40,455 nt of DNA. Source: Spirochaetaceae bacterium. GTDB taxonomy: Bacteria > Spirochaetota > Spirochaetia > DSM-27196 > SLAA01. The translations under genes and the position numbers were made by a program. The stretch spans positions 1 to 40,455 of the forward strand of contig PUOW01000218.1 of the NCBI GenBank assembly GCA_003552185.1, written 5' to 3'. The notes beneath the pieces are model-generated. The model did no database searches. It worked only from the letters and a program-made list of their open reading frames with translations, and was not told where the DNA came from. Below, in pieces: positions 1 through 40,455 of the stretch; the stretch's first letter is position 1; each line of letters opens with the position of its first letter.

Positions 1-441
1 CGGCAGGCCGACCAGGTCTCGAGCGAGGCCAAAAAGCGGCGCGCCGCCGAGATTCGCGAGATCTCCGAGAATAACCGCGTACGCTACCGTCGCGGCTTCA
101 CCGGCCTGAACCAGCGGCTCCTCCTCGAGCGCGTGGTGCCCGAGGGCTCGGCGAATCTACGCGCTGCAAGCCCCGACCGCGGCGCGGGCGGCGGCCGCGG
201 CGCGGGCGGCGGCCGCGGCACCGGCACCGCGCAACTCATCGGTCACGGATACGGAGAGCACTACGTACCGATCGCGTTGTACGGCGAGCGCGGCTCGGCA
301 GGGCGTTCGGATCTCCGCGCGGTCCCCAACAGTTTTGTCGAGGTAACGATCGCGGGACTTTCGGACGATCACAACGCCGTACTCGAGGCCGTTCCGCACC
401 AAGCATCCGGCCCGGTAAGGCTCGACTCAGCGACCGCTTAA
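1..441 (+). CDS. MiaB/MtaB-type tRNA methylthiotransferase, C-terminal part (5' end outside window)
   Basis: The frame is open from base 1 to the TAA at 439-441, about 146 residues of a C-terminus. It begins with a helix of the type DQVSSEAKKRR...EIREI followed by YRRGFTG...LLLERV. This is the linker between the radical-SAM domain and the C-terminal TRAM-like RNA-binding domain in MiaB-like proteins such as MtaB, which make 2-methylthio derivatives of tRNA nucleosides next to the anticodon. The end (GEHYVPIALYG, NSFVEVTIAGL) fits the beta-barrel part. A glycine/arginine-rich insert (two GAGGGR units) interrupts this domain and is not usual for the family. The Fe-S cysteines lie upstream of the window, so the subfamily (MtaB rather than MiaB or RimO) is inferred from the spacer pattern only. 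Confidence 0.72.
   Translation, partial: RQADQVSSEAKKRRAAEIREISENNRVRYRRGFTGLNQRLLLERVVPEGSANLRAASPDRGAGGGRGAGGGRGTGTAQLIGHGYGEHYVPIALYGERGSAGRSDLRAVPNSFVEVTIAGLSDDHNAVLEAVPHQASGPVRLDSATA
181..216 (+). repeat. 18-bp tandem duplication inside the methylthiotransferase gene
   Basis: Two perfect copies of an 18-base unit (181-198 and 199-216) encode GAGGGR twice, followed by a partly similar GTGT stretch. The unit is a multiple of three, so the frame is kept. Confidence 0.85.
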
Positions 442-464
442 CACACACCGCTTGACACGCGCGG

Positions 465-503
465 TATAATTGCTTACCACAGTACTTATCATTAATAGGA
501 GGT
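465..503 (+). promoter_or_regulatory. Possible -10 box and strong ribosome binding site of the A-type Fe-S carrier gene
   Basis: A perfect TATAAT lies at 465-470 and a strong AGGAGGT at 497-503, four bases before the ATG at 508. A TTGACA at 452-457 is only 7 bases from the -10 box, so it cannot be the partner -35; no good -35 is seen at 17 bases spacing. Confidence 0.4.
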
Positions 504-507
504 CGGT

Positions 508-834
508 ATGGCCCAGTACATAACACTCTCAGACAGCGCGCGGCGGCAGCTGCGGCAGTTGGAGGTGTCGCATGAGAACGCGCTACGACTTTGGGTCGAG
601 GCAGGCGGCTGTTCCGGCATGAGCTACGCCGCCGGGATCGATTCTACCCGCGCTCCCGAGGATGCCGTGCTATTTGAGGACGAAGAGATCCGGGTGATCA
701 CCGACCCCGCGAGTCTTCCGCATTTCGCCGGGCTCGAGGTCGATTACTCGGATGACTTGGTGCGTGCCGGGTTTCGCTTCTCGAACCCGAACGCGCTGCA
801 CACCTGTGGCTGCGGGCAAAGCTTTCAAGCATGA
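508..834 (+). CDS. HesB/IscA/ErpA-family (A-type) iron-sulfur carrier protein
   Basis: A 108-residue protein of typical A-type carrier length. Such proteins hold an Fe-S cluster or iron and pass it to apo-proteins in the cytoplasm. The three conserved cysteines are present: Cys35 in GGCSGMSY and Cys100/Cys102 in the C-terminal TCGCGQSF. The start is fixed by the AGGAGGT box just upstream. It stands alone on the plus strand, apart from the SUF operon at 2465-6917 that reads the other way, but is close enough to suggest a shared Fe-S neighbourhood. Whether it acts as SufA, IscA or ErpA cannot be told from sequence. Confidence 0.9.
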   Translation: MAQYITLSDSARRQLRQLEVSHENALRLWVEAGGCSGMSYAAGIDSTRAPEDAVLFEDEEIRVITDPASLPHFAGLEVDYSDDLVRAGFRFSNPNALHTCGCGQSFQA

Positions 835-1014
835 CCGAGACCCGATGATCTCTCCGGCGAGTATCCCGGCGGCCCCTTCCCCCTTTCGTGGTGTGTGGTT
901 GGGCCACCGGGAGCTCGCCTTTCCACAGGTGTCGACCGGCGCTCCGACCGCCGCCCCTCGGATCGCCGCAAACGCCGGCCGGCACGGGAGCGTGCGCCGG
1001 CAAGGAGGAACGAG

Positions 1015-1230
1015 GTGAAGCAGATCGAGATCTCGGGTGGTGAATCGGTATACTGCATCAACGAGCGGCAACTACGCGCCGCGTATGATCTCGCAATGAC
1101 CGACCGGAAGAGCTCTGCGAGAATTCAGCAGCTGTTGTCGGAACTCGAGACACGCTTAACGCGCAACGAGCGCGCGGCGCTTGCGTTTATCTTGATCGAT
1201 TATCTGTTGAAGTACAGCCACGACGAGTGA
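1015..1230 (+). CDS. Small protein of unknown function (71 residues)
   Basis: I do not recognise a family. The best start is the GTG at 1015, eight bases after AAGGAGG (1002-1008); an earlier in-frame start at 895 would add a low-quality Arg/Pro-rich stretch and is unlikely. The product is charged and mostly helical by eye (LRAAYDLAMTDRKSSARIQQL, then RLTRNERAALAFILIDYLLKY), with no signal peptide or cysteine cluster (one Cys). It ends 18 bases before the convergent Sua5 gene. The 180 bases before it (835-1014) show no gene or clear promoter. Confidence 0.6.
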   Translation: MKQIEISGGESVYCINERQLRAAYDLAMTDRKSSARIQQLLSELETRLTRNERAALAFILIDYLLKYSHDE

Positions 1231-1244
1231 CGACTCGCTCTTGA

Positions 1245-1260
1245 GGGCTCACGCGAGCCC
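1245..1260. terminator. Hairpin between convergent genes
   Basis: A perfect 6-bp stem (GGGCTC at 1245-1250, GAGCCC at 1255-1260) with a 4-base loop lies between the small ORF and the Sua5 gene and overlaps the Sua5 stop codon. There is no T-run on either side, so it is only a weak terminator candidate. Confidence 0.35.
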
Positions 1261-2454
1261 CGAACGCCAGAAGCGTCCGTCGGAGGCTCGAAACAGGCGG
1301 TCGCGCAACGCGAGCCCGACCCCTTCCGGCGGCGGGAGCTCGGCCAAGATGCTGTCGCAGCCGATGCTGTCGAACCACACGAAACTGCGGTACAACTCTC
1401 GCCCATACTCATCAAGATCGGAAAACACACGAACCGAGAGGGTAACATCGCCGGTGCTCGATTCCGTCGCGCCCCACGCCGGGCTGAGCAACATCGCCCC
1501 CACCCGCTGCGGACCGGGCGCACTCGGTGCACCGGGCGCATGCGGCGCACCGCTCGGCTCGGTACTCGCCTCGGCACTCCACGCCTCCTGCGCCTCCCCG
1601 CCTCCGGGCGGCAGCAGGTAGACCCGCGCCTTCGGGCGGTAGTGCGCGTGACGGGTGCCGGGAGAGACCGAAAGCTCGCCGTGATTGGAGTCCTCGGTCG
1701 GAGCATCCTCGGCGCTCCGGTACACGATCCGGTACCGAGCCCTGCAGGTCTCATCGCGCCCACCGGCGCCGTGTCGAGCCTCTCCACCTGCGGCCGCCTT
1801 CGCGGCGCACGCGGTTTCAAACTCAGACAGCGCGGCCGCGAGCATCTCCGGCGTAACCGACCCCGGACGCAACAGCTGCACCGTCCGGCTCAGGTCGTCG
1901 ACGCGCGCCACGGTCGATTCGATACCGTAGCGGCATTCGCCGCCGTCGATGATCGCGGCGACCCGCCCGTACATCGCGGAGCGCGCCGCCGCAAACTCGG
2001 TGGGGCTCGGCTCGCCTGAACGGTTGGCGCTCGGGGCCGCGATCGGCCGAGCGGCGGCGGCGATCAGGCGCCGAGCCACCGGATGCAGCGGAACCCGCAC
2101 CGCCACGGTGTCGAGGCCCGCCGAGACCTCCCCGGCGACAGCTCGCGAGCGCGGCAGCACCAAGGTAAACGGTCCCGGTGCAAAGTACGTGAGAAGCCAC
2201 GCCTCCAGATCGCTTACCTGCCCCGCCACGCCGGCGAGCTCAGCGAGCGAAGACAGGTGCACGATCAACGGGTTGTCGGCGGGCCGGCCTTTCGCCGCGA
2301 AGATCGAGCTCACCGCGCGGGGGTTTGCCGCATCCGCTCCAAGCCCGTAGACCGTCTCGGTCGGGAACACAACCAACCTGCCGTCGCGCAGCAGCCTGCC
2401 GGCGTACTCGAGTTCACGCTGTGTCGTACCCAGAAGCTCGGTCCGCTGTTGCAT
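1249..2454 (-). CDS. Threonylcarbamoyl-AMP synthase (Sua5/YwlC type)
   Basis: Makes L-threonylcarbamoyl-AMP from threonine, bicarbonate and ATP, the first step of the t6A37 modification in ANN-decoding tRNAs. The N-terminal YrdC domain (about residues 10-200) carries VVFPTETVYGLGADA, the KGRPADNPL loop and GIESTVARV. A long linker and a C-terminal Sua5 domain (HYRPKARVYLLPPG onward) make this the long Sua5 form of 401 residues instead of the short TsaC form. The linker (about residues 290-315) is rich in Ala, Pro and Gly. The ATG at 2454 follows a GAGG box inside the end of the Rieske gene, 10 bases downstream of that gene, so it is probably the last gene of the SUF operon. Confidence 0.93.
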   Translation of the reverse strand: MQQRTELLGTTQRELEYAGRLLRDGRLVVFPTETVYGLGADAANPRAVSSIFAAKGRPADNPLIVHLSSLAELAGVAGQVSDLEAWLLTYFAPGPFTLVLPRSRAVAGEVSAGLDTVAVRVPLHPVARRLIAAAARPIAAPSANRSGEPSPTEFAAARSAMYGRVAAIIDGGECRYGIESTVARVDDLSRTVQLLRPGSVTPEMLAAALSEFETACAAKAAAGGEARHGAGGRDETCRARYRIVYRSAEDAPTEDSNHGELSVSPGTRHAHYRPKARVYLLPPGGGEAQEAWSAEASTEPSGAPHAPGAPSAPGPQRVGAMLLSPAWGATESSTGDVTLSVRVFSDLDEYGRELYRSFVWFDSIGCDSILAELPPPEGVGLALRDRLFRASDGRFWRSGLA

Positions 2455-2464
2455 CGCGCGAACC

Positions 2465-2773
2465 TCAGCACTTCACGTAGATGTAGCCGTCTTCCTCGTT
2501 GATCATCGTGGGAAAGGTCCGAACCGGTCGCGTCGCAGGGAAGTCTTTCACCGCCCCGGTGCGAATCTCAAACCGCGAACCGTGTTTCGGACAGTACACG
2601 TCTCCGTCCACGATCATACCTTCCACCAAAGGCGAGTACTCGTGCGAACACGAGTTCTCGGTCGCATAGACTCCGTCTTCCAGCTTGAAGACCGCGATCT
2701 CTTTTCGTCGATGGACAAACTTGTAGGTTCGTTCAAACTCGGTGGGTTTTACCACCTTATGCCAACGCGCCAC
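2465..2773 (-). CDS. Rieske-type [2Fe-2S] ferredoxin
   Basis: A 102-residue soluble Rieske protein. The cluster ligands are visible as Cys42-x-His44 (SCSHEYSP) and Cys61-x-x-His64 (CPKHGSRF), with 16 residues between the pairs, as in dioxygenase-type Rieske ferredoxins. There is no signal peptide or membrane helix, so it is cytoplasmic. The GTG at 2773 is preceded by GAGGAG. It is co-directional with the SUF genes, 176 bases downstream of sufD, and 10 bases before Sua5. Its redox partner is not evident; the position suggests use in Fe-S assembly or as an electron donor to a modification enzyme, which is inference. Confidence 0.9.
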   Translation of the reverse strand: MARWHKVVKPTEFERTYKFVHRRKEIAVFKLEDGVYATENSCSHEYSPLVEGMIVDGDVYCPKHGSRFEIRTGAVKDFPATRPVRTFPTMINEEDGYIYVKC

Positions 2774-2949
2774 AACTGCTCCTCACACAGAATATCGGTA
2801 CCGTACCGGCGCACCACGAAAAACCGACCCAGCCCGAACCTCGCGACCCGGCAGCGCGCCGCTTAGCGACGCCGGGCCTGAGCCGGTTCACCGTAAGATT
2901 TCGAATCGCGTATCGACGCCTCGCGCAAGGGGTATCGAGCGTAGCCTTT

Positions 2950-4347
2950 TCAGTCTTCCTCGAGCGCCTCGAGAATGCGTTCCGAGACAATTCCGCGCAG
3001 CTGTTCACGCAGGGACTCCGGCGCACGCGTGATCACCTCGTCGAAGTACCCGGCCACCAGCAACTGCTTCGCCTCGGCTTCGCTGAAACCCCGCGTCTGC
3101 AAATAATGCTGCTGATTGCGGTCTATCTTTCCGGTCGTGGACCCGTGGCTACACTTTACATCGTTGGTGTGGATTTGCAAACAAGGGATCGAGTCGGCTC
3201 GTGCGCCGTCGTTCAACAACAGATTGTTGTTGGTGAGGTACGCGTCGGTCTGGGTTGCGTCATGGTCCACGTAGATAAGACCTTGATACACCGACCTCGC
3301 CTCGTCGAGCATCGCTCCCTTGTACAGCGCCAAGCTCAGCGCGTTCGGAGCGTTATGACGCTGCACGGTTCGGAGGTCCATGTGTTGATCCTCCCGGCCG
3401 AAATAGACGCCGTCGAGATGGAGGTTGGCGCCGCTGCCGTTCAGGTGCCCGTCGACCCGAGTTTTGCTGAACATGCCGCCGAACTGCCCGACAAAGTGCG
3501 CTCCGACTGCGTCGCGCCCGAGATATCCCGTGCCGTTACTGAACAGAGACGAGTCGATGTTCAGGTCGTGAAGCTCCGCGATACTGAGCGCCCCGTTGTC
3601 GCCGACCTCGAAATCAAATCCGGCGTTCACCAATACCTCGCCCTCGTCTGCACCCGAGGAGCGCACCGTGACCGTGGCGCGAGCGCCGGTCTCGGTTATC
3701 GCAAACAGGTGGGGAGCAAAGAAGGCTTTGTCGCCGTCGTAGCTCAGTCTCAACTCAAACGGCCGACGCAGCTCGTGGTTGCGCGGAACGTACAGTACCG
3801 CGCCGTGCGTCAGCGTACTGTAGTGCCACAGCTGCACGCGGTTCTCGGCCTGCCGCACCGCGGCTCCCCAGAGGCGTTCCACCGCCTTGCGTGCCTCGGC
3901 CATCCGGGGATCGTGATTCGCCTCGCTCAACACTCGGCTGAGCGGCACAAACAGCACCCCTGCCTCTTCGGCTTCGCGAGAGAGTGCGTACTCTATACAG
4001 TCCTGATTCTTGAACGCGATCACGCCCGAGACCCCCGAGCCCGCATCGGTCGTATCGCCCGACTCGGTTGCTTGCTCGCTGGGGTCTACGCCCCGACGCC
4101 CGTCTTCCTGAAGCCGCGACGGCTCGAGCACCTGCCCCGGCGGTCTTACATGGTAGCTGTCGAACTCGTAACTCGAGATATCCGAGCGCCGCCATTCTTC
4201 GTCTCGCATGCTCGGCCATTCCGCAACGGCGAAACGTCCCCGCGCCTCTGCGCGCAACGCTCCGACCCAGTCCGGCGCGCCGCAGGAGTGCGCGTACTGC
4301 TCAAGGTCTTTGGTTGCGCTGAACTCGCGTAGTTGTGTGTTACTCAT
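2950..4347 (-). CDS. sufD: SufD, subunit of the SufBC2D iron-sulfur scaffold
   Basis: A 465-residue SufD protein; with SufB and SufC it forms the scaffold on which Fe-S clusters are built. The C-terminal half shows the right-handed beta-helix and the conserved segment around IHTNDVKCSHGSTTGKID, followed by the helical QTRGFSEAEAKQLLVAGYF core shared by SufB and SufD. The variable N-terminus has an acidic linker near residues 75-105. The ATG at 4347 follows GAGGAT. It lies 53 bases downstream of sufB in the same direction. Confidence 0.95.
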   Translation of the reverse strand: MSNTQLREFSATKDLEQYAHSCGAPDWVGALRAEARGRFAVAEWPSMRDEEWRRSDISSYEFDSYHVRPPGQVLEPSRLQEDGRRGVDPSEQATESGDTTDAGSGVSGVIAFKNQDCIEYALSREAEEAGVLFVPLSRVLSEANHDPRMAEARKAVERLWGAAVRQAENRVQLWHYSTLTHGAVLYVPRNHELRRPFELRLSYDGDKAFFAPHLFAITETGARATVTVRSSGADEGEVLVNAGFDFEVGDNGALSIAELHDLNIDSSLFSNGTGYLGRDAVGAHFVGQFGGMFSKTRVDGHLNGSGANLHLDGVYFGREDQHMDLRTVQRHNAPNALSLALYKGAMLDEARSVYQGLIYVDHDATQTDAYLTNNNLLLNDGARADSIPCLQIHTNDVKCSHGSTTGKIDRNQQHYLQTRGFSEAEAKQLLVAGYFDEVITRAPESLREQLRGIVSERILEALEED

Positions 4348-4400
4348 ATCGTTATCCTCTTCTGAGGCCTCGGCCTTTACGCCCTCGGCAGATCACCGCG

Positions 4401-5804
4401 TTAGCCGACCGAGCCCTCCATCTCGAGTTCGATTAAGCGGTTGAGCTCAACCGCGTACTCCATCGGGAGCTGTTTCACGAGCGGGTCTAGAAATCCGTTT
4501 ACTATCGTGAGCGCGGCCTCGTCCTCGTCCATGCCGCGGCTCATCAAATAGAACAACTGCTCCTCGCTGATCTTACTGACGCGCGCTTCGTGTTCCATCG
4601 AGACATCGTCGGACTGAATATCCATGTACGGATAGGTGTTGCTCGTCGATTCCTCATCGATCAACAACGCATCACAGACGACATGGCTCTTGACCTCTTC
4701 GAGGTTCGGCTCAACCTTGATCTGACCGCGGTAGCTTGCGGTTCCGCCGCCCTTGCTGATCGACTTCGAGGTGATCACCGAACTGGTATTGCTCGCGGCG
4801 TGCACCGCCTTCCCGCCGGTGTCTTGCTCCTGCCCGCTTCCGGCGAACGCAATCGAGAGCACCTCGCCGTGCGCTCCCTCGCCCATCAACCAGATCGAAG
4901 GATACTTCATCGTGCGCTTGCTTCCGATGTTTCCGTCGACCCACTCCACGGTGGCGTTGCGGTGCGCGACGGCGCGTTTGGTCACGAGATTGTAGATATC
5001 GCTCGACCAGTTCTGGATTGTTGTGTAACGCACGCGAGATCCCGGCAGTGCGATGATCTCTACCACGGCCGAGTGCAGCGAGTCGGTCGAGTAGATCGGG
5101 GCGGTACAGCCCTCGATGTAGTGCACGAAGCTGTCTTCGTCGGCGATGATCAGCGTTCGCTCGAACTGCCCGAAGTTCTCGCTGTTGATGCGGAAGTAGG
5201 CCTGCAGAGGGACCTCGACCGTGACGCCTTTCGGGACATACACAAAACTCCCGCCCGACCAAACCGCCGAGTTAAGCGCCGCGAACTTGTTGTCGTCGGG
5301 CGGAATAACGGTGCCGAAGTACTGCTTCACCAGCTCAGGGTGCTCGCGTACCGCGGTCTCGGGATCGCTGAACAGCACGCCCTGCTTCGCAACGCTTTCC
5401 TGTATGTTGTGGTACACCATCTCGGAGTCGTACTGCGCTCCGACCCCGGCAAGGAATTTACGCTCGGCCTCCGGGATTCCGATGCGGTCGAAGGTGCGCT
5501 TGATCTCGTCGGGCACATCGTCCCAGGTGCGTGTCTGCCGGTCGCTCGGCTTGGCGTAGTAATAGAACTCGTCGAAATCAATATCCGAGAGGTCGGCGCC
5601 CCAGTTCGGCATCTCCTTCGCCAGAAACGCCTCGAGCGATCGTAAGCGAAACTGTCTCATCCAGTCCGGCTCACCCTTGTGATCCGCGATCGCGTTCACA
5701 ACGTCTGCGTTGAGCCCTTTCTCGGCCTTGTATACGCTTCGGTCCGGATAGTGAAATCCGAACTTATATTCACCGATATCAACGGCTTGCGGTTGACTGC
5801 TCAC
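4401..5804 (-). CDS. sufB: SufB, Fe-S cluster scaffold subunit
   Basis: A 467-residue SufB. It holds the beta-helix core and the conserved end [19 protein letters not shown]...[17 protein letters not shown]. Cys377 in [11 protein letters not shown] sits where E. coli SufB has its functionally important Cys405. The start is the GTG at 5804 because GAGGAGG lies 6-12 bases before it, inside the end of sufC; the two genes overlap by 26 bases, which points to translational coupling. Confidence 0.96.
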
Positions 5805-6561
5805 GGCTTTCCTCCTCTATACCGTACTGCTTGCGCACCCAGTCGTATCCCTTGGCTTCGAGCTCGCTCACGAGCTCCTGACCTCCGGAGGTTACGACGC
5901 GCCCCTGGTACATGATGTGCACAAAATCAGGCTGAATATGGTCAAGAATGCGCTGATAATGCGTGATCACGAGCGCCCCAAACTCCGAGCCGCGCATCTT
6001 ATTCACGCCCCGCGCAACAACCTTGAGCGCGTCGATGTCGAGTCCCGAGTCGGTCTCGTCAAGAATCGCGAACGCCGGCTTGAGCATCAAAAGCTGCAGG
6101 ATCTCCATGCGCTTCTTCTCTCCGCCCGAAAATCCCTCATTGAGGTAGCGATTGACGAACTGCTGATCCATTTCCATGAAATCCATCATCTCGCGCAGCT
6201 CACGGATGAACTCCTTGGTCTTGGTCTGTTCCTCACCGAAACGTATTTCGCAGGCGCGCTTGAGAAACCGTCCTACCGTTACGCCCGCTATCTCGACCGG
6301 GTACTGAAACGCCATAAACAGCCCCAGCCGAGCGCGCTCATGCACCTCCATCTCAAGGAGATTCTCACCGTTTACCCGTATTTCGCCGCCGGTTACCTCG
6401 TATGCCGGATGGCCGAGGATGACGTTCGAGAGCGTGCTTTTGCCGGATCCGTTGGGGCCCATCAAGGCGTGAATCTCTCCGGTGTTCATCTCGAGGTTTA
6501 CCCCGTTCAGGATCGGGGTGTCCTCAACCGTAGCGCGTAAATCCTTAATCGTGATCTGCAT
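5779..6561 (-). CDS. sufC: SufC, ATPase of the SUF scaffold
   Basis: A 260-residue ABC-type ATPase that binds SufB and SufD and drives the shape change needed for cluster assembly. Walker [10 protein letters not shown] is at residues 35-43, the signature SGGEKKR at 145-151 and Walker [13 protein letters not shown] near 164-175. The SufC-type sequence [12 protein letters not shown] separates it from transporter ATPases. The ATG at 6561 follows AAGGAG. Gene order sufC-sufB-sufD is the usual one. Confidence 0.97.
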
Positions 6562-6611
6562 CTATGATCTCCTTGTTGGTTTCAGTCACCTGTATGCCGT
6601 TATCTTGTCCG

Positions 6612-6917
6612 TCAAATGGGGTACCCCAGTTCGAGCCGAGCCTCTTCGCTCATGAAATCGATACTCCACGGCGGGTTCCAGACCAAGTTGGTCTGCACCT
6701 CGGAAACCCCGGTCTTTTCATGCAGAACCCGCTTGATATCGTTTTGGATGGTCTCGGCCAGTGGGCATCCCGGGGAAGTCAGAGTGAAATCGACCTCGAC
6801 TCGGTCTTCCTCGGGCTTCACTCGATAGATCAAGCCGACATCTACAATGTTCATGCCCAGCTCAGGGTCGATCACCTCGCTAAGGGCATCAAGACACGCA
6901 CTCTTCGTTGCCGCCAT
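6612..6917 (-). CDS. DUF59/MIP18 (SufT/PaaD-like) Fe-S assembly protein
   Basis: A 101-residue DUF59 protein. The family hallmarks are VIDPELGMNIVDVGLIY near the start and the conserved cysteine in TSPGCPLAE. DUF59 proteins placed with suf genes (SufT-like) help mature Fe-S proteins. It appears to be the first gene of the operon, 50 bases ahead of sufC, with a promoter upstream. The ATG at 6917 follows GAGAGG. Confidence 0.9.
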   Translation of the reverse strand: MAATKSACLDALSEVIDPELGMNIVDVGLIYRVKPEEDRVEVDFTLTSPGCPLAETIQNDIKRVLHEKTGVSEVQTNLVWNPPWSIDFMSEEARLELGYPI

Positions 6918-6943
6918 ATCGCACCTCTCGCGTATTTATCATC

Positions 6944-6972
6944 AATTTACTCAAGATTACCGCAGTGATCAA
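6944..6972 (-). promoter_or_regulatory. Putative promoter of the SUF operon
   Basis: On the minus strand TTGATC (6967-6972) and TAAATT (6944-6949) are separated by exactly 17 bases, and the -10 box lies 27 bases before the first start codon (6917). This is the only good sigma-70-like pair in the spacer. Confidence 0.55.
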
Positions 6973-6992
6973 GCTCCCGCCGGTTTTTCATA

Positions 6993-7017
6993 CCGACACG
7001 AGTCTTGTAGGTGTCGG
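6993..7017. promoter_or_regulatory. Inverted repeat between the SUF operon and the quinone reductase gene
   Basis: A perfect 7-bp inverted repeat, CCGACAC at 6993-6999 and GTGTCGG at 7011-7017, with 11 bases between. It sits 21 bases upstream of the putative SUF -35 box and about 90 bases before the divergent gene at 7106. It has no following T-run, so a regulator binding site is more likely than a terminator; no known operator (Fur, IscR, SufR) is matched. Confidence 0.4.
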
Positions 7018-7105
7018 CAGGTGCTGCTGACAGAGTTGAACAGATGTACTACCCTCCAGTCATATCGCTCGGCAAGCGTGGCGAGTGAGAAGGACAAGAG
7101 GCACA

Positions 7106-7723
7106 ATGATCGAAGAGCAACCACGCCGGTCCGAGTTAGACCCTGAGTTATTGCTCGTCGTGTGTCACCCGATCGGCGGGAGTTTCACGCATGCGGTCGC
7201 TGCCGTGATCGAGGACGGCGCGGCGCGCTGCGGTCTTGAGACACGTCGGATAGATCTCTACCACGACCTGCCGTCGCCGGTCTTGAGCGCGGACGAACTG
7301 CGACGCGGAGTGAGTTTCGACGAAACAATTCTCGCGCATCAGGGCCTCTTGGCCACGGTCTCGCGACTTGCGGTGGTGCACCCGGATTGGTGGGGCGGGC
7401 CGCCGGCGCTGCTCAAGGGCTGGGTCGAGCGGGTGTTCCGCGCCGGTATCGCGTATCGGTTTACCGGTGAGGAGTTCATGCCGAAGGTGAAGCAAGGCTT
7501 GCTCGGTCACCTGAGCGCCCTGGCCGCGTACACCACCGACAGTACGCCCGAGACCGCCGAACAGAGCGTTGAGCGGTTCTGGCGAGAATCGGTCTTTGCG
7601 TTCTGCGGAGTGGTGCGTTGCGAGTGTTACGGGTTTCACGAGATGTATTCCGCCGGGCCGGGAGTCCGAACGCGGCGCCTGCGGGAGTTTGAAGCAACGG
7701 CGCGAGCCTGGCTTGCAGGCTGA
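7106..7723 (+). CDS. Flavodoxin-fold NAD(P)H:quinone oxidoreductase (Flavodoxin_2 family)
   Basis: A 205-residue FMN- or FAD-binding reductase of the MdaB/KefF/YwrO group that passes hydride from NAD(P)H to quinones. Seen are LLLVVCHPIGGSFTHAV at the N-terminal phosphate loop and the family signature HPDWWGGPPALLKGWVERV followed by AGIAYRF. I take the ATG at 7106, which has AAGAGG just before it; a GTG at 7085 would add seven residues. It faces away from the SUF operon and is followed after 92 bases by sixA. The true acceptor is not known. Confidence 0.85.
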   Translation: MIEEQPRRSELDPELLLVVCHPIGGSFTHAVAAVIEDGAARCGLETRRIDLYHDLPSPVLSADELRRGVSFDETILAHQGLLATVSRLAVVHPDWWGGPPALLKGWVERVFRAGIAYRFTGEEFMPKVKQGLLGHLSALAAYTTDSTPETAEQSVERFWRESVFAFCGVVRCECYGFHEMYSAGPGVRTRRLREFEATARAWLAG

Positions 7724-7815
7724 CACAGCCCAAACCGGGGCATTTGACGCCACGCAGTTGCAGACGGACGGGACCCAACGCGCGAGAAGAGAACCATATG
7801 AACGAGGAGGACGGT

Positions 7816-8316
7816 ATGAGAGAGATTATCCTGTATCGCCATGCCGAGGCCGAGCCGGCCGGAGGCGGCCGGCCGGACCGGGAGCGCCGACTAACCGCCG
7901 AAGGGCGTGAAACCGCTCGGCAGGTCGGGTTCCAGCTGCGACATCACCGGCGCATTCCGCAACGCGTACTGTGCTCCGACGCCCGCCGAGCGGTGGAAAC
8001 CGCCGAACTTAGCGCCGAGACCGCCGAAGCCCCGGCGGCGGTTGAGCGCGTGCCGGCGCTTTACTCCGCCGGCCCCGACGAGTATCTCGCTCTGTTTGCC
8101 GATCAGCCGCAGGAGCTCGACCGTGTTATGATCGTAGGACACAACCCGATCATTGCCGAGGTGCTCGAACGATTGACCGGCGAGCGACGGCGGGTTCGTT
8201 CGGGTGATGCAGCGGTGCTGCAGTTCACAGTCGCTGAGTGGTTAACGATTGCGGTGGAGATGCGGGCGACGCTGGTAGCGATGCTCCCGGAAGAGCCGCC
8301 GCGCTCAGCGCGATAG
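7816..8316 (+). CDS. sixA: SixA-type phosphohistidine phosphatase
   Basis: A 166-residue histidine-phosphatase-superfamily protein. The catalytic RHG-type motif is YRHAEAEP at residues 7-14 (Arg8-His9), and the second catalytic part is VMIVGHNPIIAEVL. SixA removes phosphate from phosphohistidine; in E. coli it acts on the nitrogen-related phosphotransferase system. The ATG at 7816 is chosen because GAGGAGG (7804-7810) lies five bases before it; ATG 7798 is an alternative. The downstream UbiB-like gene follows after 29 bases in the same direction. Confidence 0.85.
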   Translation: MREIILYRHAEAEPAGGGRPDRERRLTAEGRETARQVGFQLRHHRRIPQRVLCSDARRAVETAELSAETAEAPAAVERVPALYSAGPDEYLALFADQPQELDRVMIVGHNPIIAEVLERLTGERRRVRSGDAAVLQFTVAEWLTIAVEMRATLVAMLPEEPPRSAR

Positions 8317-8345
8317 GCGAAACGCGACGCGGAGGACGGGATTCA

Positions 8346-10040
8346 ATGCGTAGACCGAGTCTGTTACAGAAGACATTTCGCCACCCGCTGCGCTTGCAGG
8401 AAATCCTGCGGGTTCTCATACGCGCAGGGTTATCGGACTGGGTCCTGATGCTGCGTCTCGATCGCACCTTTCCCTGGATCCGCCGCTTCATCAAGGAAGA
8501 GGCGCCGATTGATCAGGCCGAGAAGAACCGCTGGGTCATGCTTCGCGAGACCCTCGAGCAACTCGGGCCCACCTTCGTGAAGTTCGGCCAAATTGTGAGC
8601 AACCGAAGCGACCTGTTACCGGCGGAGCTCGTGAGCGAGCTCACCGGACTACAGGACGATGTTCCGCCGGTACCGCTCGCCGCCGCGCGTGAGGTTGTGG
8701 AGGCGGAGTTCGGCAAGCCGCTCGAAGAGGTGTTTCCATGGTTCGACGCCGAACCGATCGCATCGGCCTCTATCGCCCAGGTGCACCGCGCGAGTCTCCG
8801 CAACGGAGACGAGGTCGCGGTCAAGATACAGCGCCCCGGCATCGAGAATACGATCCGCACCGATACCGAGATCCTGATGTACCTCGCGACCCTGTTGGAG
8901 CGCTACGTGCCGAACATGCGCTTGTTTCACCCCACCGGTCTCGTCGAGGAGTTCAGAAAGAGTATCACTGCCGAGCTTGATTTCGCTCAAGAGTTGCGCA
9001 ACATCCGGAAGTTTAAGAACCTCTTTGCCGAGGATAAGCGCGTTCGAATCCCTAACCCGTTTCGCGCCTACTCAACGCGTCGAGTGCTCACGATGCAGTA
9101 CATCCGAGGCACAAAGCTCGCCGAGGTGCAGCACGACGCCACCGGTCGCTTCAACAAACGACGGATCGCGCGCCTGGGAGCCGATGTGATTCTCGAGCAG
9201 ATCTTCCTGCACGGCTTTTTCCACGCCGACCCCCACCCCGGGAATATTTTGGTAGCCGACGGAGATGTAATCTGCTTTCTTGATTTCGGAATAACCGGTC
9301 GGCTCAGACCTCAGCAACGCAGCTACCTCATCGAGAGCATGCTCGGCGCGGTCAACCACGACGCAAACCGCGTCGCGAAGGCGATGATCGGCATCTGCGA
9401 GCGATCGCCGCGCGGGCTTGATTTTGAAGCGCTCGAAGAACGCGTGAGCGATGTGCTGGACGAGTATCTCGAGGTGACCTTCGGCGAGCTCGACCTAAAC
9501 CAGTTCTTCGATGACCTAATCAAAATCGTCGTGCGGTTCGGCATTCGCCTCCCGAGCAGCTTGATGCTGGTCACCAAGACCTTAGTCGCGATCGAGGGCG
9601 TAGGCCTCAACCTCAGGCCCGATTTCAACATCATGGAGGTCTACCGGCCTTTTACGCGCAAGCTCTACTTGAACCGCTTGCGCCCCGAGGAGCTTGGGCG
9701 AGAAGGATCACAACTTGCGGGCGACTACGCCGGTTTGCTGCAGAACCTACCGAAGGATACGCGTGAGCTATTCCAGCTTGTGAAGAGCGGGCGCATGCAG
9801 ATGAACTTCAACCTCGGCGGGCTCGAGCCGCTGCGGCGTACGCTCGACGACGTCAGCTACCGCCTGGTGCTCGGAATCGTGCTCGGCTCGCTGATGGTAA
9901 GCTCGGCGATGATCGTCCAGGCCGGCATCCCGCCCTACGTGTTCAACGTTCCGCTCATCGGTGTAGTGGGTTTCGGCGCGGCCGGGCTGATCGGGTTCGG
10001 ATTCATCATCTCGCTGGTGGTAAACATGTGGCGCCGGTAG
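8346..10040 (+). CDS. ABC1/UbiB/AarF-family atypical kinase, membrane-anchored
   Basis: A 564-residue protein-kinase-like protein. The ABC1 motifs are in order: TFVKFGQIVSNRSDLLP (KxGQ), ASIAQVHRA (alanine-rich nucleotide loop), VAVKIQRPGI (lysine), HADPHPGNI (catalytic loop) and ICFLDFGITGRL (DFG-like). Two hydrophobic helices close the C-terminus (about residues 507-526 and 535-558). Family members support isoprenoid-quinone synthesis or lipid handling and have ATPase rather than classical protein kinase activity. The start is ATG 8346 with GGAGG upstream. Neighbouring quinone-related and phosphatase genes fit a membrane redox role, but that is inference. Confidence 0.92.
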   Translation: MRRPSLLQKTFRHPLRLQEILRVLIRAGLSDWVLMLRLDRTFPWIRRFIKEEAPIDQAEKNRWVMLRETLEQLGPTFVKFGQIVSNRSDLLPAELVSELTGLQDDVPPVPLAAAREVVEAEFGKPLEEVFPWFDAEPIASASIAQVHRASLRNGDEVAVKIQRPGIENTIRTDTEILMYLATLLERYVPNMRLFHPTGLVEEFRKSITAELDFAQELRNIRKFKNLFAEDKRVRIPNPFRAYSTRRVLTMQYIRGTKLAEVQHDATGRFNKRRIARLGADVILEQIFLHGFFHADPHPGNILVADGDVICFLDFGITGRLRPQQRSYLIESMLGAVNHDANRVAKAMIGICERSPRGLDFEALEERVSDVLDEYLEVTFGELDLNQFFDDLIKIVVRFGIRLPSSLMLVTKTLVAIEGVGLNLRPDFNIMEVYRPFTRKLYLNRLRPEELGREGSQLAGDYAGLLQNLPKDTRELFQLVKSGRMQMNFNLGGLEPLRRTLDDVSYRLVLGIVLGSLMVSSAMIVQAGIPPYVFNVPLIGVVGFGAAGLIGFGFIISLVVNMWRR

Positions 10041-10045
10041 AGGCC

Positions 10046-10069
10046 GGCGCGCTTCAGATGTAGCGCGCC
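10046..10069. terminator. Bidirectional hairpin between convergent genes
   Basis: A perfect 7-bp stem, GGCGCGC (10046-10052) and GCGCGCC (10063-10069), with a 10-base loop. It lies between the convergent UbiB-like and fructosamine-kinase genes and includes the stop codon of the latter. No T-run follows on either strand. Confidence 0.45.
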
Positions 10070-10938
10070 ACGATCGCCTGCGCCTGCCCCAGATATCCGC
10101 GCCCAAACAGATTTAGGTGATTGAGAACGTGATAAAGGTTGTAGAGATCCACCCGCTCGGCGTGTCCCGGCGCGATCGGATACGCGTCGTGATACGCTTC
10201 GTAGAAGCGCCCGTCGAACCCGCCGAATAAGCGGGCCATCGCAAGATCGGCTTCACGGTCGCCGTAGTAGACCGCCGGGTCGATGATCACAGGACTTCCC
10301 TCGAGATCAATCATGAAGTTGCCGCCCCAGAAATCGCCGTGCAGAAGCGAGGCATGTTCGGGTTCGGGAAGCAGATCGGGAAGCCGCGCGATAAGCCGTT
10401 CGCCGGCACGGAGAAGGCTGTTATCGGCGAGCCCGTTGCGGCGGGCGAGCTCGAACTGGTAGCGCAGCCGATGCTCACCGAAAAAGCGCGCCCAACTGCT
10501 CTCCCAGTCGTTGACCTGAGGCGTACTACCGATATGGTTGTCTTCATCAAAGCCGTAGCGGTTGCACGCCGTGTCGCGGTGCAGCTCGGCCATCGCGGTA
10601 CCGAACTGTTCCCAGAAGCCGGAGGCCGGTGTCCCGCTTTCGATAAACTCCATCGCCAACCACTGACGAGAGGTGTCTTCGTAGAGCGCGATCGGCTCAG
10701 GCACCCGAGGCCCACTCGGCGCTTGGTGCAACGCCTCGAGCCCCAACGCCTCACCGCGAAACAATCCCGCCGCGGCCCCGGTGTTCTCTTTGAGAAACAC
10801 GCGCGCACCGCAATCGAGTACCAGGAGTTGCGCATTGTTGATGCACCCGCCGCCGACCGAGCTTCTCTCCAGCACACGGCACGGGGAGGCAAAATGCTCC
10901 GAAAGCGCCTGCTCGGGATCGGGATAGCCCTGAATCAC
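10054..10938 (-). CDS. Fructosamine/ketosamine-3-kinase family protein
   Basis: A 294-residue aminoglycoside-phosphotransferase-fold kinase of the fructosamine-3-kinase group. Bacterial members phosphorylate ribulosamines or erythrulosamines on glycated proteins at carbon 3, making them unstable, so the sugar falls off. Family signatures are SVGGGCINNAQLL, YGFDEDNHIGSTPQ, the catalytic LLHGDFWGGNFMID and VIIDPAVYYGDREADLAM. The start is a GTG at 10938 that overlaps the stop of the upstream phosphatase by four bases (GTGA), so the two are translationally coupled. The partner enzyme supports a deglycation role. Confidence 0.92.
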   Translation of the reverse strand: MIQGYPDPEQALSEHFASPCRVLERSSVGGGCINNAQLLVLDCGARVFLKENTGAAAGLFRGEALGLEALHQAPSGPRVPEPIALYEDTSRQWLAMEFIESGTPASGFWEQFGTAMAELHRDTACNRYGFDEDNHIGSTPQVNDWESSWARFFGEHRLRYQFELARRNGLADNSLLRAGERLIARLPDLLPEPEHASLLHGDFWGGNFMIDLEGSPVIIDPAVYYGDREADLAMARLFGGFDGRFYEAYHDAYPIAPGHAERVDLYNLYHVLNHLNLFGRGYLGQAQAIVARYI

Positions 10939-11441
10939 GAGCTCCCCCGGGGCACCGAGGAGTCGGCCTCAACGAGTTGTTCCATGAGCGTACGAGCGGT
11001 CCGATCGACGATCTCGAAAACCTGCTGAAAACCGTCGATGCCGCCGTAGTATGGATCGGGCACCTCGACAGCTTCCTCTCCGGCCGGGTCAAACTCGCCG
11101 AATAGACGCACTTTCTCGGTCAACTCCGGGTCGCCTCCGGCCATTCGACGCAGCTCTTGAAGATGCCCTCGGTCCATCGCCAGCACCAAGTCGTAGTCGC
11201 GCAGATCCCGTGCCTGCACCTGTCGTGCCAGGTGGTCGAGGCGCACGCCATGCTCGCGAGCCACCGAGCGCATTCGGCTATCTGCCTGCTCTCCGACATG
11301 AAAGCTCTGGAGTCCGGAAGACTCGACCACAAAGCGATCCTCAAGCCCCCGCCGGCGAGCGTGATGCTCAAACACGGCGTGAGCGAGCGGACTTCGGCAG
11401 ACATTGCCGGTACAGACGAACATGATCTTTGTTTTGTCCAT
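10935..11441 (-). CDS. Low-molecular-weight protein-tyrosine-phosphatase family protein
   Basis: A 168-residue LMW-PTP. The phosphate loop CTGNVCRSP (Cys10, Arg16) lies at the N-terminus as usual and the general acid is in VPDPYYGG. Some LMW-PTPs act on protein-bound ribulosamine-5-phosphate, and in several bacteria the gene sits next to a fructosamine-kinase gene, as here. ATG 11441 puts the P-loop at the normal place; a TTG at 11477 with GAAGG before it is an alternative that would add 12 residues. No strong ribosome site precedes 11441. Confidence 0.92.
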   Translation of the reverse strand: MDKTKIMFVCTGNVCRSPLAHAVFEHHARRRGLEDRFVVESSGLQSFHVGEQADSRMRSVAREHGVRLDHLARQVQARDLRDYDLVLAMDRGHLQELRRMAGGDPELTEKVRLFGEFDPAGEEAVEVPDPYYGGIDGFQQVFEIVDRTARTLMEQLVEADSSVPRGSS

Positions 11442-11536
11442 AGCACCGAGGCTACCGAACTCAGGCGATATTCGCAAGACCTTCGCCCGCGCCTTCGCCC
11501 GTACCCCCGGAGCATTGCTGCCGCTTGCGCGTAGGG

Positions 11537-11980
11537 TTACATGTGGCAGGATGAGTGAATCAACAGCATGGTTTCAAAGAACTCGGCGCCGAGAAAGATG
11601 AGCCGCGGCCGCGCGCGAACCCGCCAGACCGGGCTTCCGCCGATATCGAGCTGATCACCGCCGGCTTCGATGCGCTGACTGGGGTGTGTCGCGAGTGACC
11701 GGATTTGTATAAGCGCCTCGCGCATGTTCACGGTGCGCGGTTCACGCTCTTCGGGAAGGTATACCGTGTATATCTCGGGATACCGGCGCGACGGCTCGAA
11801 CTCTGCGAGGAGCTCGCCGTCGGTCGAGTAGACCGCGTCGAAGCTTTCGCCACGCTCGAGACGCAGCTCGCGGTCGAGCCGCCCTTCGCGGACGAGATCG
11901 ACTCGAAACTCATCCATCTCGGGGCCTGCGAGCTGAAACGCAAGCAGGAGAGCGTAGACAAGAGCTCCCGATACCGTCAT
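11537..11980 (-). CDS. Exported or membrane-anchored protein of unknown function
   Basis: A 147-residue protein with a short N-terminal hydrophobic helix (VSGALVYALLLAFQLAG) that looks like a signal peptide or anchor. The rest is acidic and beta-rich by eye (MDEFRVDLVREGRLD, FDAVYSTDGELLAEF, WRVRARPRLIFLG) and ends in MLLIHSSCHM. No family is recognised. It starts 12 bases after the stop of the CheY gene and is likely co-transcribed with it; a job near CheY signalling is only a guess. A weak GGAACGGA precedes the ATG. Confidence 0.6.
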   Translation of the reverse strand: MTVSGALVYALLLAFQLAGPEMDEFRVDLVREGRLDRELRLERGESFDAVYSTDGELLAEFEPSRRYPEIYTVYLPEEREPRTVNMREALIQIRSLATHPSQRIEAGGDQLDIGGSPVWRVRARPRLIFLGAEFFETMLLIHSSCHM

Positions 11981-11992
11981 TCCGTTCCGCCG

Positions 11993-12358
11993 CTACCCAA
12001 TGAGCTTCCGAACCACCCCAAGCAGCTTGTCGGAATCAAAGGGTTTGACGATCCAACCGGTTGCACCGGCGGCTTTGCCTTCTTCCATCTTGGACCCCTG
12101 TGCTTCGGTTGTAAGCACGATAATGGGGGTGAACTTACCGTCGGGTCGCTCGCGCACCTTCTTCACAAGCCCGATCCCGTCGAGGTTCGGCATATTCACA
12201 TCGGTTACGATGAGATCAAATGAGTCGCCGTCGAGCTTCCCGAGCGCGTCGACTCCGTCCTCGGCGGCCGTAACCCCGTAACCGGCCTGAGTTAATACAT
12301 AGGTAACGCTTTCCCTAATCGCGCTCGAGTCATCGACTACCAGAACGTTCTTCGCCAT
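11993..12358 (-). CDS. Single-domain response regulator, CheY type
   Basis: A 121-residue stand-alone receiver domain. The acidic pocket is Asp9/Asp10 (VLVVDDSSAIRES), the phosphoacceptor is Asp53 (VTDVNMPNLDG), the switch Thr is in IIVLTTEAQ and Lys105 is in WIVKPFDSDKL. All residues needed for phosphorylation are present, so it is probably active in chemotaxis or another phosphorelay. ATG 12358 has GAGGGG upstream and gives the normal CheY length. No kinase or che gene lies nearby. Confidence 0.93.
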   Translation of the reverse strand: MAKNVLVVDDSSAIRESVTYVLTQAGYGVTAAEDGVDALGKLDGDSFDLIVTDVNMPNLDGIGLVKKVRERPDGKFTPIIVLTTEAQGSKMEEGKAAGATGWIVKPFDSDKLLGVVRKLIG

Positions 12359-12392
12359 GCTGCTCCCCTCACGTTTCGCTGTTACGCTTCCT

Positions 12393-12421
12393 ATTATGGT
12401 GGACAAGCGCTTCACCCGCAA
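12393..12421 (-). promoter_or_regulatory. Putative promoter of the CheY gene
   Basis: Minus-strand TTGCGG (12416-12421) and CATAAT (12393-12398) are 17 bases apart; the -10 box is 35 bases before the start codon at 12358. Confidence 0.5.
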
Positions 12422-12499
12422 GGGAGCGCAGCGCCGTTCCTGCCCTGTTCCCCGCGAATCTTGATCCACACCGCGGAAGGTGGGTTAAACGAGTGAGGC

Positions 12500-12527
12500 G
12501 GCCGGTGCGTAGCGTACCGCACCGGCC
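12500..12527 (-). terminator. GC-rich hairpin downstream of wrbA
   Basis: A perfect 10-bp stem, GGCCGGTGCG (12500-12509) and CGCACCGGCC (12518-12527), with an 8-base loop. It lies 30 bases after the wrbA stop codon on the minus strand. It is strong enough to act as a terminator but lacks a following T-run. Confidence 0.5.
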
Positions 12528-12556
12528 GGTGCGGCGAGTTTGAGAACCCGTTCTCG

Positions 12557-13171
12557 TTAGCCCGCCGCGAGCTTCTTCGCGACCTCGGCTACGTGCTGTC
12601 CTTGGAACCGCGCAGCGGCAAGCTCGTTCTCGCTCGGCATTCGCTCACCCTGGCCTCCGGTGATGGTGGTGGCTCCGTACGGCGAACCTCCGCTGATCTC
12701 GTCTATCGTCATCTGCCCTTGGAATGCGTACGGCAGCCCGACGATCACCATGCCGTGATGGAGCAATGTCGTATGCGTCGAGGTGATGGTTGTTTCCTGC
12801 CCGCCGTGTTGAGTAGCGGTGCTCGCCATCACGCTTCCCACCTTTCCAATCAGCTTACCGCTAAACCACAGCGGCCCGGTGCTGTCGAAAAAACTGCGCG
12901 CTTGGCCGCACATGTTGCCGAATCGCGTCGGGATGCCGAAGATAATGCCGTCGGCCTCCACGAGATCGTCGTGCGTAACCTCGGGAATACTCGCGAGGGC
13001 CTTCTGCGCTTCGGTTGCACCCATCTGTTCGATGATCTCAGGACTCAGGGTCTCGGGAAATCGATGCAGCGAGACTTCCGCTCCTGCAACCTCGCGGGCT
13101 CCCTCGGCAGCGGCCTCCGCCATTTTGTGCATGTGTCCGTAGGTGGAATAAAACACGACCTTAATTTTCAT
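12557..13171 (-). CDS. wrbA: WrbA, NAD(P)H:quinone oxidoreductase
   Basis: A 204-residue flavodoxin-like WrbA that reduces quinones by two electrons and limits oxidative damage. Typical segments are [16 protein letters not shown] (FMN phosphate loop), [19 protein letters not shown], the substrate loop [12 protein letters not shown] and PYAFQGQ. ATG 13171 is preferred to ATG 13180: the AAGGAG box directly abuts 13180 but is nine bases from 13171. A promoter and a leader hairpin lie upstream, so it is probably a single-gene unit. Confidence 0.95.
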
Positions 13172-13208
13172 GATGAGCATCTCCTTAGCGTTGAGCGTTA
13201 CATTTTTT

Positions 13209-13228
13209 CCGGCTTAGAACTGAGCCGG
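13209..13228 (-). promoter_or_regulatory. Hairpin in the wrbA leader
   Basis: A 6-bp perfect stem CCGGCT (13209-13214) with AGCCGG (13223-13228) and an 8-base loop lies between the putative promoter and the ribosome binding site. On the minus strand it is followed by six A's and then the start region, so it is not a minus-strand terminator; it could be a plus-strand one (followed by TTTGTAGGTTTT), but no plus-strand gene ends there. Confidence 0.4.
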
Positions 13229-13242
13229 TTTGTAGGTTTTAA

Positions 13243-13270
13243 GATATATATTTCAAAGCGAATACGTCAA
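13243..13270 (-). promoter_or_regulatory. Putative wrbA promoter in an AT-rich spacer
   Basis: Minus-strand TTGACG (13265-13270) and TATATC (13243-13248) are 16 bases apart in an AT-rich patch unlike the rest of the window. The transcript would carry a leader of roughly 65 bases. Confidence 0.55.
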
Positions 13271-13309
13271 CTTTTTCCTTGGTGCCCCACGCACACCACA
13301 ACCGGTCGC

Positions 13310-13500
13310 TCACAACGGCTTCGTTCCACGCGATGCGAGCCGACGCTTGATCTCGGCAAACGACTCAAGATACTGCTGATACCGTCTCCGCTGCTGCACC
13401 GCCGTAGGCTCGGCTCTCAACTCCGCCAGAGCTCCAAAAGTACTCACGTATTGATGAGCCCGGCAATCAGCCCAACGTTGAGGAGGTAGTCGGCCTCGCG
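13310..13500 (-). pseudogene. Possible frameshifted remnant of a sugar-kinase C-terminus
   Basis: This spacer (13172-13522) holds no intact gene apart from the wrbA control region. In its distal part, one minus-strand frame reads EADYLLNVGLIAGLIN before a stop near 13448, and the next frame continues with STFGALAEL, then RRRYQQYLESFAEIKRRLAS up to the TGA at 13310. Joined, these resemble the end of FGGY carbohydrate kinases (an Ala/Gly-rich helix, then a YxxYxxF helix). The match is short and by eye only, so this may be chance. Confidence 0.2.
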
Positions 13501-13522
13501 GCAAAGGGGTTATATTCGAGGC

Positions 13523-13762
13523 ATGAGCACGCAAGCAGAAACAAAACATGCGGTGTTGGACGTGAGCGGCGGCACCTGCACATCCTGCGTTATCGCGATA
13601 GAACACCTCGGGCGCCGCGTAGAAGGCATTCACGACATCATGGTCGACCGCGGGACCGGCACGATACAGATCGAGTACGACGGAAACCGTGAAGCGCTCG
13701 ATAAGATCTGCGATTTTGTCGCGCGCATCGGTTACTCCGCCGAGATACGAGCTACGGACTAA
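13523..13762 (+). CDS. Small heavy-metal-associated (HMA) domain-like protein
   Basis: A 79-residue protein with a ferredoxin-like beta-alpha-beta pattern of HMA metal chaperones. The loop reads GGTCTSCVIAIEHLGRRVEG, giving Cys-Thr-Ser-Cys instead of the usual MxCxxC, and the second half (IQIEYDGNREALDKICDFVA, IGYSAEI) matches the HMA C-terminal half. It may carry copper or another soft metal, or a degenerate site. A TATATT lies at 13511-13516, seven bases before the ATG, which would put the transcript start close to the start codon (leaderless) if used. No metal-transport gene is next to it. Confidence 0.7.
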   Translation: MSTQAETKHAVLDVSGGTCTSCVIAIEHLGRRVEGIHDIMVDRGTGTIQIEYDGNREALDKICDFVARIGYSAEIRATD

Positions 13763-13772
13763 TGCGCGGCAT

Positions 13773-13797
13773 CCGGCGCCGAGTACTCGGTCGCCGG
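13773..13797. terminator. Hairpin between convergent HMA and signalling genes
   Basis: CCGGCG (13773-13778) pairs with CGCCGG (13792-13797), and inside it a second stem CCGAG/CTCGG closes a two-base loop, interrupted by one mismatch. A smaller hairpin, CCGGC/GCCGG, follows at 13811-13824. Neither has a clear T-run. Confidence 0.45.
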
Positions 13798-13835
13798 CGG
13801 GTTAAGCCGCCCGGCCGTAGCCGGCTCGGTTTGAG

Positions 13836-15125
13836 TTAGTCGTTTCCCTGCGACACGCGCAGATTGAGTCTCATAAGGCGTTGCGCAAGAAGGCGAGCAA
13901 GAAAGATGCCGTAATGCGGCTGCTTCTTGATCGCGTTCACGAAGGCGTTCTTCGAGATCTTCGCCAACACGCTTCTTCCGTTTGATATTACCGTTGCCGA
14001 ACGCCGATTGTTCAGCAAGAACGACATCTCTCCAAGAAAGATATCGTCGGGTCGAAGCGTGGTGAGGTACTTGTTTCCGGAGTAGATATCCAGGCGCCCT
14101 GAGGCAATGTAGTACAGGTAGTTCGATTCCTCTCCCTCAAAAAATACGACATCCCCGTCTTGAAACACGGCCTCCTCGCTACGATCGAAGATACCCGGAA
14201 CCACGTTGCTCTCGTCGCGCTGATGCGCCACCTCGAACGAAACCTCGTTCCCGTGTTCGTTGTAGCGCAGGTTCTCGACGTAGTGCGTGACCATTTTCAG
14301 CCCATGGCCGTGTGGGCCGAAGTTCACCGGGAGCGAAGCGGCGTGCTTCACGCGCCGTCGCCAATCGAACCCGTCTCCTTCATCGCGGATCGTGAAGTAC
14401 GAGCGCTCCGGCGTGATACGGTACGAGAACTGCACCGTTCGTTGTCTGATTTCGGGATCGGCGGACTTCCGACGAATCAAGGACAGAATGTCACCGTGCC
14501 GATCAAGCCACGCGGACTTCTCCTCGTAGCTGATACGACAGTTTCCGTGTTCAACCGCGTTCATCAGGAGCTCAAAGATCGCCACGTGCACGCGGTCCTT
14601 TTTGTCTCGGTTCACGTAGTTCGAGTTATAGAGATAGCTCGTCACGAGGTTCGCGTAGGTACGGATGTTCGACGGATCATTGTCCATCACGAGGCGCCCC
14701 GAGATCGTGCGGAGCAGATAGCTCTGCAGATCGCGTTGGAACAGAATCTGGCGGTTCTGGATGAGGATGCGCACAACCCGGTAGAAGCTCGCGACAAACT
14801 CGCCGCGCGGAATTACGCTCACGATGTTTGAGTTGGGAAGGTGCTGATGCACGCGTTGCTCATCGGCGCTGGTGTGCACCGCGACGATGCCGCCGTAATG
14901 CAACCACGGATCACGCTTGATCGCTTCAAGAATACCGTTGGTATCGATATGCTTATCTGAAGCGTTAATGAGGTTGATCTCCGGCAGCTCGTACTTCAAG
15001 TATTCCAGCGCCGCGTCGTGATCGTCGAGAAACACCGGCAGGAAAAAGTTGTCGAAACGCCGACAGATTCGTTCGACACGGTCGTTGAGTTCGCGGTCTG
15101 TGCTGATCACCGGCATCTTTCGCAT
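13836..15125 (-). CDS. Receiver-like / HATPase_c / cyclic-nucleotide-binding fusion protein
   Basis: A 429-residue cytoplasmic protein with three parts. Residues about 5-125 look like a receiver domain but the usual phospho-Asp position reads INLINASD, so it is probably a pseudo-receiver. Residues about 150-300 form a GHKL ATPase of the anti-sigma/serine-kinase type: N-box FELLMNAVEHGN (184-195), G1 DEGDGFDW (248-255), G2 GHGLKMV (273-279); no phospho-accepting histidine box precedes it. Residues about 318-420 form a cNMP-binding domain with the phosphate cassette GEMSFLLNNRRSATV (365-379; Glu366 and Arg375 kept). It may sense cAMP, cGMP or c-di-nucleotides and act on a partner protein. GGGAGG lies 12 bases before the ATG; Met4 is an alternative start. 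Confidence 0.85.
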   Translation of the reverse strand: MRKMPVISTDRELNDRVERICRRFDNFFLPVFLDDHDAALEYLKYELPEINLINASDKHIDTNGILEAIKRDPWLHYGGIVAVHTSADEQRVHQHLPNSNIVSVIPRGEFVASFYRVVRILIQNRQILFQRDLQSYLLRTISGRLVMDNDPSNIRTYANLVTSYLYNSNYVNRDKKDRVHVAIFELLMNAVEHGNCRISYEEKSAWLDRHGDILSLIRRKSADPEIRQRTVQFSYRITPERSYFTIRDEGDGFDWRRRVKHAASLPVNFGPHGHGLKMVTHYVENLRYNEHGNEVSFEVAHQRDESNVVPGIFDRSEEAVFQDGDVVFFEGEESNYLYYIASGRLDIYSGNKYLTTLRPDDIFLGEMSFLLNNRRSATVISNGRSVLAKISKNAFVNAIKKQPHYGIFLARLLAQRLMRLNLRVSQGND

Positions 15126-15145
15126 CGGCTCGTTGAGCCTCCCTA

Positions 15146-15188
15146 TAGAGCCGCTCTATCTGGAGCTGCTCTAACTAGAGCTGTTCTA
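15146..15188 (-). promoter_or_regulatory. Three phased palindromes upstream of the signalling fusion gene
   Basis: Three 13-base sites at 15146-15158, 15161-15173 and 15176-15188 repeat at 15-base steps. The first is a perfect palindrome, TAGAGC-C-GCTCTA; the others (TGGAGCTGCTCTA and TAGAGCTGTTCTA) each have one mismatched pair. They end 21 bases before the start codon at 15125, in the promoter/leader region, so they look like a multi-site operator. No known regulator motif is matched. Confidence 0.6.
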
Positions 15189-15252
15189 AAGTATTGCGAA
15201 TTTGCCGGCGATTTTCCACCCGATGCGCCTCGTACGGCGCGGGCTACGAGGC

Positions 15253-16230
15253 CTAACCGCGCGTGACTCGATTGAGCTCCTCGATCTCGGACTCGCTCAA
15301 GCGCACTCGCAACGCCGCGGCGTTCGATTCGGCGTGCCGTATCTTGGTAGCTCCGGGAATCGCGATCACCTGCCGCCCTTGTGACTGCACCACCCATGCA
15401 AGCGCGATCTGCGCGGGGCGAACCTCGTGACGCGCTGCGATCTCGCGCAGGCTCTCGATCACCGGCGCGCTCTGCTTGAGGTAAGACTCGCGAAAGCGCT
15501 TCTGCAGCTTCCGCGGCCCCGGGCGCGAGCGGATCAAACTCGGGTTATCATGAAACTTTCCGGTGAGTAAACCTTGCGCCAACGGCGAGTACGCAATGAT
15601 GCTCACGCCGAGCTCCTGTGCCGCCTCGAGGACTCCGTTGTGCTCTATATCACGGTCGAGCAAACTGTACTTAACCTGGTTCGACGCGAGCGGTATCTCA
15701 CGCTTTGAAAGTGCCGCATGCGCTCGCCGCATCTGTGAAGCGCTGAAATTACTGACGCCGACGGCGCGAATCTTGCCTTCATGCACAAGATCGGCCATCG
15801 CGTCCATCTGCCGCTCGATAGAGGACCACGACCCGGCGAAGTGTATTTGGTAAAGATCGATCGGGAACCCACCGAGCGCGCTGAGTCGCCGGCCGATGGT
15901 CTTCTTGATCGAGGCTGCAGAACGGAATAGCGGGAACCATTTGCTCGCGATCACGACCTCGGTCGGTTTCACGTTTTGATACTTGAGCGCCTCGCTCAGT
16001 TCGTTCTCCGAAGCGCCCCAGCCGTAGACCTCGGCTGTGTCGAACCAGTTAACTCCTGCCTGCAGGGACACAGCCACGATCTGCCGGACCGTCTCACGCG
16101 GCAGTCTCCCCCAGTACCGCCCGGCAACGCCGGTCGCCTGTGAGAACTGCCAACAACCGAGCCCGATCGGGCTTACCTCGAGTGGGCCGGAACCCAATTG
16201 ATAACGCTCGACAACGAGTTCGGATTCCAT
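15253..16230 (-). CDS. Aldo/keto reductase
   Basis: A 325-residue NADP(H)-dependent TIM-barrel oxidoreductase. The catalytic Asp and Tyr are in NWFDTAEVYGWGASE, the Lys in VVIASKW and the fourth residue in DLYQIHFA. The cofactor segment near the end is IAIPGATKIRHAESNAAAL. ATG 16230 is chosen because GGAGGAGA lies just upstream; a start at 16257 would run into the rpsD terminator. The substrate cannot be named. It sits downstream of rpsD but is separated from it by a terminator. Confidence 0.9.
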   Translation of the reverse strand: MESELVVERYQLGSGPLEVSPIGLGCWQFSQATGVAGRYWGRLPRETVRQIVAVSLQAGVNWFDTAEVYGWGASENELSEALKYQNVKPTEVVIASKWFPLFRSAASIKKTIGRRLSALGGFPIDLYQIHFAGSWSSIERQMDAMADLVHEGKIRAVGVSNFSASQMRRAHAALSKREIPLASNQVKYSLLDRDIEHNGVLEAAQELGVSIIAYSPLAQGLLTGKFHDNPSLIRSRPGPRKLQKRFRESYLKQSAPVIESLREIAARHEVRPAQIALAWVVQSQGRQVIAIPGATKIRHAESNAAALRVRLSESEIEELNRVTRG

Positions 16231-16255
16231 AACGTCTCCTCCGGCGATTGCAGTC

Positions 16256-16285
16256 AAAAAAGGCCTTCCCCGATCGAGGAAGGCC
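16256..16285 (-). terminator. Rho-independent terminator of rpsD
   Basis: Perfect 8-bp stem GGCCTTCC/GGAAGGCC (16262-16269 and 16278-16285), followed on the minus strand by six T's (16256-16261). It lies about 42 bases after the rpsD stop. This is the only textbook intrinsic terminator in the window. Confidence 0.9.
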
Positions 16286-16326
16286 CAGCACGTTTATACC
16301 GAGGCCGAAGCACGCCCTCAGGACGG

Positions 16327-16941
16327 CTACTTCGAGTAGAACTCAACGATCAGCTGTTCCTCGGCGATCGTCGGGATCAAATCGCGCGTGGGGGGAACCG
16401 TGACCGAACCCTTGAGATCGTCCTTCTCGATTGCGAGCCACGGCGGAACCGGCCGGCTACTGTTGTCGGCGAGCAGACGGCGGACCAAGTCCTGCGTGGC
16501 TTTTCGTTCGCGAGCCTTGATCTCGTCTCCTGCACGCACAAGGGCCGAAGGGATCGTGACCTTGCGCCCGTTGTGGAGAATGTGACCATGGGCCACCAAC
16601 TGACGGGCCTGCGCGCGCGAACCGGCCATGCCGAGTCTATACACGACGTTATCGAGACGCCGCTCGAGCAGGATCAACATGTTGTGTCCTGCAACGCCTT
16701 TCATAGCCTTCGCGCGATAGAATAGATTGCTGAACTGGCGCTCAGACAACCCGTACGCCCACTTGAGCTTCTGCTTCTCGACGAGTTGGCGTCCGTACTC
16801 AGTCTGGCGGACGCGGCCCTTCTTGGGCTCGCCCGGTGGCTTCGGCTTGCGCTTCAGCAGACGGTCGTACTTCTCATTGCCGTAGATGTTGACGCCGAAT
16901 CGGCGAACAATTTTTCCTTTGGCGGTTTCATGCCTAGCCAT
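16327..16941 (-). CDS. rpsD: 30S ribosomal protein S4
   Basis: A 204-residue S4 that binds 16S rRNA early in 30S assembly. The S4 RNA-binding domain is clear (RLDNVVYRLGMAGSRAQARQ, GHILHNGRKV) and the ending IAEEQLIVEFYSK is conserved. The N-terminus carries no zinc-binding cysteines, so it is the zinc-free form. ATG 16941 is preceded by AAGGAG. It has its own promoter and terminator and is not part of an rpsM-rpsK-rpoA cluster, an arrangement seen in some spirochaetes. Confidence 0.98.
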   Translation of the reverse strand: MARHETAKGKIVRRFGVNIYGNEKYDRLLKRKPKPPGEPKKGRVRQTEYGRQLVEKQKLKWAYGLSERQFSNLFYRAKAMKGVAGHNMLILLERRLDNVVYRLGMAGSRAQARQLVAHGHILHNGRKVTIPSALVRAGDEIKARERKATQDLVRRLLADNSSRPVPPWLAIEKDDLKGSVTVPPTRDLIPTIAEEQLIVEFYSK

Positions 16942-17009
16942 TTACCACTCCTTGGGGTATACCGCACCTATATCAAGGTTTGTATTCGAATGCCGGTAGT
17001 AGAGCGCTC

Positions 17010-17038
17010 ACTGTAGTTGAGATCGCAAAAACTGTCAA
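17010..17038 (-). promoter_or_regulatory. rpsD promoter
   Basis: Minus-strand TTGACA (17033-17038) and TACAGT (17010-17015) are 17 bases apart, leaving a leader of about 60 bases before the start codon at 16941. Between this and the helicase stop at 17196 I see only GC-rich sequence with short repeats and no gene. Confidence 0.75.
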
Positions 17039-17195
17039 GATTGCTGAGCATCACCGTTGTGCACCACCGTTGCGCGCCACCGCACGAGCCGATCGGTCGG
17101 CAGCGCCGGCAACACCGCCCGCGGTGCGGCCGAGCTGCGGCCGATACCGCGCCCGGCGCTGCGGAGCAACGCTGCAGCCGGCGCCGAGGCCGGCG

Positions 17196-19022
17196 CTACT
17201 CGTCGCTGTGCGCGCCTTTGCCGAACAGTTCCTTCAACCGCCCGATCACGCCTCCCCGACGCTTCGAGGCGCTATCTCGGCCTGCCGGCACCGTCTCACC
17301 GGCGTTCTGCCGGCCGGCGGCTTTCTCGGGCGCGCCGGTTTTCTTGGGGGCCGGGGCCGCGCCGCCCCTCTCGCCCCGAGCGCCGTCGGCGGCATGAGTC
17401 TTGTTCGCGGAAGTCTCCGGCGACGCATGCCGGCCGGACCCACCCCGGCGGCGCCCACCGCGCTTTCGGCGTTTTGAACGCCCACCGGTGTCTCCTCCGG
17501 AACCAGGCTCTTTCTCTCCACCGCCGCCGGCGACGGCGCCGCTCTCGGCGGCCGGTCCGTCGACCGGTTGAAAATCCTCGCCGTACTTCTCACGGTATCG
17601 TCTCAGCCGTTCCTCAAGCGAGGTATCGGCCGGAATTCGCTTCTCGGTACCGGCAAACTCGTCGTGCTTCGCACGAGCGCCGGACTTGCGCCCGGAGCCG
17701 CCGGCACCGCCGTCGGCGCGCCGCCCGTGACTCGGCGCACCGGGCGCCTGAGCGTGCTCGGCCGACGGCCGGCGCGAGCCTCGTCCCCGGCGCGGGCCGC
17801 CGTCGGGTTTCCGTCCATCGCGCCCGTCTCGCCCCGGTCGCTTATCGGCGCGTCTGTCTCGGTCGTGCGGACGCCGCCGGCTGTGATCGGTAGCAAGCAT
17901 CTCGTCCGCGACCTGCTCGGAAGCGATCTTCATGCCGATGTAGCTTTCGATCGCTTCGAGCCCGTACACAAACCGTTCGCACGCGAGCGAGATCGCTTTG
18001 CCGCTCTTCCCGACACGCGCGGTGCGTCCGATGCGGTGCACGTAGTTCTCGGCGTCTTCCGGCAGGTCGTAGTTCACAACCAGCGGCAGGTCCTCGATGT
18101 GCAAGCCGCGCGCCGCGACGTCGGTCGCGACCAAGATCCGAACCTCACCGGCTTTGAAACGGTCGATAGTTTTGAGGCGCTTGGTCTGCGGTAGATCGCC
18201 GATCAGGTACTCGCTGTCGTACCCGTTGTCGCGCAGCCGGTCGGAGATGCTGGTGCAGCCTCGTCGCGTGTTACAGAAGATCAACGCGCCTTCAGGTTGC
18301 TCTCGCTCGAGCAGCCCGAGTAACAGCGGAAACTTCTCGTCCTGTGCAACGTGGTACAAGCGCTGATCGATCGCCTGCACCGTGATGTGCTCGGGCTCAA
18401 CCTCGATCTCAACCGGGTCGTTCATGAACTTCCAAGAGATGTTCAATACGTTTTGGCTGAGCGTTGCGCTAAACAACAGGGTGAGACGCTCTTCGCGCGG
18501 ACCGGTGCGCCGAAAAATGCGCTGGATATCGGGGTAGAACCCCATGTCGAACAGCCGATCAGCCTCGTCGATCACCACGATACCGACCGACCCGAGATCA
18601 AGCTTATGACTCGAGCTGAAGTCCAGCAAACGACCGGGCGTACCGATGATCAGGTCGACACCGCGTTCGAGCTTCCGTTCCTGGTCTACATACCCCGCTC
18701 CGCCGTAGAAGCACCCGGTTCGAATGCCGAGATGAGCGCCGAGTATCTTGGCGTCGTGCTCGATCTGCACCGCCAACTCACGCGTAGGGGCGACCACCAA
18801 GGCCGGACTGTTGCGAAACCGCTCGGACTGTGCTTTCAGCTGAAAGATTGTGGTGAGGTACGCCGCGGTCTTTCCGGTACCGGTCTGCGACTGAACGGTG
18901 ACGTCGCGTTCCTGCAGCGTACGTTTAAGCGTCTCGGCCTGCACCTCGGTGCACTCGGTGAAGCCGGCGTCACGGATGCCTGCTAAGACATCATCAGATA
19001 AGTTAAACTCTTCAAATCTCAT
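17196..19022 (-). CDS. DEAD-box RNA helicase, RhlB-like, with long basic tail
   Basis: A 608-residue ATP-dependent RNA helicase. Motifs: Q-motif region FTECTEVQAETL, Walker A SQTGTGKT (45-52), PTRELAVQI, GTPGRLLD, DEAD (152-155), SAT (185-187) and HRIGRTAR (329-336). The stretch AISLACE...AIESYIG after motif VI resembles RhlB. From about residue 380 to the end the protein is low-complexity and rich in Arg, Gly, Pro and Lys, likely disordered and RNA-binding. It probably acts in RNA decay or ribosome assembly. No ribosome binding site is obvious before ATG 19022. Confidence 0.93.
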   Translation of the reverse strand: MRFEEFNLSDDVLAGIRDAGFTECTEVQAETLKRTLQERDVTVQSQTGTGKTAAYLTTIFQLKAQSERFRNSPALVVAPTRELAVQIEHDAKILGAHLGIRTGCFYGGAGYVDQERKLERGVDLIIGTPGRLLDFSSSHKLDLGSVGIVVIDEADRLFDMGFYPDIQRIFRRTGPREERLTLLFSATLSQNVLNISWKFMNDPVEIEVEPEHITVQAIDQRLYHVAQDEKFPLLLGLLEREQPEGALIFCNTRRGCTSISDRLRDNGYDSEYLIGDLPQTKRLKTIDRFKAGEVRILVATDVAARGLHIEDLPLVVNYDLPEDAENYVHRIGRTARVGKSGKAISLACERFVYGLEAIESYIGMKIASEQVADEMLATDHSRRRPHDRDRRADKRPGRDGRDGRKPDGGPRRGRGSRRPSAEHAQAPGAPSHGRRADGGAGGSGRKSGARAKHDEFAGTEKRIPADTSLEERLRRYREKYGEDFQPVDGPAAESGAVAGGGGEKEPGSGGDTGGRSKRRKRGGRRRGGSGRHASPETSANKTHAADGARGERGGAAPAPKKTGAPEKAAGRQNAGETVPAGRDSASKRRGGVIGRLKELFGKGAHSDE

Positions 19023-19043
19023 AGTCGATAGTTGGGGATTGGA

Positions 19044-19706
19044 TTACTCAAGGCCGCGCTCAATAATGTCTTCGAGCGACAGCTCGGAGTAATCGGTCAT
19101 GCAGAGCGACGCATTCGGGAGCCGGGCAGGATCACCGACGCCGACCGCCTGCATCCCGGCATTATGAGCAGCCTCGATACCGCTGTACGCATCCTCGAAA
19201 ACGACGCAGCGCGACGGCTCTACCCCGAACCGTTCGGCCGCGGTGAGAAACACCTGCGGATCAGGTTTGGAACGCGTGATGTCGTTACCGGTGACCACGG
19301 CGTCGAAGAGATGCGCGAGACGCAACGCCTCGAGCACCGCCTCGGCGTTCTTACTCGCCGAGGCGAGCGCGGTTTTCATACCGAGCTCGCGGACGCGCTC
19401 TACAAACTCAACCGCACCGGGATAGAGGTCGTCTTCATTGATATCGCGCAAGAAGGCCTTGTAATACTCGTTCTTGATATCGGCGAGGCGATGCTTCTCG
19501 TCCTCGGACACCGTAACACCGTTATGCTCGAGGATAACCTCGAGCGCCGGGATACGCGAAACTCCGCGAAGCTGATGCCCAATTGTCTCGTCTAGATGCC
19601 AACCCTGGGTATCGGCCAGCCTCTTCCAGCCGAGGTAGTGATATTTGTCGGTGAATACCACCACCCCGTCGAGATCAAAAATGAAGCCCTGTAAGCGCTG
19701 CGACAT
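19044..19706 (-). CDS. pgmB: Beta-phosphoglucomutase (HAD superfamily)
   Basis: A 220-residue HAD enzyme converting beta-glucose-1-phosphate to glucose-6-phosphate in maltose or trehalose breakdown. The nucleophile motif is FDLDGVVVFTDKYHYLGW, with the beta-PGM-type cap sequences RLADTQGW and GVSRIPALEVIL, then ALASASKN, KPDPQVFL and FEDAYSGIEAA. ATG 19706 gives the usual start two or three residues before the first strand; the upstream in-frame extension to 19763 has no support. No ribosome binding site is clear. It is followed after 21 bases by the helicase. Confidence 0.9.
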   Translation of the reverse strand: MSQRLQGFIFDLDGVVVFTDKYHYLGWKRLADTQGWHLDETIGHQLRGVSRIPALEVILEHNGVTVSEDEKHRLADIKNEYYKAFLRDINEDDLYPGAVEFVERVRELGMKTALASASKNAEAVLEALRLAHLFDAVVTGNDITRSKPDPQVFLTAAERFGVEPSRCVVFEDAYSGIEAAHNAGMQAVGVGDPARLPNASLCMTDYSELSLEDIIERGLE

Positions 19707-19797
19707 GCGGGCAGTGTAAAGCAATGTCTTAAACTGTACAACTACGCCGCCCGAAGCTGCCACAAAAGCTGCTTCATTCGATTACTTCATTCGAACG

Positions 19798-20754
19798 TCA
19801 GTCGGATTGCTCGGCGAGCCAGCGCTCCGCCTCTATTGCCGCCATGCAGCCGGAACCGGCGGCGGTGACGGCCTGCCGAAAGACGTGATCCTTGACATCG
19901 CCGGCCGCGAACACGCCCTCCACCGAGGTTCGAGTGGAGTCCGGTTCGGTGATCAGATAGCCCACCTCATCGCTCTCGAGCTGGCCTTCGAGAAACGCGG
20001 TATTCGGTTGGTGCCCGATCGCGAAAAACAAGCCGCCGGCCGTGATGTCGCGCTGCTCACCGCTGTGCTTGTCCTTCACTCGCACACCGCTCACGAGCTC
20101 GTCGCCGAGCACCTCCACCGGCAGCGTGTTCCAATGCACCGTTATTTTGTCGTTGTCTTGAACGCGCTGCTGCATAATGCGCGAAGCGCGCATCTGATCG
20201 CGACGGACCAGCATATGAACCTCACTACCGAACTTTGAAAGATACAGCGCCTCTTCGCAGGCCGAGTCGCCACCGCCGATAACCACAAGCGGCTTGTTTC
20301 GAAAGAGCGGAAGCGCGCCGTCACAGATCGCGCACGCGGAGATGCCTTTCTGCCACAAGCGCGAGACGCCGGGTAGATCGAGCGTCTTGGCGGTTGCGCC
20401 GGTTGCGATAATCACGCTCCTGGCCTGCACCTCGTCTCCGGACTCGGTCCGGATCCGGAACGGTCGCCGCGAGAGGTCGACCTGTGCTACGGTCTCGGTC
20501 TTGATTCGCGTCCCGAAGCGTTTCGACTGCTTACGCATCTCGTCCATGAGCTGCGGGCCCTGAATTCCCTCGGGAAACCCGGGGTAGTTCTCAACATCGG
20601 TTGTAGTGGTTAGCTGGCCGCCGGCGGCGACGTTTCCCGCCATAAAGCCTTCGTACATCAGCGGTTCGAGGTCGGCGCGTGCCGCATATACCGCCGCGGT
20701 GTGCCCGGCCGGACCGGAGCCGATGATAATCACGTTCTCAATTGTGTTCGACAT
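19798..20754 (-). CDS. trxB: Thioredoxin reductase
   Basis: A 318-residue FAD/NADPH enzyme that reduces thioredoxin. FAD-binding [18 protein letters not shown] is at residues 10-27, the redox pair Cys141-Ala-Ile-Cys144 lies in [14 protein letters not shown], the NADPH site is [16 protein letters not shown], and the C-terminal [10 protein letters not shown] closes the FAD domain. CAIC replaces the commoner CATC, a small change. ATG 20754 with GGGAGA upstream is preferred to the start at 20769. No thioredoxin gene is in view. Confidence 0.96.
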
Positions 20755-20791
20755 GCGTAGTTCTCCCAACGATGTGTGTCTATATAGCTAT

Positions 20792-20820
20792 AATTTAATA
20801 TAAGACCGCGCCGCCGTCAA
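20792..20820 (-). promoter_or_regulatory. trxB promoter
   Basis: Minus-strand TTGACG (20815-20820) and TAAATT (20792-20797) are 17 bases apart. A 10-base palindrome TATAGCTATA (20783-20792) adjoins the -10 box and may bind a regulator. Confidence 0.6.
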
Positions 20821-20925
20821 ATGCCGCGGCCGGCCCGTAGTGCGGCTCATGATACCCACAACCTCCACCGCTCGGCAAGCTGCACCCGGCCTTGCGCGGC
20901 CTTGCCCCTCGCGCCTCGAGTTACG

Positions 20926-20960
20926 GCGGACGCGCGTGGAGCGGACGCGCGTGGAGCGGA
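20926..20960. repeat. 15-bp tandem repeat between the trxB and small-ORF promoters
   Basis: Two perfect copies of GCGGACGCGCGTGGA (20926-20940 and 20941-20955) and a third partial one (GCGGA). Function unknown; it lies 18 bases upstream of the plus-strand -35 box. Confidence 0.85.
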
Positions 20961-20977
20961 CAGCGAACAGCCACGAT

Positions 20978-21006
20978 TTGACCTTTCCGATCGCCGGCAG
21001 TATGCT
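20978..21006 (+). promoter_or_regulatory. Promoter of the 54-residue ORF
   Basis: TTGACC (20978-20983) and TATGCT (21001-21006) are separated by exactly 17 bases, 20 bases before the start codon at 21027. Together with CAGGAGGGT just before the ATG this is one of the best expression signals in the window. Confidence 0.7.
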
Positions 21007-21026
21007 AGGGGTATCAGGAGGGTGAT

Positions 21027-21191
21027 ATGGACGTAGCACGAATAGATGCTTCGCTGCCTCCTCTCGAGTATAGCGTCCCGGGCAGTGAGACGCAGCAAGA
21101 ACCGGCGGAAACCGAGGCGCAGGTTGCCGAGCAACCGGCCGAACCCGCCGAAGACCCGGCCCGCGGGCAAAACGTCGACACCGAAGCCTGA
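21027..21191 (+). CDS. Small Pro/Glu/Ala-rich protein of unknown function (54 residues)
   Basis: An ORF too short for usual gene finders but with a strong ribosome binding site (AGGAGG, 21017-21022) and a good promoter. The product starts MDVARIDASLPPLEYSVPG, then an acidic run with the repeated theme of Pro-Ala-Glu, and ends ARGQNVDTEA. It has no cysteine, signal peptide or membrane helix and is probably disordered. I recognise no family. It stands alone between divergent trxB and the ABC transporter operon whose last gene converges on it. The 96 bases after it hold a 16-bp repeat. Confidence 0.6.
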   Translation: MDVARIDASLPPLEYSVPGSETQQEPAETEAQVAEQPAEPAEDPARGQNVDTEA

Positions 21192-21264
21192 GATAGCCGG
21201 CGCGGAAGCGATAGACGGCCACTTGAACCCGGCTGCCCAGATGCCGCCGTTTAAGGACTGCGCC

Positions 21265-21295
21265 GCGCCAATCAGCCGCTGCGCCAATCAGCCGC
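21265..21295. repeat. 16-bp direct repeat at the end of the ABC operon
   Basis: GCGCCAATCAGCCGC occurs at 21265-21279 and again at 21281-21295 with one base between. The second copy overlaps the last codons of the permease gene (stop at 21288), so the duplication touches the gene end. Confidence 0.8.
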
Positions 21296-22067
21296 CGCGC
21301 GCGTCGTAGAAACGCGACTGAACTCGACCGATCACGAAATCGAGGCTGAACGCCAAGAACGCCGCGCTGATCGCTCCCGAGAATACGTACGCGGAGTTGT
21401 CGCGCACCAAGCCCGAGACGATGATCGTACCGAGCCCTCCGGCACCGACAACCGCACCTACCGTGGCGGTGCCCACATTGATCACGACCGATGTGCGCAC
21501 CCCGGCTGCGATGACACGCGCAGCCAGCGGAAGCTCGGTCAATAGCAGAATCTGACAGCGCTTCATACCCACCCCACGCGAAGCCTCAACTGCCGCCGGA
21601 TCAACCGAGTCCAGCCCTGAGATTGTGTTGTTCAGTATCGGGAGAATGCTGTACACAAACAGCGCGACGATTGAAGGAGCAAACCCGAACCCAATCGCCG
21701 GCACCGCGAGCGCAAGCACCGCGACCGGAGGAAAGGTTTGCGCCACCGAGCTCACATCCTGCACTATGGGGTGAAAATCGCGCCCGATCGGGCGCGTTAC
21801 GAACACCCCAAGCGTAATGCCGACCACCGCTGCGAGCGTGCTCGAGATCGCTACCAACGCAACATGTTGGCCGAACAGGCGCGCCAAGCTCACCCGCTCG
21901 TAGATATAACTGAACCGGCCCGGAAACAGCAGCTGCAACAACATCTCGCGAGCGGCCTCGTTCCAGACAAACACAACAAACGCCGCCGCAAACGCCGTCG
22001 GAAGAACCGCCGAGCGCAGAACCGCCGGCGCGGACAGATCGCGCGAGACACTCGAACTCACACTCAC
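21288..22067 (-). CDS. Osmoprotectant (betaine/choline-type) ABC transporter permease, YehW/OpuBD-like
   Basis: A 259-residue inner-membrane permease with about six hydrophobic helices. The ATPase-contact loop reads EASRGVGMKRCQILLLTELPLA, as in the ProW/OpuB group, followed by TATVGAVVGAGGLGTII. It is the last gene of the four-gene operon and overlaps the ATPase gene by four bases (GTGA start). Together with the 395-residue permease at 23170 it would form a heterodimeric channel. Confidence 0.9.
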   Translation of the reverse strand: MSVSSSVSRDLSAPAVLRSAVLPTAFAAAFVVFVWNEAAREMLLQLLFPGRFSYIYERVSLARLFGQHVALVAISSTLAAVVGITLGVFVTRPIGRDFHPIVQDVSSVAQTFPPVAVLALAVPAIGFGFAPSIVALFVYSILPILNNTISGLDSVDPAAVEASRGVGMKRCQILLLTELPLAARVIAAGVRTSVVINVGTATVGAVVGAGGLGTIIVSGLVRDNSAYVFSGAISAAFLAFSLDFVIGRVQSRFYDARGG

Positions 22068-23173
22068 CGCGCGATGCCCTTCTGATTGAGTTCTTCAATA
22101 TCGCTGAGACGAACCTCTCCCAGCAGCGTGCCGTGCTCATCGACAACCGGCGCGGCGCGCAACCCTTGCCCGAGAATACGCGACAAGGCTTCGCGCAACG
22201 AGGCCGGCGGGTGCACGCCCACCTCTTCGGGGTGCAGCGTCACGTACGGCCGGTAGGCAAGCCGTGAGTCGTGGTCGGGATCGGGCTCGAGCATACCGAC
22301 GAGCGCATTATGGTCGTCGGTAACCCAGAGCACCGGATGTTCACGGCCATCGCCGTTGGGCTCACGTCCACGATCCTCGGCCTCGCGCCGCGAAACCGTG
22401 TTCGCGATCTGCATATGCTCGGCAACCTCGAAGCAGGCCAGTCGCTTGAGCGCGCGGTCGGTCCCGACGAAGCGGCGCACGAACTCGTCGGCCGGGTTCG
22501 CGAGAATCTCGGCCGGCGCTCCGCGCTGCACGATCCCGCCTTCTCTCATGATCACGATGGTATCCCCGAGCCGTATGGCTTCGTCGAGGTCGTGCGTGAC
22601 GAACACCACCGTCTTTCGCAACTTGCGCTGCAGCGCAGCAAACTCGAGCTGAAGAACCTCCCGGTTAAGCGGATCAACCGCGCCGAACGGCTCATCCATC
22701 AACAGAACCGGAGGATCCGCCGCTAAGGCCCGCGCAACGCCGATTCGCTGCGCTTCGCCCCCGGAGAGCTGGGCCGGGTATTTCTCGCGATACCGTTCCG
22801 GCTCGAGCCCGATAAGATCAAGAAGCTCGTCGGTGCGGCGTTCACGACGCGGGCGCTCCCATTTCAGGAGGCGCGGAACGATACCGATGTTCTCGGCGAC
22901 ACTCATGTGCGGGAACAGCCCCACACTCTGGATGACGTACCCGATTCCCCGTCGCAGCTCCTCCGGCGGAATGCTCGCGACCGAGCGGTCCTCGAGCAGG
23001 ATCTCGCCTGCGGTAGGTTCGAGCATCCGATTGACCAACTTAAGACTCGTGGTCTTCCCACAGCCCGAAGGGCCGATCAAGACGCAAACCTCGCCCTCGG
23101 GGATGGTAAACGACACATGATTCACCGCGAGTTGCGCACCGTAGCGCTTCACCACATCACGAAACTCGATCAT
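22064..23173 (-). CDS. Osmoprotectant ABC transporter ATP-binding protein with C-terminal CBS-like region
   Basis: A 369-residue ATPase that powers uptake. Walker A GPSGCGKTT (34-42), signature LSGGEAQR (136-143), Walker B VLLMDEPFGAVD (156-167) and switch His194 (VTHDLDEA) are complete. After residue 240 an extension leads into one CBS-like unit (LREALSRILGQGLRAAPVVD, LLGEVRLSDIEEL) as in ProV/OpuCA, where CBS domains sense ionic strength. Only one clear CBS unit is seen; the first half is divergent. It overlaps both neighbouring genes by four bases. Confidence 0.92.
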   Translation of the reverse strand: MIEFRDVVKRYGAQLAVNHVSFTIPEGEVCVLIGPSGCGKTTSLKLVNRMLEPTAGEILLEDRSVASIPPEELRRGIGYVIQSVGLFPHMSVAENIGIVPRLLKWERPRRERRTDELLDLIGLEPERYREKYPAQLSGGEAQRIGVARALAADPPVLLMDEPFGAVDPLNREVLQLEFAALQRKLRKTVVFVTHDLDEAIRLGDTIVIMREGGIVQRGAPAEILANPADEFVRRFVGTDRALKRLACFEVAEHMQIANTVSRREAEDRGREPNGDGREHPVLWVTDDHNALVGMLEPDPDHDSRLAYRPYVTLHPEEVGVHPPASLREALSRILGQGLRAAPVVDEHGTLLGEVRLSDIEELNQKGIAR

Positions 23174-24357
23174 GACGGCGCCTCCTTGAGCCCCTGAGGC
23201 GTCAAGGCCCTGATAACGACCGCTAGTCCGCGGTCCACAAACACCGAGAGTAACACGATCGGGATGACGCCCATCACGACAAGGTCGGGCGCCCCCTGTC
23301 CGAGCCCCTGGAACACAAACGCCCCAAGCCCCCCGGCGCCGATCAACGCCGCGACCGCGGTGTTGCCGACCGCCTGCACCGTCGAGACTCTGATGCCGCT
23401 GAGAATAATGGGAACCGCGATAGGAACCTCGATGTATCGAAACATCTGCCCGCGGCTCATTCCCATTCCTTTGCCCGCATCGACCACCGAGCCGCGAATC
23501 ACCGCGAGGCTGGTATAGGCGTTGCGAACGATCGGGAGAAGCGCGTACAGCGTTAACGCGATCAGCGCCGGTGCGTTTCCGATTCCACGGATCCCGAGAC
23601 TCCGCAAAACCGGGAACTCTCGCGACAGAAACGCGAGCGGAGCGATCATCAGCCCAAACAACGCCAAACTTGGAATGGTTTGGATACCGTTTATCAGCGC
23701 GAAGACCGGGCGTTCCGCCGTGCGCTTGCGGTACGCGAGCACGCCGAGCGGCACGCCGATGAGCGTAGCCGCGCTCACCGCTGCGCCGGCGAGCCGCACG
23801 TGAGCGCCGAGCTCGCTCGCGAAACGGGCCTCACGGTTGTAGTACTCCTGCACCGGGGCGAGGCTGTCGAGCCGTCCTGCCGCGAGGAGCCCCACCGCCA
23901 CCGCGAGCGGGAGTAGTCCCACCAGCACCTTCAGCGCTTCAGGGGCCTCCGCGCCTCGCAGCGACCCTTGAACGATGATGAACCCGGCGAGCAGGATCAC
24001 CCAGAACCCGGACGAGGGGGTGACACGCCCAAACTCCTCACCCCGTATCGCGAGATCGCCGCCGGCTCCGAGCGTCACTACGAGCGCGATCACCAACACA
24101 AGCCCGGTTGCGATCTTCGCCCACCGTATCGAGCTGCGCTGCGGAGCGAACGCCAGCACCGCCGCCGCTCCCAACCCCGCTGTAATAACGAAAACGCCCC
24201 ACGGCACACCCGCCCCAAACAAGCTCACCGGATCGCCGAGCGCCACCCGGTTCTCTTTGAATGCGTATAACGGCCGAAACAACGCAGCGGCCCCGAGGAC
24301 CGCTGCAAATAAGGTTGTTTTCTCCGGTGTGTCGCGGCCGTCGTCCGGAGTGTTCAC
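23170..24357 (-). CDS. Osmoprotectant ABC transporter permease, YehY-like long form
   Basis: A 395-residue permease with several extra hydrophobic helices in its first half (VLGAAALFRPLYAF, VFVITAGLGAAAVLAF, IALVVTLGAG) before the standard domain with LIGVPLGVLAYRKR and the EAA-type loop DAGKGMGMSRGQMFRYIEV, then AVAALIGAGGLGAF. Length and order (binding protein, long permease, ATPase, short permease) match the E. coli osmF-yehYXW set. The GTG start at 24357 overlaps the binding-protein stop by four bases. Confidence 0.9.
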   Translation of the reverse strand: MNTPDDGRDTPEKTTLFAAVLGAAALFRPLYAFKENRVALGDPVSLFGAGVPWGVFVITAGLGAAAVLAFAPQRSSIRWAKIATGLVLVIALVVTLGAGGDLAIRGEEFGRVTPSSGFWVILLAGFIIVQGSLRGAEAPEALKVLVGLLPLAVAVGLLAAGRLDSLAPVQEYYNREARFASELGAHVRLAGAAVSAATLIGVPLGVLAYRKRTAERPVFALINGIQTIPSLALFGLMIAPLAFLSREFPVLRSLGIRGIGNAPALIALTLYALLPIVRNAYTSLAVIRGSVVDAGKGMGMSRGQMFRYIEVPIAVPIILSGIRVSTVQAVGNTAVAALIGAGGLGAFVFQGLGQGAPDLVVMGVIPIVLLSVFVDRGLAVVIRALTPQGLKEAPS

Positions 24358-25307
24358 TGAAGAAAGCCTTGTTCGCGCAGGTAATCGCCGGCAACCTGCT
24401 CGGCATCTTGCCCCTCAACCGCGATCTTGGAGTTCAACTCCTGAAGCGTCGTGAGGGTCAAGGTTGCGAAGACCGGGGACAGGATCTCCTCGATCTCGGG
24501 GTAGCTCTCGTGAATATCGGCCCTCAGGATCGGAGCCGGTTCGTAAACCGGCTGCACGCCCCGCGTATCTTCCAACACCACGAGTCCGAGCGCCGCGAGC
24601 TGCCCATCGGTTCCGTAGGCCATCGCCGCGTTCACACCGTCGGTGCCCCGCGCGGCGGCCTGCGCGGTAACCGCGGTGTCGCCCCCGGAGAGCACCAGAA
24701 GCTGATCGCTGTCGAGCGAGAAACCGTACTCATCCTCGAAGGCCGGCAGCGCGTCGTCTCGGCTGACAAACTCCTCGCTCCCGGCGAGGCGGAAGCTGCC
24801 GCCACGCTCGAGGTATGCCGCCAACTCTTCGAGATCGGTGATCCGCTCCTGCTCGGCGAGGTCTTCGCGGATCGCGATGGCCCAGGTGTTGTTAGCCGGA
24901 GCAGGACGGAGCCAAACGATGTTGTTCTCTTCCAGATCGAGGTCGCGAACCGTTTCGTAGGCGGTTTCGGCGTCGCGCCAGACGCCGCTGTCGGTTCCTT
25001 CGAAAAAGAACCCGCCGTTCCCGGTGTATTCGGGGTATATATCGATCTCATCGTTGATGATCGCGCGGCGAATCACATCGGTCGGACCGAACTGCGTGCG
25101 GTCTACAACCTCGAAACCGTCGGCGCGGAGTAGCTGCACGATCATGCTACCGAGAAGCGCACCCTCGGTATCGATCTTTGAGGCGACCACTACCGGTCCC
25201 TTCTCCGGAGCGGGCTCCTCGGCGCCCCCACGCGCGAACAGGCTGCCGGGCAGCAGCACAATCATCAAAACGAGCACCAGCACATACTTTCGTGTTATAG
25301 CCACCAT
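24354..25307 (-). CDS. Osmoprotectant ABC transporter substrate-binding protein (OsmF/OpuBC-like)
   Basis: A 317-residue periplasmic binding protein. The signal peptide (KYVLVLVLMIVLLPGSLFARG) has no lipobox cysteine; cleavage is likely in or after FARGGAEE, a style common in spirochaetes. The OpuAC fold shows KIDTEGALLGSMIVQLL, DIYPEYTGNGGFFFEG and PANNTWAIAIRED. The ligand is probably glycine betaine, choline or a relative; E. coli OsmF binds betaines weakly, so the true substrate is open. ATG 25307 follows AAGGAGA by nine bases; an upstream in-frame extension to 25478 would hide the signal peptide. First gene of the operon; 148 bases separate it from the aldo/keto reductase stop and show no clear promoter. 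Confidence 0.93.
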   Translation of the reverse strand: MVAITRKYVLVLVLMIVLLPGSLFARGGAEEPAPEKGPVVVASKIDTEGALLGSMIVQLLRADGFEVVDRTQFGPTDVIRRAIINDEIDIYPEYTGNGGFFFEGTDSGVWRDAETAYETVRDLDLEENNIVWLRPAPANNTWAIAIREDLAEQERITDLEELAAYLERGGSFRLAGSEEFVSRDDALPAFEDEYGFSLDSDQLLVLSGGDTAVTAQAAARGTDGVNAAMAYGTDGQLAALGLVVLEDTRGVQPVYEPAPILRADIHESYPEIEEILSPVFATLTLTTLQELNSKIAVEGQDAEQVAGDYLREQGFLQ

Positions 25308-25455
25308 ACCGTTATGTCTCCTTTCCGCAGGTTCCGGCTTCTCGAGTATCGGCCTGGTCTCGCCGGCAGCGGGTCTCATTAAAGGTGCGCTAGATAAGTA
25401 ACGGTCGTCAAGTTTGTGTACACCCATTTCCGTAGTCCTGTAGTTCTGTCGCTCT

Positions 25456-26439
25456 TCAGCCTTCGGCGGTCTCCACAACGGCGTCGCGCTCCGCGATCAG
25501 CTCCGCGATCCGTCGCACCGTATCGTCGTCGAGCTCGAGGTCGGCCGCGCGCACGGTCTCGATGATCTGATCGGGCCGTCGAGCCCCGACGATCGCGGCA
25601 GTGATCGCCGGATTGCGCAGCACCCACGCTATCGCGAGCTGTGCCGGACCGGCTCCCGACTCGCGCGCGATAGCGGCGAGACGCGTAACCAACTCGAGGT
25701 TGGCTTCGAGCACCGGCGAGTTGAACTGCCGATTTCGCTTGCGCCAGTCGCTCTTCGGCAACGACGCAACCCATTCCGGGGTAACTTTGCCGCTGAGAAG
25801 CCCGTTTTGCATCGGACTGTAGCTCAAAACGCCTATGCCTCGCTCGCGACAGTACGGCAGCTGCTCGTTCTCGATCGAGCGCTCGAGCATACTGTAAGGA
25901 GGTTGTAACGCCGAAACCGGATGAATGCTCTCGACCCGTTCGAGCTGAGATCGTGAAAAGTTCGATACCGCGCCGAACCGTATTTTTCCCGCGTGTATCA
26001 ATCCCGCGATCGCTTCCCAGGCCTCCTCGATCCGCTCGTCGGGGATCGGCCAATGAATGTGATAGATGTCTATCGTCTCGAGCCCAACTCGTTTCAGGCT
26101 CGCCTCACACTCTGCGCGTACGCTCTCGGCCGAAAGCTCGTTACGCACCTTGCTGGTACCGGGCTTCCAGACAAGACCACATTTGCTCGAGATAATCGGC
26201 CGGGTGCTCGTCTGCGCGATCGCGCGACCGACAATCTCTTCCGAGTGGCCGAGGCCGTACACCGGCGCGGTATCTATCCAGTTCACACCGCCGTCCAGCG
26301 CGGCGTGTATCGTCGCGATCGAGTCCTTGTCGTCCTGCGGCCCCCACCCGAAAGCATATCCGGCCCCCCCGATCGCCCACGCACCGAGACCCACCACCGA
26401 AAGCTCAAGCCCTGTGTTGCCTAGTGTTCGATATCGCAC
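25456..26439 (-). CDS. Aldo/keto reductase
   Basis: A 327-residue aldo/keto reductase, only distantly like the one at 15253. Catalytic segments are NWIDTAPVYGLGHSEEIVG (Asp, Tyr), PIISSKCGLVW (Lys) and DIYHIHWP (His). The cofactor segment is AAIVGARRPDQI. The GTG at 26439 with GGAGG before it is the start; a longer frame to 26586 would translate the 12-bp repeats as four-residue AIVR units and is rejected. It diverges from the DUF368 gene across that repeat. Its gene end is followed by the transporter operon in the same direction. Confidence 0.9.
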   Translation of the reverse strand: MRYRTLGNTGLELSVVGLGAWAIGGAGYAFGWGPQDDKDSIATIHAALDGGVNWIDTAPVYGLGHSEEIVGRAIAQTSTRPIISSKCGLVWKPGTSKVRNELSAESVRAECEASLKRVGLETIDIYHIHWPIPDERIEEAWEAIAGLIHAGKIRFGAVSNFSRSQLERVESIHPVSALQPPYSMLERSIENEQLPYCRERGIGVLSYSPMQNGLLSGKVTPEWVASLPKSDWRKRNRQFNSPVLEANLELVTRLAAIARESGAGPAQLAIAWVLRNPAITAAIVGARRPDQIIETVRAADLELDDDTVRRIAELIAERDAVVETAEG

Positions 26440-26471
26440 TTTCCGCCCTCCTTTTCCGAAACGCCGCTGCC

Positions 26472-26531
26472 GGACAATTGCGCGGACAATTGCGCGGACA
26501 ATTGCGCGGACAATTGCGCGGACAATTGCGC
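26472..26531. repeat. Five perfect 12-bp tandem repeats between divergent genes
   Basis: GGACAATTGCGC is repeated five times without change (starts 26472, 26484, 26496, 26508, 26520), plus GG. Each junction makes the dyad TTG-N6-CAA, and the core contains the palindrome CAATTG. It lies 33 bases from the aldo/keto reductase start and 46 from the DUF368 start. Confidence 0.95.
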
Positions 26532-26577
26532 GGCTCGTGGCAAACATGATAAGTACAACCTGGGAGGAACGACAAGC

Positions 26578-27447
26578 GTGTTGCAACGGGTTCTCGAGTT
26601 GAGCCGGCTCAACTCACCGCGCTCTCGTGCGCTCGGTCGCAAGGTCGTCACCGGTTGTTTGATCGGAGTCGCCAACATCATCCCCGGGATCAGCGGCGGC
26701 ACAATCGCGGTCGTGACCGGAATCTACGAACCGTTGCTCGCCCGAATCAGCGGCTTTTTCACCGCGTACGGTGGCTGGCGCAGCAACCTGCGTTTTCTCG
26801 CACCGGTTGTTCTCGGAGTGCTGCTTGGCGCGGTGGGTTTTGCACACCTGATCGGCATGCTTCTCGAACAGCTACCCGAACAGACGATGCTATTCTTCCT
26901 TGGTTTGATTCTCGGAAGCGTGCCGTTTCTCGCGAGGCGGGCGTTGCGAGGCCGCCCGCACCCCGTCGCGCTTTCACCGTTTCTCGTCACGCTCGCGCTT
27001 ACAGTCGCGATGGCGTTGGCCGATCGCCCTCCCGTCGGTGAGCCGCTGCGAGAGCTGACGCTCGCGACGCTTGTTCAGCTGTTTGGAACCGGGATCGTGA
27101 GCGCAACCGCGATGGTGGTGCCCGGAGTCTCGGGCTCGTTCTTGCTCCTGCTGATCGGGATGTACTCGACCTTTATCGCCGCGATCCGTGAGCTCAATAT
27201 TGCGTTACTCGCGGCCTTCCTCACCGGCACTGCGTTCGGCATCGTAGCCACCGCGAAGCTCGTCACCTTCGTTTTGAAACGCTTCCCTGCTCCGTCGTAC
27301 GCCGCGATTCTGGGGCTTGTGCTGGGATCGAGCCTTGCGCTGTGGCCCGGCATTGCTTCGCCTCTCTCGGGGCTCACCGGCTTGGGCGCCGCAGTGCTCG
27401 GGTTCGTTGCAGCCGACCGTCTTGGCGCCGGCCGGCGCAACAGTTGA
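26578..27447 (+). CDS. popT: DUF368 membrane protein, polyprenyl-phosphate translocase (PopT family)
   Basis: A 289-residue polytopic membrane protein. Two related half-motifs, NIIPGISGGTIAVVTGIYEP and AMVVPGVSGSFLLLLIGMY, are the DUF368 hallmark of inverted repeats. DUF368 proteins have been shown to move undecaprenyl phosphate back across the cell membrane for reuse in wall and glycan synthesis, with added value at alkaline pH. The GTG at 26578 follows GGAGG by ten bases. The last codons form a 14-base GC palindrome (27425-27438), and the stop overlaps the infA promoter. Confidence 0.9.
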   Translation: MLQRVLELSRLNSPRSRALGRKVVTGCLIGVANIIPGISGGTIAVVTGIYEPLLARISGFFTAYGGWRSNLRFLAPVVLGVLLGAVGFAHLIGMLLEQLPEQTMLFFLGLILGSVPFLARRALRGRPHPVALSPFLVTLALTVAMALADRPPVGEPLRELTLATLVQLFGTGIVSATAMVVPGVSGSFLLLLIGMYSTFIAAIRELNIALLAAFLTGTAFGIVATAKLVTFVLKRFPAPSYAAILGLVLGSSLALWPGIASPLSGLTGLGAAVLGFVAADRLGAGRRNS

Positions 27448-27472
27448 CAGCCTAGTCCGGTTCATGTAGTGT
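27444..27472 (+). promoter_or_regulatory. infA promoter overlapping the popT stop codon
   Basis: TTGACA (27444-27449) contains the TGA stop of popT (27445-27447); TAGTGT follows at 27467-27472 after 17 bases. The infA start is at 27519. Confidence 0.6.
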
Positions 27473-27518
27473 TTACTCGGTCAGTTGCATCACGTTGTAT
27501 CTATGGCGAGGAGGAGCT

Positions 27519-27737
27519 GTGGCGAAAGAAGAGGCCATTGAAGTTGAAGGTATCGTTAAGGAATCTCTGCCGAACACCATGTTTCGTGTTGAACTCAAGA
27601 ACGGTCATACCATACTCACGCATCTCTCGGGCAAAATGCGAAAGCATTACATCCGAATTGTGCCGGGCGACAAGGTGAAGGTGGCGCTCTCTCCGTACGA
27701 CCTCACTCGCGGACGTATCATTTACCGCGAACGGTAG
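27519..27737 (+). CDS. infA: Translation initiation factor IF-1
   Basis: A 72-residue IF-1, exactly the family length; an S1-type OB fold that binds the 30S A-site during initiation. Conserved stretches are [38 protein letters not shown] and [14 protein letters not shown]. The GTG at 27519 is chosen over the TTG at 27495 because GAGGAG stands before it and the length then fits. Its 3' end overlaps the convergent Smr gene by 16 bases. Confidence 0.98.
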
Positions 27738-28204
27738 CCTCTTACAATTGCCCAGGTAGCTCCCGATCCGCCTTCGCTTCGCTTCGGCGTGCCGATCTCG
27801 CCTATTGCCGAGTGAGCCTGCAGGAAAGACCGAACGAACTCAGGCAAGACCGCTTTGTCGGAAGAGTGCTTGCCTTTCCCGTGAATCACGAGCACTTTTC
27901 GCACGCCGGTCTCGAGTGACTGCCGGATGAACTGCTCAAGCGCAGCTGCGGCCTGTTCTATGGTGTATCCGTGGAGATCGAGCTCGGCCTCCACCGCGAG
28001 CCTCCGTCCGGCGCGTCGACCGGAGGGATCTCCGCCCTGCTCATCATCGAGCTCGACATAGAGCTCAGGATCGGCCTCTCCGGGCTCCGGCGGATAGCGA
28101 TCTATCCATTGCTCGAGTGCATAGCGCTGCGATCGCCGGCGCTCCGGTTCGGAGCGTTGTCGACGGCTCGCCTCCCACTCTTGAAGAATCCGCTCAAAAT
28201 CCAT
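27722..28204 (-). CDS. Smr-domain protein
   Basis: A 160-residue protein with a C-terminal Smr domain: [30 protein letters not shown] and [10 protein letters not shown]. Smr domains nick or cut nucleic acid; stand-alone forms have been linked to mRNA cleavage on stalled ribosomes as well as DNA work. The first 80 residues are charged ([19 protein letters not shown]), then Pro/Asp-rich. It follows the Bat operon by four bases and may be its last gene. Confidence 0.92.
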
Positions 28205-28208
28205 AGCG

Positions 28209-30281
28209 CTACTCCCGGGTTTTTCGAATCGGCGGCGGCTCCCCGATTGTGCCGACCACCGCCTCGCCGCTCAGCCACCCCTCCACACCGTACCCGGTTC
28301 GCACCAGCTGGAAATCGCGATGCCTCACGAGAACCTGCACCGCGGTACCGCCCTCAAGCCGCAGCCATGCATCCGCATCGGCGTCCGGTATACGACGGAG
28401 AACCGCGGTCTCAGGCCCCACGATCGCTACCGGCATCCTGGAGGCACGAACGCTCGCGAGCGCGAATCCCGCCGACGCGAGCGTCAACACCACCGCGAAC
28501 ACCGCAATAATCACCACGGTTGCTCCCCGGAACCGGCGTTTTGCAAACACCGCGACCAGGCACAACAGGTTTACCAACACCAGCGCCGCGATCACAAATA
28601 CATCGGGATGCGGTAGACGCGACGGCTCCGGTTGTTGCTCGAGTCCGAGCCTGGCCTCGAGATGAGCGAGCGCCGTACCGATCTCGGGGGCACGGGCGTT
28701 AGCACGAAGCGCGCGGCGCAACCGATATACGGCTTCAGCTACGGCGCCTTCGTTGTACAACGCAAGCGCGGAGTTATACAACAGGCCGGGGCTGTCGGGG
28801 CGTTCCTGCAAGACTTGGTCGTAGATCTCGAGCGCCTCGGCATGCGAACCGGCACGCTGCATCTCGATCGCGCGCGTAACACGGTCCTCCGGGAACGCCT
28901 CGGAGGCCGTAGCCGCCAGGAGCAGCACAAGCACAACAGCCGGTGCTCCGCCCCGCGTCGGCAAAACGCCGGACACCCCCAGCAACACCACGATGATGCC
29001 CGGTAGCAACCAGAGGTAGGTCTCGGCGCGTCGGTAGTAGTTCGCGGGCTCGATTCGCCGAATACCCTCGAGATCAAGAACCGCGAGCGCCTCTCCTTCT
29101 TCGCCCCCGCCGACACCTGCGGTCTCGGCCTGTTCAACCTGCAGTGCCGGAGCCGCGGGCCGTCCTCGCTGCGTACCGCCGAGTTCCGGATCGAGCCACA
29201 CGAACTCCGGCAGCCGAATCGAGTGCACGCCGGTAGAGCGCGGGGTCACGCGATATCGCAGCTCACGCGTTCCGACGAAACCGGCCGCCTCAGCGGCTAT
29301 GTCGTGGGTTTCTTCCAGCTCCGTGACCACAAACTCGTCGGACTCCAGCGACGGGATCTGAAGCGTCTCAAGATTCCCCCGTCCGCGTACCCGCAGGGTG
29401 AGAACGGTAGAGTCCCCCTCGGCGATGCGGTCATCCTCGAGGTCGGCGTCATACTCGAAGACACCGACCGCATTGCTACCGCGCACCTCTTCCGGCAGTT
29501 CGCGTAGGGTGAGCTCTTTCGCACGAGTGAGCTCGTCGAACGCTCCGGCCTGCACCCGCGCTTGCGGCAACTCAACCGAGCCGGCCCTATCGACGGTGTA
29601 GAGAAAGCGTGCAATCGGAATCGTGAACAAGGTACGATTGCCGACCTCGCGACGCTCGATCTCTTCGAAGGCCTGAACCTCGACGAACTCGCCTTCCTCC
29701 GGACTCGGGACTTCGAGGGAGTCGGGGAAGACGTACTCCTCGGCATTCTCGATCACCAGCGAGATCGGGACGACTTCGTTTTGGTACAGTTCTTCACGAC
29801 CGACACGCCACGACACGCCAAACGGTACCTCATCGGAAGCCCCCGCCACCGAAACCTCGAGCACCTGCGGCTCGGTCTCGAACACCTCTTCACCGGCATG
29901 TATGCGAAAAGACTCCAGAACGGCTCGCCCGGGACGCGCAGCCTGCCCTTCGATGCGTACCCGCGCGGCGCGACCTGCAAATCCCCGCCCGGGCAGCGAA
30001 AGCCCCGTTTCGATCACGGTGTTGGGGTTTGGAGCCACGATATCCGGCAGATCCAGACCGGCGATCTCGATCTCGTCGGACTCAAGATTCGTCGGAACAA
30101 CGACCTCGAGCGTGATCCGGCTGCCGGGGCTCGGCGGAGTATCGGATAGCTCCACCCTCAACCGCGCAGGGTCCTCCTCCGAGAAACCGAGCGCTGCGGT
30201 CGACAAGAGGAATACCGTGAGAGCTGTGATTACCAGTAGAGCTCTACCTCTTCGAGCTCCGGTGTTTCGGTGGCAAACCAC
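28209..30281 (-). CDS. batD: BatD-like protein fused to TPR and SH3-like domains
   Basis: A 690-residue membrane protein. A signal peptide (ALLVITALTVFLLSTAALG) leads into a long beta-rich periplasmic BatD region (to about 415) with PPSPGSRITLEVVV and YQNEVVPISLVIENA. Then follow hydrophobic helices (about 423-440 and 446-460), a TPR region (about 470-545: AEALEIYDQVLQERPDSPGL), two more helices (560-580, 587-610) and an SH3-like end (617-680: ADAWLRLEGGTAVQVL). BatD with a built-in BatE-like tail fits the Bat cluster, tied to oxygen tolerance or envelope stress, with an unproven mechanism. GTG 30281 follows GGGAGG; it overlaps batC by 52 bases. Confidence 0.85.
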   Translation of the reverse strand: MVCHRNTGARRGRALLVITALTVFLLSTAALGFSEEDPARLRVELSDTPPSPGSRITLEVVVPTNLESDEIEIAGLDLPDIVAPNPNTVIETGLSLPGRGFAGRAARVRIEGQAARPGRAVLESFRIHAGEEVFETEPQVLEVSVAGASDEVPFGVSWRVGREELYQNEVVPISLVIENAEEYVFPDSLEVPSPEEGEFVEVQAFEEIERREVGNRTLFTIPIARFLYTVDRAGSVELPQARVQAGAFDELTRAKELTLRELPEEVRGSNAVGVFEYDADLEDDRIAEGDSTVLTLRVRGRGNLETLQIPSLESDEFVVTELEETHDIAAEAAGFVGTRELRYRVTPRSTGVHSIRLPEFVWLDPELGGTQRGRPAAPALQVEQAETAGVGGGEEGEALAVLDLEGIRRIEPANYYRRAETYLWLLPGIIVVLLGVSGVLPTRGGAPAVVLVLLLAATASEAFPEDRVTRAIEMQRAGSHAEALEIYDQVLQERPDSPGLLYNSALALYNEGAVAEAVYRLRRALRANARAPEIGTALAHLEARLGLEQQPEPSRLPHPDVFVIAALVLVNLLCLVAVFAKRRFRGATVVIIAVFAVVLTLASAGFALASVRASRMPVAIVGPETAVLRRIPDADADAWLRLEGGTAVQVLVRHRDFQLVRTGYGVEGWLSGEAVVGTIGEPPPIRKTRE

Positions 30282-30832
30282 CTGCCGTCCTCCCGTCGTC
30301 GGATGTACTCCAGCACACGACTCGTTTCTGCGCTCGGTTCGTGATCGCCGTCACGCTCAACCCGCTCTACCTGATCTATGCCGGCGCCGGCCTGTATTCT
30401 CTGAAACGCCAGCTCCAGATTGCGTTTAGCCTCGAGGCTGCCGCTTTCGATCGTTAGAGCGGCGCGAAACTCGTCGTACGCTTGCCGATAGCGCCCTTGC
30501 TCGTAGAATAACAAACCCCGGTTGAAGCGAATGCCGAACGACAGTTCCTCGTGCTCGCCCTGCTCGGCCTCGTCCCATAACTCCAGAGCCGCCTCGCTCT
30601 CGCCGAGCGCATGGTACGCATTCGCGAGATTATACGCCACGTAGGCGCGATAGTCTTCGCTCTCGATGATATCGAAGTATCGCACGATCGCGTCTTGATA
30701 CTGTCCACGCCCAAATGCGTAGTTTGCCTGAACGACCGCAAGCTGCGGTACCACCGCTTCGCAGCCCCCAAGCAGCGCGATCGCGGCTGCTATGATCGCA
30801 GGCAGCTTGAACCCTTTTGCTGCCGCAGCCAT
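30230..30832 (-). CDS. batC: BatC-like TPR lipoprotein
   Basis: A 200-residue protein with a lipoprotein signal (AIIAAAIALLGGC, Cys24) and tetratricopeptide repeats (VAYNLANAYHALGESEAALELW, IRFNRGLLFYEQGRYRQAYDEF). BatC-type proteins are thought to scaffold the VWA proteins BatA and BatB. Its ATG shares one base with the batB stop (TAATG), and a GGAGG box lies inside batB. Confidence 0.85.
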   Translation of the reverse strand: MAAAAKGFKLPAIIAAAIALLGGCEAVVPQLAVVQANYAFGRGQYQDAIVRYFDIIESEDYRAYVAYNLANAYHALGESEAALELWDEAEQGEHEELSFGIRFNRGLLFYEQGRYRQAYDEFRAALTIESGSLEAKRNLELAFQRIQAGAGIDQVERVERDGDHEPSAETSRVLEYIRRREDGRWFATETPELEEVELYW

Positions 30833-31821
30833 TATAGGATCCTCCGCCAGCGTACAATCCGCAACGCGTTCTCTAAGACGAGAAATAGGAGCGCCGGCGC
30901 CAAGAAGAAGCGATATCGGGGAACAGAGGCAAGCCGGAACCCGTCACGATCTCGCCGCTCCGTGTGCCCTCCCAGCCCCTCACGCAGCTTCGAGAACACC
31001 TCGCCTTCACCGGCCTGCAGATGCAGCCCGTCGGTAGCTTCGGCTACGCGCCGCATCGCGCTCTGATCGGCGCTTGTGTAAATCACTTCGCCGTCGTGCG
31101 TCTCGGCTGCGCCCCCGCCCGTCAACGGGATAACGGCGCCTTGCTCCAACCCCGTGGTAATGCTAAAGATCGGTATGCCACGCGCGGCCGCCGAGCGCGC
31201 CGCACGGCTCGGGTTACCGCTATGATACTCGCCGTCCGAGATCAGCACAATTGCTTGATGACGAGCCGACCCTTCGGGGAAGGTGTCGAGCGCCGACTCG
31301 ACGGCACGCTCGATATCGGTGCCGGGCGCGGTGAGCGTTTCGGGCGAGAGCACCGAAAGAAGCGACTGCACCGCGTACCCGTCCTCGGTCATCGGCAGAA
31401 CCGGAACCGCGCGCCCCCCGAACGCCACTACCGCGAAGCGCGACTCCGGGAAGTCCTGCACAACCGAGCGCACGATATCCTTGCCGCGCTCGAGGCGGTT
31501 CGGGCCGATATCCTCGGCGAGCATGCTGAGCGATACGTCGATCGCGAACACAATCTCGATGCCGCTGCGGTCCTCTTCAATGGGGCGTCGACCCCAGTAG
31601 AACCCCGCCAGGCTCAGAATCACAAAGGAGAAGAACAGGACCGTGCACACGCCGCGGAAGAACGACTTCACAAGATATACATTCGCCAGCTCTCGTGACC
31701 ACACTTCGCTACCGAGACGCTTGAGGTCGCGTCGTCCACGGCGATACGTCCAAACGAGAGCCGGAATCATGATCGCCACGATCACGAAGAGCCAGAACAC
31801 CTCAGGATGCGTGACCGTCAT
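30832..31821 (-). CDS. batB: BatB-like VWA-domain membrane protein
   Basis: A 329-residue protein with two N-terminal helices (FWLFVIVAIMIPALVWTY; VCTVLFFSFVILSLAGFYWG), a von Willebrand A domain and one C-terminal helix. The metal-ion site is DVSLS (95-99), with the Thr in APGTDIERA and Asp in VLISDGEYHSG, so divalent-metal binding looks intact. It overlaps the preceding VWA gene by four bases (ATGA). Confidence 0.88.
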   Translation of the reverse strand: MTVTHPEVFWLFVIVAIMIPALVWTYRRGRRDLKRLGSEVWSRELANVYLVKSFFRGVCTVLFFSFVILSLAGFYWGRRPIEEDRSGIEIVFAIDVSLSMLAEDIGPNRLERGKDIVRSVVQDFPESRFAVVAFGGRAVPVLPMTEDGYAVQSLLSVLSPETLTAPGTDIERAVESALDTFPEGSARHQAIVLISDGEYHSGNPSRAARSAAARGIPIFSITTGLEQGAVIPLTGGGAAETHDGEVIYTSADQSAMRRVAEATDGLHLQAGEGEVFSKLREGLGGHTERRDRDGFRLASVPRYRFFLAPALLFLVLENALRIVRWRRIL

Positions 31822-32819
31822 AGAATCTCCTTCAGCACCAGAGCTCGCAGAGCAAACTCCAGAAGTAACAACAATGCTCCGAAACTCGCGACCTGCCTGT
31901 GCAACGGCTCGCTCTGCACCTCGACGCGCGTTCGCCGCTCAACAGTCTCGATGCTGTCGATCGATTGCAGTATCGATTCGAGTGCCGCCGCGCCGGTGGC
32001 GTGAAAATACGATCCACCGGTAAGATCGGCCAGCCGCCGCAACTGCTCCTCATCGAAGGCCTCAACCACGGTACCGCGATACATCACCCCGCTCTCGGGA
32101 TCCTCGAATTCGATCGGAGTCTCACCTTCACGCCCTACGCCGATTGTGTAGATTCTGATCCCGAGGTCGGCAGCGATCTCGGCGGCAGCTTCGGGCGATA
32201 TCTCCCCGGCATTGTTCTTCCCGTCGGTCAGCAGAATCATAACACGCTCGGTCGCTTGCCCGGCCTCGAGATGCAGCGCGCCGACGGCCAGTCCCAGTCC
32301 GATCGCGGTTCCGTCACCGAGCTCCATGATGCGCACTTGATCGAGCGCCTGAAGGACATGATCATGGTCGGTGGTGGGCGGCACCCGCAGCGCGGCCTCC
32401 TTCGCGAAACTCACGAGTCCGACGGGATCGTTCTCTCTTCGTCGCACGAAGCGCCGAACAACGTCCTTGGCCGCCTCCAGCCGGTTTTCCGGCTGGAAGT
32501 CCTGCGCCGCCATAGTCGGCGACTCGTCGAGCACCACCATGATATCGATTCCACGAGTGAGATGCACCGGCTGTCGTGAAACCTGTGCCGGTCCGGCAAG
32601 CGCAACGATGAGCGCAACAAGACCGGTCCAGAACATCATCACCGCGATCGCGTTCGCGAGGCGCACGCGCCACACCTTTGGGCGAAACCCCGTCCCGTTG
32701 TAGATCGCGAACGGAAAGCGGATTCTGCCCCCGCGCTGCGACCAGAAGTGCTTCAGGTATATCGCGGGCGGCAGCAGAAGAAGCAGTAGCAGCGCAGTAG
32801 GATACTCAAGCACCCACAC
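31818..32819 (-). CDS. batA: BatA-like VWA-domain membrane protein
   Basis: A 333-residue paralogue of BatB with the same layout: N-terminal helix (ALLLLLLLPPAIYL), a second helix (AVMMFWTGLVALIVALAG), a VWA domain and a C-terminal helix. The metal site reads DESPT (98-102), so the second Ser is replaced by Thr, a variation that may weaken metal binding. GTG 32819 follows GGAGGAA; an upstream frame to 32882 is the overlapping end of the previous gene. It overlaps that gene by 14 bases. Confidence 0.88.
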   Translation of the reverse strand: MWVLEYPTALLLLLLLPPAIYLKHFWSQRGGRIRFPFAIYNGTGFRPKVWRVRLANAIAVMMFWTGLVALIVALAGPAQVSRQPVHLTRGIDIMVVLDESPTMAAQDFQPENRLEAAKDVVRRFVRRRENDPVGLVSFAKEAALRVPPTTDHDHVLQALDQVRIMELGDGTAIGLGLAVGALHLEAGQATERVMILLTDGKNNAGEISPEAAAEIAADLGIRIYTIGVGREGETPIEFEDPESGVMYRGTVVEAFDEEQLRRLADLTGGSYFHATGAAALESILQSIDSIETVERRTRVEVQSEPLHRQVASFGALLLLLEFALRALVLKEIL

Positions 32820-33720
32820 GTCGCGGTTCCTCCGTCGATTCTTTCTCGGCCGCGCGCTGCGTATCGTGCTCGATCCTCTCAAGAACGCGGCGCACCAGCT
32901 CGAGATGTGCGCGTCGCTCTCCGAGCCGTGAACTGCGCGAAGCGAACTTCACCAGGTCGGCGGAGTGAAACAGCTGTATCAGCTGCTCCCGATCGTCCAG
33001 ATCTAAGATGAGCCTACGAAGGTGACTGCCGAGTTCGGAGCTCGTTGCAGACATGAGGTCGCGGTGGAGTTTCTCGGAGAAGTAGGCTCTGAGCTCCTGC
33101 ATCAACTCGATATAAAAGCTACGGGGCTCGAGCTCCTCGATGCGCCCCTCGAGCGCTCGTAACGCCTTGAGAACGCGACGGTACGGCTTGCCGGAGCGGT
33201 AACCGACAAGGATGCGCTCGAGTTGCTTCCTCCCCCACCGCGCGCCGGCGAGCGCACCGAACGGCACCAGCAGCAGCAACGCCGCCGCCGCGGCGAAGGT
33301 GATGCGCGTGTAAGGGAGCACCGCTTGGCGGTGAGGCGGAGCAGGTTCGGTATCGGCGCCCTCGAGCACCGAAGAAACGTGTAGATTGAGTTCGCGCACC
33401 TCTATCCCGCCGAGATCTATCGCCGGCAGCGTCAAGGTTCCCGGCTGGTACGGTGTGAGCGCTACCCGCAGCTCATACTCGTTGCCCTGTGGAAAGATAC
33501 TGAGATCGTGAAACTCGGCCCACGGTGCCTCGGGTAACGAGCTCGGCTCGGTAATCGAGACCGCGTCCGCAGGCCGTATCGAGACCCGCAACTCCACACG
33601 GTCGCCGACATACGAGGTCTGCGGCAGCGTTATCGATTGCGTAATGCGATAGTCTTCCTGGGCGCCGACCGCGACTACGGTCGCGATACACACGGCGCAC
33701 ACCAGCACCATCCGCTTCAC
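32806..33720 (-). CDS. Bat-operon membrane protein of unknown function
   Basis: A 304-residue protein between DUF58 and BatA, the position of a poorly studied protein in spirochaetal Bat clusters. Signal peptide (MVLVCAVCIATVVAVGAQ), periplasmic beta-rich part (VGDRVELRVSIRPADAVS) to about 138, a helix (139-160), then a charged helical cytoplasmic part (KQLERILVGYRSGKPYRR, AYFSEKLHRDL). The N-terminal part resembles a short BatD-like domain. GTG 33720 overlaps the DUF58 stop by four bases (GTGA) with AGGAGA upstream. Confidence 0.75.
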   Translation of the reverse strand: MKRMVLVCAVCIATVVAVGAQEDYRITQSITLPQTSYVGDRVELRVSIRPADAVSITEPSSLPEAPWAEFHDLSIFPQGNEYELRVALTPYQPGTLTLPAIDLGGIEVRELNLHVSSVLEGADTEPAPPHRQAVLPYTRITFAAAAALLLLVPFGALAGARWGRKQLERILVGYRSGKPYRRVLKALRALEGRIEELEPRSFYIELMQELRAYFSEKLHRDLMSATSSELGSHLRRLILDLDDREQLIQLFHSADLVKFASRSSRLGERRAHLELVRRVLERIEHDTQRAAEKESTEEPRRVGA

Positions 33721-34595
33721 CGCTTTCTCCTGCGAAAAAACTCTACCAATCGGGCCGCCGGGTCGTCGTCGGTTCGCACCTCCAGAGTTGCGACACCCCG
33801 TCGCCGACACTCACGCACCCACTGTCGGCGCTGCACCTCCCAGAACTCTCGGTACTGGCGCCGAAAATGTTTCGTGGAACCGCCGGCAAGAATCGTTGCC
33901 CCAGTCTCGGGATCCTCGAGCCGAAGCATTCCGGTCTGGGGATAGACATCGTCGATCGGATCGGTAATACGCACCGCGATCACGTCGTGTCGCTTCGCGA
34001 GCATGCTCAGCTCGCGATAGTAGCCGGCGGTCTTGAAGTCCGACAACACTACGCAGATTCCACGCCGCTTCTGTGTCTCGACCGCGGTTCGCAACGCCGC
34101 CGAGATATCCGACCCGGTTCCCCGAGGCCGAAAGGTCAGCATATCCTGCAGCAGTCGGAGTGCGTGCTTCTTACCCTTCATCGGAGGGACCCAGTTCTCA
34201 ATGCGATCGGTAAAAAACAGCGCACCGACTCGGTCGTTGTTCTGTACCGCAGCAAAGGTTAAGAGTGCAAACAGTAGCCGCTCGATCTCGGGGCGTCCTT
34301 CGGCGCTTCCGCCGCTGCGAAGCGAAGCCGAGAGGTCTACGATGAGAAACAGCGTGAGCTCGCGCTCCTCCCGGAACGTCTTGGTGTAGGCGGCCCCGAG
34401 CCGTGAGCTTACGTTCCAATCGATCAAGCGCGCATCGTCGCCGTCGACGTACTCGCGCACCTCGTCGAACTCGATGCCGGGGCCCTTGAAGACTGAGCGG
34501 TAGTTGCCCGCAAGCAGGTCCTCGACCAGCTTGGTAGAGATGAGCTGCAGTTTGCGGGCGTTGGAAAGATAGCGTGCGCGGTCTCGCTTCGGCAT
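33717..34595 (-). CDS. DUF58 protein (VWA-like), MoxR-associated
   Basis: A 292-residue DUF58 protein. The hallmark is FKGPGIEFDEVREYVDGDD and the following LIDWNVSSRL, with a VWA-like DLSAS site. These proteins pair with a MoxR ATPase and are thought to help mount or fold envelope complexes. It starts nine bases after the MoxR gene. Confidence 0.92.
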   Translation of the reverse strand: MPKRDRARYLSNARKLQLISTKLVEDLLAGNYRSVFKGPGIEFDEVREYVDGDDARLIDWNVSSRLGAAYTKTFREERELTLFLIVDLSASLRSGGSAEGRPEIERLLFALLTFAAVQNNDRVGALFFTDRIENWVPPMKGKKHALRLLQDMLTFRPRGTGSDISAALRTAVETQKRRGICVVLSDFKTAGYYRELSMLAKRHDVIAVRITDPIDDVYPQTGMLRLEDPETGATILAGGSTKHFRRQYREFWEVQRRQWVRECRRRGVATLEVRTDDDPAARLVEFFRRRKR

Positions 34596-34603
34596 GTCTT
34601 CCG

Positions 34604-35602
34604 CTACGGTACAGGAACGCTTTGTAGCATACTGTCGATGATGTCGTCCGGGGTAAGTTCTTCGCTCTCGGCCTCGTACGAGAGAATCACGCGGTGCCGC
34701 AGAACCTCGGGTGCAACAGCCTTCACGTCCTCCGGCACCACAAATCCGCGGCCCTCGAGCAACGCGTGTACTTTCGCACAGCGATAGAGGTAGATCGTGG
34801 CACGCGGAGAAGCGCCGAACTCAATGTAGCGCGCGTACGAGTTGATGCTGCGGTTGTCGAGGCGTGAGGCGGTAACCAACGAAACGATGTACTCCTCGAT
34901 GCGCTCATCGACACTCACCGACGCCGCGATCTCGCGCAGCCGTTTGATCTCGGAGCGAAACAGCACCGGCTTGAGCTTGATACTCTGAGGCACACCAACG
35001 CGCCTCAGAATGCTCAGCTCCTCCTCGGGGCTGGGATACTCGATCGAGAGTTTGAGGAGAAAACGGTCGAGCTGCGCCTCCGGCAGCGGATATGTTCCTT
35101 CCTGCTCGATAGGATTCTGAGTAGCCATAACGAAGAATGGCTCGCTCAGCTGATAGGTGGTATCGCCGATCGTGACCTGGCGCTCCTCCATCGCTTGCAG
35201 CATCGCCGACTGCACCTTCGCGGGGGCGCGGTTAATCTCGTCCGCAAGAATGACGTTCGAGAAGATCGGGCCCTTGCGCGGGACGAACTCACCGGTTTGC
35301 TGGCGATAGATCAAGGTTCCGATCAGGTCCGCAGGAAGCAGATCGGGGGTGAACTGAATCCGAGTGAACTCGGCATCCACAACCTCGGCAAGCGACTTGA
35401 TCGCGAGCGTCTTCGCGAGACCCGGAACTCCTTCGAGCAGCACATGCCCCCCGGCAAGAATCCCCATCAGCATCCCGCTGATCATGCTTTGCTGCCCGAC
35501 TACGCGCCGCGCGATCTCATCCTTGGCATTCTTGATGATGGTTCCCGCTTCTTTGATATCCCAATCGAGCCGCGCTCCTTTCGTCTCGGCGGATCTGTCC
35601 AT
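34604..35602 (-). CDS. MoxR-family AAA+ ATPase
   Basis: A 332-residue AAA+ ATPase. Walker A is GVPGLAKT (58-65), Walker B VILADE (117-122), with sensor ATQNPIEQEGTYPLPEAQLDRF and the MoxR-type C-terminal helical lid. MoxR works as a chaperone-like partner of VWA proteins, fitting the Bat genes downstream. ATG 35602 is preceded by GGAG. The gene lies 23 bases after argJ in the same direction; no separate promoter is obvious. Confidence 0.95.
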   Translation of the reverse strand: MDRSAETKGARLDWDIKEAGTIIKNAKDEIARRVVGQQSMISGMLMGILAGGHVLLEGVPGLAKTLAIKSLAEVVDAEFTRIQFTPDLLPADLIGTLIYRQQTGEFVPRKGPIFSNVILADEINRAPAKVQSAMLQAMEERQVTIGDTTYQLSEPFFVMATQNPIEQEGTYPLPEAQLDRFLLKLSIEYPSPEEELSILRRVGVPQSIKLKPVLFRSEIKRLREIAASVSVDERIEEYIVSLVTASRLDNRSINSYARYIEFGASPRATIYLYRCAKVHALLEGRGFVVPEDVKAVAPEVLRHRVILSYEAESEELTPDDIIDSMLQSVPVP

Positions 35603-35625
35603 ACGTTCTCACTCCAATTTGTTTT

Positions 35626-36906
35626 CTAGCTACGGTAATCGGCATTCTCGCGGACGTAGTCATACGATAGGTCGGAGCCCAGCACCTCGGCGTGGAACGC
35701 TCCCACTCCGCACGAAACCGTGATCTCTACGCGCCGATCGTGCTCGGGGTACCCCAGCGCCTGAGTGCTCTGCGCGTTGCGCTCTAGATACTCCGACAAG
35801 CGGCGTTCCTTCGCGGCGTCTAATCTAAACCGGCCCCCGGCCAGAACTTGCTCGCCGGCGATAAACACCGAGAGGCGGCCCGGGTCGAGCTCGATATCAT
35901 GGCTGCCGGCGCAATCGCCGAGCGCGGCGACGATCCGCCCTACATTCGGGTCGTTTCCATAGATCGCGGCCTTTACCAAAGGAGAGTTTATCACGCTCTT
36001 CCCCAGAATCACCGCCTCAGATTCGTCACGCGCCTGTTCTACCGAGACACGGATCACATGGCCGGTGCCCTCACCGTTTCGAACGATATCCTCCGCCAGC
36101 CCCTGCCCAAGCTCAATCATCGCGGCTCGTAGCTCGCTTTCGGAAGGCGCCGCGTGGCGCCCCGACGCCATCATCAGCGCCATATCGCTGGTGCTTTGGT
36201 CTCCATCCACCGAGATGCGGTTGAAGCTCAGATCGCAGGTTTCCTCCAACAGCGCCTGAAGCGTGGAGCGCGGAATCGCGAGGTCGGTGAAAAAGAACGC
36301 GAGCATCGTCGCCATGTTGGGCTCAATCATCCCGGCACCCTTGGCAATCGCCACGATACGTCCGTCGCCTAGCTCAACCGAGCGTAGCTTCGCAAAGGCG
36401 TCGGTCGTCATGATCGCCTCAGCCACCGGCAGCAACGAGCCTTGTTGGAGGCGCTCGCACAGCGCCGGAACGGCTTCGGTCATCTCGCGTACCGGCAAGG
36501 ACCACCCGATCACGCCGGTGGAGGCCGGCAGCACGGACTCCGGCGCGATTCCGAGATGCCGGGCGAGCGCCGCGAGAACCGCTTCGGCATCTGCAGTGCC
36601 GTTCGGCGCGCCCACGTTCGCCACCTTGTTGTTCATGAGCAACGCCTGCACGCGACTGCCCCGCAGGCGCTCGCGAGCGATCACCACCGGTGCACCGGGG
36701 AAACGGTTGCGAGTGAACACACCGGCGTGCGAGCTGAGCGGTTCGTCGGCCACAACGGTGGCGAGGCGCATCGACATAGCGTCCTCGGGCCGCATCTCCG
36801 GCGCGATAAACTCGAGTTCCGTCACGGCAGACCGAAACCCGGCGGGCAAAGCCGCGCGGCGCTCGAGCGACTCGAGGTATTCCCTCTTGTTGCTGAACTG
36901 AGCCAT
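35626..36906 (-). CDS. argJ: Bifunctional ornithine acetyltransferase / N-acetylglutamate synthase (ArgJ)
   Basis: A 426-residue ArgJ of the cyclic arginine pathway: it moves the acetyl group from N-acetylornithine to glutamate. The self-cleavage site is AKGAGMIEPNMA-TML, with Thr200 as the new N-terminal nucleophile. Other marks are VFTRNRFPGAPVV, STGVIGW and NSPLVKAAIYGNDPNVGRI. ATG 36906 is chosen from the family start; the ribosome site is weak, and GTG 36942 is an alternative. Other arg genes are not in the window. Confidence 0.95.
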   Translation of the reverse strand: MAQFSNKREYLESLERRAALPAGFRSAVTELEFIAPEMRPEDAMSMRLATVVADEPLSSHAGVFTRNRFPGAPVVIARERLRGSRVQALLMNNKVANVGAPNGTADAEAVLAALARHLGIAPESVLPASTGVIGWSLPVREMTEAVPALCERLQQGSLLPVAEAIMTTDAFAKLRSVELGDGRIVAIAKGAGMIEPNMATMLAFFFTDLAIPRSTLQALLEETCDLSFNRISVDGDQSTSDMALMMASGRHAAPSESELRAAMIELGQGLAEDIVRNGEGTGHVIRVSVEQARDESEAVILGKSVINSPLVKAAIYGNDPNVGRIVAALGDCAGSHDIELDPGRLSVFIAGEQVLAGGRFRLDAAKERRLSEYLERNAQSTQALGYPEHDRRVEITVSCGVGAFHAEVLGSDLSYDYVRENADYRS

Positions 36907-36966
36907 TAGGGTAGTTATAGTACGTCCTTGGTGTGATGACAACCACGGCCTCGTGGCGCGCTGGGC

Positions 36967-37107
36967 GGCGAGCTGCGCGGCGAGCTGCGCGGCGAGCTGC
37001 GGGGCGCGCTGGGCGGCGGGATTGCGGCAGGCGAGCTGCGGGGCGCGCTGGGCGGCGGGATTGCGGCAGGCGAGCTGCGGGGCGCGCTGGGCGGCGGGAT
37101 TGCGGCA
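36967..37107. repeat. GC-rich tandem repeat: 12-bp and 39-bp units
   Basis: Two copies of GGCGAGCTGCGC (36967-36978, 36979-36990) run into three perfect copies of a 39-base unit (36991-37029, 37030-37068, 37069-37107) that begins with GGCGAGCTGCGG and ends in GGGATTGCGGCA. A partial unit end (GGCGCGCTGGGCGG) precedes the array at 36955. The spacer 36907-37167 holds no convincing gene; a 79-residue minus-strand frame (36915-37154) reads the array as a 13-residue Ser/Pro/Ala repeat and has no ribosome binding site. Confidence 0.92.
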
Positions 37108-37167
37108 GGCGAAGAGCCGGCGGCCGGAGAACTACCCGCCCCTGCAGGTTTCATGCGCCGCCGCGGC

Positions 37168-39051
37168 TCAGCGGGCGAGGACGCGCTCTAGACGCTCGAT
37201 TAAGGCGGTGTGTCGGCGACTCGGCGGCGGTAGGCTCAACAGCTGCGGCTGTGGAGAACCGAGCACGGCCGAGACGTCGCGGTCCGGCTCGGGCTGAATC
37301 TGTCGCAGAATGTTCGGATCGGCGTCGAACTCCTCGGTTAGGACCCGTATATCGTCTTCGCGCAGCGGGACCTGGTGGAACAGCACCAGGTAGCGCGCCA
37401 TCCGGTGCACCGCGTCGGCCTTCGAGTCTTTGATCTCGCGCACCGAGGCTCGAGCCCAGTCTATGCGGTACTCGGTCGCAAGGTTAAGGTCGACCGAGGC
37501 GAGATCCGGTGCCGGCGAGTTCTCGATCGCGTCCTGCACATGCGCGCGATTGAGATGCAGATACCGATCGAGCTCGAGCGCTATCTCCACCCCGAGCTGT
37601 TTACAGGCTCGGGCCAACCGCTGCGCGATCTGCTCGGGAGCCGCGGTAATCGTGACCGCCCGCAATCGTCGAACATACAACCGAAAGGCTTGCTCGAGAT
37701 TCAACGCAACCGCGTGACGCTCGCTCGGCTCGAGCTGAATGGAGCGCGGAACGATGCGAATCCCGCTGCCGATGCTGCCCGGGCGCAGGATCTTGAGCGT
37801 GAACTCGCTCCGATTGCGCGAGAGCGAACGACTGTAGCGCCGCTCGGCCGACTGCAGATACGCGTAGTTGCGCTCAACTTGCTGATTAGCCCGATACATC
37901 TGACGATACAGCCGCACCACCGATCGGAACTGCTCGAGCAGCCGAAGGGTCTCGACGCGGTCCTCGGCGGAAGCGGCATGCTGCGTGAGGCGCCGGGTGA
38001 GTTCGGTGTAGAGGCTCTCGATCGCTCGGTAGACGTTGTCGGCGATATCGGCAATTGAGGTCAGCGAGGGAATCGTCGCGGCGACGCGTTGCACCTCGGC
38101 CGAGTCGTTGAGGGTTTCGGCGAGCAAACGCAGGCGGCTGTTTCGCATGAAGACCGCACGGCGATACTCATAGCGGGCGCGGTCTACCTGTACCGCTGTG
38201 TCACGAAACAGCGTGGAACCCGAGTAGTGCAAGCGAAACAGCGGTATCTCGCGCCCCACGAGCATCTCGAACAGGAGCGTCAGCATCTCCTCGACATCGC
38301 CGTACCCCATGTAGGTGTAGTCGTCGTTCTCGCCGGCGAACAGGGTACGCTCAATGAAGCCTTCCACCCGCGCGCGTCCCTCGGCCTTGGTAGGCGCGCC
38401 GCCGCGAAAGCGCTCGGCCATCAGGTCCGCGACGCGCGGAGAGTTCTGCTCGAGCATGTGAAGCGCCTGCTCGAGCTCATCCTCAACCGAGTGTTGCATG
38501 TCCGAGATGCGTACCTGCAGCCCGGTGCGTCGCAGCACCTCGATCGCCCGCACCGTCTGCGCGAGACGCGTGCTGTGCGTGAGATCGTACACCGCGAGCT
38601 GCACCGCCTCTATCGGGGCGTCGGGGCTCTCGAGTAGATAATGCGCCGAGAGCACGGTTCGGTTCGTTTCGTCGTAGGTCTCGAGCAGGCGGTTTCGCAT
38701 CTGCACCACGAGGTCGGGCACCTGCCTGAGCACCTCTCGCAGCGCCTCCTCGGCCGTCTCGACACCATGGCCGCGTACGACGTGGTACCCGATGCGCAAC
38801 GCGATCGCCAAAAAACCGGCGATCACGGTGTAGATCGCGAAGTAGATGATCAGGTTCGGCGGAGGCGCCTGCCCGTAGCTAATATAGTATCCGCCGGTGA
38901 GCGCAAAGTACGTGACCGGCCCGGCGGTCCAGGCCAGCCCCAGAACGGTGCGCCCCCATGACTCTTTGCGAATCGCCTGCCTAACGCGCTTCGAAAGATC
39001 GCGACTCCTCGAACGGAGCCCGTCTTCTTCGCGATCATAGCTGCGTTCCAA
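37168..39051 (-). CDS. Large membrane-anchored helical protein of unknown function
   Basis: A 627-residue protein; I do not recognise a family. Two N-terminal membrane helices (about 36-58, [20 protein letters not shown]; about 66-88, [19 protein letters not shown]) are followed by a long charged helical part rich in Arg, Glu and Leu. Segments such as [20 protein letters not shown]-type and [17 protein letters not shown] suggest long coiled helices, and the last 60 residues are Pro-rich ([20 protein letters not shown]). The TTG at 39051 has GGAGG ten bases before it. It follows metY by 102 bases with its own putative promoter. Confidence 0.75.
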
Positions 39052-39085
39052 TCCGCAGGGGCCTCCATCGGTAGTGATTGCGTGC

Positions 39086-39115
39086 AGTATATTCAGCCTG
39101 CGCCGGCCGAGGCAA
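39086..39115 (-). promoter_or_regulatory. Putative promoter of the 627-residue protein
   Basis: Minus-strand TTGCCT (39110-39115) and TATACT (39086-39091) are 18 bases apart; the -10 box is about 35 bases before the TTG start. The -35 region lies in the loop of the hairpin at 39099-39127, so hairpin and promoter overlap. Confidence 0.5.
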
Positions 39116-39127
39116 GCGGCCGGCGCA
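39099..39127 (-). terminator. GC-rich hairpin downstream of metY
   Basis: A perfect 10-bp stem, TGCGCCGGCC (39099-39108) with GGCCGGCGCA (39118-39127), 9-base loop, 27 bases after the metY stop. No T-run follows. Likely stops metY transcription just before the next promoter. Confidence 0.5.
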
Positions 39128-39153
39128 CCGCGAGCCGAACTCGCACGCTTCGC

Positions 39154-40437
39154 TCAAGCCTTCGAGAGCGATCGCTCGAGATCGGCGATGATATCGTCGA
39201 TATGCTCGATCCCGATCGAGAGGCGGACCAGGCCCGGGTCGACATCGGCCTGACGTTGCTGTTCCTCGCTGAGTTGCGAATGCGTGGTACTAGCGGGGTG
39301 AATAGCGAGACTCTTTGCATCTCCCACGTTCGCGACATGCGAGAACAGCTCAAGGTTGTTGATGAAGCGTTCGCCGGCGGCGCGGCCACCGGTGATCCCG
39401 AACACAACCATACCACCGTATCCGTTGCGCAGATATCGAGCGGCGTTGGCGTGCGCGGGGTGATCGCTGCGCCCCGGATAGCGAACCCACTCGACCTTGG
39501 GGTGCTTCGCGAGGTAGTCCGCAACCGCGGTCGCGTTCTCGCAGTGCCGTTCCATCCGCAGCGGAAGCGTCTCGATGCCCTGGAGAAACATCCAGGCGTT
39601 ATCCGGCGAGATCGCGGCGCCGAGGTTGCGAAGCGGCACCAGCCTCATCCGCAGGATATACGCCAGCGGCTGCAGCTCACCGAGGTCGTGAGCGAAGCGT
39701 ATACCGTGGTAGCTATCCTCGGGCTCGTTCATCAGCGCAAACTTCGGATCGGTCCAGTCGAACCGCCCCGAGTCTACCACGATCCCCCCGATCCCGGTTC
39801 CGTGGCCGCCGAGCCACTTCGTGAGCGAGTACACCGTGATATCGACGCCGTGATCCAGGGGGCGAAACAGCGCCGGCGTCGTGAAGGTTGCATCGGCGAT
39901 CAGCGGCAGGTTCCGGCGATGCGCGATCTCGGCTATGGCTTCGAAATCCGGAACCGATAGTCCCGGGTTCCCGATCGTCTCGATATAAACCGCCCGGGTC
40001 TTCTCGGTAATGGCGGACTCGATTTGGTTGAGATCGAGAGGGTCGACGAACCGCGCGGTAATCCCGAACTGAGGCAGGATATTGTTGAACATGGTGTAGG
40101 TTCCGCCGTATAGGTGGCTCCCGGAAACGATCTCGTCACCCGCGCGGCAGATATTGATAATTGCGTAATACACCGCCGAGGTTCCCGAAGCCAGCGCGAG
40201 CGCGCCGGCACCGCCCTCCATTGCGGCGACACGCTCCTCGAGCACTGCTTGAGTGGGATTCATGATGCGCGTATAGATATAACCCAACTCTTTTAGCGAA
40301 AAGAGGTTAGCCGCGTGCTCAGCATCCCGGAAGTTATACGCGGTGGTACGATGTACCGGAACCGCACGACTCGGGTCGTGTTGATCGGCGGTTTGGCCGG
40401 CGTGGAGCGCCAGCGTGTTAAGCTTGTAGTCTTTCAT
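39154..40437 (-). CDS. metY: O-acetylhomoserine sulfhydrylase (MetY), PLP enzyme
   Basis: A 427-residue Cys/Met-metabolism PLP enzyme that makes homocysteine from O-acetylhomoserine and sulfide. Seen are TLALHAGQTADQHDPSRAVP, the YIYTRIMNPTQAVLEERVA phosphate-binding part, the PLP lysine in VYSLTKWLGGHG, and the end VRLSIGIEHIDDIIADLE. The length (about 430) and the insert after HGTGIGG favour MetY over MetB/MetC. ATG 40437 follows AGGAGG. Upstream is only the ribosome site up to the window edge, so any promoter is outside. Confidence 0.95.
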   Translation of the reverse strand: MKDYKLNTLALHAGQTADQHDPSRAVPVHRTTAYNFRDAEHAANLFSLKELGYIYTRIMNPTQAVLEERVAAMEGGAGALALASGTSAVYYAIINICRAGDEIVSGSHLYGGTYTMFNNILPQFGITARFVDPLDLNQIESAITEKTRAVYIETIGNPGLSVPDFEAIAEIAHRRNLPLIADATFTTPALFRPLDHGVDITVYSLTKWLGGHGTGIGGIVVDSGRFDWTDPKFALMNEPEDSYHGIRFAHDLGELQPLAYILRMRLVPLRNLGAAISPDNAWMFLQGIETLPLRMERHCENATAVADYLAKHPKVEWVRYPGRSDHPAHANAARYLRNGYGGMVVFGITGGRAAGERFINNLELFSHVANVGDAKSLAIHPASTTHSQLSEEQQRQADVDPGLVRLSIGIEHIDDIIADLERSLSKA

Positions 40438-40455
40438 AATGTTCCTCCTGCCCCG

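Follow-up and report, generated by a model that had tools for sequence, protein, structure and literature searches.

The closest solved relative of the protein described here is LvrC of Leptospira interrogans (LIC11110, PDB 9QIH, entry name 'SenB'). Its partner is the histidine kinase LvrB, which phosphorylates the canonical receiver of LvrC on D53 (PMC13269768). LvrC is structurally similar to RsbW and is probably an anti-sigma factor regulated by its receiver (PMC13269768). RsbW and SpoIIAB themselves are single domains, encoded beside a STAS antagonist and a sigma factor.

The DNA analysed here (the window, 40,455 nucleotides of a Spirochaetaceae contig) encodes on its minus strand, at 13836..15125, a protein of 429 aa with a predicted pseudo-receiver, a Bergerat (GHKL) ATPase domain and a cNMP-binding domain, as delimited by the open reading frame, Pfam, a structure model and relatives. 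As in LvrC, the receiver fold of the window protein precedes an RsbW-type Bergerat domain, which carries an ISYExK insert, and DHp is lacking. Unlike LvrC, which has no cNMP domain, it combines a degenerate receiver with an added cNMP domain. The protein shares with RsbW and SpoIIAB the Bergerat fold, the N-box Glu and Asn, the G boxes and the lack of a histidine box; however, it differs from them in the insert, the flanking sensor domains and the lack of a linked partner. Like CRP/FNR-type receptors it possesses the cNMP fold, the phosphate cassette and a C-terminal helix, but it lacks a helix-turn-helix, and its output is the Bergerat domain. Four pseudo-receiver-Bergerat proteins of other spirochaetes (L165-L168, 313-319 aa) have the same order of the first two domains, but lack the cNMP domain and fall outside the cNMP clade. 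The window protein is thus a variant of the LvrC-type receiver-Bergerat kind, kept across much of the spirochaete phylum. In the literature, we found no report of a receiver-Bergerat-cNMP protein.

Domain architecture and conserved residues

Pfam identified HATPase_c_2 at residues 149-297 (43 bits, cut-off 27.4) and cNMP_binding at residues 320-401 (63 bits, cut-off 27.5), and no family above cut-off before residue 149. The AlphaFold2 model of the whole protein (pLDDT 86.6, 52 relatives in the alignment) contains a receiver, a linker, the Bergerat domain and the cNMP domain in this order, and among PDB structures LvrC resembles it most closely in fold (Foldseek E 5e-16, 310 columns). Pfam, AlphaFold2 and Foldseek are therefore in agreement with the three domains proposed in the first-pass annotation, and the three-domain pattern is far beyond chance. 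Full-length relatives share 39-89% identity with the 429-aa protein, and its start Met is common to at least 90% of the relatives. A histidine kinase was ruled out, since Pfam and the model gave no DHp, no H box and no HisKA-type match.

The N-terminal domain comprises residues 1-123 (14757..15125, minus strand). Residues 1-128 alone were modelled with a pLDDT of 92.9 by AlphaFold2, in the order b1a1b2a2b3a3b4a4b5a5, which is the receiver topology. Their best 50 Foldseek matches in the PDB were all receivers or receiver-bearing proteins, including PhoB, DivK, Rcp1, RR468 and LvrB, with TM values of 0.6-0.8 and E values down to 1.2e-5; model and matches confirm the receiver-like fold expected for residues 1-130. 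The segment INLIN corresponds to strand b3, and, according to the alignment column, Asn54 at the end of this strand (14964..14966, minus strand) occupies the phospho-Asp position. Among 74 aligned relatives, this column contains N in 41, D in 18, Y in seven, H in five and C in three. The earlier claim that the phospho-Asp is lost from INLIN therefore holds for the window protein, with its Asn54, but not for the 18 relatives that keep Asp.

In working receivers, strand b1 ends with an acidic pair that binds Mg. In the family, the corresponding columns 8-9 were Ser/Thr or other non-acidic residues, among the residue types counted, in all 74 relatives. Judged from the alignment, loss of the acidic pair is stronger evidence for a pseudo-receiver than Asn at the Asp position, and it supports the non-phosphorylatable receiver suggested before. 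Because the pair is lost throughout, the whole family would be pseudo-receivers, even where the Asp survives. The conserved residues of the domain lie elsewhere: P48, D72 and W74 are invariant, the last two in 74/74 relatives. D72 and W74 belong to a D-P-W-L-H motif in the a3-b4 loop (14898..14912, minus strand), which is a signature of the family. The motif faces away from the former active site and may form an interdomain or partner surface.

The Bergerat domain spans residues about 140-300 (14226..14708, minus strand), as delimited by HATPase_c_2 and the match to LvrC 9qih, which is also its best sequence match in the PDB (52 bits). The N box E185-LLMN189-AVEHGN195 (14541..14573, minus strand) has invariant E185, N189, A190, E192, H193, G194 and N195, and is predicted to supply a catalytic Glu and a Mg-binding Asn of the RsbW/SpoIIAB type. 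E185, N189, the DxGxG residues D248, G250 and G252, and G273/G275 are conserved in 74/74 relatives. The nucleotide contacts are consequently kept, and the anti-sigma-type ATPase without a histidine box that had been read from the window is corroborated by its intact RsbW/SpoIIAB-type motifs and the lack of DHp. Sequence comparison placed an insert of about 35 aa, 'CRISYEEK...', between the N box and the next strand (14436..14540, minus strand; E202 and K203 invariant). LvrC has this insert too, as do many receiver-PAS-Bergerat and PAS-Bergerat proteins from other spirochaetes.

The C-terminal region, residues about 316-428 (13842..14180, minus strand), comprises a CRP-type cNMP-binding domain and a C-terminal helix, according to Pfam (63 bits) and Foldseek, with fold matches to GlxR and MtbCRP. 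No helix-turn-helix follows the cNMP domain, which ends with the C-helix alone. The phosphate-binding cassette F363-x-GEMSFLLNNRRSAT378 (13992..14039, minus strand) has G365, E366, R375 and A377 invariant in 74/74 relatives. The cassette is kept as first described, and the domain is putatively binding-competent, with cAMP and cGMP as ligands indistinguishable from sequence.

Distribution and genomic neighbourhood

The protein is not the isolated curiosity that it had been taken for, as it belongs to a family found phylum-wide in Spirochaetota. A match to the 429-aa protein, mostly full-length, was present in 56 of the 61 sampled relatives. When one genome per bacterial or archaeal species was scanned, 180 relatives were confirmed. 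The best 80 of them came nearly all from spirochaetes; the exceptions were two Chitinivibrionales MAGs and one MAG labelled Pseudomonadales. Within the Spirochaetota sample, 69 of the 296 genomes encoded a full-length member. These genome-search counts are lower bounds, because the Pfam genome search missed the apparent Treponema pallidum orthologue, which passes the cut-off in a protein hmmscan.

In a tree of Bergerat domains, a branch with support 99/98 separated all 28 cNMP-bearing proteins from LvrC, the PAS-Bergerat proteins and the pseudo-receiver-Bergerat proteins without a cNMP domain. The simplest reading of the tree is that the three-domain form arose once.

At least one class III cyclase was detected in all 69 genomes with a full-length member, versus 154 of the 227 others in the 296-genome phylum sample (Fisher p 1.7e-10, a value that ignores shared ancestry). 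Shared ancestry could account for this association. The genome of the window itself possesses seven cyclase matches, together with five STAS and six SpoIIE matches, all of them outside the window's contig, and it contains SpoIIE-STAS pairs.

A search of the window's contig matched no STAS gene, no STAS or sigma gene is linked to the family gene in the window, and the neighbour map of the family loci has no shared STAS neighbour. The remark that no anti-sigma antagonist adjoins the gene therefore stands for STAS proteins. An operon with a sigma or STAS gene was rejected, because none was found on the contig, which was searched with the STAS family, and no neighbour is constant across 81 loci. 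Neighbours differ between genomes; in the 81 loci the commonest upstream neighbour is rpsD, and some loci have an NtrC-type regulator, an NFACT or an HMA gene downstream. In the window, a 79-aa heavy-metal-associated (HMA) protein with a GGTCTSC motif is encoded convergently at 13523-13762 on the plus strand, and in about ten other loci (cluster 5) the family gene is followed by a comparable small gene on the opposite strand. A single-domain CheY-like receiver is encoded two genes downstream, at 11993-12469 on the minus strand. NtrC-type sigma-54 activators lie directly downstream in several relatives (e.g. L048, 3500-4954).

Three loci (L097, L098 and L101) carry second, more diverged copies of the family, with 46-47% identity. 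These copies adjoin a UbiB-like gene, which is also found downstream of the window's copy. The common neighbour suggests an old duplication, with one copy lost in the window genome.

Upstream regions of the family genes

The hexamer CCGATA was found upstream of 30 of the 78 family genes, where random pieces cut from these loci would give 2.6. TCAA-N13-18-CCGATA was present upstream of 14/78, against 0.18 expected. When genes were counted by lineage (under 75% identity), 15 of the 43 had CCGATA. In its strict form, T[CA]AA-N15-17-GCCGATA, the element occurred 13 times in 1.67 Mb of family loci (both strands), with 11 of the copies directly before a family gene. TCAA-N15-17-GCCGATAC precedes the family genes of loci L041-L049, L060, L063, L073, L080, L082, L091 and L099. 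L082 is from the non-pathogen Alkalispirochaeta alkalica. The same element, TCAAGTGCACCCGGCGTATTCCGATAC, was found upstream of a T. pallidum gene confirmed as flagellin. T[CA]AA-N15-17-GCCGATA is of the FliA (sigma-28) promoter type, and in many species the family gene is therefore probably expressed together with the flagellar regulon. At seven loci exactly 14 nt separate the start of the CCGATA core from the ATG, a spacing that would give leaderless or nearly leaderless transcripts.

No sigma-28 site was found before the window gene, where scores were no better than those of shuffles, nor in the window genus or most Treponema. The region before the T. pallidum orthologue gave a weak score and no sigma-28 consensus. 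The window gene and its two nearest relatives (L039 and L040) have in common TGGAAAA-N10-ATTCGYAATACT, without a sigma-28 match. In the window, this promoter-like footprint, TGGAAAA-N10-ATTCGCAATACT, was placed at 15190..15218 on the minus strand by alignment with the two relatives, and it is not a consensus sigma-28 site. A palindrome, GCTCTAGTTAGAGC, also lies upstream of the gene, with an exact copy at 15168-15181; together with an imperfect second copy it spans 15153-15181. The pair is a candidate local duplication or operator. As regulatory evidence, the palindrome was dropped, having one exact copy and being absent in sister species.

TP0995 and the predicted function

A family member is present at 1081111-1082457 in the apparent T. 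pallidum genome. In the T. pallidum Chicago strain, TP0995 is annotated as 'Cyclic nucleotide binding protein', at 1080774-1082108 (PMC3373638). TP0995 is apparently the orthologue of the window protein over its full length, with all key motifs kept according to the alignment; it differs in having Asp at position 54, where the window protein has Asn54. The literature that we found naming TP0995 reports no function for it. With family profiles and a motif scan of the apparent T. pallidum genome, performed piece by piece, the orthologue was the only RsbW-type Bergerat protein found. A HATPase_c_2 match at 562221 was rejected as RsbW, being the ATP-binding domain of a histidine kinase. The same genome possesses three STAS and three SpoIIE domains, and the SSG motif is retained in two of its RsbV-like STAS proteins. 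In other treponemes a separate RsbW is encoded next to STAS; no such RsbW was found in the apparent T. pallidum genome. In treponemes and relatives, SpoIIE-STAS-RsbW operons (L175-L184) encode an unusual RsbW of about 190 aa (EFPSDFRQIRYFTLL...); in apparent T. pallidum the STAS gene beside an Era-like GTPase is kept and the 190-aa RsbW is gone.

The motifs and the structure model lead us to propose, with moderate confidence, that the family protein is a cNMP-gated anti-sigma or serine-kinase switch of the LvrC kind, whose input has been exchanged. The first-pass idea of a kinase or anti-sigma-like ATPase under cyclic-nucleotide control is plausible and stands on firmer ground than before. The protein would be a soluble, probably dimeric switch. 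Its receiver would keep the fold without the phosphorylation chemistry and may have a structural or docking role, while the C-terminal CRP-type domain is predicted to bind and sense cAMP or cGMP. The cyclic nucleotide would plausibly replace phosphorylation as the input. Once bound, it may alter the packing of the pseudo-receiver and cNMP domains on the Bergerat domain, and this change would set the availability of the Bergerat domain for holding a sigma factor, for phosphorylating a STAS anti-anti-sigma protein, or for both. Our guess at the leading target candidates is FliA (sigma-28) and the SpoIIE-linked STAS proteins. In Chlamydia, an RsbW network is reported to be able to control a primary sigma factor (PMC4552016); the target here is accordingly not confined to alternative sigma factors.

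If the proposed switch is correct, it would connect cyclic nucleotides directly with the control of sigma factors, through the exchange of the input in a two-component/anti-sigma hybrid. The sequences suggest that cAMP or cGMP may be tied to motility or sigma-factor control. To our knowledge, class III cyclases are numerous in spirochaetes and few of their effectors are known; given a conserved effector whose gene has a sigma-28-type promoter, the connection between cNMP and motility would become testable. Such an effector would also give a concrete hypothesis for TP0995, which the literature that we found names just by the annotation given above.

A narrower reading, which we regard as a tentative alternative, is that the protein acts on single-domain STAS proteins as an RsbW-like serine kinase, with partner switching set by cNMP, and does not hold FliA. 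The invariant SpoIIAB-type catalytic Glu and Asn are consistent with it, and so are the SpoIIE-STAS pairs in the protein's own genome. Apparent T. pallidum, with its two SSG-motif RsbV-like STAS proteins and the STAS-linked RsbW missing, points the same way: being the sole RsbW-type Bergerat protein found there, TP0995 is by elimination the candidate kinase for the remaining STAS proteins. Nevertheless, this elimination argument is weak, because genomes of the family f26 (apparently Borreliaceae) keep STAS and SpoIIE matches with no RsbW by Pfam and no family member. Moreover, most relatives also have a dedicated RsbW adjoining STAS, and the family gene is not linked to STAS genes.

Transcription of an anti-sigma gene often depends on the very sigma factor that its product restrains, as for FlgM and RsbW. 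This habit, together with the 11 of 13 strict sigma-28-type sites just before a family gene, the spread of CCGATA over lineages and the shared element of the T. pallidum flagellin gene, would fit an anti-FliA factor within the flagellar regulon, a stand-in for FlgM that is released or engaged by cNMP. In the flgK region of the apparent T. pallidum genome, no FlgM-like ORF was found upstream of flgN/flgK, which also favours such a stand-in. We consider it unlikely, as a sigma-28 promoter suits any motility or chemotaxis gene, and the window genus, T. pallidum and most Treponema gave no such site. Still less probable is its fullest form, in which the whole family would be a cNMP-gated anti-sigma-28 factor that replaces or supplements FlgM, with cAMP or cGMP setting the flagellar genes directly, apparently also in T. 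pallidum.

The same sigma-28-type promoters upstream in relatives, and the CheY or NtrC-type regulators near the gene in some genomes (here the CheY described above), would equally suit a Bergerat domain that is an ATP-dependent docking module only, in a protein acting directly on the motor, chemotaxis or another enzyme; we find this doubtful, because the catalytic Glu and the G boxes are invariant and the nearest relative is structurally RsbW-like (PMC13269768). Finally, Asp54 in 18/74 members, with the T. pallidum orthologue also keeping it, would favour a receiver still controlled by phosphorylation through an unusual chemistry. We regard this as very improbable, since none of the 74 keeps the acidic Mg-binding pair and 56/74 have another residue (N, Y, H or C) in place of the Asp.

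Bergerat output domains with the ISYEEK insert and without DHp were also found in other proteins spread across the spirochaete phylum (L251-L266). The sensors attached to them there are receiver-PAS, 7TM-PAS, HAMP-PAS or NMT1-PAS, and the set is apparently a spirochaete class of non-histidine-kinase sensors.
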